NCBI GenBank assembly: GCA_030765645.1
Contig: JAVCCE010000032.1
Location: forward strand, 1-46,413
Reading direction: 5' to 3'
DNA length: 46,413 nt
Source of the DNA: Candidatus Hinthialibacter antarcticus
GTDB taxonomy: Bacteria > Hinthialibacterota > Hinthialibacteria > Hinthialibacterales > Hinthialibacteraceae
Positions 1-46,413 of the stretch are shown in pieces; the stretch's first letter is position 1; each line of letters opens with the position of its first letter. The notes beneath the pieces are model-generated. The model did no database searches. It had not been told where the DNA came from and saw only the letters and a list, made by a program, of their open reading frames with translations. A program made the position numbers and the translations under genes.

Positions 1-211
<211 letters not shown>

Positions 212-294
212 TTAACTTCACGGCCGCCGCTGCGAGTCCGCTAGTCTAAGCTATATATCAGGTCTTCTTTATCGGTTCGTTCTCGGGGAACCAA

Positions 295-2376
295 TTAAAA
301 ACCCATACCTGCGACGAGTTGTTGCTGCACCAATTTGGGAGCCTCTTCGTAATGGGACAATTGCATCGTGTAGGTTGCACGTCCCTGGGAAAGTGAACGA
401 AGGCTCGTCGCGTATCCGAACATTTCTGACAATGGAACCTCACCCTTGATGACTTGCGAGCCGCCGCGTTGCTCAATGCCCGACGTACGGCCTCGCCTTG
501 AGTTAAGGTTCCCAAGAATGTCACCCATACATTCTTCCGGGGTGACAATCTCGATTTCCATAATCGGCTCCATCAACACAGGCCCGGCTTTTTCAACTGC
601 CTGCCGGAAGGCGATGGATGCTGCGATCTGGAAGGCCAGGTCATTAGAGGTCGCTTGATCGTACGAGCCTCCTACTAGCCGCGCTCCTAAATCTAGCATA
701 GGAAAGCCAATTAAAATACCACTTTGTAGGTTCTCTATCAAGCCCTGCTTAACGGATTCTGCAAAGTTTTTTGGAATTACATCATCTGTAACTTCATTAA
801 TGAATTCAAACCCCTGATCGCGCTCACGGGGATACACTTCTAAGATGACATGGCCGAACATATTTTTGCCAGCCTGTTGGCGTTCATAGCGCTCTTCCGC
901 GCGGCTTTTTTTAGTAATCGTCTCGCGATAGGCGACTTGCGGCTTGCCGACATTCGCCTGTACGCCATATTCACGCAATATTCGATCTATGATAATTTCG
1001 AGGTGTAATTCGCCCATGCCCGACAAAATGGTCTGCCCGGTTTCTTCATCAATTTTCACATGGAAGGTCGGGTCTTCTTCCATCATTTTTTCAAGAGCGA
1101 ATGCTAATTTATCTTGATCGGCGACCGTTTTCGGTTCGACAGCGACGGCAATGACCGGGTCAGGATACGAAAGGTTTTCAAGAAGGATCGGGTGATTCAG
1201 ATCACATAGCGTATCGCCCGTCGTCGTAAAGTTCACTGGCGCACACGCAATGTCGCCCACTGTCACTTCGCTAATTTCTTCTTTTTTATTGGCGTGCATC
1301 CGCAACAGACGCCCAATTTTTTCTTTTTTGCCTTTTGCGGCGTTCAGAACAGCCTTGCCCGCCTGGGCCTTGCCGGAATAGACGCGAAAAAACGCCATCC
1401 GCCCGTGAGAGTCGGACGTGATTTTAAACGCCAGCGCAGAAAACGGCTCATTAATATCCGGCTTGCGCGTTTCTTCTTTTTCCGTATTCGGATGAATGCC
1501 TTTCACCGGCGGAATATCCAGCGGTGACGGCAGATAATCAATGACCGCATCCAACATCAACTGGATGCCTTTATTCTTCAATGCGGAGCCGCACATTACC
1601 GGTACCAATTCGCTTGAAACGGTCGCTTTGCGAATTGCCCTACGAATGGCGGCGGGGTCAATGTCATCGCCTTCTAAAAACGCGTGCATGATATCGTCGT
1701 CATAATCGGCGATGGCTTCAATCATGTGATTGCGGGCTTCTTCAGCGGCGTTTTGTAATTCATCAGGAATCTGACAGTCAGAAAACGCCGTACCGTAATC
1801 ATCGGCGCCTTCTTCCCAGGTGCGCGCTTTCATTTCGATTAAATCAATGACGCCCTGGAAATTTGATTCCGCGCCGATGGGGATTTGGATTGGCAACGGC
1901 TTGGCGCCTAAACGGTTGGTCATTTCATCGACAACGCGCTCAAACTCCGCGCCAGTACGGTCCATTTTATTAATAAATGCAATTCGTGGGACATGATAGC
2001 GGTCAGCCTGGCGCCAAACGGTTTCAGACTGCGGCTCGACGCCGCCCACCGCGCAAAAGACGACGACAGCGCCATCGAGTACGCGCAAGGAGCGCTCGAC
2101 CTCAATGGTGAAGTCAACGTGCCCCGGCGTGTCAATAATATTTATCTGGTGATTGTTCCACTGGCAGTAGGTCGCAGCGGAGGTGATGGTAATTCCCCGC
2201 TCTTTTTCCTGCTCCATCCAGTCCATTTCAGCGGCGCCGTCATGGACTTCGCCAATCTTGTGCGTACGCCCCGCGTAATACAGGACGCGCTCAGTGGTGG
2301 TCGTCTTGCCCGCGTCGATGTGGGCAGCGATTCCAATGTTGCGGATTATGGAGAGGTCGTTTTTTTTAGCGCACAC
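295..2376 (-). CDS. fusA: Elongation factor G
   Basis: Ribosomal translocase GTPase of 693 residues, the usual length for EF-G. Visible motifs are the G1 loop AHIDAGKTT (about residues 18-25), switch I RGITI (about 60-64), G3 DTPGHVDF with the catalytic His (about 82-89) and G4 NKMD (136-139). The C-terminal domains carry the typical [19 protein letters not shown] stretch. The reading frame starts at GTG (2374-2376); no in-frame ATG lies near the conserved N-terminus and the Shine-Dalgarno is weak. It lies between rpsG and tuf as in the str operon. A hairpin terminator separates it from rpsG, so its level may be set partly independently. A second, divergent EF-G paralogue is at 13925-16012. 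Confidence 0.98.
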
Positions 2377-2420
2377 AATAATTGTCTATCCAGGCTGAAT
2401 AAAATTTATTTTTGGACTTG

Positions 2421-2450
2421 AAAACGCCGAGGCCCAAATGAGCCTCGGCG
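2421..2450 (-). terminator. Rho-independent terminator or attenuator between rpsG and fusA
   Basis: A perfect 9-bp stem (CGCCGAGGC / GCCTCGGCG, loop of 8) is followed on the minus strand by TTTTC. It lies 55 bases after the rpsG stop and about 45 bases before the fusA start, inside an otherwise co-directional operon. It probably reduces read-through into fusA-tuf. Confidence 0.75.
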
Positions 2451-2504
2451 AGATTGACAAACTTTACATGCAAGTGATTTGTCCCGCGCTGGTTGCGCGA
2501 CAGA

Positions 2505-2975
2505 CTACCAGCGGTAGTGGGCAAACGCCTTGTTGGCTTCCGCCATGCGGTGAGTGTCTTGTTTCTTTTTAATCGCAGTGCCCTGGTTTTGAGAGGCATC
2601 GAGCAATTCACCCGCCAATTTGGCGCGCATGTTCCGTTCACCACGTGAACGGGCAGCAGCAACCAACCAGCGGATCGCCAAGGTTTGTTGGCGCGTCGAG
2701 CGAACTTCGACTGGCACCTGATAGGTAGCGCCACCGACGCGACGAGAGCGAACCTCTAATGTCGGCTTCACATTATCAACCGCAGATTGAAACATTTCAA
2801 TCGGGTCTTTGTCCGCTTTTTTCTTGATTTCTTCCAAAGCGCCATAGAAGACATGTTCAGCCAGCGAACGCTTGCCGTCCAACATGATTCCATTGATGAA
2901 CTTGCTCACCAACACGTTTTTGTAAACGGGGTCGGGAGCGACTTTTCGTAGATCCGCACGCGATTTTCTTGACAT
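2505..2975 (-). CDS. rpsG: 30S ribosomal protein S7
   Basis: Primary 16S rRNA binding protein that nucleates the 30S head. It has 156 residues, the normal S7 length, and shows family signatures such as [39 protein letters not shown] and AHYRW at the C-terminus. It follows rpsL with a 56-base gap. The start is ATG at 2973-2975, with a purine-rich GGAGAG upstream at long spacing. In E. coli S7 represses the str operon; whether that holds here cannot be judged, but the downstream terminator is a likely control point. Confidence 0.98.
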
Positions 2976-3031
2976 TTTACTTTATCTCTCCAAGAACTCT
3001 TTCAAGTCTCTTATCTATAACGATTTTATGA

Positions 3032-3406
3032 TTATTCTTTTGGACGTTTGGAACCATACTTGGAACGTCCGCGCCGACGGGAGTCTACGCCAATGGTTTC
3101 CAACACGCCGCGAATGACGTGATAGCGAACCGAAGGCAAATCTTTCACACGACCGCCGCGAATCAGCACAATGGAGTGCTCTTGAAGGTTATGGCCTTCG
3201 CCGGGAATGTACGCATTCACTTCAATGCCGTTGGTCAAACGAACGCGAGCAACTTTGCGCAGCGCTGAATTCGGCTTTTTGGGGCTCATGGTCCACACGC
3301 GAGTGCAAACGCCGCGTTTTTGCGGGCAGCCTTTCATCGCCGGGGCTTTGGATTTTTTGGTTTTTGTCTTGCGTCCCTTTTTGATCAGCTGATTGATCGT
3401 CGGCAT
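3032..3406 (-). CDS. rpsL: 30S ribosomal protein S12
   Basis: Decoding-centre protein of 124 residues. The conserved core [20 protein letters not shown] and [10 protein letters not shown] are present, as is KDLP with the Asp that RimO methylthiolates in many bacteria. The Lys residues where streptomycin resistance usually arises are wild-type. The loop reads KDLPS where E. coli has KDLPG, a natural difference near the same drug site. It sits 163 bases downstream of rpoC; a modest hairpin (TGAGGC/GCCTCA, 3526-3547) lies in that spacer without a clear T-run. Confidence 0.98.
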
Positions 3407-3569
3407 AATAATTCCTTATGTCTTATATATTCTTGTGTCTATAAAAGTTGTTTTTATCCACAAATTGAGCCCCGATCATGCACTTTATTCGCATTAGGGG
3501 CGCAAGTGGAAAAGAATAAGAGCGATGAGGCCTATCGTCAAGCCTCACCGCCCGTATTTGTCACTCGAA

Positions 3570-6500
3570 TCAAACGTGAGCCTTCACACGGTCCCGGCTT
3601 AAAATCTCGTTGTAATACTTTGCATGATACCCCCAGCCGGTGCCTGCTGGAATCAAGTGGCCCATGATTACGTTTTCTTTCAAGCCCAAAAGGTGGTCGA
3701 TCTTGCTGCTGATCGCGGCTTGAGTCAGTACCCGCGTGGTTTCCTGGAAGGAAGCCGCCGAGATAAATGATTCCGTATTCAAGGAGGCTTTGGTGATGCC
3801 CAAAAGCCTCGGTTTGAACTGGGCCGGTTTACCACCCTGTTGCATGACCTTTTCGTTTTCCTGGCTCACTTGATAGCGGTCGATATCTTCATCCAGTAAG
3901 AAACTACTATCGCCGGAGTCAGTGATGGTTACCTTGCGGAATTGTTGGCGGACAATGACTTCGATGTGCTTATCATTGATGCCAACGCCCTGCAAACGAT
4001 AGACTTCCTGCACTTCATTGATGAGATACATCTGCGTTGCGCGTTCACCCATGACTTCGAGATATTCGTGAGGGTCAATGGAACCATCAACCAGTTTGTC
4101 GCCAGTTGAAATCCAATCGCCGTCACGAACAATCACGTGCTTGCCAGCGTCGATTTCATGAGCACTGAGCACTGAGCCGTCTTTATCGGTAATCAAGATA
4201 ATACGCGTACCGCGACGGCGTTTTTTGCCGATCTTATCTTCGATTTGCTCAGCCAGTTCTTCCAGTTCATCCGGCATTGGGATTTTCACCCAGCCGTCGA
4301 CTTTCGTAATAATGGCCAAGTCGCGTTGTTTCGGACGACGCGCTTCGAAGAGTTCTTCAACACGGGGCAAACCACCGGTCACGTCGCGGGATTTAAAGGT
4401 TTCTTTTGGAATTTTGGCCAGAATATCGCCAGGGCTGATCTCATCGCCGTCGTTCACAACAATATGCGCGCCGGAAGGCAAGGAGTGGTATTCAGGCTGC
4501 TTGCCGCGTTTTTTGATGATTAGCGATGGGTGCTTGTCTTCGCGGTGCTCCATAACAATCATCTGCGATGACGCGCCGCCTTCTGGACGCTGACGGCGCA
4601 TGGTGACGCCTTCAATGATCTGTTCAAAATGCGCGACGCCTTCCATGGAAGCGATTTCCGCCTTGAAGTACGGGTCCCAACGCGAAATTACGTTGCACTC
4701 GTCTTTCTTACCAGACGTACGGAAGAAGGACGTTCCGCGCCGCTCGACTTCTTCGCCGGCGGCGACAAAGATCGTTGCGCCCAATGAAATGCCGCCTTCC
4801 AACTGACGGAACCGGTCCGCGAGTTGTTCGGTGTGGGCGAGAATCATCCCACTGAGAACATCTGCGCCGTCTTCAACGGTAATGATTGATCCCGGCGGCA
4901 AGGTGTATTCGTCAATGACGTCTTCATTTCGGTCAACAACGCAAATACGAGGAGGTCTGCCGCTCGTATAATCGCTGATAATTGATTTCAGGTTATTGGT
5001 AACGGGGTCCAACACGCGGCGAATGGTCACGCCTTCAACGATGTCCGCAAAGCGAATTTTGCCTTCAGTGCGGGCAATCGTCGGCGTGATGTGATACGCC
5101 AATGGCTGCCCTGCTTTGACCGATTCGCCGTCTTTAATCTGTAAGCGGTGACCCGGTTGCAGATTGTACAATTCAGCCGCTCCACCTTTGGAGACTTCAA
5201 CCTGTCCATCAAAGAAACCGCGCGGGACGACCAACTCATCGCCGTCTTTTTCCAGGTCTTTTGTGGTGATGTTTTTGAACTGTGCTTTACCGTCAATGTG
5301 AGTAACGACAGGCACCTGCAGCGGGTTCCATTCGGCGATCATATCTCCAGGAGTAACCCGGTCGCCGTCACTGAAGCGCAATACGGCTCCCTGAGGAATG
5401 TTCGGGAAAGACGCAATTTCTTTTCCACGCGTGTTCACAAGCATAATGGTACCGCCGCCGCGAACTACGCAGAATTTCTTGCCCATCGGAATGGTTTCTA
5501 ATTTACTGAACTTAATCAACGGTTCGCTTCGACTCAGACCGTCAGGACATGTGATGCTAGACCGTAACAAGATCGGACGACCGATGTTGTTGACCGCAAT
5601 CAGGTCTTTCTTACGGTTTTCGACTAAGTTTAAATTGATGTATTTGATAACGCCTGATTCACCGTTGCGAAGACCGCCCACGCCGTCATCGTTATGGCGC
5701 ATACGGATTTCGGATTCTTCCAGAATACGGCTTGTCGTACCACCGATGTGGAAGGTACGCAGCGTTAACTGCGTTCCCGGCTCGCCGATGGATTGCGCTG
5801 CGATAATCCCAGTCGCTTCACCGATGCGGACGGGGCTGCGTCGCGACAAATCGCGTCCATAGCATTTGGCGCAAACGCCGCGCGGCGATTCGCACGCCAC
5901 CACGGAACGAATATAGACGTTTTCCAAACCGCAACGACCAATCATAGAAGCAGCGGTTTCATCGACTTCTTCGCCCTGCGCCACGATCACGTTACCGTTG
6001 AGCGGATTGATAATATCTTCCGCCGCCGTACGGCCCAACACGCGATCTTCCAGCGATTCCATTTCCTGGTCGCCTTCTTTAATTGAAGCGACATCCAACC
6101 CGGCCAAGGTGCCGCAGTCGGGTTCCGTGATAATTACGTCTTGGGCGACATCAATCAGGCGGCGCGTCAGGTAGCCCGCCTCCGCCGTCTTGAGCGCCGT
6201 ATCAGCCAGACCCTTACGGGCGCCGTGCGTAGAAATAAAGTATTCCAACACGGTGAGGCCTTCTTTAAAGTTCGATTCAATGGGGGATTCGATGATTTCA
6301 CCGATACCACCCGTCAGTTTTTTCATTGGCTTCGACATCAAACCGCGCATACCCGCCAACTGGCGAATCTGTTGTTTTGAACCACGAGCGCCGGAGTCAG
6401 CCATGATATAAATGGGGTTGAAGCCCTGATTGTCGGTCTTCAACTCATTCATCATTTCTTCCGCGACTTTTTCCGTGGTTTCAATCCAACGGTCAATCAC

Positions 6501-8519
6501 TTTGTTATAGCGTTCGATATCGGTGATCGCGCCTTTTTCAAACTGATCAAGAATGATTTGGACTTCGCCGCGCGCGGCGTCGAGCAATTCATTTTTGCGT
6601 TTGGGAACCACCATGTCAGTCAAGCCGATGGAGATGCCGCCGACCTTGGCGTAGTGATATCCTAAGTTCTTGAGATCATCCAAAAATTTCGCGCACCGCT
6701 GTTTTCCACATTTTTTGTAGCAATCCAAAACCAATGCGGCCAACGATTTTTTATTGAAGATTTTGTTCGCAAAGCGAAGTTCTTCAGGCAGAATGTCATT
6801 AAAGATAATGCGGCCCGCTGTGGTACGAAGGCGGATGCCTTTAATACGGACTTCGATTTCATCCTGCAAACCAATGATGCCGTGATCGTAAGCGATCAAC
6901 GCTTCACGTTCATCGGTATAGCGCTTCGGTTCCGAACCATTGATTGCATTCCGAACTTTCGTTACGAAATAGCACCCCAGAACGATATCCTGGCTGGGCG
7001 TCGCGATTGGCATACCGCTGGCAGGCCCTAAAATGTTGTGCATCGCCAGCATCGAGTCGCGACACTCCTGTTGCGCTTCTTGTGAAAGAGGAACGTGTAC
7101 CGCCATCTGATCGCCGTCAAAGTCAGCGTTAAACGCCGTACAGGTTAGGGGGTGAAGACGAATCGCCTTCCCTTCAACCAGTTTGGGCTGAAACGCTTGC
7201 ATACCCATCCGGTGAAGAGTCGGGGCGCGGTTCAGAATGACCGGGTGGTCCCGGATGACTTCTTCCAAGACGTCAAACACTTCCGGGTCGCCGCGCTCAA
7301 TTTTGCGCTTGGCGCTGCGGATGGTGGTCACTTCGTCCAGTTCTTCTAACCGGCGAATGATAAATGGTTCAAAGAGTTCGAGCGCCATTTGCTTGGGCAA
7401 CCCGCACTCGTTGTATTTCAAATCAGGGCCGCAAACGATAACAGAACGGCCGGAATAATCGACGCGCTTTCCGAGAAGGTTCTGGCGGAAGCGGCCTTGC
7501 TTGCCTTTCAGCATATCGCTAAGCGACTTGAGCGGACGGTTGTTGGAGCCTTTAACGGGGCGACCGCGACGACCATTGTCCAGCAACGCATCGACTGCTT
7601 CCTGCAGCATGCGTTTTTCATTGCGGATAATGACTTCCGGCGCGCGCACTTCTTTCAAGCGGCGCAAACGGTTGTTGCGGTTAATCACGCGACGATAGAG
7701 GTCATTCAAGTCAGACGTCGCGAAGCGCCCGCCGTCCAATGGAACCAAAGGACGCAAGTCAGGCGGTATTACGGGTAATACTTCCATGACCATCCATTCG
7801 GGACGGTTGCTGCTATGTTTGAAATCGCCGATGACTTTCAGGCGTTTGATGCATCGTTTCACTTTTTGTTTCGACTTGCCTTCACGGATGACCTTACGCA
7901 TTTCTTCCGTCATGGATTCCAAGTCGAGATTTTGCAAAATTTCCTGAATCGCTTCCGCGCCCATGCCAACGCGGAAATCGCTGCCGTACTCTTCGCGCAT
8001 CCGCAAGTATTCGCGCTCACTGAGAACGTCCATATAGGTGAGTTCAGCGCTGCCCGGATCGAGAACGATATATTCTTCGTAATAGAGAACGCGTTCCAGC
8101 GTCTTGATGGAGAGATCTAAAAGCAAGGCCAAAATGCTGGGCACGCCTTTTGAAAACCAAATATGCGCAACCGGCATTTCAAGTTCAATGTGTCCCAGGC
8201 GGGTACGGCGTACGCGGGATTGAGTCACTTCAACGCCGCAACGGTCGCAAACGACGCCGCGATGTTTAATGCCTTTGAACTTGCCGCAAGAGCATTCATA
8301 GTCGCGGGTCGGACCGAAAATGCGCTCGCAGAACAAACCGTCATTTTTCGGTTTGTATGTTTTGTAGTCGATGGTTTCAGGGTTTTTCACTTCCCCATAC
8401 GACCAACCGCGAATTTGGTCCGGTGAGGTCAAACTGATCCGAATAGAGCGGACCCGGTTGATGTCACGGATTTCATCTTCACGGCGTTTTGATGCTGGCG
8501 TTTGTAACGATTTCCACAT
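3570..8519 (-). CDS. rpoC: DNA-directed RNA polymerase subunit beta-prime (long form)
   Basis: Catalytic largest subunit of RNA polymerase. The first zinc site is C76/C78/C91/C94, the Mg-binding loop NADFDGD is at about 464-470 and the second zinc site is C802/C876/C883/C886. The trigger loop begins at [11 protein letters not shown] (about 917-927). At 1649 residues it is about 240 longer than E. coli beta-prime. The excess is in the trigger-loop insertion, which spans about 930-1378 before [19 protein letters not shown]. That insertion repeats the pattern D-G-x-x-(V/I)-x-x-G several times ([36 protein letters not shown]), as expected for sandwich-barrel hybrid motifs. It lies 48 bases downstream of rpoB and is certainly co-transcribed with it. 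Confidence 0.99.
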
Positions 8520-8567
8520 AGGAGCGTACTCCTTAATTAGTATCTGGTTTTGCGTTCGACGGAACGG

Positions 8568-11500
8568 TTACTTCGTTTCAGTTAACAATGCTTTTTCAGG
8601 CCGTTTTTCTGGCCTGGATTCACCCGGTTCACCGGCTCCGCCCTCTTCTTCCACCAATTCGATGCCGAGCGCGAGACTCTGCAATTCTTTGATGAGAACG
8701 TAGAACGATTCGGGAATTCCCGGCGCTCTCGCGTTCTTGCCTTTGACGATTGCTTCATAGATGCGGTTACGGCCTATGATGTCATCTGACTTCACCGTCA
8801 GCAGTTCCTGCAAGGTATGCGCGGCGCCGTATGCTTCGAGCGCCCACACTTCCATCTCGCCCAAACGCTGACCGCCGAATTGCGCCTTACCGCCCAATGG
8901 CTGTTGTGTGACCAGTGAATAGGGGCCAATCGAACGGGCGTGAATTTTATCATCGACCAAGTGGTTCAATTTCAACATATAGATGATGCCGACAGTGACC
9001 TGCTCAGCGAACGGCTCGCCAGTGCGTCCATCAAAGACCACGCTCTTACCCGTTTCGGGCAGACCGGCTTCTTTCAGGAGATCAAAAACGTCCGATTCTT
9101 TTGCGCCGTCAAAGACAGGCGTGGCAATGTGAAAGCCCAGTTTATGGATCGCCCATCCAAGGTGCGTCTCAAAAATCTGCCCGACGTTCATTCGGGACGG
9201 AACACCCAACGGATTCAACGTAATATCGACCGGAGTACCGTCTGCAAGGTGAGGCATGTCTTCAACCGGAACGACGCGCGAGATGACGCCCTTGTTTCCG
9301 TGACGACCCGCCATCTTGTCGCCAATAGAAAGGCGTTTCTTTTTGGCAATATATACTTTGACCATTTTGAGTACGCCAGGAGACAGGTTGTCGCCGGTTT
9401 TGATGTACTCAACTTGCTTTTCGTACTGTTGCTGAATCTCTTCCATGTCAGCGCGGTATTTCATGCGCAAATGGTCGAGTACGGGATCATCGGGAATGCT
9501 CAAATCACGGATATCCAAGTCGCCCAATTTATTGAGATCGTTCTTGGTTACCTTTTTGCCTTGCGACAAGAGAATTTCGCCCGTTAGAGGGTTCACGATG
9601 TCGCTGGCCAATTCACGACCAACTAGCGCCCGCTCGGAACGCTCGATCCATTCGGCGTCAATGGCTTCGGTTTTCTTTTCACGGTCAGCCAACAATCGCT
9701 TGATGGCGCGTTCGTCTTCCGTACGGCTGCGCCCGCCGCGCATCTTGCGAGCGAACACTTTGACGTCAACAACAATGCCCTTGGTTCCAGGCGACGCCTT
9801 GAGCGAAATATCTTTTACGTCTTCCGCCCGCTTACCAAAGATGGCGCGCAGCAGCTTTTCGACGTTTGAGGTTTGCACTTTGCCCTTGGGCGAAATCTTA
9901 CCAACAAGAATGTCGCCGGGGCTAACGGGAGCGCCGATGCGGATCACACCGTTTTCATCCAGGTTGCGTAATGCTTCTTCGCCAACATTGGGGATGTCGC
10001 GGGTGATTTCTTCTTCGCCCAATTTAGTGTCGCGCGCTTCGACTTTGAATTCTTCGACGTGAACGCTGGTAAAAACGTCTTCTTTAATCAAGCGCTCGCT
10101 AACAACGATCGCGTCTTCGAAGTTCGCGCCTTCCCATGACATGAAAGCGACCAGGACGTTCTTGCCGAGAGCGATTTCGCCTTTGTCGGTCGCAGGGCCA
10201 TCAGCGATAACCCAACCCGCGTCAACATGGATACCTGCACGGACAATCGGCTTTTGGTTCACGCAAGTATTCTGGTTGGAACGCATAAACTTCGACAAAA
10301 CGTATTCGTCTATGTCGTTCTCGTGTTCAGGATCATCCGGCCGAACCACAATGCGTTCGGCGGAAACATATTCCACATTGCCGGAGCGTTTCGCGACCAC
10401 AACAACGCCGGAGTCTTTCGCGGCTTTGTATTCGACGCCAGTACCAACAAGCGGCGCTTCGGGACGCAAAAGAGGAACCGCTTGGCGCTGCATGTTTGAA
10501 CCCATGAGTGCGCGGTTGGCATCATCGTGTTCTAAAAATGGAATCAACGCGGACGAAATAGAAACCAACTGTTTCGGCGAAACGTCCATGTAGTGAATCT
10601 GGTCAGGAGAAACGCGAGGGAAGTTGCCGCGATAGCGCGTCAACACCGTCTCGTTGATGAACTTGCCCTTACCGTCAATCGGCGCGTTGGCCTGAGCGAT
10701 GATCGAATTGTCTTCATCATCGGCGGAAAGGTATTCAATTTCTTTTGAAGCAATGCCGTTCTTCACTTTACGGTAAGGCGTTTCAATGAAACCAAATTCA
10801 TTGACCCGCGCATAAGTAGAAAGACTTGAAATCAGACCGATGTTCGGGCCTTCCGGGGTTTCAATCGGACAAACGCGACCATAGTGGGTGTGGTGAACGT
10901 CGCGCACTTCAAATCCGGCGCGTTCACGATTCAGGCCGCCTGGTCCCAACGCCGACAAACGGCGCTTGTGGGTCAACTCAGACAGCGGGTTGACTTGATC
11001 GAGAAACTGCGACAACTGGCTGCGCCCAAAGAAATCGGCGATGGCTGTTGTGATTGGCTTCGCGTTAATCAAGTTACGGGGCATCACGTTTTCGATGTCA
11101 AGAATGCCCATCTTTTCGCGAATGGTGCGTTCCATGCGGGCCAAACCAACGCGCACTTGATTTTCTAACAATTCGCCGATGGTGCGGACGCGACGGTTGC
11201 CCAAGTGATCAATATCATCCGAGGCCGCCTCGCCGCGATACACGGAGAGCATATAGCGAACCACGCCGATGATATCTTCAACGGTCAGGGTCACGTCTTC
11301 GATTGGAATATCAACGCCCAATTTTTTATTGAGACGATAGCGGCCCACGCGGGAGAGATCATAACGGCGCTCTTTGGTAAACAAGTTCTCAAAAAGCATG
11401 ATCGCGTTTTTGGCTGCGGGCGGCTCGCCGGGACGCAAGGTTTGATAAATTTCACCCAGCGCCGACTCTTTGTCTGAAGTATTATCTTTAAGGATCGTGT

Positions 11501-12398
11501 TTCGAATAATATTAAAATCGCGCGAATCGCCTTCAACCAACCAAATCGAACCGGCTTTCATTTCGACCAATTTATCGAAAACAGCGTCGGTGATTTCCGT
11601 ACCCGCTTCAACGAGAACGGAATTGGTTTCGGGGTCAACGTAATCACGACCGACGACCTTGCCCACTAACGTATTTCGGCTGCGGGAAGTCACCTTGGCT
11701 TCGCGTTGCTTGACGAATAAATTCATAATGTCTTCGTCGGTTTCATACCCAAATGCGCGAAGCAATACCGAAGCAGGCAACTTTCGGCGACGATCAATGA
11801 TAACGGACAAAACGTCATTGAGGTCGTTTTCAAATTCCAGCCAAGCGCCCCGATTGGGAATTATGCTCGCTTTAATCAAGCGCTGACCGCTGTGGTGAGA
11901 CTCGACATTAAAGGTCGCGCCTGGAGAACGGTGCAACTGGCTGACTACAACGCGCTCGGCGCCGTTAATGACGAACGTTCCCCGCTCGGTCATCAAAGGA
12001 ATCTCGCCAAGATAAATTTCTTCTTCGCGAATATCGACAATCTGAGGCTCGGAATCTTTGTCTTCGGCCTGCTTGACCACCAAACGCACCTTGATGCGCA
12101 ACGGCGCAGCGTAGGTCATTCCACGGTCAATACACTCCATCACGGAGTACTTGGGGCGCCCCAACGTATAGTTAACAAACTCCAACATTGAGCCGTCGCG
12201 GCCTTTGACCGGGAAAATGGAACCAAACGCCTGTTGCATTCCAACATCTTTGCGGCGATCAGGCAGTTCCTGGCCTTGCAGAAACAACGCATACGACTGT
12301 TGCTGCGTTTCGATTAAGTCGGGAATTTCGATGACGTCCTGAATCTTGGCGAAGCTGCGTCGTTCGCGCCATGGACAATCGTTTACGGCTTTCGTCAT
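8568..12398 (-). CDS. rpoB: DNA-directed RNA polymerase subunit beta
   Basis: Second-largest RNA polymerase subunit, 1276 residues. Landmarks are the fork and rifampicin pocket at about 458-484 ([19 protein letters not shown], then [13 protein letters not shown]), [15 protein letters not shown] (about 508-522) and the active-site [12 protein letters not shown]. The [20 protein letters not shown] clamp segment is also present. Val469 replaces the Asn at E. coli position 518 in the rifampicin region; the Asp, Ser, His and Ser contact positions are otherwise conserved. The gene starts with ATG after TGAGGAGACGCTC, a good Shine-Dalgarno. The usual rplJ-rplL pair is absent upstream; instead there is a long leader and then a divergent HAD gene. 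Confidence 0.99.
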
Positions 12399-12546
12399 GA
12401 GCGTCTCCTCAGATCAAGAGGTTTTCCGTACCATTGTTATTCGTGTTAATATCTTTGGTGGTTGCCTTCCGCGTACCTGACACATATACAGGCTGGTTCA
12501 CAAAAACGGTCTCCATGAGGGAGGCCGCCCACGCGGAACACGTAAA

Positions 12547-12568
12547 GCCGGCAATCTATTCTGCCGGC
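12547..12568 (-). promoter_or_regulatory. GCCGGCA hairpin in the rpoB leader
   Basis: Perfect 7-bp stem GCCGGCA/TGCCGGC with an 8-base loop, followed on the minus strand by TTTACG. Its T-run is too short for a confident terminator, so it may be a leader structure or a weak second attenuator. Confidence 0.45.
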
Positions 12569-12620
12569 GGTGCTTCCTGGTTAGGCGGGGTTCAAATTCG
12601 TACGAACATTGCAATAACGC

Positions 12621-12645
12621 AAAAATCCCCGTCTTGAAGACGAGG
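12621..12645 (-). terminator. Terminator-like attenuator in the rpoB leader
   Basis: On the minus strand CCTCGTC and GACGGGG pair (7 bp, one G-U) around a 5-base loop and are followed by ATTTTTG. It lies about 100 bases downstream of the predicted transcription start and about 220 bases before rpoB, so any activity would cut the transcript before the gene. Confidence 0.6.
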
Positions 12646-12753
12646 TTATCCCCTTCATTCATTCTCGATATCCGTACGTTCATCGCGCGCTTTTTTTGGT
12701 GAGTGGTTCTTGGTTCACAGGGTCTCTTTACTAGAAAACGAATCAAGTGAGAA

Positions 12754-12782
12754 AAGATAACCCTATGCGTCAATGATGTCAA
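12754..12782 (-). promoter_or_regulatory. Sigma-70-type promoter of the rpoBC operon
   Basis: On the minus strand a perfect -35 TTGACA (12777-12782) is separated by exactly 17 bases from -10 TATCTT (12754-12759). It points at rpoB, giving a start near 12747. No closer promoter of similar quality is visible in the leader. Confidence 0.8.
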
Positions 12783-12913
12783 GGGCATCTATCAGATTTT
12801 TTATCATAATATCCAAATCACAGTTGACCCTGCCAGTTTATGGGGCTTATATAAATTGTTTGGCCTATTCCCCCTAATAATCCAGGGCAAATAAGCCGCC
12901 TCGCCTGATTGTA

Positions 12914-12919
12914 TATAAT
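12914..12919 (+). promoter_or_regulatory. Possible -10 box of the HAD gene
   Basis: TATAAT occurs 28 bases before the GTG start of the HAD gene. No good -35 is found 16-18 bases upstream, so this is a tentative assignment. The rest of 12783-12913 holds nothing I recognise. Confidence 0.35.
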
Positions 12920-12946
12920 ATCGAACTCGCAAAATTGGAGAAAAAC

Positions 12947-13591
12947 GTGCTCGAAGCAATTATTTTTGACATGGACGGCGTGTTGGTTGATTCAGAACAG
13001 TTTATTCGTCAGGCGGCGGTAAACATGTTCGCTGAAAAAGGCGTTTCGGTCGATGCTGACGATTTTCTTCCTTTCACAGGAACAGGAGAAAACCGATTTA
13101 TTGGCGGCGTGGCTGGACTCTATGGAATTTCGATTGATCTCGAAAAGGACAAAGCCCGGCTGTATGCGATCTATGGCGAACTCATTGTCGGGAATCTCGA
13201 GCCGCTTGACGGCGTAGTCGATTTTATAGCGCACTGCCGCAAAAATGGATGGAAGTTGTCTGTCGCATCAAGCGCGGACGATATTAAAGTTGACCAAAAC
13301 TTGAATGGGATCGGCATCCCCAGAGACCAATTTGATGCGGTGACAACCGGAAGCGATGTGACCCGCACCAAGCCCGACCCCGATATCTTCTTAATCACGG
13401 CGAAAAAAATGGGCGTTCATCCTGGAAATTGCCTGGTAATCGAAGACGCCGTTTCCGGCGTGACCGCTGCCAAAGCGGCGGGATGCCGTTGTTTGGCGCT
13501 GACCACCAGTTTCTCTCCCGAAGCGCTCCATGAAGCCGACTGGATTGGAAAAACCCTCGCTGATTTCCCTAAAGAAGCCATAGAATGGTAA
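12947..13591 (+). CDS. HAD-superfamily phosphatase, phosphoglucomutase/phosphoglycolate-like
   Basis: HAD hydrolase of 214 residues with motif I DMDGVLVDS next to the N-terminus, motif II VASSAD, a Lys in the TRTKPDPDIF segment, and motif III VIEDAVSGVTAAKAAG. The cap sits between motifs I and II, as in the beta-phosphoglucomutase and phosphoglycolate phosphatase subfamily. It probably dephosphorylates or isomerises a small phosphorylated metabolite; the substrate cannot be told. I chose GTG at 12947 because GGAG lies six bases upstream and motif I normally begins within about ten residues. A longer TTG start at 12935 would bury that Shine-Dalgarno. It stands alone, divergent from rpoB, and ends in a strong terminator. 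Confidence 0.9.
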   Translation: MLEAIIFDMDGVLVDSEQFIRQAAVNMFAEKGVSVDADDFLPFTGTGENRFIGGVAGLYGISIDLEKDKARLYAIYGELIVGNLEPLDGVVDFIAHCRKNGWKLSVASSADDIKVDQNLNGIGIPRDQFDAVTTGSDVTRTKPDPDIFLITAKKMGVHPGNCLVIEDAVSGVTAAKAAGCRCLALTTSFSPEALHEADWIGKTLADFPKEAIEW

Positions 13592-13629
13592 AAAAAAGCC
13601 GGAGTGGAAATATCCGCCCCGGCCTTTTA
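13590..13629. terminator. Bidirectional rho-independent terminator
   Basis: A 10-bp stem (13598-13607 with 13614-13623, one mismatch and one G-U) is flanked by an A-run on the left and CTTTTA on the right. It can therefore stop the HAD gene on the plus strand and the EF-G paralogue / small gene unit on the minus strand. Confidence 0.85.
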
Positions 13630-13651
13630 TCTCTCTATTGTACAAAAACAA

Positions 13652-13858
13652 CTACATATTGACTGCTTCAGCCGACTCGTCATCCTCGTCGGAGAGTTTG
13701 CTTTTCAAGATTTTTTGAACCCGGTCAGCCATATCCGACGGGATGAGAGCGTCTAACCGTCGGCGGAAGCCTACATCCGCTTCGTGGTAATCGACCCGCT
13801 CACCGTTCTCGCCAGTGTCAATCTTGGCCAGATTCAGTCTGAGTCTCTCTTTTGTCAT
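13652..13858 (-). CDS. Small uncharacterised protein linked to the EF-G paralogue
   Basis: 68-residue soluble protein starting MTKERLRLNLAKIDTGENG. It is charged, with no membrane segment and an acidic C-terminus (KSKLSDEDDESAEAVNM). I do not recognise the family. The ATG at 13856-13858 is preferred; a TTG five codons upstream is possible, and the Shine-Dalgarno is weak for both. It begins 66 bases after the EF-G-like gene on the same strand and ends just before a shared terminator, so the two are probably co-transcribed. Confidence 0.6.
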   Translation of the reverse strand: MTKERLRLNLAKIDTGENGERVDYHEADVGFRRRLDALIPSDMADRVQKILKSKLSDEDDESAEAVNM

Positions 13859-13924
13859 CGCCCTGCTCAACAATAATAAAATAATAGATAGTATCGTTAT
13901 CGACAGAGCGAAGCTGATCTTAAC

Positions 13925-16012
13925 CTATTCTTCGTCAAGTTCTTCCATTGCGCATTCGGCAATAATCTTCTGGGCCACTTCATTCGGCACGGGATCATAA
14001 TGCGAAGGCCGCATTTCAAAACTGCCGCGCCCCTGGGTAATCGACCGTAAGTCGATTGAATAGGTGAACATTTCCGCTAACGGCGCGTGAGCGCGAATGA
14101 TTTGCTTTCCATTGGCTGGCTCCATGCCCAAGACGCGCCCCCGGCGGGTGTTGAGGTCACCCATTACGTCGCCCATGTAATCGTCAGGGATCGTAACTTC
14201 AACTGTCATAACAGGTTCTAACAGGACTGGCTTGCATTTTTCTTTGGCAATTTGACGAAAACACTTAGAAGCCGCCATTTTAAAAGCCATTTCAGATGAA
14301 TCGACATCGTGATACTTTCCATCGAACACTTCAGCGCAGACATCCACAACAGGAAATCCGGCTAAAAATCCGCGTACCATCGCATCCGCAATGCCCTTCT
14401 CTACCGCAGGAACGAATTTTGTCGGTATTGATCCGCCGAAGAGGCTATTAACAAATTCATATTCTTTACCGCGTTCCAATGGTTTGAGACGCAAATGGAC
14501 TTCGCCGAACTGACCGCGCCCGCCGGATTGCTTTTTGTGACGGTAGCTGCCTTCGCCCTGGGCGCTAATGGTTTCCCGGTAAGCGACCTTCGGCGTTTTA
14601 AGTTCTACTTTGATTTTGCTTTGGTTTTTGAGACGTTCGATCAATAAATCAATCTGCATCTGCCCCGCAGCAGAAATCACCGTTTCACCGGTTTCGTGGT
14701 CGCGTCCCGCTTTAATGGTCGGGTCGCCTGAAATCAATTTTGGAATCAGGCCGCCAATTTTGTCTTCGTCATTCTTATCGTCCACATGAAAAGCCTGGTG
14801 AACTTGCGGTTGTGGGTACGTCGTCGGCGCGACCAGAAGATCGCCCGCTTCCGTCGAGATGGTATCGTTGGTTTCAAACGAGTCAATTTTTGCGATTGCA
14901 ACAATATCGCCCGTTGAGGCGCTTGGAATTGAGGTGTGTTTTTTACCGTTGACTTCGAGGATATGCCCCACGCGGTCTTTGCTGTCTTTGCTGCGGTTGA
15001 ATAATTCGCCATCGCCTTTCAGGGTTCCACTCATGACGCGCAGGAATGAAATTTTCCCGACAAACGGGTCAACCAAACTTTTAAAAATAAAGCCAATGCC
15101 GGGGCCGTCTTCTTGAACAGGCTCTTCGGTAATTTCGTCGCTGCCTTTTTTGCACGCATGGAAGGTTTTGCGATCAAGAGGAGTTGGGATGTAATTCACC
15201 AAACCGTCCATGAGCGATTCGATGCCAATGCAGTTATAGGCGTCGGAAACCAAAATAGGAACGGTTGCTCCGGTTAGCGCGCCGTCGTGCAGGCCATGAC
15301 GAATGTCTTCATAGCTTAATTCTTCTTCATTAAGATATCGCTCCATCAATGTATCATCGGTCACAACGGAGGCTTCGATCATCTTGGCGTGAAATTCTTC
15401 TTCCACGTCTTTGACGTCATCTGGAATTTCTTCGCTTTTTTCCACGCCGCCTTTTTCATTAAAGGTCAACGCTTTATCGGTAACCAAGTCGATGACGCCT
15501 TTGAAACCGCTTTCCTGGCCCCAGGGTAAACGAACGGGACAAACTTTTGCGCCTAAGTCTTCTAATTGCTGGACGCAGTTTTGAAAATTTGCGTGTTCGC
15601 AATCCATCCGGTTAACGACGACAACGCGAGGAATGTCCATCTCAACGATATAGTCCCAGATTTTTTCGGTTTCGACCTCGACGCCGCTTTGCGCATTGAT
15701 GACAAGCAATACGCCATCGGCTGCGTGCAGTGCGCCTTTGATATCGCCGACAAAATCCGAGTAGCCCGGCGTGTCGATCAGTTGGATTTCAATATCTTTA
15801 TACGTGCAGGTCAATATTTTCGAGGTAAGGGTGTGTTTCTTTTGTTTTTCGTCGTCTAAATAGTCGGCATACGTGGTCCCATCCAAAATTCGCCCCAACT
15901 TGTCAATGACGCCGGTATGATAAAGCATCGCTTCAATGAGAGAGGTTTTACCGCAACCGTGGTGCCCCACAACAGCGATGTTTCGTTTTTTACTGACTGC
16001 GATCTGGCTCAT
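13925..16012 (-). CDS. EF-G-like translational GTPase (EF-G2 subfamily)
   Basis: 695-residue protein with the EF-G domain layout but clearly divergent from fusA. G1 is GHHGCGKT (16-23), G4 is NRMD (134-137), and the C-terminus has YMGDVMGDLNTRRGRVLGME and YSIDLRSITQGRGSFEM. G3 reads DTPGYSDF (80-87), so the catalytic His of translational GTPases is Tyr; the switch I RGITI signature is replaced by KKHTLTS. Both changes are typical of the EF-G2-like paralogues, whose role is not settled. AGGAGGAAG lies just before the ATG. It is followed by a 68-residue unknown in the same transcript. It is not a copy of fusA made by recent duplication. Confidence 0.93.
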   Translation of the reverse strand: MSQIAVSKKRNIAVVGHHGCGKTSLIEAMLYHTGVIDKLGRILDGTTYADYLDDEKQKKHTLTSKILTCTYKDIEIQLIDTPGYSDFVGDIKGALHAADGVLLVINAQSGVEVETEKIWDYIVEMDIPRVVVVNRMDCEHANFQNCVQQLEDLGAKVCPVRLPWGQESGFKGVIDLVTDKALTFNEKGGVEKSEEIPDDVKDVEEEFHAKMIEASVVTDDTLMERYLNEEELSYEDIRHGLHDGALTGATVPILVSDAYNCIGIESLMDGLVNYIPTPLDRKTFHACKKGSDEITEEPVQEDGPGIGFIFKSLVDPFVGKISFLRVMSGTLKGDGELFNRSKDSKDRVGHILEVNGKKHTSIPSASTGDIVAIAKIDSFETNDTISTEAGDLLVAPTTYPQPQVHQAFHVDDKNDEDKIGGLIPKLISGDPTIKAGRDHETGETVISAAGQMQIDLLIERLKNQSKIKVELKTPKVAYRETISAQGEGSYRHKKQSGGRGQFGEVHLRLKPLERGKEYEFVNSLFGGSIPTKFVPAVEKGIADAMVRGFLAGFPVVDVCAEVFDGKYHDVDSSEMAFKMAASKCFRQIAKEKCKPVLLEPVMTVEVTIPDDYMGDVMGDLNTRRGRVLGMEPANGKQIIRAHAPLAEMFTYSIDLRSITQGRGSFEMRPSHYDPVPNEVAQKIIAECAMEELDEE

Positions 16013-16158
16013 GTAAAACTTCCTCCTCTATGTCCTCTGCTTCCAAGGATGAAATTGAGGGTCGCCCCTCCCCATGCGAAGCGTGATTAGAATCCCATTA
16101 AAGTTGATAGATTAACATTAGATACGGGTCGAAGGTAAGCCTCTCAGAATAAAGCGGC

Positions 16159-16422
16159 TTATTCGCTAGGAAAATGAGGATCAAACACAAGCGCAAGAGG
16201 AGCCGATGGATTAAATTGAAGGCGGGTTGAGATAACGGTTTGTTGGAGAAAATGTGGAGATAAATTGCGATGGTGGTTCAAATTACCAGCGCCGCCATGA
16301 GAGACGGAGGAAGAAAAACTCGTAGAAAACGAGCCTCCTATGTCCGACTGGGTCGCGCATCCAACTGATGTCAACACCAAGGAAATAATCACAAACAAAA
16401 TTGAAACGCGTTTTCTGTTCAT
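16159..16422 (-). CDS. Small putative lipoprotein
   Basis: 87 residues. The N-terminus MNRKRV is followed by a hydrophobic stretch and LTSVGCATQS, a plausible signal peptidase II site with Cys22 as the lipidated residue. The -3 residue is Ser rather than Leu, so the box is not perfect. The mature part is Ser-, Gly- and His-rich and unlike any family I know. AAGGG lies five bases before the ATG, and a strong promoter lies upstream. It is divergent from pyrD. Confidence 0.7.
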   Translation of the reverse strand: MNRKRVSILFVIISLVLTSVGCATQSDIGGSFSTSFSSSVSHGGAGNLNHHRNLSPHFLQQTVISTRLQFNPSAPLALVFDPHFPSE

Positions 16423-16453
16423 TTAACCCTTTTCTCATGCTCTCCAAGGTTTC

Positions 16454-16482
16454 ATTATAGGGAAACGATTCGCACTTCGCAA
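16454..16482 (-). promoter_or_regulatory. Sigma-70-type promoter of the small lipoprotein
   Basis: On the minus strand TTGCGA (16477-16482) and TATAAT (16454-16459) are 17 bases apart and point at the lipoprotein gene, with a predicted leader of about 25 bases. Confidence 0.75.
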
Positions 16483-16509
16483 CAGATAAATTTACAGGAC
16501 GCTTCTCAA

Positions 16510-17577
16510 TTGATCCGCACACTCTATCAATCCATCGCAAAGCCTATCTTTTTCCGCTTCGATCCTGAGTGGATCCATGAAACGATTTTGCACACGCTAC
16601 CACTCATCGGCCCCTTGAAGCCGGTCATGCAAAATCAGTTTTCATTTAACGACGGCCGGCTCAAGCAAACCATTTGGGGATTAGACTTCAATACTCCAAT
16701 CGGTCTCGCGGGCGGGTTCGATAAAAATGCGCGATGCGTGAATTTGTGGGACGCTTTCGGCTTTTCATTTTTTGAAATCGGAACGGTGACGCCGAAACCG
16801 CAACCTGGCAATCCCAAACCACGGTTGTTTCGCTACCCGCATCGGGAAGCTTTGATTAACCGCATGGGGTTCAACAACGACGGAAGCGAAGTCATCGCTG
16901 AGCGCTTGCAACATCTGGCGGCGCTGCCTCACCGGGCGTTAATGGGCGTGAGCCTGGGCAAGCAATTTGATACTCCAGTAGACGATTTAGACCAAGTCGT
17001 TGATGACTATTGCACGTCCTTGAAACGCCTGCATGATTACGGTGATTTCTTCGTCGTGAATGTGAGTTCGCCCAATACGAAAAACTTGCGCGAACTACAA
17101 CAGAAAGAATCCCTGCAAGCGATACTGAATGCGTTAAAAATGGAACTTCAGACAAAAGATAAGGCGAAACCTCTGTGCGTGAAATTTGCGCCCGACCTCA
17201 GCGAAGAGCAAATCAACGAAGCGGTAAGCGCCGCATTAGAATGCGGGATTGACGGCTTCATCGCAACCAACACCACCAACCAAACCGGGGAAACGGAAAG
17301 CGGCGGACTCAGCGGCAAGCCCCTACGGGAACGCGCCACCGAAGTTGTAAAACTCATTGCGCACATTACCGAAGGCAACGTCCCCATCATCGGTTGCGGT
17401 GGAATACTCGACGCGCCAGACGCAATCGAAAAATTGGAAGCGGGCGCCTGGGCGCTGCAAATTTATACAGGGTTCGTCTATCGCGGGCCGGGCGTCGTCT
17501 ATGACTTGAATTGCGGGATACTCAACGAAATGGACAAACGCGGCTTTACTCATCTTTCTGATTTTCGTAAAGGATAA
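16510..17577 (+). CDS. pyrD: Dihydroorotate dehydrogenase (quinone), class 2
   Basis: Oxidises dihydroorotate to orotate with FMN and passes electrons to quinone (pyrimidine synthesis, inner membrane face). 355 residues against 336 in E. coli. The N-terminal helical extension of class 2 enzymes is present (about 1-45), followed by the barrel with PIGLAGGFDKNA (63-74), NRMGFNNDG (117-125) and VNVSSPNTKNLRELQ with the catalytic Ser (186/187). GCGGI and the phosphate-binding IYTGFVYRGPG lie near the end. The start is TTG at 16510; AGGA lies about ten bases upstream and no better codon precedes the conserved region. It is divergent from the lipoprotein. Confidence 0.95.
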   Translation: MIRTLYQSIAKPIFFRFDPEWIHETILHTLPLIGPLKPVMQNQFSFNDGRLKQTIWGLDFNTPIGLAGGFDKNARCVNLWDAFGFSFFEIGTVTPKPQPGNPKPRLFRYPHREALINRMGFNNDGSEVIAERLQHLAALPHRALMGVSLGKQFDTPVDDLDQVVDDYCTSLKRLHDYGDFFVVNVSSPNTKNLRELQQKESLQAILNALKMELQTKDKAKPLCVKFAPDLSEEQINEAVSAALECGIDGFIATNTTNQTGETESGGLSGKPLRERATEVVKLIAHITEGNVPIIGCGGILDAPDAIEKLEAGAWALQIYTGFVYRGPGVVYDLNCGILNEMDKRGFTHLSDFRKG

Positions 17578-17602
17578 GACCGTTTTATAAATGGTGTTTG
17601 TT

Positions 17603-17633
17603 CAGCGCGCTCGAAGGGCTCAGCGATAAAGAC
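17603..17633 (+). repeat. Short dispersed motif, copy A
   Basis: CAGCGCGCTCGAAGGGCTCA followed by GCGATAAAGACC resembles two stretches at 23442-23470 and 23529-23557 (shared core AGCG-x-GAA-x-CAGCGATWA). All copies are intergenic. The similarity is partial and may be degenerate. Confidence 0.4.
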
Positions 17634-17680
17634 CGATACAGAAACTTAATCCGAACACATTTTTGAGTGCAACTATAAAA

Positions 17681-19513
17681 ATGGACTTTCAAGGCGTACT
17701 TCAATCAAATTTGGATTCATTTCAACAACATTGGCCGCAAGCGGCGAAATTGCTGCAAACATTTTTCGCCAACCATAAAATCAAAATTCAAACCGACGGC
17801 GTCAACGTCAAACTCCGGTTTCTACATAACCATTCAGACGCATACGTCGAAATGATTGCGCCAATCCAACCGGACCTTTCACTAAACACATACAGGCAAT
17901 ACGAACAGTTCAAACCAGAACGGCAGTGGCTCATCTTAATGGGCGCATCGGCTGTTTCGCCGGATTTTTTCGTTCTTCGACCACAAGATAATTCCACTCC
18001 AGTCGTCATCGTCGAACCTGACGTCGCGGTTCTTGCCGCGTATTGCTGCATCCGCTCATTCGCCGCTCTGGTTTCATGCAAACAATTTCATGGGTTTCTC
18101 GGCCCCAGCGCATTGCGTGAATTTCAACAAACGCTGGTCGACCGGTTGCATCCTTTTTTTCTCGCCAAGCCCAATATTCATTTCATTCCAGGAACCGAAT
18201 ACGCCCGACCGACTGAGGAAGAATCGCAGCGTCTTCAAACCGTGCAAAAGATGGTCATGCACGAGCGTGAAGTGCTGCTGAAGAAAGCAGAAGCCGCACA
18301 ACAACGCTACCACAATCAACAAAACAAAAAAACGAAAAAAGTATTCCTGGTTATCCCCTCGGTGTCTTGTTGGCGCAACATCTGCGACGGCTTGGCGGAA
18401 GGGTTCGAGAAAAATGGCATTGAAGTATTCAAATTTTATCACCTCTTTCCTCCCTCGAACGTCACTCCTTTAGACTCGCTTCGACTCACAGCGGTGTTTT
18501 ATAAACAGCAACCCGACCTGATTATTACGCTGAGCCATGCGTCCGATTTATTTATTCAGGGCATTGAATCCATGCCCGTCAAACGATTGGTTTGGTATAT
18601 CGACGAACCCAACCATCTCATTCACAAACCGCATGGACGTTTTGATTATCTGGTTCCAGTCTGGAAAGAATTTAATGCAACGCTTGAGCAACGCGGCGGT
18701 ACCCTGCTCGACGAAGTGCCGATTGGATGCGGCGCGATCCAATCATCACATCAGAACGACTTAGAGTGCGAGGTCGGTTTCGTCGGCAGCATCGTTGATA
18801 CGATAGACATACAAAAAGCGCTGCCCGATGAGATTAGACAAAAAGTTCAAGCCATCGTAAATGAAAAACTGGCTGATTGCAGCCGCGTCTATTCAGAATT
18901 GCTCTCGCGTTTTGGCTTGGATGAGAAAGACATTCAAATCATCACTCAGGTTGTTCAGCCAATTCTTCGCACAGCCGGCATGACCGACGCGTCGTTATTG
19001 GAATTTTATCTGAACGTCGAATGCAATCGTATCCGCCGCATTTCGGTTTTGTCGGCGCTGCATGAATTTGATTTGAAGATATACGGCAATCCTGAGTGGC
19101 AGCGCCTCCTGCAAGACACGCCGATTGCTCATTGTTATCAGGGAAAAGGGTTGACCTCACAAGAGTGCTATGACTTTTACTGCTCGGCGAAAATCAGCAT
19201 CAATATTCATCCGTGCTTCGCGCACAGCGGCCCCAATACGCGAGATTTTGACATCCCCATGTGCGGTGGATTTCTGTTGAGTGATATTGGTATCCACGCC
19301 AAAGAGCGCATGGCGGAATTTTATAACGCCGAAAACGAAATCGCGTTATTTGACGAACCTGAATCAGCGGCGGACGCCGTTCGGCGCTACCTTCAACATC
19401 CCGACCAGCGCCAGAGAATGATCGAAGCCGCGCAACAGCGCACCTCCCGCGATCATTCCTACGCGGCGAGAGCGAAGCAGATGATGGTTTTTTTACGATG
19501 TACAGAAACGTAA
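17681..19513 (+). CDS. CgeB-like glycosyltransferase
   Basis: About 610 residues. The C-terminal part matches the CgeB/Glyco_trans_1_2 pattern: a conserved SAKISINIHPCFAHSGPNTR, then RDFDIPMCGGFLLSD (a variant of the usual R-x-F-E-x-x-A-C-G-x-F), then ENEIALFDEPESAADAVRRYL. The middle has the donor-side GFVGSI motif and a DUF3880-like segment. The N-terminal 200 residues are not recognised. Such proteins decorate spores, flagella or surface glycans; the acceptor here is unknown. The start is uncertain: ATG at 17681 is taken, with a TTG six codons earlier; neither has a strong Shine-Dalgarno. It is convergent with the Tat-signal gene. Confidence 0.8.
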   Translation: MDFQGVLQSNLDSFQQHWPQAAKLLQTFFANHKIKIQTDGVNVKLRFLHNHSDAYVEMIAPIQPDLSLNTYRQYEQFKPERQWLILMGASAVSPDFFVLRPQDNSTPVVIVEPDVAVLAAYCCIRSFAALVSCKQFHGFLGPSALREFQQTLVDRLHPFFLAKPNIHFIPGTEYARPTEEESQRLQTVQKMVMHEREVLLKKAEAAQQRYHNQQNKKTKKVFLVIPSVSCWRNICDGLAEGFEKNGIEVFKFYHLFPPSNVTPLDSLRLTAVFYKQQPDLIITLSHASDLFIQGIESMPVKRLVWYIDEPNHLIHKPHGRFDYLVPVWKEFNATLEQRGGTLLDEVPIGCGAIQSSHQNDLECEVGFVGSIVDTIDIQKALPDEIRQKVQAIVNEKLADCSRVYSELLSRFGLDEKDIQIITQVVQPILRTAGMTDASLLEFYLNVECNRIRRISVLSALHEFDLKIYGNPEWQRLLQDTPIAHCYQGKGLTSQECYDFYCSAKISINIHPCFAHSGPNTRDFDIPMCGGFLLSDIGIHAKERMAEFYNAENEIALFDEPESAADAVRRYLQHPDQRQRMIEAAQQRTSRDHSYAARAKQMMVFLRCTET

Positions 19514-19523
19514 ATTGAAGTTT

Positions 19524-19644
19524 GGGGAGAGCAAACCCTGCCTAGCCTACGGCTAGCAGGCTGCCGCAGGCTGGCTCCTGGTGAGCCGCGTAAAAACGAC
19601 AACATTTCTCATCCACGCGGCTCGTCGGGAGACTCGCCCTCCCC
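19524..19644. repeat. Palindrome-rich intergenic block between convergent genes
   Basis: Nested inverted repeats: CTAGCC-TAC-GGCTAG (19542-19556), extended by CCTG/CAGG; GAGCCGCGT/ACGCGGCTC (19583-19591 with 19615-19623); and GGGGAG/CTCCCC at the outer ends. It could be a two-way termination region or a mobile palindromic element. There is no T-run typical of a simple terminator. Confidence 0.5.
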
Positions 19645-19654
19645 TTCTGTAATC

Positions 19655-21232
19655 TCAGCTCAATTTCAACCAGTCAATGCCGATTTTGTCGAGCGCGTAG
19701 CCGGTCTCTTTTGTGTAATCGCCGTAACACGCCATCCAATGGAAGCCGCGCGTTTCTTCGTTTACGCGGTCGGTATCAGCGTGCATCTGAATATCAACCT
19801 GCGAGCGGCAGATATCCATAAACGGATTATCAACCACTTCCGCCGTAAAGCCCATCCAGCGTTCAAAGTTGAAGTCGGGGTCGATCACCGTCATGGTTTC
19901 GCCCAGTTTAAACTCGACCTTGGGCGCAGCGCCGTAGTCCGACTCAAAGTGAGTCAGAATATTGACCGGCTCGTCGGTCTCGCCATCCATTTTTCGCGGC
20001 GCGGTGCAATGCGCCATAGTGACCACGCCGTCATGCGGATAAGTCGGGTCGTTCAAAAAGACCGGCTTGTTGCAGAGATAATGCAGCAATACGCCGGACG
20101 GAATGACCACAAAATCTGACTCGCAAAACGCCTGGTAGCCGCCGTCATTGAGCAGCGAAAGCGGCATACAAGCCGTCGTTTCAGAAATGCCCATCACCGT
20201 GCCCATGCAATTGTTGATGGTGAAGGCGTCCGTCCCGGCTTCGTCCATTAATTGTTGAAAGACTTCGGTCAAGAGAAAGGCGCGTTCCATAAATTCTGGG
20301 TTGGTATTCATTTCAACGCCGGGCTGTTTGAGATAATTGGCTGAATCCTGCGCACAGCGTTTGACCAGCATTTTGTTTGCTTGCGCTTTTTTGATGCGTA
20401 CGCTGAGATCGTCATAGGTGACGTCGATCAGATCCATCTTGAAAATATTGCGCGTGTGTTCCGGCGCCGATTGTCCTCCAGCGCCCCAACCGCTGGAACC
20501 GCCCAACGAAACGATCTTCTTACCCATTGTATTTTTCACCGCATAAAGCGATTTGAGCCGCCACGCGACTTCGTCCATGCGGTCGACGATAACGTCTTTC
20601 GGGCCGACGCCGGGCTGTCCGAAATCATCCACGGTTTTTCGCAGATAGCGGTTATGGGCAATCTCGTACCATAGATAGACCGGGCCGCTGCGATGGCGCA
20701 CAAACATCAGCGTCCATTTGTTTGGGTCGGAGAGCGCTTCGAGCGTGTCCGTGCCGCAGTTTGAGGCGAACATCAGCGTCACGTCATAATTTTCTTTCGC
20801 AATCGCCGCCGCCTGATCAGGATTCTGCGCCTCACGCAATGGCCGCAATTCAATCGGGAAATCGACCTCTTTCTTGAGCGATTCCATTTCATGTTCAATG
20901 CGGCGTTTTTCATCGGCAACGTCTTGCTGCGTCTTGATTCCGCCCCAACCGCGCCAACTGGTTTTTTCACGGGGCTGCGCGACGCCGTACAAAAACACAG
21001 GCTGAACGGTCAGCGTCTTCTGAATCGGTTTAATGTGTTCGGTATCATCGCTGAATGCGCGTTGCGCTCCCAAAGCGGACAACGCAATTCCTCCGGCGGC
21101 GACGGCGCTGGCGCCCGCCATGAATCCCCGGCGCGAAACGCAATCGCTAGGCTGGCTGGTGCAGATCGATTTTGTGCAGCAACGGCATTGTGACGGCAAA
21201 GATGACGACGAATGGCTATGTTCGTGAGTCAT
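19655..21232 (-). CDS. Tat-exported protein of the L-fucose isomerase-like fold
   Basis: 525 residues. The N-terminus has an unusually long His/Ser/Cys-rich n-region (MTHEHSHSSSSLPSQCRCC), then SRRGFMAGASAVAAGGIALSA, a clear twin-arginine signal with A-x-A-like cleavage sites. The C-terminal half follows the FucI/AraA-like pattern: ETTACMPLSLLNDGGYQAFCESD, MAHCTAP-x-K, THFESDYGAAP and a closing His-rich region. It is probably a periplasmic sugar isomerase or sugar-binding relative. Export of such a fold is uncommon and the substrate is unknown. ATG at 21230-21232 is chosen because GGGGGGAATTACA precedes it. It lies downstream of an aldo/keto reductase and a GH16 enzyme on the same strand. Confidence 0.75.
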   Translation of the reverse strand: MTHEHSHSSSSLPSQCRCCTKSICTSQPSDCVSRRGFMAGASAVAAGGIALSALGAQRAFSDDTEHIKPIQKTLTVQPVFLYGVAQPREKTSWRGWGGIKTQQDVADEKRRIEHEMESLKKEVDFPIELRPLREAQNPDQAAAIAKENYDVTLMFASNCGTDTLEALSDPNKWTLMFVRHRSGPVYLWYEIAHNRYLRKTVDDFGQPGVGPKDVIVDRMDEVAWRLKSLYAVKNTMGKKIVSLGGSSGWGAGGQSAPEHTRNIFKMDLIDVTYDDLSVRIKKAQANKMLVKRCAQDSANYLKQPGVEMNTNPEFMERAFLLTEVFQQLMDEAGTDAFTINNCMGTVMGISETTACMPLSLLNDGGYQAFCESDFVVIPSGVLLHYLCNKPVFLNDPTYPHDGVVTMAHCTAPRKMDGETDEPVNILTHFESDYGAAPKVEFKLGETMTVIDPDFNFERWMGFTAEVVDNPFMDICRSQVDIQMHADTDRVNEETRGFHWMACYGDYTKETGYALDKIGIDWLKLS

Positions 21233-21339
21233 TGTAATTCCCCCCATGTTGACGAACTGGATGTCGATGCGGTAAAGCAGGGTCCGCAATCAAGCAAATG
21301 TTCATACAAATGAGAGAGAAAGTCAACAAAAAAATTTAA

Positions 21340-22251
21340 TTATGGAACCGGATGTCCTTTTGAGGCTTGCCACACGGAGTACCATTGCTCGCGCGTCAGT
21401 TTGAGTTCAAGAGATTTGACGGCGGACTGGATCCGTTCAATTTTTCCGGTTCCTAATACAGGGAGAAATTGTACGGGATGCGCGAGTATCCAGGCCAAGG
21501 CGAGCCGATCCAACTCGGTTTCATTCAACTCGGCGCCAAGATCAGACAACGCCTTGCGTACGCGTATCGCCTGCTCTGATTGACCGCTGAACAAACGACC
21601 GCCTCCAAAGGGCGACCAAGCCATCGGGCGAATCCCGAGCTGTTGGCAGAGATCAATCGAACCGTCCTCTTGCGTCTCGGTGGATAACACCGAATATTCG
21701 ATTTGGTTTGTCACTAACGGAAAATCTAGGCGCGACGCCAAAAGATGAAATTGGCCTGGCGTAAAATTCGACACGCCAAAATAACGCACTTTGCCCGCAG
21801 CGCGTAATTCGACAAAAGCCTCCGCGACCTCATCCGCGTCCATCAACGGATCAGGGCGGTGAATGAGCAACAAATCTATATATTCCGTTTGCAACGCCTT
21901 TAACGAATGATTGACCGATTGAAGTATATGTTGCTTTGATGTGTCATACGATTTAATACGGTGACTCGGGCGCTTTTCGGAATCGAGTTTGATTCCACAC
22001 TTGGTCACAATCTCGACCGACTCCCGTGGGACGCTCATCTCTTTCCAAGCGTTGCCAAATAATTCTTCGCAAGCATATTCACCATAAATATCCGCATGAT
22101 CGAACGTGGTGAGGCCCAGACTAAGACAATCTTCAATCAATTGGATGGTTTGTGATGCGCTGTAGTTCCAGTCTGATAAACGCCAAAATCCTTGCACCAA
22201 TTGAGAGAATTTTGGGCCGTCTTTGCATAGTGATATTCGGGGAACTGTCAT
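21340..22251 (-). CDS. Aldo/keto reductase, YdhF-like
   Basis: NADP-dependent oxidoreductase of 303 residues, close to E. coli YdhF (298). The start MTVPRISLCKDGPKFS fits the YdhF N-terminus. The catalytic tetrad is visible: D51 and Y56 in DHADIYGEY, K84 in VTKCG and H131 in LLIHRPDP. FGVSNF and the cofactor region PVLGTGK-x-ERI are also present. ATG at 22249-22251 has an AGAG upstream; a longer frame to 22290 lacks homology-like sequence. It starts 47 bases after the GH16 gene, probably the same transcript, and may reduce a sugar-derived aldehyde, but that is inference. Confidence 0.93.
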   Translation of the reverse strand: MTVPRISLCKDGPKFSQLVQGFWRLSDWNYSASQTIQLIEDCLSLGLTTFDHADIYGEYACEELFGNAWKEMSVPRESVEIVTKCGIKLDSEKRPSHRIKSYDTSKQHILQSVNHSLKALQTEYIDLLLIHRPDPLMDADEVAEAFVELRAAGKVRYFGVSNFTPGQFHLLASRLDFPLVTNQIEYSVLSTETQEDGSIDLCQQLGIRPMAWSPFGGGRLFSGQSEQAIRVRKALSDLGAELNETELDRLALAWILAHPVQFLPVLGTGKIERIQSAVKSLELKLTREQWYSVWQASKGHPVP

Positions 22252-22298
22252 TGAAAATTCTCTTTCATTTCCCTTTGGTTTCATCAACAATCGGGCAA

Positions 22299-23075
22299 CT
22301 ATTTTTTCTTTTTATACACCTTCACATAATCAACAACGAACTCATCGGGGAACACCGCATTTTTGAGTTCTTCCATTTTGGAGGGAAGTTCCATGCTGAG
22401 AATCATATATTCTTCGATATGTGAAAGCCCTTTGGTCACTTCATAAAATTTCAACCCATCAATAAAGAACACATATTTTTCCGGCGTCCATTCGAGGGCG
22501 AAGGTATGAAACCCATCGCTTACGCCTTTGAGATAGCTCTGCATTCCACGGGTGGTTTGCTGGTTCGGCCCATACGCCCAATGGACGTTATGTGAAACGA
22601 TGTCGGTTCCCAGTTTTTTGAAGAACTCCATGATGTCGATTTCGGCGCCGTAGGTCGCGGGGTCTTCGCCTTTGGCGATATCAGTGGATTGGATCCAAAA
22701 CGCCGCCCACACGCCTGCTGACTTTTGTAACTGAGCGCGGCACTCGAAATAGCCGTACTTGGTCATGAACTTGCCCTGCGTCCCGACCGCGCTGATGTAA
22801 ATCTTGTCGTCTTGTTCGTAGGCCAATAATTTGAGAAAGCCGTCTTCGACTTTCACCGCGTCAGACGTGACATAGCCGACTGCTCGAGGGCCAATTCCCC
22901 GCACTGCCCATTTTTCGGCATCCAGTTGATCGCCGTTAAATTCATCCTGCCAGAATAATTCGTAGCCCATTGATTCAGGCGTATAGACCGTATCAGTCAT
23001 CGGTCCCTGGGCGGGGCGTTGGGCAAAGGTTGGTACAGCAATTGAAATAAATAATAAAAAGATAGACAACCTCAT
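22299..23075 (-). CDS. Secreted GH16 family glycoside hydrolase
   Basis: Beta-glucanase/agarase/carrageenase-type enzyme of 258 residues. The signal peptide MRLSIFLLFISIAVPTFAQ is followed by FWQDEFNGDQLDAEKW and YGYFECRAQLQ. The catalytic signature EIDIME has E145 (nucleophile), D147 and E150 (acid/base). The C-terminus has DYVKVYKKKK. It therefore cuts an external beta-linked polysaccharide such as laminarin, lichenan, agar or carrageenan; the exact substrate cannot be read. ATG at 23073-23075 has GGAG six bases upstream. It leads the GH16-aldo/keto reductase pair. Confidence 0.93.
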   Translation of the reverse strand: MRLSIFLLFISIAVPTFAQRPAQGPMTDTVYTPESMGYELFWQDEFNGDQLDAEKWAVRGIGPRAVGYVTSDAVKVEDGFLKLLAYEQDDKIYISAVGTQGKFMTKYGYFECRAQLQKSAGVWAAFWIQSTDIAKGEDPATYGAEIDIMEFFKKLGTDIVSHNVHWAYGPNQQTTRGMQSYLKGVSDGFHTFALEWTPEKYVFFIDGLKFYEVTKGLSHIEEYMILSMELPSKMEELKNAVFPDEFVVDYVKVYKKKK

Positions 23076-23145
23076 ATTAAACTCCAATCTGAATAAAATT
23101 CTTATAAATTGACTTCACAACAATAGTTGATATTAGGCTGTGAAT

Positions 23146-23225
23146 GGCATGTATACAACTCTGCTCGCTTCGGTGCGGGCTTTCAAGCCCTCCTCACAGG
23201 CGCTCCCAGAGTTACAACCATGTCC
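23146..23225 (-). repeat. 80-bp palindromic repeat, copy 1
   Basis: Reverse complement of the element at 30807-30886. Both are 80 bases long. They share CTCTGGGAGCGCCTGTG, TGAAAGCCCGCAC and GAAGCGAGCA almost base for base. The ends are imperfect inverted repeats (GGCATG.../...CATGTCC). An internal hairpin GGGCT-TGAA-AGCCC is perfect here. It lies upstream of the GH16 gene, in a region without genes. Confidence 0.8.
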
Positions 23226-23441
23226 GGTTTGATTATTGAGTCTTTGAATTGTTAGAAAGCCTTTTTGTAATCATTGTTTTTGAGATGTTTTCTTAAGAAT
23301 TTCATATCAAGCAAAGCGCCAACGCAAGTACATGAATCCCCCCGGCGTCTTCGACACCACCCCCCCTTAAAAATGGGGGGAAAAAAACGCTCTATCACAT
23401 TCCAGATTCTCATTATAAAGAGTGCGTGACAATCAGAGTGT

Positions 23442-23470
23442 CAGCGTAGCGAAGCCAAGCGATAAGTATA
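23442..23470 (+). repeat. Short dispersed motif, copy B
   Basis: CAGCGTAGCGAAGCCAAGCG then ATAAGTATA; shares AGCGATWAGTATWGA with the copy at 23529-23557 and more loosely with 17603-17633. Confidence 0.4.
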
Positions 23471-23528
23471 GAAAACATTTCGAGAAGAAAACTTTGATAA
23501 ATCCAACACAAAAGGCGGCGAGGCCGCC

Positions 23529-23557
23529 CAGCGCGCCGGAACGGCTCAGCGATTAGT
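23529..23557 (+). repeat. Short dispersed motif, copy C
   Basis: CAGCGCGCCGGAACGGCTCA then GCGATTAGT; best matched to copy A on its left side and to copy B on its right side. Confidence 0.4.
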
Positions 23558-23609
23558 ATTGATGGCGCTGGATAAAGATAAGCATAAATAAGTGTCAAAT
23601 AAAAATAGA

Positions 23610-23640
23610 CAAAAAAAGAGCGCCAGAGTTCATCTGGCGC
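23610..23640 (-). terminator. Strong rho-independent terminator
   Basis: On the minus strand GCGCCAGA-TGAAC-TCTGGCGC (perfect 8-bp stem) is followed by TCTTTTTTTGTC. It ends the transcript that carries the small membrane protein and the structured RNA region. Confidence 0.88.
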
Positions 23641-23735
23641 CAACGGGGCACAAGGCCCCCAGGGTTGAGGGCGATGAGGGAGGAGTTCGGTAATGCGTTC
23701 GCTTAAGGCCGAGGCTCCTCACACACATCGTGTGG
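23641..23735 (-). ncRNA. Structured RNA candidate (3' region or separate small RNA)
   Basis: Minus-strand sequence folds into a rod. CGATG (23726-23730) pairs with CATCG (23672-23676), GAGGAG (23715-23720) with CTCCTC (23680-23685) and TCGG (23709-23712) with CCGA (23687-23690). A GCG-AA-CGC mini-hairpin sits at the tip. A second hairpin pairs GGGGC with GCCCC (23645-23659), closed by CAAC/GTTG, and leads directly into the terminator. It does not match tRNA, 5S, tmRNA or the SRP RNA apical loop that I can recall. It may be a structured 3' UTR of the small membrane protein gene or an independent RNA. Confidence 0.45.
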
Positions 23736-23774
23736 GCGATCTTTTTTGTAAAAGGTACTCGCGTTTACTTTTGC

Positions 23775-24092
23775 TTATACCTTGTCCAAGTCGTTAATCT
23801 GATTTTGCTTCAACGTCTTTACGTATTGGTCTAATTCATTGAGCGTGTTGTCTGTTGTTGAAAAACGCCGCTCGGTTTTTTTTGGATTCATGCTTTCCGC
23901 TTTCGCGGTGAAACTTTCAGACTCGACGTCAAAGTGATTGAGCATTCCATTGTCGAGCCGCTTCTTTCTTTTGTGATTGCTCTTCGTCGGGTCCCACAAA
24001 TACACGATACAGAATGAAACCGAAACGATGATGCAAAAAACAATCTTGGCGGTTGGGGAATCTGAAAAGAATATGGATTCGATCAGTTGCAT
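23775..24092 (-). CDS. Small single-pass membrane protein, unknown family
   Basis: 105 residues. One membrane segment at about 15-33 (AKIVFCIIVSVSFCIVYLW) is followed by a basic stretch (KSNHKRKKR) and a soluble, polar, probably helical tail. The positive charge just after the helix predicts the tail is cytoplasmic. GAGGG lies about nine bases before the ATG. A sigma-54-type promoter is 40-55 bases upstream, and a structured RNA and strong terminator follow. I do not recognise the family. Its promoter class matches that of the histidine kinase at 33019. Confidence 0.7.
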   Translation of the reverse strand: MQLIESIFFSDSPTAKIVFCIIVSVSFCIVYLWDPTKSNHKRKKRLDNGMLNHFDVESESFTAKAESMNPKKTERRFSTTDNTLNELDQYVKTLKQNQINDLDKV

Positions 24093-24131
24093 TTGCTTGT
24101 TCCCTCAACCAATTTCGTTATTTTGAGAGAA

Positions 24132-24147
24132 CGCAAGACCGATGCCA
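24132..24147 (-). promoter_or_regulatory. Sigma-54-type promoter upstream of the small membrane protein
   Basis: Minus-strand TGGCATCGGTCTTGCG matches the -24/-12 consensus TGGCAC-N5-TTGC, with exactly ten bases between GG and GC. It predicts a start near 24121 and a leader of about 30 bases carrying GAGGG. Confidence 0.65.
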
Positions 24148-24162
24148 AAACACGAAATACCC

Positions 24163-24339
24163 CTAACTGCCTATATACATAAGAGTTACGCTATCCTCCA
24201 AATTGACTCTCAAATTGAAAGGCGGTAAGTTTCGCCTGGTGTAACTTGCCGGTGTGGAAATTTGTTCCGTTGGTGAGAAGATTTTGGCGCTGAATGGTGC
24301 GCCCGATTGATAGGCGTACTGCGGGTCTTGCACGTTCAT
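24163..24339 (-). CDS. Possible 58-residue small protein after gyrA
   Basis: Open frame MNVQDPQYAYQSGAPFSAKI... ending TLMYIGS. Its composition looks protein-like, but there is no recognised domain, and the nearest GGAGG is 18 bases from the ATG, inside a hairpin arm. It lies between gyrA and the small membrane protein on the same strand. It could be a real short gene or a chance frame in a 300-base spacer. Confidence 0.3.
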   Translation of the reverse strand: MNVQDPQYAYQSGAPFSAKIFSPTEQISTPASYTRRNLPPFNLRVNLEDSVTLMYIGS

Positions 24340-24356
24340 GGATTCGATGCCGTTAA

Positions 24357-24392
24357 TCCTCCCTCAAAATCCTCATGTGATCTGAGGGAGGA
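24357..24392 (-). terminator. Hairpin after gyrA
   Basis: Perfect 10-bp inverted repeat TCCTCCCTCA / TGAGGGAGGA with a 16-base loop, starting six bases after the gyrA stop. There is no T-run, so it may be an mRNA-stabilising or factor-dependent end rather than an intrinsic terminator. Confidence 0.5.
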
Positions 24393-24397
24393 GCGCT

Positions 24398-26914
24398 CTA
24401 TTCGTTTTCTTCGTTTGCGACCTCAATGCTTTCATCTACGGCTGCGCCGCCCTGTTCCATTTCATCATTTTCAAGTGAGAGTTTCTCTTCTTTTGCTTCG
24501 GGCAACTTTCCAATTGCCGCAACGGCGTCGTCAGTCTCAAGGCGAATCAGGCGTACGCCTTGGGTGTTGCGTGATATGGAACGAATGTCGCTCACGCTGG
24601 TGCGAATTGCGACGCCGCCCTTGGTGACCATCATAAATTCATCGTCTTCGTGGCAGATCAATGCGCCGATTACGCGCCCGTTGCGGTCGCTGGTTTGGAT
24701 GTCGATCACGCCCTTGCCGCCGCGGTGTATCTTGCGGTACTGCGACACTTGAGTGCGTTTGCCGTAGCCATGCTGTGTAACGGTCAGCAGATAGGACTCT
24801 TCGTCGCAAACCGCCATGCAGACGACCTGATCGTCGCCATCGAGACGAATGCCTTTCACGCCGCGCGCCGTGCGCCCCATCGGACGCACTTCATCTTCGT
24901 TAAAGCGAATAGCGACGCCTTTTTGCGTTGCAATGATTACTTGATCGTCGCCAGTGGTCAGCCAGACCGACAGCAACTTGTCGCCGTCATCAAGACCAAT
25001 CGCGTTGATTCCGCCTTTGCGCGGGTGTGAGAACGCCGTCAGTTCCGTCTTCTTGATAACGCCCTTCAGCGTAGCCATCAAGACGTAACGGCCTTCGACA
25101 AAATCGGCCACCGGCACCATCGCCGTGACGGATTCGCCCTTCTCTAATTGCAGAAGGTTGACCATCGCTTTGCCTTTTGAGGCGCGGCCTGTCTCTGGCA
25201 GTTCATATACCTTGAGCCAATGCAAGCGCCCCCGGTCGGTAAAGAACAAAATGTAATGGTGGGTGGAAGCGATGAAGAGAAACTCGACGAAGTCTTCATC
25301 CTTGGTGTTCATCGCGTTGATACCGCGGCCTCCACGCAACTGCCGACGATAGACGGATGTGGCGATGCGTTTGATGTAGCCTTGGTGAGACACGGTCACA
25401 ACCATGTTCTCTTCGGCGATCAGGTCTTCAATCTCTAAATCCGCGGCCGCGTTCACGATTTGGGTGCGGCGCGCGTCGCCAAAACGCTCTTGAATTTTGA
25501 GAATTTCCTCTTTCATGATTTCCATCTGAAGAGTTGGCGTATTCAAAATTCCATTAAAGAATTCAATGTCTTTCAATAACTGGTTGAATTCGTCTTCCAG
25601 TTTCTGGCGTTCGAGGCCGATCAAACGCTGCAGTTGCATTTCGAGGATGGCTTTCGCCTGAATTTCTGATAATTCAAACCGCGCCATCAATCCGTCCATC
25701 GCTTCCTGACGGTCTTGCGACTTACGGATCAGTTCAACGATTTCATCAATATTATCGACGGCGATGCGCAGGCCTTCGACGATGTGCATACGCGCTTCGG
25801 CTTTGGCGAGATCATACTCCGTGCGTCGCACGATGATTTCGCGGCGGTGATTGACGAAGTGCTCAATCAATTCGCGCAACGTAAAGTATTGCGGACGATT
25901 ATCAATCAAGCCGAGAAGGATAATGCCGAAGGTGGACTGCATACGCGTGTTTTTATAGAGTTGGTTGAGAATAACCTCGAAGTTTTCGTTGCGCTTCAGC
26001 TCCACCACAACGCGCATTCCATCGCGGTCAGACTCATCGCGAATATCGGAAATGCCTTCGATTCTTTTATTGCGAACCAAGGCGGCGATTTCTTCCACCA
26101 ACCGGGCTTTATTCACCATATAAGGGATTTCAGTAATGACGATTGCGTCTTTGCTTTGAGTCAACTGCTCACGGTGGGTCATGGCGCGCATGATGACGCG
26201 CCCGCGCCCCGTGGAGTACGCTTCGGCGATGCCCGCGCGACCGCAGATGTAAGCGCCCGTCGGAAAATCGGGGCCAGTGATGTGCTTCATTAGGCCGCCG
26301 GTGTCGATCTCCGGGTCTTCGATAAATGCAACCACGGCGTTGATGACTTCGTTGATATTGTGTGGAGGAATGTTGGTCGCCATACCGACTGCAATGCCTG
26401 ATGCGCCGTTCACCAGTAAATTGGGAATTTCAGACGGTAAGATGGCAGGTTCCTGCATTTGCCCGTCAAAGTTGGGCATGAAATCAACGGTATCTTTTTC
26501 AATATCGGTCAGCAGGGTTTCCGCAATCGAAGACAAGCGGGCTTCGGTATACCGCATCGCTGCTGCGTTATCGCCATCGACCGAACCGAAGTTACCCTGC
26601 CCGTCTACCAATGGATAGCGGTAAGAGAAATTCTGCGCCATACGAACCAAGGTGTCATAAATCGCCGAGTCGCCGTGGGGGTGATATTTACCCATGGTTT
26701 CACCGACGATACGAGCGGACTTTTTGTAGGAAGAGCGGTGGGACAGCCCTAATTCGCGCATTGCATACACGATGCGGCGTTGAACCGGCTTGAGGCCGTC
26801 GCGGACATCCGGCAAAGCGCGTTGGACGATAACCGACATCGCATAACTGATATACGACGTCTTCATTTCGTCTTCTATATTGATGGGTTTAATACGCTCA
26901 TTTTGGCTGTACAT
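24398..26914 (-). CDS. gyrA: DNA gyrase subunit A
   Basis: DNA-cleaving subunit of gyrase, which introduces negative supercoils. 838 residues. The catalytic Tyr122 lies in [11 protein letters not shown], with the same numbering as E. coli. The quinolone pocket [13 protein letters not shown] has Ser83 and Asp87, the susceptible form. The C-terminal wrapping domain has a GyrA-box variant QLRGGRG (consensus QRRGGRG), favouring GyrA over ParC, and ends in an acidic tail. gyrB is not adjacent. A promoter and a structured leader of nearly 200 bases lie upstream. Confidence 0.97.
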
Positions 26915-27108
26915 GCCTGTAAGACTCCGTCAGGGTAAAATTGGGCGCGGTTTGGTTTGCAGGGATACGGTTTAAGGAAAGGACGCGGATTTTCCGCTGG
27001 TACGAAAAAGACTTGCTACTTTTGTGTATCCTCAACCGTATCCGTGTTACTACACGGATCATCATTCAACCGGTCGCGCCGGATTTCATTAAATAGAATA
27101 GCTTCAAT
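26915..27108 (-). promoter_or_regulatory. Structured gyrA leader
   Basis: On the minus strand the leader can form ATCCGTGT-AGTA-ACACGGAT (27040-27059). It can alternatively form GGATACGGTT paired with AACCGTATCC (27034-27043 with 26963-26972). The two share bases 27040-27043 and exclude each other, as in an attenuator or switch. No riboswitch class is recognised. Confidence 0.5.
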
Positions 27109-27137
27109 AGTATAGGGTGGTTCTCAGTTTTTAGCAA
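27109..27137 (-). promoter_or_regulatory. Sigma-70-type promoter of gyrA
   Basis: On the minus strand TTGCTA (27132-27137) and TATACT (27109-27114) are 17 bases apart and point at gyrA, giving a leader of about 190 bases. The remaining 27138-27275 holds no other signal that I can assign. Confidence 0.65.
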
Positions 27138-27275
27138 TCCTATTAGACCGCCAGACGCGAAGGCGTTAAATGGAAGAAAATAGACGGTTTTGCAAATATC
27201 ATTTGCTATACGGTGATGTTTATGCGATGATTCCGCCCCGGTCAAAATATCAATATAGTGAATATGTGAATCGTA

Positions 27276-28067
27276 ATGATGAATCCAAAGGCTAGAACTC
27301 TTCTACTGTATTCTTGCTTGACTGCGTTTTTTTTAGGAACCAACGCCGGGGTTGCCGCATTGCCTGGATATGAAGGCGAGACAGCAAAATTCTTGTCATT
27401 CATTGTTGAAACCCACCAGAAAGAAACTTCAACCAAAGGAGAACACAACGAACAATCCCTTTGGCAGGAAGTTTTTCTCAATCTTGAGACGAGCAAGGGA
27501 GTGACTCGCGTCGTATACGGCCCGAAGCGCCCCGTCGATTTCACGCAACCAAATATCGTGGTACTGCTCAGCGGCAACGAAGCCACGCAGATTGACCATG
27601 ATAAAAAGCAAGTGTTTATTGACAGCATTCAGCCAACGCACCAAGACGGTTCTGCGTTTCTCTACGCAGGCCGCCTACATCACGGCGTCAGCCTGGCTTC
27701 TGTCGTGAAATCCCTGTCTCACTCTCCCATTCAACACGAAAAAATCTATACGCTCAGCGCTCCGTATTTTAATTCTGAAATCGAAATCTCACTGGACCGC
27801 GACCAGCGCGTCATCGCGATTGAAGAAGGAGAGCGTTCTTACCAGTTTCAATGGAACCAACTGGCAGAGAGTGAATTTGAATACGTCGAATCGCTTCATG
27901 TCGTTTATGATTTTGGGTTCCGCCGAATCGAAATCAACGAGTGGGTGCGCGAATGCAAAGCCTACCCCGAACTGCCCAACCAGTTCTTCCAATATGAATG
28001 GCCGAATGATTACTCCGTACGCGACCTGAGAAAGAAACCCGCCCCCCCATTAACCCTTTCCAATTAA
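27276..28067 (+). CDS. Secreted protein, possibly LolA-like fold
   Basis: 263 residues with a clear signal peptide (basic MMNPKARTLL, then LLYSCLTAFFLGTNAGVAA). The mature part has alternating short beta-like stretches (VTRVVYGPKRPVDF, NEATQIDHDKKQVFIDS, NSEIEISLDRDQRVIAIEEG). These resemble outer-membrane lipoprotein carrier-type proteins in general pattern only; I would not assign a family. It ends in a terminator. Either of two adjacent ATG codons (27276 or 27279) could start it, and the Shine-Dalgarno is weak. Confidence 0.7.
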   Translation: MMNPKARTLLLYSCLTAFFLGTNAGVAALPGYEGETAKFLSFIVETHQKETSTKGEHNEQSLWQEVFLNLETSKGVTRVVYGPKRPVDFTQPNIVVLLSGNEATQIDHDKKQVFIDSIQPTHQDGSAFLYAGRLHHGVSLASVVKSLSHSPIQHEKIYTLSAPYFNSEIEISLDRDQRVIAIEEGERSYQFQWNQLAESEFEYVESLHVVYDFGFRRIEINEWVRECKAYPELPNQFFQYEWPNDYSVRDLRKKPAPPLTLSN

Positions 28068-28100
28068 GCCTAGCTCATAGATACTATGTACGGCTTTTTT
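28066..28100 (+). terminator. Rho-independent terminator after the secreted protein
   Basis: AGCC-tagct-CATAG-ata-CTATG-tac-GGCTTTTTT: a two-part stem with symmetric internal loop and a T6 tail, overlapping the stop codon by two bases. Confidence 0.75.
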
Positions 28101-28152
28101 AAACGGAAATCAGTTAAATAGAATCTGAATACACTTGGCGGGAGGAACGATC

Positions 28153-29646
28153 ATGCGCAGTACGCCTATCGGCATCGCGATGCTGAACGATGAGCGGGAA
28201 CACGTCTATACCCAAAACAATCCGGTAAACATGGAAGTCGTCCAAAACTGGACGGACTTCATTCGCAAACGAGTGAAAAACATTGATGGTTCGGCGCCGG
28301 AAGTCGTGGCCGCCAGCGAAATCATCGTTGACACGCGCAGCGCGCAACGAATCGGCGAGGAACTATCACGCGCCAATTGCAAGCAAGTCATTATGCTCTA
28401 TAACGTATGGAACTTTCCGTTCCTGGCGTGGCCGTTTCTCAATAGCCTGGGTGATGTGCCCGTGTTGAGCCTGTCGAACAACAATGGCGCCTTTCCTGGC
28501 AACGTCGGCTTGCTCGCGACAGACGGCGGGCTTCGCCAAGCGGGCAAGCGTACGCACCGCATCGTCGGCGATTTGAAAGATAAAAAGACCCAACGCCGCG
28601 TGATTGATTGGGTGCGCGCCAGCCAGGCCGTCACCACCATACACAACGAAGTGTTTGGACTCTACGGCGGTCATTCGATGGGTATGGAAACCGGTTTCGC
28701 CCACTTAACCCCGACGCTGAAATCACTGGGCTGCACCATTCGTCAGATCGACCAGCTATGGTTGGTCAAAGTGATGGAAACCGTCGATCAAGATGAAGTG
28801 CGAAAAGGCCGCGAGTGGTATGAGTCGCTGCTGGGCGACCGTATGCTCTATGACGGCAACATGCTGACGCCCCAAACCCTCGAAACCCAAATCAGCCTCT
28901 ACCTCGCCATGAAACAAGTCAACGAAGAAAAAGGCTTCGACTTCTGCGGCCTCAAAGGCCAACGCGAAATGACCGAACACGTCTGCCTGGGCGACGTACC
29001 GGAAATGATCCTCAACGACCCCTACGATTGGAACGGCCCCAAAGAATCCATGGTCTGCTCGACCGAAGCCGACTTCTACGCAGCGGTGACCATGCAGATG
29101 ATGAAGTACATCACCGGCGGCCTGCCCACGTTGTTTATGGACGTGCGCCTCTATCATCCCAAACTCGACCTGTGGGATTGGTGCAACTCCGGCAACCACT
29201 CGAGCTACTTCGCCGAACGCAGCATGAAGCCGGAAAAGAACTTCAAGAAGATTACCTTCCACCCTGCGTTGGAATATTACTTCAAAGCGGGCGGCGCCTC
29301 GGTCGAGTTCGACGCCGCGCCGGGACAGATGACCTTTGCGCGACTTGGCCTCTGGGACGAAAAACCCTACATGGTGATCGTCAAAGGCGAGTCGGTAAAA
29401 CTGCCCGCCAAAGACCGCAAAAAACTTAACGACCAAACCAACCCGACCTGGCCGCACGTTCATGCGCGGTTAGAATGCGACTTTGAAGAGTTCACCAGCG
29501 TATTTCCCTGTAACCACGTGCTGGGCGTTGAAGGCGACCAAGTACAGCCGCTGGTATACTTATGTGAAATCTCCGGCATTCAGCCGGTCGTGTTAGGAAA
29601 ATCCGCCAAAGGGTTCTACCCGCCCATTTGGGAACGAGTGAAATAA
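28153..29646 (+). CDS. L-fucose isomerase family protein
   Basis: Cytoplasmic ketol-isomerase-type protein of 497 residues (E. coli FucI is 591). It has the family order: a Rossmann-like N-terminal half (VIMLYNVWNFPFLAWPF, ALSNNNGAFPG-like), a central FGLYGGHSMGMETG and the metal region DVRLYHPKLDLWDWCNSGNH. It ends with FDAAPGQMTFARLG, the equivalent of the family motif A-P-G-x-x-T-x-A-R. It probably interconverts a deoxy- or pentose sugar and its ketose; fucose is plausible, not proven. GGGAGGA lies six bases before the ATG, which rules out the longer TTG frame. The next gene, bioB, starts four bases after its stop. Confidence 0.88.
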   Translation: MRSTPIGIAMLNDEREHVYTQNNPVNMEVVQNWTDFIRKRVKNIDGSAPEVVAASEIIVDTRSAQRIGEELSRANCKQVIMLYNVWNFPFLAWPFLNSLGDVPVLSLSNNNGAFPGNVGLLATDGGLRQAGKRTHRIVGDLKDKKTQRRVIDWVRASQAVTTIHNEVFGLYGGHSMGMETGFAHLTPTLKSLGCTIRQIDQLWLVKVMETVDQDEVRKGREWYESLLGDRMLYDGNMLTPQTLETQISLYLAMKQVNEEKGFDFCGLKGQREMTEHVCLGDVPEMILNDPYDWNGPKESMVCSTEADFYAAVTMQMMKYITGGLPTLFMDVRLYHPKLDLWDWCNSGNHSSYFAERSMKPEKNFKKITFHPALEYYFKAGGASVEFDAAPGQMTFARLGLWDEKPYMVIVKGESVKLPAKDRKKLNDQTNPTWPHVHARLECDFEEFTSVFPCNHVLGVEGDQVQPLVYLCEISGIQPVVLGKSAKGFYPPIWERVK

Positions 29647-29650
29647 ACGA

Positions 29651-30718
29651 ATGACGATTGACTTACAACAGATAACAGACCTGGGCCTTCGCGGGGACAT
29701 GGTTCCCCGCGAATTGTCTCAGGCTTTACTCGAAGACGAGGGGCCCGACGTCTTGCCGATGGCGCAAGCAGCAGGCCAAGTGCGAATGGCGACCTTTGGT
29801 CGCAAGGTCAAACTGCACCAGATCAACAACATCCAGAACGGGCTGTGTCCCGAAGACTGCGGTTACTGCGGACAGTCAAAAATTTCCGATGCGCCGCTCA
29901 ATAAATATCCAATTAAGTCCGAAGACGAAATCGTCGAAGAAGCCCACGCCGCCAAAGCGCGCGGGGCGTACCGCTACTGCATGGTCGCCAGTGGGCGCGG
30001 CCCGACGGATAACCGTATCGACCAGCTCGCGCACACCGTTAAACGTATCAACCAGGAAGTCGGCATCCGCACCTGCCTGTCTGTCGGCATCGTCTCAAAA
30101 AAACATGCGCAGGTTCTTCGCGACGCGGGCTTGGACCGCCTCAACCACAACTTAAACACCAGCGCCAATCACACGCCTAACATCGTCACCACCCATACCT
30201 ATGACGACCGCATTCAAACCCTGCGCGACGCGAAATCGTGCGGGTTGGAAATTTGCAGCGGCATCATCACTGGAATGGGCGAAAGCAACCAGGATATTCT
30301 TGACGTTGCCTATGAACTGCGCGACTTGGACGCGCGTTCGATTCCCATTAATTTTTTAATCCCGATTCCAGGCAATCCCCTGTATGACTTTAACCAACTC
30401 TCGCCAATTCGGTGCCTGAAAATTTTGTGCGTGTTTCGCTTTATCAATCCGACTGCGGAAATCCGCATCGGCGGCGGGCGCGAAGGCCACTTGCGCAGCC
30501 TGCAAGCGCTGGCGCTGTATCCCGCCAACTCACTATTCATTGAAGGCTACCTGGTGACGCGCGGCGACAAAGTCGACAAAACCATTCAAATGATCACAGA
30601 CGCAGGGTTTGAAATAGACGGTGATATTGACGTAGACGCAGACATCAGCAGCGCCGAAAAATACCAGATTGATCAAGACCCCAATATTTTAAATCCCAAA
30701 ACGACAGTTACTGGCTAA
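29651..30718 (+). CDS. bioB: Biotin synthase
   Basis: Radical SAM enzyme that inserts sulfur into dethiobiotin. 355 residues. The SAM cluster cysteines are C66, C70 and C73 in CPEDCGYCGQS. The [2Fe-2S] ligands C110 (RYCMVASGR), C142 (RTCLSV), C202 (ICSGIITGMGE) and R272 (AEIRIGGGRE) are all present, so it should be active. An extra acidic C-terminal tail of about 25 residues (DGDIDVDADISS) is beyond the usual end. No other bio gene is in the window. It is translationally close to the FucI-like gene, an unusual partner. Confidence 0.97.
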   Translation: MTIDLQQITDLGLRGDMVPRELSQALLEDEGPDVLPMAQAAGQVRMATFGRKVKLHQINNIQNGLCPEDCGYCGQSKISDAPLNKYPIKSEDEIVEEAHAAKARGAYRYCMVASGRGPTDNRIDQLAHTVKRINQEVGIRTCLSVGIVSKKHAQVLRDAGLDRLNHNLNTSANHTPNIVTTHTYDDRIQTLRDAKSCGLEICSGIITGMGESNQDILDVAYELRDLDARSIPINFLIPIPGNPLYDFNQLSPIRCLKILCVFRFINPTAEIRIGGGREGHLRSLQALALYPANSLFIEGYLVTRGDKVDKTIQMITDAGFEIDGDIDVDADISSAEKYQIDQDPNILNPKTTVTG

Positions 30719-30740
30719 TTGTTCGTATATAATGAAGCAG

Positions 30741-30919
30741 AAGCCATCTCATAAACATTCACTTTGGAGGGATATTACGTCCCTTTAAAATACATAAGCC
30801 AATTCAGGCATGGGTGCATCTCTGGGAGCGCCTGTGCGAAGTGGCCTGAAAGCCCGCACTGAAGCGAGCAAAGATGTACCCATGCCATCCATACTCGATA
30901 ATTTTTTTTGAGATGGCTT
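30741..30919 (+). repeat. Split terminator-like inverted repeat enclosing the 80-bp element
   Basis: AAGCCATCTCA (30741-30751) and TGAGATGGCTT (30909-30919) are perfect 11-base complements. The right arm is preceded by T8 and followed by TTAAAGG. Together they would make a normal terminator hairpin for bioB, but 157 bases lie between them, including the whole 80-bp palindromic element. A small hairpin AGGGA/TCCCT (30768-30784) followed by TTAAAA also lies inside. Confidence 0.55.
30807..30886 (+). repeat. 80-bp palindromic repeat, copy 2
   Basis: GGCATGGGTGCATCT at the left end and AGATGTACCCATGCC at the right end are complementary at 14 of 15 positions. The middle CTGGGAGCGCCTGTG ... CTGAAAGCCCGCAC ... 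GAAGCGAGCA is shared with the inverted copy at 23146-23225. No open reading frame lies inside, so any movement would need enzymes in trans. Confidence 0.85.
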
Positions 30920-30934
30920 TTAAAGGAGCCGGTC

Positions 30935-31357
30935 ATGAGCGAACGATGCATCTGGGGAAAGATAGTCCGCATTCTGGATGAGCAGCGTATTTTGGTCAAC
31001 ATTGGCTTTGAACATGGCGTTGAGCCTGGAGACCGTTTTCATATCTTAGAGATTGGCGATGAAATTCAAGACCCGGAAAGCAACCAAGCGCTTGGTCAAC
31101 TACAACTGGTCAAAGCCGAAGTCGCGGCGGTGCACGTGCAAGAAAAACTGACGCTGATGATGCCGCTCAGTGAACAGCAAATTCGCCCCGATTCTGTTTT
31201 GTCGGCAACCCTGGCCAACACGTCATCGCTCAGCCACGCGCCGATTGAATCCAACCGGGGCCGTCTGAATGTGAAGCCAAACCAGATTCATGGACGCGAG
31301 ATGATCTCCGCGATTGGGACGGGCGATCCGGTTCGTTCCGTCTTCACGAAAAAATAG
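30935..31357 (+). CDS. Small uncharacterised protein, possible OB/FlgT-C-like fold
   Basis: 140 residues, soluble. The segment WGKIVRILDEQRILVNIGFE with HGVEPGDRFHILE is a beta-rich pattern like the small C-terminal barrel of FlgT and related proteins (V-x-I-N-x-G-x-x-x-G-V-x-x-G-D). The C-terminus is rich in Asn and Gly without a clear fold. AGGAG lies seven bases before the ATG, which excludes a longer frame beginning inside the repeat region. No partner gene identifies its role. Confidence 0.65.
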   Translation: MSERCIWGKIVRILDEQRILVNIGFEHGVEPGDRFHILEIGDEIQDPESNQALGQLQLVKAEVAAVHVQEKLTLMMPLSEQQIRPDSVLSATLANTSSLSHAPIESNRGRLNVKPNQIHGREMISAIGTGDPVRSVFTKK

Positions 31358-31373
31358 CGTTCGTACGCTCCGG

Positions 31374-32423
31374 CTAATCCGGCAAGCGCTTGATGCGCAG
31401 ATTTTTGAAATACACCGACTTCTTATAATCGTTGCGTTGGATGGCAATATGCCCGGCGTCGCTGCGGCCTGTCAGCGCTTCAATATTGTACAGGTTTACG
31501 CCGTCCTGAATGACGACGCCGTTTACTTTCACCCAGACGCGACCATCTTGATAGCGAATCTCATACGCGTCCCATGAGCCAATCGGCCCGCGCGGATCGC
31601 TCAATGGCTTAGCGTAGCGCTCAATCGCCCCGTTTGATTTGTTTGTGAGCGGCTCCCCAAACTTCGCATCCAGTTGAATCTCTACCCGGTCTTTGCGCTT
31701 AAAAATATCTTTATTGGGCGTATGAATTAAGACGCCGCTGTTGCCTTTGGGATCAAACCTGGCGTCAAACCGTAAAATGAAATTAGAAAAGCTCTTCTTT
31801 GAGATCACCGCCCAATAGTCCCACCCGCCGACTTTTAATACGCCGCCCGGTTCAATTTTCGGCCCCGCTTTCTCGAGGCCTTGAATGATCCAGCCGCCAG
31901 GATGCGTTGTGTTGAATTCATCGAATAAAGGCTCAAAACCTTCTTCGCCGCCAGTCACAGACTCAGCGCTTTTCGTCTCAATCTGATTGAGCGTTTCATC
32001 GGACGGCGCATCCGTAAGAATTGGCTGTGAGTCTCCCTGCTTTTTCTCGAAACCATCTGCCTCTGTATTTTCAGCAGCCTGATCCAACAATTTTTTTTCC
32101 GGCCCGCTCAATTGTTCTTCTTCGACTTGCCGGGTGGTTCCATCCGCATGAATGATAAAAATCATCCGCTTCGACGATTGCTTCTTTTCGATTTCGCCAA
32201 TTGTGTTTGATAAATCAATGATTGCATCTTTCAGCATGTTAATCTGCTGAGACTGATCAATCACCGCGTTACGAAAATCGTCCAGGTCGAATGCCTCTTC
32301 AATATCGGGCGCGTCAGTATTTGAAGCATTTCTATTTTGCGGGTCGATAAATAGGAACACGCAAATCGCTGCAAGCAAAATAAAATTCAATGATATTCCA
32401 GCAATCAGTAATGGTTTTTGCAT
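31374..32423 (-). CDS. Membrane-anchored DUF1080 (3-keto-disaccharide hydrolase-like) protein
   Basis: 349 residues. An N-terminal membrane anchor (PLLIAGISLNFILLAAICVFLF, shown in two parts: PLLIAGISLNF and ILLAAICVFLF) is followed by a polar, acidic linker with a likely coiled-coil segment (about 45-80). The C-terminal domain (about 170-349) has the DUF1080 pattern: GGWIIQGLEKAGPKIEPGGV, YWAVISKKSFSNFILRFDAR, GNSGVLIHT, GSWDAYEIRYQDGRVWVKVN and GHIAIQRNDYKKSVYFKNLRI. Such domains have a concanavalin-like fold and occur in secreted glycan-processing proteins. ATG at 32421-32423 has GGGAGAA upstream. Activity is not certain. Confidence 0.85.
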   Translation of the reverse strand: MQKPLLIAGISLNFILLAAICVFLFIDPQNRNASNTDAPDIEEAFDLDDFRNAVIDQSQQINMLKDAIIDLSNTIGEIEKKQSSKRMIFIIHADGTTRQVEEEQLSGPEKKLLDQAAENTEADGFEKKQGDSQPILTDAPSDETLNQIETKSAESVTGGEEGFEPLFDEFNTTHPGGWIIQGLEKAGPKIEPGGVLKVGGWDYWAVISKKSFSNFILRFDARFDPKGNSGVLIHTPNKDIFKRKDRVEIQLDAKFGEPLTNKSNGAIERYAKPLSDPRGPIGSWDAYEIRYQDGRVWVKVNGVVIQDGVNLYNIEALTGRSDAGHIAIQRNDYKKSVYFKNLRIKRLPD

Positions 32424-32483
32424 GGTCGTTCTCCCCGTTTCGTCTGTGCTATTCATTATAAATCGAAGTTAAATCGACATTAA

Positions 32484-32816
32484 CTAATTTTTTTCTGGCA
32501 GTGAGACCTGAACAGCCGCAGAATAGGGAAATTCTTGCAAATCACGCAATCGAAAAATCAAGTGGTCTTCCGGCGGCGTGATTTGGGTGAGATCAATCTC
32601 GTTGTATGCAATTATATCAAGTTCAATTTCAGAGAGTTGCTTGCTTTCCTCGCTAAATGCCCGCCCATAGAGATAGATTCCAGTCACCTTCAAGCGTTGC
32701 TTAAAAATCTCAGGCCGTATCGACAAATCCAGTTTGATCGCCAATTGCGCTTTACGGCGATGTAGCCGCTTTAATAAAGCCTGTTTTTTTTCAAGAACCG
32801 CCATCATGCTCTTCAT
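32484..32816 (-). CDS. Uncharacterised small protein
   Basis: 110 residues. The N-terminal third is basic and helical (KKQALLKRLHRRKAQLAIKL), the rest is beta-rich and acidic. No family recognised, no signal peptide or membrane helix. No clear Shine-Dalgarno before the first ATG; a second ATG three codons in is equally possible. It is upstream of, and co-directional with, the DUF1080 gene. Confidence 0.55.
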   Translation of the reverse strand: MKSMMAVLEKKQALLKRLHRRKAQLAIKLDLSIRPEIFKQRLKVTGIYLYGRAFSEESKQLSEIELDIIAYNEIDLTQITPPEDHLIFRLRDLQEFPYSAAVQVSLPEKN

Positions 32817-32948
32817 CGTATCAATTCGTTTCTAAAATGGGTTACAGTTGAGAATTCATTCTGGTTTTGAGTTACAAAAAAATGTTCTCCAACTACATAA
32901 CTTCTATATATACAACCAATTACAAAAAACACACACAAAGCGTATCTC

Positions 32949-32964
32949 TGGCATAATTTTTGCA
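32949..32964 (+). promoter_or_regulatory. Sigma-54-type promoter of the histidine kinase
   Basis: TGGCATAATTTTTGCA matches TGGCAC-N5-TTGCA at all but one core position, with exactly ten bases between GG and GC. It gives a start near 32975 and a 44-base leader before the kinase ATG. The region upstream (32820-32940) is AT-rich, suitable for enhancer-dependent activation, but I see no repeated activator site. Confidence 0.75.
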
Positions 32965-33018
32965 AAACCATACTAAATCAGTCGGAAATCAAAGACCTTT
33001 AGTAAAAGAAGCGCGACC

Positions 33019-34254
33019 ATGTATCCTAACATAAACAAAAATCGCTATATAAGCCAATTATTGATTGTTTTATCTGTTTTAGGTTTTTGTTTTATTTGTC
33101 TTGCGATTTTGCAAGAAATGAATTTTCTCCATAGAATCGTAAGGAATATTGTAGATTTAATCTTTGCATTATTCGTATATATCTTTTTCTGCAACTTTTT
33201 TTCCCGATTTGAATGGTCAAAAAAAGCAAAACTTCTCAGTTTAATTCCAATTGGACTTATCACAATTGATTGTTTACTGAATATCGTGCATAGCATTTCG
33301 GCGTTTGATGAAATTCCTGTATTGGGGAAAAATAGCTCTTTCGCAAGAATGTTTGATGAATCATTTCTTATCTTAACGATTCTTTCGCTTCTTGCTTTTT
33401 TCACATACCTGATTTCTGAACTCGAACACACACGGCTCGCCTTTGTCGAACAAAGCAAAAACCTCAAGAGTGAAATCGACCGTCGGCAACGAATTGAAAA
33501 ACGTCGTCGCCATGAACAGCAAGATGAAATTGTGGGACAGTTAGCCGGAGGTATTGCGCACGAGTTTAATAACATCCTCACCATTATCATTGGCAATCTC
33601 TCAATCGCTGTCTGCCATGTTGAGGAAAAACACCGTTCCTACTTAGACAAATCTCTAGCCTCAGCAGAACGCGCTTCTGATTTGGTGAGTGAACTCTTGT
33701 CCTTCAGCCGCCGGGAACAAATGGAATTTAGCCAAGTCCAACTTGAAAATATTCTCGAACAATATTGTAAAATTGCAAATCAAGATGTGGACAAGACAAT
33801 TCAAATCCAATTTAACAATGAACCCAACCTTCCTCCAATCAACGCCAATGAGAGCAAAATCTTCTTAATCTTGATGCAACTCACGCGGAATGCAAACGAA
33901 GCCATTCTTGCGAAGCGCAAACAAAATCTTTTTCAAGAAGGAGAACAAGGGATTATTTTATTTGATCTTAAAAGGGTAACGGTCACCCAGGATGATATAA
34001 ACCACATGTCGCTTTTGAAAGAAGGCTCCTATATCGTCTTAACCATTCGCGATAATGGAATTGGCATCTCAAAAGAAAACCAAAGCCGATTATTTCTCCC
34101 GTTTTTCACAACGAAAGAAGTGGGAGAAGGCGTAGGTCTTGATCTCGCGGAAGTAAAGGGAACCGTCGAGCAACACAATGGCTCGATCCGTTTCTCAAGT
34201 CAGGAAAATGTGTTCACTGAGTTTAAAATATTTTTCCCCGCAGAGGATCAATAA
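33019..34254 (+). CDS. Orphan membrane sensor histidine kinase
   Basis: 411 residues. Four membrane helices (about 11-31, 42-60, 73-92 and 114-133) are followed by a short linker. The phospho-acceptor H181 is in GGIAHEFNNIL, the N box is RNANEAI (about 292-298), G1 is DNGIGIS and the F/G2 region is PFFTTKEVGEGVGLDLAEV. G2 has GEGVGL where GTGLGL is usual, but the glycines are kept. No PAS, HAMP or receiver domain is present and no response regulator is adjacent. The HEFNN type is found in NtrB-like kinases, which fits its sigma-54-type promoter. The stimulus is unknown. Confidence 0.88.
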   Translation: MYPNINKNRYISQLLIVLSVLGFCFICLAILQEMNFLHRIVRNIVDLIFALFVYIFFCNFFSRFEWSKKAKLLSLIPIGLITIDCLLNIVHSISAFDEIPVLGKNSSFARMFDESFLILTILSLLAFFTYLISELEHTRLAFVEQSKNLKSEIDRRQRIEKRRRHEQQDEIVGQLAGGIAHEFNNILTIIIGNLSIAVCHVEEKHRSYLDKSLASAERASDLVSELLSFSRREQMEFSQVQLENILEQYCKIANQDVDKTIQIQFNNEPNLPPINANESKIFLILMQLTRNANEAILAKRKQNLFQEGEQGIILFDLKRVTVTQDDINHMSLLKEGSYIVLTIRDNGIGISKENQSRLFLPFFTTKEVGEGVGLDLAEVKGTVEQHNGSIRFSSQENVFTEFKIFFPAEDQ

Positions 34255-34311
34255 GTTGCATCCAATCAGTAAAGAGAAATTAAAAAATCAAATTGTCCGT
34301 ACGGTAATGAC

Positions 34312-35895
34312 TTATTTCATCACAAAGACAGACTGCAACGCGAACGAACCTCCGCCAACCGCAAAACGAAAATCCGCCGCTCCATTTTCGCGATTGACAA
34401 ACCGCGCGTCTTCTAATGAAATTTCGCGCGTAACCCATTTTTTGGTTTGAGTACATTCCACCCGAACGGCCATTTTATAGGCGCCGTTTAACGTCGCGCT
34501 TGAATCATGCGAGTCATACTCAAGCGCATGCCAGACAAAGCCGTCATCATAATAGGTGTACTTCACCTGAATGGGAGTTTTCACATCATACGCAAAAGGA
34601 TCGGCGATTGAGAAATACATGTACCCATTTGCGGCCTCGACCGTCTTGATGCAATACTCGTCAGCATATCGCGCGCGCTTGACCGGCCCATCCGTTTGCC
34701 CGCGAACCAGCCAAATGCCCTTCTCTTCTATCGGGCTGCCAAGACGGATTGAAACCGTATCCTCATTGGCAAATTCACTGCCCTGTTGTGATGGAGGCCG
34801 AGGAACTGGATCAGGGTATTTGAGAGAGAATCGTTGATTGCCGCTGTCTCCCTTTTTAAACCGTTTGACATATTCGCTTGTTAACTCGATGTATTGACTT
34901 CCATATTCACGGGACTCACAGATGCTGGTCCCTTCGTGCATTTCGTTCCAGGTTTCGATCAATACAATATTGGCAGAGTTGTCGAGTATTTTCTCCCAAC
35001 CCCAACGATAGAAGTTCCCATTTTCTCGCTTGCGTATAGGCGTCGAACGCCCGGGAACGGCAGAGTCGTTGTATCCAGCGCCAATCTGCACGACGTTGTC
35101 GAAGAAATAGGGGCCGCTTAAAGCCGCGCCCCACTGCGTGGTTGCGTCAGAGCCTTGGGCCCAAGACATATCGCGGATGATATAAGGACGAACGCCGTGG
35201 AAATCCCGCTCGAAGTTTTCATAAACATAGTCATACAAAGTCGCGTCATGGTTTTTAGAAAAAGCCGCGCCGTATAAAACCACGAGAGGCTTCCCCTCGA
35301 CGGTCGCCCAATGACGGGGATGGATCTGAAAATAAAAATCACGTATGGTGCGGTAAAAAATATCTTTGCCGACGTTGGTTCGGAGATCATACTTTTCGGT
35401 GCGGTTTAACTCGCCGCGCGTACTCGGCAACAGCGTGCTCGTATCATAAAATAATCCAATTTTGATCGGTTGTTTTCTCTCTTGAATGCGGCGGTCAGCG
35501 GCAAGTTGCAAGGGGGCAAGCCCCTCGACGCTGAAGGAGACGTCAGGTTTGAAATAATTGTCCGGCGTTCCCCAATAAACCGGCAGGATGAAATCTAATC
35601 CAGCGTCGGCGCAATCATCGAGTTGTTCCGCATGCCAGGCGGCGTCCCGATACGAAACGGATTCAGGTTTCACAAAATGGTCTTGAAGAATATCGACCGT
35701 CTGCGCCGCATCCTGGTAAAAATGGTGCTTGGGATAATCATACCAATAGAAATAATGCGTCCCGACAATCTTCTGTTCTAATGAATAAGAGCTGCGTTGA
35801 GCAATTTCTCCGGGACTCCACGCTGGGCGAAAGTCTTGAGAACTCGCTGAAATCGTGACCGCAAAGACACACAGAAAAACGTTAACTAAACGCAT
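34312..35895 (-). CDS. Secreted glycoside hydrolase-like protein (DUF5010/GH99-type barrel)
   Basis: 527 residues with a signal peptide (MRLVNVFLCVFAVTISASSQ). The N-terminal 340 residues look like a TIM barrel that acts on glycans: GTHYFYWYDYPKHHF, LDFILPVYWGTPDN, and IVLIETWNEMHEGTSI near residue 315. The last corresponds to the WNE-x-x-EG motif of GH99-like and DUF5010 proteins. The C-terminal part (about 370-527) is a beta-rich accessory domain. The substrate is unknown. GGGGGGA precedes the ATG at 35893-35895. It follows yajC by 30 bases but is probably a separate unit. Confidence 0.75.
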   Translation of the reverse strand: MRLVNVFLCVFAVTISASSQDFRPAWSPGEIAQRSSYSLEQKIVGTHYFYWYDYPKHHFYQDAAQTVDILQDHFVKPESVSYRDAAWHAEQLDDCADAGLDFILPVYWGTPDNYFKPDVSFSVEGLAPLQLAADRRIQERKQPIKIGLFYDTSTLLPSTRGELNRTEKYDLRTNVGKDIFYRTIRDFYFQIHPRHWATVEGKPLVVLYGAAFSKNHDATLYDYVYENFERDFHGVRPYIIRDMSWAQGSDATTQWGAALSGPYFFDNVVQIGAGYNDSAVPGRSTPIRKRENGNFYRWGWEKILDNSANIVLIETWNEMHEGTSICESREYGSQYIELTSEYVKRFKKGDSGNQRFSLKYPDPVPRPPSQQGSEFANEDTVSIRLGSPIEEKGIWLVRGQTDGPVKRARYADEYCIKTVEAANGYMYFSIADPFAYDVKTPIQVKYTYYDDGFVWHALEYDSHDSSATLNGAYKMAVRVECTQTKKWVTREISLEDARFVNRENGAADFRFAVGGGSFALQSVFVMK

Positions 35896-35925
35896 GAGAG
35901 TCCCCCCAGGACGCATAACACGAGA

Positions 35926-36231
35926 TTACGCGTTATCTTTATCGCTCTTTTCAATAATGTGAGTGATCGAAGATTTTTGGATTTCGATTTTGGTATCTTC
36001 GTTGATTTTGATGGCGGCAACATCTCCCTTGATACCGATGAGAGTCGCGTAGATGCCGCCTGCGGTGATGAGGCGGTCGCCTTTTTTCAACTGGTTGATT
36101 TTTTGTTCATGTTTTTCGCGTTGCTTTTGTTGCGGGCGAATCAAAAGAAAATAGAATATAAAGAAACAGATACTCAACGGCATCAACATCTGCATAATCG
36201 AAGTCATACCACCTGCTTGTTCGGTACCCAT
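35926..36231 (-). CDS. yajC: Preprotein translocase accessory subunit YajC
   Basis: 101-residue single-pass membrane protein that associates with SecDF-SecYEG. The membrane segment is at about 17-34 (MPLSICFFIFYFLLIRPQQ), followed by the signature RPQQKQREKHEQKINQLKKG, GDRLITAGGIYATLIGI and a short beta domain. Length and order are typical. secD and secF are not adjacent, which is unusual but not rare. The ATG has AAGGAG about eight bases upstream. Confidence 0.96.
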   Translation of the reverse strand: MGTEQAGGMTSIMQMLMPLSICFFIFYFLLIRPQQKQREKHEQKINQLKKGDRLITAGGIYATLIGIKGDVAAIKINEDTKIEIQKSSITHIIEKSDKDNA

Positions 36232-36357
36232 GTTGAAACTCCTTGGGGTTCAATAAGAATAGGCCGGTTTACCGGGAATTTTCTTGTCCGTAGGAAACAT
36301 GAAACCAGCGCAAAAGAGTATAGGTTGAGAAGTGTCTCTTACAAAGAGTTTTAGGGA

Positions 36358-36385
36358 TTGACGGTTCCGTGCGCGAGGATAAGAT
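36358..36385 (+). promoter_or_regulatory. Promoter of tRNA-Gln
   Basis: TTGACG (36358-36363) and TAAGAT (36380-36385) are 16 bases apart, directly upstream of the tRNA; transcription would start within a few bases of its 5' end. Confidence 0.75.
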
Positions 36386-36394
36386 TATCAACAT

Positions 36395-36467
36395 TGGCCC
36401 GTAGACGAATGGTAAAGTCACCGGATTTTGGTTCCGGAGTTTGTAGGTTCAACTCCTACCGGGCCAG
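36395..36467 (+). tRNA. tRNA-Gln (anticodon UUG)
   Basis: Acceptor arms TGGCCCG / CGGGCCA with discriminator G, a D arm, a CCGGA-TTTTGGT-TCCGG anticodon arm giving UUG, and a T arm with GTTCAAC. 73 bases; CCA is not encoded. The U1-A72 weak first pair is a known glutaminyl-tRNA identity feature. It reads CAA codons. Confidence 0.95.
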
Positions 36468-36880
36468 TACCTATCTCCCCTATCAAAACCCACTCTTTAA
36501 ACTGTATTCGGTTCTATTTATTTTTCACTTTCACAAGAAACATATACTCCTATCTAATTTAGATGTGTGCAAAAAAATAGTCAAACAGAAAACTTATCAA
36601 ACCTTGGCTTGGTGATAAGATCACTGCGTTTACCATCGTGCCCAGCGCAGTGCTTGCACAACGAGGACACGCCGCGCCAATGCCATCGTCAAACCGGACT
36701 TCCATAACGGCTGGTCGCTGTAATTTTGGCTTGAGTTGATACGGATTGAGGTTGTTGCTGAAGGAAGTGTATTAAGAGGTGAGAGGTTGGCTATAATGCG
36801 GAAAACGGTTATCTCTGATAAGAAATAACCGTCAAATGCTGCATGCGATTCTTTGTTTCGCACCTAAATGGGTAGGCATA
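36468..36880. other. Intergenic stretch between tRNA-Gln and the polysaccharide cluster
   Basis: No gene that I can support. An open frame at 36630-36863 (minus) has no start signal and no family resemblance. Apart from the terminator-like hairpin listed separately I see nothing definite. Confidence 0.5.
36801..36832 (-). terminator. Terminator of the polysaccharide cluster
   Basis: On the minus strand ACGGTTAT and ATAACCGT (8 bp, 12-base loop) are followed by TTTTC. It lies about 50 bases after the last glycosyltransferase. Confidence 0.6.
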
Positions 36881-37834
36881 TTATTTTGATTTCAGGCGAT
36901 AATATCGTTCGCTTCCAAGAATTTTTCGCACCCAAAACCCTGCGTGCTCTGGCCGGAATATTGCGAGGGGATTATGCGACAGGCCTTTCCAAATGAGTTG
37001 CCACCCGACCGTTTTATTTCCACGTTCCAGTTGACGAAGCCCATCCACAAACAGTAATGAATGCTCAACAAAATACAACAGAATTCGATAAAATAAAAAT
37101 GCAAATTGATTGCGCCTTTTCCAATAATTCAGCGTACTGTCTACACGTTCCCGGATAAAAGTTCTTTCGCCGGCATGCCCTTTTTGTTCTTCATGCTTCC
37201 GAAAAGCAACGAGGTCATCGTCAAAATAATGGAAGCGATAGCGGCTTTGCGCTTTTAGAAAGAAGTCAAAATCCATAGAGTAATGATAATCGACAAGCAG
37301 TGGGCCGACAGCATCAAACACTTCACGCTTGAATACAGTACCCGGCTGCCAGAGACGCAACGCCCCCCACCACCAATGCAACATTTTCCACGGCGTATAA
37401 TTAGGCGCATGTTTTTCTTTTGGTCGCCCGTCTGCATCAACAAAGAGAATATTGCTATAAATCACGCTCGCGTCTGGATGCGCTTGTATATACTCAGACA
37501 GTTTGTTTAACGCGCCCGGTAACAAATAATCGTCTGAGTTAACCCACACGATCCATTCATTGCTGCTGCGCTCGATTGCTTTGTTGATTGCGTCAGACTG
37601 CCCGCTGTCCGGCTCCGATATCCAGTTGAGAGTTTCGTAATTTTTCATCACCTCAATGGTACCGTCGGTCGATTGATTATCGGCAATTACATGCTCAACA
37701 GATGGATAATTTTGTTCCAGAACCGACTCGATATTCACGCGAATATACGCCGCCTGATTAAACGAGGGCGTCACTACGCTAAAACTGGGTGGCGATGATT
37801 GAGAAGCGTTTGTTTGTTGATTTGACGAGTTCAT
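36881..37834 (-). CDS. Family 2 glycosyltransferase
   Basis: GT-A fold transferase of 317 residues. The N-terminus FSVVTPSFNQAAYI is typical, ADNQSTDGTIEV follows at about 51-62, and the metal/nucleotide motif NSDD is at 99-102. The acceptor-side region has FFLKAQSRYRFHYFDDDLVAFRKH. The C-terminal 60 residues are basic and may touch the membrane. It probably adds one sugar to a lipid-linked surface glycan. It is the last gene of the cluster and lies 11 bases after the neighbouring transferase of the same family, with which it shares only moderate similarity. Confidence 0.92.
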   Translation of the reverse strand: MNSSNQQTNASQSSPPSFSVVTPSFNQAAYIRVNIESVLEQNYPSVEHVIADNQSTDGTIEVMKNYETLNWISEPDSGQSDAINKAIERSSNEWIVWVNSDDYLLPGALNKLSEYIQAHPDASVIYSNILFVDADGRPKEKHAPNYTPWKMLHWWWGALRLWQPGTVFKREVFDAVGPLLVDYHYSMDFDFFLKAQSRYRFHYFDDDLVAFRKHEEQKGHAGERTFIRERVDSTLNYWKRRNQFAFLFYRILLYFVEHSLLFVDGLRQLERGNKTVGWQLIWKGLSHNPLAIFRPEHAGFWVRKILGSERYYRLKSK

Positions 37835-37845
37835 AGATTAATCAA

Positions 37846-38736
37846 TTATGGGATTACAGAATAGCGCGGCTTAATTGACCACGTTTTCATATCGCGGTTG
37901 TAACATACATGGTTTGTCTTTGCAGCAAACCAACAGTGTTCCAATAGCACTTGGGGCGCGCCCCGAAATAATAAAGCGATGCGGCGAGCAAACGTCTTTG
38001 CGACGCTGGCTGATCCGCCGCCGTGCGCTGCGAGTATTTGGTTGATCTGATTTTCATATTCCTGCCAATGGACGTTGCTGCGTTGTTCATCCGTCCAACG
38101 AAAACACCCCAATGGAGCAGCAAGCGCATACACTTCGGCGTGCTGCCAAAACCGGAGCCATAATTCAAAGTCAGCCGCTAACGTATAAGTTGTGTTTAAT
38201 TTGGCGCCCGCGCGCTGCCACAGTGAACGCCGCCAAAAGGTCGATTCCTGCTGCATCGCGGCATGCACCGTTCTATCCTGACGAAACTGAATTGCGTCGG
38301 GAAACAGAGCGCGGTTTTGATTAAATCCCGCTGTTTTTTCGGAGGCGACAATCACGCCGTCTCGATCAGCAAACATGGGAAATTGCGATGTTAGCCACTC
38401 AATATCAGGAAACGTCTCAAAGATATCCAACACAGCAGACAGCGTGTAAGGCAAATAAAAGTCATCGGCATTTAGCCAAGCGAGAATTTCGCCTTGCGCT
38501 ATCGCAAATCCCTTGTTGATTGCATCGTACGGGCCGTCGTCCGCCTCAAAAATCAACACCACGCCGTCATATTCTTTAAGGATATCTCGCGTCCCATCAG
38601 TAGAACCGCCATCAACAATAATATGCTCGACGCCGCTGCAATTTTGCCGCTGAATACTTTCGACGACTGTATGAATCGTTTTCGCGGCATTAAAGCATGG
38701 CGTAACAATACTAAGGCGCGGCTTGGTGGCTGTCAT
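37846..38736 (-). CDS. Family 2 glycosyltransferase
   Basis: 296 residues, GT-A fold. LSIVTPCFNAAKTI opens the domain, VDGGSTDGTRDIL and ADDGPYDAINKG follow, and NADD (89-92) is the metal-binding motif. The acceptor half has ESTFWRRSLWQRAGAKLN and ADFELWLRFW, typical of polysaccharide transferases. Cytoplasmic or membrane-face enzyme in glycan assembly; donor and linkage cannot be deduced. Followed by a second GT2 gene 11 bases on. Confidence 0.92.
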   Translation of the reverse strand: MTATKPRLSIVTPCFNAAKTIHTVVESIQRQNCSGVEHIIVDGGSTDGTRDILKEYDGVVLIFEADDGPYDAINKGFAIAQGEILAWLNADDFYLPYTLSAVLDIFETFPDIEWLTSQFPMFADRDGVIVASEKTAGFNQNRALFPDAIQFRQDRTVHAAMQQESTFWRRSLWQRAGAKLNTTYTLAADFELWLRFWQHAEVYALAAPLGCFRWTDEQRSNVHWQEYENQINQILAAHGGGSASVAKTFARRIALLFRGAPQVLLEHCWFAAKTNHVCYNRDMKTWSIKPRYSVIP

Positions 38737-38767
38737 TGTATGATTAGGAACCGGGCAGTATGAGTTG

Positions 38768-39574
38768 TTATCGATTTAGAGATCGCAAGCGCTTATTTTG
38801 TTGCTCGCGCTGCTGAGCAGTTGCATAATGATGGTACTTACGAAAATCGCTATCATCCTTCACAAAACACAAATCGATTTGAGCAAGCGCACCATCTAAG
38901 GGGCGGTATTGATGACCAAAAATATCATACGGCGCAAACCCTTGTGATTTCATAAATTCAATCAGGTCTACAATTGTTTTTCCATTTTCATAAAAGCGGA
39001 AAAATGATGTTTCAATAATCGCGAATTCTGTTTTTTGTAATACTTGTAGACCACTCTCTAACACATCAAGTTCAGCGCCCTGCACATCAATCTTCAATAA
39101 ATAGGGCGGCTCTAATTGATTTGCGTCACAAACGGAGTCGAGCGTCTCAACTTTTACAGTCCGCACAACGCCATTTACATCACTATCCTCTTGTTCCAAA
39201 TAAAATGATGAACCAAATAAATCAGGGTGAACATGTAATTCTTTTTCACCCGGTTCATTACTGAGAGCAACATTCAGACATTTTGCGTTTGGAATACGCT
39301 TCAGAGAGTCTTTCATCATATCGTCGTATTCTAAAAGAGGTTCGATCAACAAATAATTCGAGTTAGACAATACCTCTGCGCACATGACGCTCCACACGCC
39401 TTGAGCAGCGCCAACGTCGATCACAGAACGAATATCGACGCCAATATGCTGAATCTGACGCAACACTTCATACATTGATTGACGGTTCCACTCTTCCGCC
39501 GTCCGCCTCTGTACTAATTCTGCACCAGTAAGTCGAACCGCAGATTTAATTGCTTGTTTCAGCAGTTGGATCAT
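38768..39574 (-). CDS. FkbM-family methyltransferase
   Basis: 268 residues. The SAM-binding motif [11 protein letters not shown] is at about 51-61, the acidic strand-2 LLIEPL follows, and the FkbM hallmark [15 protein letters not shown] is present, then IIETSFF. It probably O-methylates a sugar of the surface glycan. It overlaps the 3' end of fcl by 29 bases, so translation is likely coupled; a later start cannot be ruled out. Confidence 0.88.
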
Positions 39575-40529
39575 TCAATTTAACCTTGCTCATCTCTTGG
39601 GTATACCAAGCGATGGTCTGTTTCAATCCATCTTCTAGCGACATTTGGGCTTCAAAGTTTATGAGATTTTTAGCCCGCTCAACATCCAAACATCGGCGCG
39701 GCTGCCCGTCCGGCTTGGTTGCGTCCCATTCGATTTGGCCTTGATAGTCGCACAGCCGGGCAATCAGTTCGACCAATTCGCTAATCCGAATTTCGCGTCC
39801 AGTTCCTAAGTTGATCGGCTCTGAACCGGAATAACGCTCTGCCGCGCATATAAGACCTTCAGCGCAATCATCAACATACAAAAATTCACGGCTGATCTTG
39901 CCCGATCCCCAGCATACAATGGAGGGGCGGTTTGCTTGCTTGGCTTCCAAACATTTCCGAATCAAGGCCGGTATGACATGAGAACTTTGCAAGTCAAAAT
40001 TGTCTTTTGGTCCATACAGATTCACTGGCAATAAATAGATGCAGTCAAACCCGTATTCCTGGCGGTAAGATTGTGACATGACCAATAGCGATTTTTTGGC
40101 AATGCCATAGGGCGCGTTTGTCTCTTCGGGGTAACCGTTCCAGATTTCATCTTCGCGAAACGGCGTTGGAGCGAATTTTGGATACGCGCAAATGGTCCCG
40201 ACTTGAACAAATTTCTCAACGCCGACTCGTCGCGCTTCTTCGATCAAATGAATTCCCATTGCCGCATTGGCGTAAAAAAAGCGTCCGGGATGTTTTTGGT
40301 TGGCGCCAATACCGCCGACTTCAGCAGCCAGATGAAACACAATCTCCGGCTGTTCATCGCGATACCACCTCCGGACATCTTCCTGCTCGGTAAAATCATA
40401 TTCACTTCGGCGAGGGATCAATAAGGTTTCACACTCTCGCTTGCGAAGCCGCTGACAAAGATGTTTGCCCAAAAAACCATCACCGCCGGTTATCCCGACA
40501 CGCCGTCCACTGAGATCAAGCTGCGTCAT
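39546..40529 (-). CDS. fcl: GDP-L-fucose synthase
   Basis: Bifunctional epimerase/reductase converting GDP-4-keto-6-deoxy-D-mannose to GDP-L-fucose. 327 residues, extended-SDR type. NADP-binding [13 protein letters not shown] is at 12-24, VGTICAYPK gives the active-site strand with Thr112 where Ser is usual, and Y141/K145 form the catalytic pair in APYGIAKK. The substrate region [21 protein letters not shown] is well conserved. Its start codon overlaps the gmd stop (ATGA type), so it is coupled to the enzyme that makes its substrate. Confidence 0.93.
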
Positions 40530-41569
40530 TCACGCCACCCCTGATTGCTTTGAAAGCCCGCATTTTGAAGAGTCTGTTCCCGTTTGGCCAATTCCAAATC
40601 AGCGTCACACATTCGTTTGACAAGTTCTTTAAAACTGACCTTGGGCTTCCAGCCTAATTTTTCATTAGCCTTGGTTGGATCGCCTAGCAGCAAATCAACT
40701 TCGGATGGGCGCATATAGCGCTCATCCTGCTTGACGTACTCGGCCCAATTCAAATCGAAATAGCCGAAAGTTTCATCAAGAAATTCTCGAACGGCGTAAG
40801 TTTCGCCCGTCGCGATAACATAGTCATCCGGCTCATCTTGCTGCATCATAAGCCACATCGCTTCTACATAATCTCGAGCATGCCCCCAATCGCGTTTGGA
40901 GTCGAGATTGCCTAAATATAAATAATCTTGAAGGCCTAACTTGATTCGCGCAGCGGCCCGCGTAATTTTTCGGGTGACGAACGTCTCGCCGCGGCGTTCT
41001 GATTCGTGATTGAATAAAATGCCGTTGCAGGCAAACATTCCATACGCTTCACGGTAGTTTGCAGTTTGGTGAAACGCATAGACTTTTGCGCACGCATAGG
41101 GTGATCGTGGATTAAACGGCGTGGTTTCAGACTGAGGCGTCTCGAGAACTTCTCCGTACATTTCACTTGAAGACGCTTGGTAAAATTTGGGCGTCTTGCC
41201 GCTTGTTTCTCCACAACCACGAATCGCTTCTAACAAGCGCAGGGCACCTCCGGCCACGACATCGGTCGTGTATACGGGCTGAATAAATGAAACCTTTACA
41301 TGAGATTGCGCGCCCAAATTGTAGACCTCGTCTGGCTGAACCTTTTCGACAATCTGGTTCAGACTGTTCGCATCCGCTAAATCACCGTAATGCAAAAAAA
41401 GACGGGCGCCCGCTTCATGTGAATCAACGTACAAATGGTCAATACGGTCTGTGTTGAAAGAACTGGAACGACGGATGATACCGTGAACTTCATACCCTTT
41501 TTCAAGCAAAAGTTCAGCAAGGTATGAACCATCCTGTCCAGTAATTCCAGTAATTAGCGCTTTTGGCAT
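40526..41569 (-). CDS. gmd: GDP-mannose 4,6-dehydratase
   Basis: Makes GDP-4-keto-6-deoxy-D-mannose, the branch point to GDP-fucose, GDP-rhamnose and GDP-perosamine. 347 residues. NADP-binding [12 protein letters not shown] is at 8-19, [12 protein letters not shown] follows, Ser134 with Tyr158 and Lys162 (SPYACAKVY) form the active site, and [16 protein letters not shown] is the family signature. Length and motifs fit Gmd exactly. It precedes fcl. It is preceded by a 118-base AT-rich gap. Confidence 0.97.
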
Positions 41570-41687
41570 CGTTAAATCAAATCCTTTCCATTATTGCTGA
41601 TATTTATTTTGCATTGATGCAATAACCTGTAACACGAATAAGATATCGCAAAACTTTTTGTAAAAGATAGCAGTGATCTAGCACTCT

Positions 41688-42878
41688 TTACGGCCAGCAT
41701 CGCCTAATTACGCTCACTTCATCTAACAATCCAAATACCTGCCGAACAAATTTTTCACCTGTGCGGTCATTTAAAATTGCTGCACTTTGCTCGATGAGTT
41801 GTTGCGCCAAATTCGGTTCAGATATAAATCGATAAAGAGTATCTGCAATATCACTTGGATTATGAGGATCAAAATACAAAGCAGAATCTCCAAGTTGTTC
41901 TTTGGCGCCTGGATAGTCTGATATAGCAACGGGACATCCAAGCGACAACGCCTCCAACGGTGGCAAGTTTTCTGGCCCGGAAAATGATGAATAAACTAAT
42001 GCAATCGCATTCTTATATAACCACGCGAGTTCTTCTTTAGAGACAAACCCTAGAATATACACGGAATCAATTAAATTTAAATCTTGTATGACCCGATGAA
42101 TATAAGTTTCATTAGATTGGTCGGAACCAGTCAATATAAGTTTAGGATTTTCACGTGTTTTTTGAAGCAATTGAGATAATGCATGAATCAAATTAACATG
42201 ATTTTTATGCGCCCAAAATTGCGCAGGATAGAAAAAATATTTACTTGAAACAATGCCTGGGATATTAGAGAACCTTGTTGGCAGTGTAGGTTCTGACGGC
42301 AACATGGGAGTTGGATGAGGATTAACACAAACACGATTAGGAGGAATACTATAATACCAGCCTAACTCTTCGCGTCCAACGGTCGTACCAACAACTACTC
42401 GAAGAGCCCGCTTAAGAAAAGATGATTGCAACATTTCACGCTCATCCCATTCTCGATTAGATGAGACTTCAGGAAACCAAGGATGCGTACAATGTTGAAT
42501 ATCCCAAACCGTCGCGATATATGGAATGTCAATTGGGTCATAGTTTCCGCCAGCAACATACCAAACAATATCTGCCTTACTCTGACTTGCGCAGCGCTCA
42601 ATGAGAGGTTTATATCCTTGAAAAATACGACGCAGTATAGGTGAAAAACGTATTGCCGTTGATATTCGTCCTTCAAAAAAACGATTTGGAATAATAGGAA
42701 AATATTCAATGTTTATTGAAGGCTTCTCATTTTCAAAACCTAAATCATGCGTGTATAGAATAAACGTATGATTTGATAAATGAGCATGCGTTTGAAGCGA
42801 CTCTAATACAGATGAAATAAATGTGCTTCCGCCTCCAACTTCTGGCGACCAATTTGGAGCAAAAACGCCGATACGCAT
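41688..42878 (-). CDS. Family 4 glycosyltransferase
   Basis: GT-B fold enzyme of 396 residues. N-terminal GVFAPNWSPEVGGGSTFISS is the acceptor loop. The donor half has FFYPAQFWAHKNHVNLI, LILTGSD and the E-x7-E-like region GPENLPPLEALSLGCPVAIS, DYPGAKEQLGDSALYFDP. This is close to mannosyltransferase-B-type enzymes, so GDP-mannose or a related donor is plausible. It starts four bases after the aminotransferase gene. More AT-rich than the housekeeping genes. Confidence 0.92.
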   Translation of the reverse strand: MRIGVFAPNWSPEVGGGSTFISSVLESLQTHAHLSNHTFILYTHDLGFENEKPSINIEYFPIIPNRFFEGRISTAIRFSPILRRIFQGYKPLIERCASQSKADIVWYVAGGNYDPIDIPYIATVWDIQHCTHPWFPEVSSNREWDEREMLQSSFLKRALRVVVGTTVGREELGWYYSIPPNRVCVNPHPTPMLPSEPTLPTRFSNIPGIVSSKYFFYPAQFWAHKNHVNLIHALSQLLQKTRENPKLILTGSDQSNETYIHRVIQDLNLIDSVYILGFVSKEELAWLYKNAIALVYSSFSGPENLPPLEALSLGCPVAISDYPGAKEQLGDSALYFDPHNPSDIADTLYRFISEPNLAQQLIEQSAAILNDRTGEKFVRQVFGLLDEVSVIRRCWP

Positions 42879-42882
42879 AATT

Positions 42883-43989
42883 TTAGTTTCTGATCTCTTG
42901 GATCAGCTCACAGATTCCATGAATATCTTCATCGGTTAACGAACAAGTAGATGGCAAATATAATCCAGAATCCCAAATATAATCCCCAACAGGACATGGA
43001 ATCGCTCGAAAATCAGGAATTTCCAACAAACATGGTTGCTGATTCATTGGGCAGAAAAATGTACGTGTATCAACGCCTTTTTCTCTCAACTGTTTTGCAA
43101 ATTCATCCCGTGAAAGTCCAAATTCAGGTTGAATGCAAACAGCATACATCCAGTATACATTGCGCGCCCACTCCATCTCGACGGGCAGTTGTAAACCAGG
43201 CACCTCTGATAGATATTTATTGTAGGTATGCGCAATCCTCCGCTTATCCGATATGACCGATTCAATTTTTTTTAATTGAGCCAATCCAAATGCAGCTTGA
43301 TATCCAGTCATTCTATAATTATATGCTGCTATTTCATGGCGAAAACGCGGCTCAGTAAAACCCACATTGCGTAATAAGCGTAGTTTATCCGCTAAGTCAT
43401 CATCATTAGTCACAACCATTCCGCCTTCACCAGTTGTGATAATTTTATTTGCATAAAAACTGTAACAACCTAAATCACCAAAACTCCCTGTCATCCGTCC
43501 GAATACTGTTGCGCCATGCGATTCTGCGCAATCTTCAATTACGCGCAAGTTATGTTTTCGTGCAATTTCCATCAATACATCCATATTGACTGGGTGGCCA
43601 AAAAGGTGAACAGGGATAATCGCTTTTGTTTTTGGTGTAATCAACGATTCAATCAAATCTAAATTCAGATTCCATGTAGTCGATTCAGAATCGACCGGTA
43701 CTGGAACTGCTTGATTGTGTACAATTCCCAGGGCTGTTGAAATATTAGTGCTTGTACTCATTAAAACTTCATCGCCCCTGCCAACGTCAATGGCCCGAAC
43801 CGCCATCTGCAACGCCGTCGAACCACTGGTGACCGCAATTCCGTGGCGACAACCACAATATGCAGCAAATTCACGCTCAAAAGTTTGAATATATGATCCA
43901 AAAGTACCTGAAATTTCACCCTTTTTTAGAGCATCTACGACATTGAGAATTTCTTCTTCGCCTATGATCGGTTCAAAAACAGGTATCAT
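42883..43989 (-). CDS. DegT/DnrJ/EryC1 aminotransferase, perosamine-synthase-like
   Basis: PLP sugar aminotransferase of 368 residues. The Schiff-base Lys182 is in SFYANKIITTGEGGMVVTND, matching the pattern seen in GDP-perosamine synthases (NKTITTGEGGM). TWNLNLDLIESLITPKTKAI and IEDCAESHGA also fit. With Gmd in the same cluster it may aminate GDP-4-keto-6-deoxy-mannose to GDP-perosamine; a different keto-sugar remains possible. The start overlaps the cupin stop by four bases. Confidence 0.88.
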   Translation of the reverse strand: MIPVFEPIIGEEEILNVVDALKKGEISGTFGSYIQTFEREFAAYCGCRHGIAVTSGSTALQMAVRAIDVGRGDEVLMSTSTNISTALGIVHNQAVPVPVDSESTTWNLNLDLIESLITPKTKAIIPVHLFGHPVNMDVLMEIARKHNLRVIEDCAESHGATVFGRMTGSFGDLGCYSFYANKIITTGEGGMVVTNDDDLADKLRLLRNVGFTEPRFRHEIAAYNYRMTGYQAAFGLAQLKKIESVISDKRRIAHTYNKYLSEVPGLQLPVEMEWARNVYWMYAVCIQPEFGLSRDEFAKQLREKGVDTRTFFCPMNQQPCLLEIPDFRAIPCPVGDYIWDSGLYLPSTCSLTDEDIHGICELIQEIRN

Positions 43990-44402
43990 GATTTTTTTAT
44001 TTCAACTTCCACTTTATCAAATTCAGGTCCCATAAATGGTCCTTGCTTTACGCTTATGCACTGCATATCTTCTATTACACGTATCGCATGTGTTCCATGG
44101 ATTAATATAATAGCATCGCCAGGTTTCAATGTTGCGCTATGAAAATGAGAACCTTCATCGTCATATAAATCGACTGATACAACTCCCCTTTGAACCACGA
44201 ACATTTGTTGTAAATCATCAACAGTACGTGAAAACGGTCGGTGATAGTGGGGCGGCTCATGATAACCAGCTCCATGAGCTAATAAACCAAATTGAAAAGA
44301 GGATTCGGGAGGTGAAAAGAATGTTGTTCTATCTACTTTTGTGTCAGCCCAAATAATTTCAGCATAACGAGTTTCACCATGTTCAATGACTTCGACGCTC
44401 AT
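43986..44402 (-). CDS. Cupin-domain protein, sugar-modifying context
   Basis: 138-residue single-domain cupin. The first cupin motif is GYHEPPHYHRPFSRTVDDLQ, with three His residues, then DLYDDEGSHFHSATLKPGDAIILIHGTHAIRV forms the rest of the barrel (GDAIILIHGTHAI is motif 2). In polysaccharide clusters such proteins act as sugar epimerases/isomerases or as small-molecule sensors; which applies is not clear. Coupled to the aminotransferase. Confidence 0.75.
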   Translation of the reverse strand: MSVEVIEHGETRYAEIIWADTKVDRTTFFSPPESSFQFGLLAHGAGYHEPPHYHRPFSRTVDDLQQMFVVQRGVVSVDLYDDEGSHFHSATLKPGDAIILIHGTHAIRVIEDMQCISVKQGPFMGPEFDKVEVEIKKS

Positions 44403-44415
44403 GTTATTTAAATCC

Positions 44416-45345
44416 TTACTTTATAATATCTTTGAGAATGCTTGTTTTGTTTGTTTCAATATCAACAATAGGAAGGGTATCTATAGCAGAAAAACGATCT
44501 TTTCCAGATAAATATGTTAATTCCCCTGCTTTGTTTCTTGATTCACGAAATCGGGATTCAACATAAGCGTCATCTACACTCTTTGGTTGAAGCCCGTTGA
44601 GCCGATCATGTCTTACAAAAAAAGCGTTATTACCCGCTTGATTACAACCGACAAGTTCATAACCCTTGCGTTTCGCTAGATGTTGCAACGCTTTCAATGA
44701 ACATCCCCAATACAAATTAGAAAAATGTGCTTTGTTCCGTTCAAATATTGAGTCATATGGAATTGTAATCCCATGAGATTTTCCAAAAACGCTGTTGTAT
44801 TCAACGATAACAATAACCGGATTAACAACGTCAATTTTTTCCCACACCCAATAATCGTTCCCATCGATATCAATTGAAAGCAATCCTATTTCTCCAGAAA
44901 GCCCTGCTTTGGATATCAACATATTTATATTGTCCAAGTCGATAAAAGCCGTAACAGCAGTAAGATCTTGCCTCCAATACAATTCACTCTTTTTCACATG
45001 TTGAATATTGTTTTCATCACCATCAATTATCAAACCTTTCCAATTGTTATTCATTAAAAGAAAACGCGTATTAGACTCTTCATAATTCTGCACTCCAAAT
45101 TCAATAAAAATCGATTCGGCGTTAGTTATTTTTGTTATTCTAATTAAATACTGAATTATTCCATCTTCTCCAAATTGAGAAAACACCTTGAATTCCGACT
45201 TTTCTATATCGGACAGAACACCAAATTTTTCAACCTGCATACTAATAAGTTTACCCTGCAACAATTTGAGTGAAGTTAAATCAACAGAAGAGTCAGAGTT
45301 ACGTGACAGAAAATGCTTGAACATTCGTAATAGTTTACGCAACAT
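44416..45345 (-). CDS. Methyltransferase-like protein of polysaccharide clusters
   Basis: 309 residues. The pattern FSQFGEDGIIQYLI, FIEFGVQNYEESNTRFLL, NWKGLIIDGDE and GLLSIDIDGNDYWVWEKI is a recurrent family near glycan genes, related to FkbM-type SAM methyltransferases. Catalytic activity is not demonstrated for most members. The N-terminus has a basic amphipathic stretch, LRKLLRMFKHFLSR. It is 13 bases upstream of the cupin gene. AT-rich. Confidence 0.7.
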   Translation of the reverse strand: MLRKLLRMFKHFLSRNSDSSVDLTSLKLLQGKLISMQVEKFGVLSDIEKSEFKVFSQFGEDGIIQYLIRITKITNAESIFIEFGVQNYEESNTRFLLMNNNWKGLIIDGDENNIQHVKKSELYWRQDLTAVTAFIDLDNINMLISKAGLSGEIGLLSIDIDGNDYWVWEKIDVVNPVIVIVEYNSVFGKSHGITIPYDSIFERNKAHFSNLYWGCSLKALQHLAKRKGYELVGCNQAGNNAFFVRHDRLNGLQPKSVDDAYVESRFRESRNKAGELTYLSGKDRFSAIDTLPIVDIETNKTSILKDIIK

Positions 45346-45440
45346 TAATATGCTTTCCTTAATTAATTTACTTTATTATTTTCAATTTGTATATATCTAA
45401 AAAACTGTTCATGTTTCTGAATAGCGAATTATCTTTTAAT

Positions 45441-46259
45441 TTATGATTGAATATTGATATCGTTTGCTCGTTGATAAAATGCACCTTCCCAAACGACATC
45501 ATTCAGTCTCGGTTGAAATTTAGCATCCCACGATTCAATTTTGCACCATTTTTTTTCTAACGCTGCATTTAATTTTGAACGTGAAAAAATCCACATTGGA
45601 TAGCTTGCCTTATAGATTGAGGGAGAGACGCTTTGAATCGTAATATAATCTTCATCGTTTTCGGTTATTGGTAATCGATCATAAATTAAATATCGAGAAT
45701 TCGCCTGTTCTGCTTCTTCTAGATAACGATATGGGTCAGGCAAATAACTTAAAGAACAAGCAAAAATTATTACATCAACTTGCCTACATGAAGCTTTTGT
45801 TATCGTGTTAAAAAACCTCAATTTCTTTGTTTTAAATTCTTTTTCTCCAGTACAAACGAGTTCTTCTTGCTCAACAACATTCCATTTAATTCCATTTGGT
45901 AAATTATTTAGAAAACGAAAATTCTGCCGATATGTGCTTCCAAGCGCACCACCAAAATCAATAACATTTAAACTTTGATTATCAATTGCTACTTTCATTA
46001 AACAGGCTAACAGAGGCCAATCATAATTAATGCGATCAAACAACACAGTATCTCTTTCGTATATTGACTCACCATTCACAACTGAGCGGGTAGATTCAAT
46101 TAACCTTTCAAAAAAAACTTTCTCGTTATACCCACCACACTGCCTTGAAGCATCCTCCCAACAAAAGTAAACACCTTTAAAACCACCAGAACTTTTAAAA
46201 TCTTTACGAGGTAAAAATCTTGCTACGCAGTATTTTAAAATTTTTATAATTAGTTTCAC
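45441..46259 (-). CDS. TIGR04325-type putative methyltransferase
   Basis: 272 residues. NVIDFGGALGSTYRQN (about 97-112) is the SAM-binding loop of the family, VEQEELV follows, then IIFACSLSYLPDP and YLIYDRLPI. The N-terminus FKGVYFCWEDASRQCGGYNE matches the family opening. It is found with O-antigen and other surface glycan genes, probably as a sugar methyltransferase. It is the first gene of the visible part of the cluster. Confidence 0.82.
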   Translation of the reverse strand: MKLIIKILKYCVARFLPRKDFKSSGGFKGVYFCWEDASRQCGGYNEKVFFERLIESTRSVVNGESIYERDTVLFDRINYDWPLLACLMKVAIDNQSLNVIDFGGALGSTYRQNFRFLNNLPNGIKWNVVEQEELVCTGEKEFKTKKLRFFNTITKASCRQVDVIIFACSLSYLPDPYRYLEEAEQANSRYLIYDRLPITENDEDYITIQSVSPSIYKASYPMWIFSRSKLNAALEKKWCKIESWDAKFQPRLNDVVWEGAFYQRANDINIQS

Positions 46260-46413
46260 CAGTATTATCCTTAAATTTTTTAGAAATTTTGTAACAGTTT
46301 AGCCGTTTGAAGAGATTTGGGTTGTTTCCTCTTTACAACTCACTCTATTTTAGCTTCCCTGATTCTGTATTCATTTGATAGCGTCACTTGATAATCGGGT
46401 TGAAGGATCATGT
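46260..46413. other. AT-rich right edge
   Basis: Contains GTTGT-ttcctcttt-ACAAC and, at the last bases, GAAGG followed by ATG (46410-46412), which could begin a plus-strand gene outside the window. Too short to support. Confidence 0.25.

Follow-up and report, generated by a model that had tools for sequence, protein, structure and literature searches.

The window, namely the whole 46,413-nt stretch of contig JAVCCE010000032.1 of Candidatus Hinthialibacter antarcticus that was analysed here, contains two copies of an 80-bp hairpin in opposite orientation, as the first-pass annotation had described (Table 1). Both copies are palindromes in their own right, and they closely resemble each other, with a net score of 66 over 80 bp in their mutual alignment (matches minus gap costs). 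Folded as RNA, the copy at 30807 reaches -45.2 kcal/mol (z -4.7) and the decayed copy at 23146 -33.5 kcal/mol (z -2.7). The same annotation held that pairing at the tip is kept between the copies. This does not apply to the copy at 30807, in which a T replaces G at column 36 and one pair of the consensus is lost and uncompensated, leaving a tip stem of 3 bp instead of 4 bp. Moreover, the 80-bp coordinates originally given cover the hairpin only, while the repeated unit at this site spans 30740-30920. Since both window copies are located just upstream of a gene start, a role as a 5'-UTR regulator was considered and ruled out, as no strand bias exists over 140 copies. A plasmid origin was also discarded, the neighbouring region having no close match among plasmids.

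Table 1. Hairpin copies, terminal repeats and genes of the window, followed by features of the same genome at other loci.
Feature	Position	Strand	Remarks
80-bp hairpin, first copy	30807..30886	+	17-bp outer stem, conserved core, tip stem, CTGAAA loop
Outer stem, 5' arm	30807..30823	+	pairs with 30870-30886; covarying
Outer stem, 3' arm	30870..30886	+	covarying
Nearly invariant core AGCGCCTGTGC-N4-GGGCCTGAAAGCCCGCACTGAAGCGA	30827..30867	+	alignment columns 21-61
80-bp hairpin, second copy	23146..23225	-	opposite strand to first copy
Type B MITE around first copy	30740..30920	+	181 bp; genome-wide terminal-repeat scan; class BB
Left terminal inverted repeat GAAGCCATCTCATAA	30740..30754	+	1 mismatch to consensus GAAGCCATCTCAAAA
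Right terminal inverted repeat AAAGCCATCTCAAAA, then TA	30906..30920	-	1 mismatch
Left terminal repeat of second copy GAAAACATCTCAAAA	23278..23292	-	2 mismatches; decayed type B, class 'B-'; coordinates from sequence
Possible right terminal repeat of second copy	23107..23123	-	badly decayed, ~9/15 matches; by eye, uncertain
Radical-SAM/BATS protein gene (biotin-synthase-like)	29651..30718	+	upstream neighbour of first copy
Downstream neighbour gene of first copy	30935..31357	+	ATG 15 bp beyond MITE end; FlgT_C match sub-threshold only
Glycosyl hydrolase family 16 gene	22299..23075	-	downstream of second copy
RAYT genes, two intact and one broken (L011)	L009 1330-1887; L010 1354-1905; L011 1435-1901
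Hairpins with CCAATGTCATTGACTTAAG-ended insert	G000 C11:221060, C35:128, C40:39866, C55:5483/5668, C73:114707/114881		L101, L181, L195, L167, L190

A dispersed hairpin family and its carriers

The core pattern GCCTGTGC-N2..7-GGCCTGAAAGCCCGCAC has 127 exact matches in the 5.15-Mb genome and none in a reversed control, and a covariance model trained on 32 copies recovers at least 150 dispersed hairpins, so that the existence of only two copies, which the first-pass annotation had named as refuting its reading, does not apply. Thus, the hairpin represents a large repeat family and not a local pair. A local segmental duplication, suggested by the fact that the 46-kb window has just two copies, is refuted by this genome-wide count and has a practically negligible probability of having produced the window pair, since copies occur on most contigs and the genes next to the 23146 and 30807 sites are different. 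Numerous contig ends (C3, C7, C12, C16, C20, C26, C47, C69, and others) are located within these elements or within the ISL3 element described below and, therefore, the true copy numbers are higher; in turn, the hairpin elements help to account for the assembly breaks.

The flanks of the hairpin copies are themselves repeated, and the hairpin is usually the centre of a larger gene-less miniature element with terminal inverted repeats located ~35-100 bp outside it. Class statistics refer to 393-413 kb of genome stretches chosen for containing matches, which hold 161 non-redundant hairpins, 136 of them at full length. Type A ends occur on both sides of 44 hairpins and type B ends on both sides of 23; 5 have mixed ends, 44 one-sided ends and 24 no detected ends, and 21 lie at a contig or block edge. 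The hairpin therefore occurs in three ways, namely on its own, within an older MITE (type B), and within a younger MITE (type A).

The consensus unit of type B measures ~186 bp, with inverted ends GAAGCCATCTCAAAA (TIR-B) and flanks that are often TA; TIR-B has 63 matches in the genome versus 1 in the reversed control. Both window copies belong to this type, the one at 30807 within a 181-bp element and the one at 23146 in a decayed unit with one recognisable end. No type B element devoid of any hairpin was found. A TIR-B pair also surrounds a different palindrome, GGGGAGGGCGA..CGCCCTCCCC, at L062 1499-1663 (C52:33283), which is a member of the family that brackets the broken RAYT gene in L011. 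Type A elements end in GGTTCATCCGG on the left and CGGAAGAACC on the right (GGTTC[A/T]TCCG), and TIR-A has 83 matches in the genome versus 0 in the control. Their lengths are mostly 232-237 or 262-264 bp, within a range of 151-264 bp, and they possess terminal inverted repeats and no coding capacity, as ISL3-derived MITEs do. Type A is heterogeneous and, thus, may have more than one origin. Among the 24 end-less copies, about 10 genuinely represent solo hairpins, their flanks being unrelated, and constitute a distinct older form, and the rest are mostly decayed MITEs. Tandem and mixed forms (L058, L061, L074) show that rearrangement is still going on, and internal deletions are present in L049 and L063.

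The target-site duplications that the first-pass annotation had proposed to look for are found in type A, in which 16 of the 44 elements are flanked by perfect 8-mers (shuffled mean 0.5, maximum 3). The mean identity of the flanking 8-mers is 0.77, versus 0.45 after shuffling (maximum 0.54), and the signal is specific to 8 bp, with spill-over only at 7 and 9. ISL3 elements duplicate 8 bp at their target. In type B, the flanking dinucleotides are identical in 6 of 23 elements, which equals shuffled pairings; TA is a putative target, yet it is common beside the ends, and its reading as a target duplication is suggestive only.

Thirteen class relatives, all from other genera, contain no match to the hairpin consensus or to the covariance model. 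Moreover, the exact hairpin core is absent from ~85,000 other genomes of a public collection and from viral contigs, and no exact TIR-B occurs in the class relatives. The family seems to be confined to this lineage, the sampled relatives sharing the class and not the genus.

Stem covariation and the invariant core

In an alignment of 32 distinct copies, 93% of the cells are paired in the named structure, and pairing drops to 30-49% in a control with sliding partners. Changes on both sides of a pair affect 41 cells compared with 13.5 in shuffled data (0/500 shuffles as high), all of them in the outer stem, where 8 of 17 pairs show both-sided changes (e.g., columns 4/77 and 13/68). In contrast, the core (columns 21-61, ~40 nt) hardly varies outside its four-base spacer. 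In nine solo copies, the palindrome reaches into locus-specific flanks, with 22 bp in total and none of 20,000 shuffles attaining this value. The solo hairpins at C40:50302, C33:27694, C1:30272, and C31:15559 illustrate the extent, their palindrome running 3-5 bp into the flanking DNA. Two processes could account for this extension, insertion into pre-existing palindromes or growth of the stem by template switching.

The latter process makes the arms of imperfect inverted repeats more alike (PMC3820800, PMC7202029), and it offers an account of the compensatory stem changes as quasi-palindrome template-switch repair during replication, with neither selection nor recognition by a transposase. 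The precedent in such repeats and the flank extension of the solo copies speak for this reading, to which we assign a serious though less than even chance; however, it explains neither the invariant unpaired core nor the dispersal, and insertion into existing palindromes explains the extension equally.

Since template switching can lengthen or alter stems, covariation alone is no proof of RNA function. A functional RNA or a terminator, kept by selection at many genes and merely delivered by the MITEs, would nevertheless agree with the strong covariation of the outer stem and the near invariance of the core, as well as with the position of the copies. According to a simple coding-potential gene caller, none of the 140 hairpins with usable flanks lies inside a called gene, and convergent gene pairs (38) exceed divergent ones (20). 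However, the hairpin shows no strand preference relative to co-directional genes (35 vs 28), and gene starts bear no consistent relation to the hairpin position. Moreover, Rfam covariance models detect only a tRNA above gathering score in the window, which led to the rejection of a known RNA family for the hairpin; the 13 class relatives have no copy, covariation can also result from DNA-level processes, and the likeness of the young copies is explained by their recent age. Selection for an RNA function is thus regarded as very unlikely.

A different kind of selected property is conceivable, in which the hairpin is a portable unit whose invariant core is recognised by a transposase or a host protein and helps any carrier. 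This is considered distinctly unlikely; if true, unrelated systems would have acquired the hairpin one after another, namely the IS5-type, the ISL3-type, and a solo route.

Candidate source transposases and RAYT genes

Coding sequences for C-termini of ISL3-family transposases are located at three contig ends of this genome (Pfam E 5.5e-17). The last ~50 bp of the ISL3 gene together with its terminus are nearly identical to the outer left ~50 bp of type A, and in most copies checked the ISL3 3' end aligns with the type A left end over 48-60 bp with few mismatches. Type A therefore derives from the ISL3 element of this genome. The assembly holds no intact ISL3 copy, only C-termini at contig ends with the other IS end absent; the left end of a full element would read GGTTCTTCCGTAAATTGGATAC.

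For type B, a domain search of the own genome detected neither a PF01609 nor a PF13340 transposase, and no IS5-type transposase with matching ends is present among its results. The class relative G012 carries an intact-looking IS5-family element of 937 bp with DUF4096 and DDE_Tnp_1 reading frames (L215 922-1858), in which the type B terminal repeats find an IS5-family counterpart: its ends GAAATCATCTCAAAA and GACACTATCTCAAAA match TIR-B at 13/15 and 12/15 positions. An IS5-type source is, on account of these ends, the best guess for type B, and the G012 element is possibly close, as far as its termini indicate, to the lost source.

The search suggested in the first-pass annotation for a transposase or RAYT with matching ends thus succeeded in one half, through the end of the resident ISL3 transposase gene that matches type A, and failed in the other, since none of the three RAYT genes has ends matching the hairpin. 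Each of the three loci has a palindrome family of its own on both sides, unlike the hairpin and unlike those at the other two, which amounts to three possible REP systems in the genome. GTAG REPs are, by definition, palindromes of 20-40 bp with a terminal GT(A/G)G head (PMC2817692, PMC3733652), and the hairpin, with ends of the form GGC[N]TGG..CC[N]GCC and a length of 80 bp, does not conform to this. The claim that the element is unrelated to classic REP sequences is therefore supported insofar as the tested REP features (head motif, size, and RAYT bracketing) are lacking.

The hairpin could still be a genuine REP that a RAYT (a Y1 HUH transposase) mobilised in single-stranded form and that entered MITEs secondarily. 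The genome has two intact RAYT genes and a broken one, the latter followed at a short distance by two solo hairpins in L011, on one side only, and solo copies combine the absence of a direct target duplication with an invariant core and a variable paired stem. Against this, the palindromes that bracket the RAYT genes, the broken one included, belong to other families, and neither a GTAG nor a CGTC head terminates the hairpin, whose 80 bp contrast with the usual 20-40 bp. Moreover, most copies carry DDE-type terminal repeats, with duplications in type A. Dispersal by a RAYT is, on balance, unlikely.

Order of events and comparison with known systems

Mean hairpin identity rises from 0.888 in solo copies to 0.918 in type B and 0.947 in type A, and full-unit identity is 0.765 in type B versus 0.88-0.90 in type A, so that divergence follows the order solo > B > A. 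Fossil TIR-B sequences persist inside the right arm of type A in L092 and L097, plus five copies called by motif. Since some type A elements keep these type B ends inside, an IS5-type MITE was the first carrier and an ISL3-type MITE the second. Overall, the hairpin is, with high probability, a REP-like sequence that was dispersed for the most part in the middle of non-autonomous DDE-type MITEs, of which type B is the older and type A the younger. The solo hairpin would have come first and would then have been captured by a type B element, which an IS5-family transposase, since lost or missing from the assembly, may have moved in trans. At least part of type A is type B that was either enclosed in ISL3 termini or given them as new ends, and the resident ISL3 transposase may have moved, or may still move, type A in trans. 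The first-pass description as a non-autonomous mobile palindrome of MITE or REP-like nature was right about mobile DNA, given the copy number, the type A duplications, and the ISL3 end match, but the mobile unit is usually larger and the 80-bp palindrome is its cargo or core.

Bacterial MITEs derived from ISL3 and IS5 elements resemble the present ones in being short, gene-less, intergenic, and of high copy number, with terminal inverted repeats shared with an IS, and the 8-bp duplication of type A is that of ISL3. However, a single conserved 80-bp hairpin here forms the body under two unrelated sets of ends and also occurs alone. Likewise, REPs and RAYT-linked palindromes (PMC2817692, PMC3733652) are intergenic, GC-rich imperfect palindromes with a variable paired outer stem, in genomes with several palindrome families and several RAYTs, whereas the present hairpin has 80 bp, no GTAG/CGTC head at its end, and no bracketed RAYT, and resides mostly in DDE-type MITEs. 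REPINs (PMC3116915) are also short non-autonomous palindromic mobile DNA, but they consist of paired inverted REPs with a RAYT link, while there is one hairpin per unit and DDE-type ends here. Among the precedents found, the one closest to a REP-like palindrome housed in a larger repeat is GTAG-15 of Anabaena variabilis (PMC3733652), a REP family whose dimers are regularly embedded in a larger repeated palindrome; unlike the present case, in which two IS families supply the ends, that outer palindrome is unassigned to an IS and not found without REPs. Searches of the literature under composite, chimeric or nested MITEs returned nothing relevant.

The unusual part is, thus, that one hairpin is common to two kinds of IS-derived MITE and also exists on its own. 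A single genome would thereby preserve all stages from solo repeat to IS5-type MITE to ISL3-type MITE, with fossil ends still readable, and it would become possible to test directly where the interiors of bacterial MITEs come from and how REP-like palindromes overlap with MITEs.

The hairpin also appears as a site of insertion. Five copies contain another repeat, with ends CCAATGTCATTGACTTAAG, at one and the same position within the hairpin. This repeat occurs there in either orientation and is accompanied by what looks like an 8-bp duplication (CTTCAGTG/CACTGAAG), as though the hairpin were its target.
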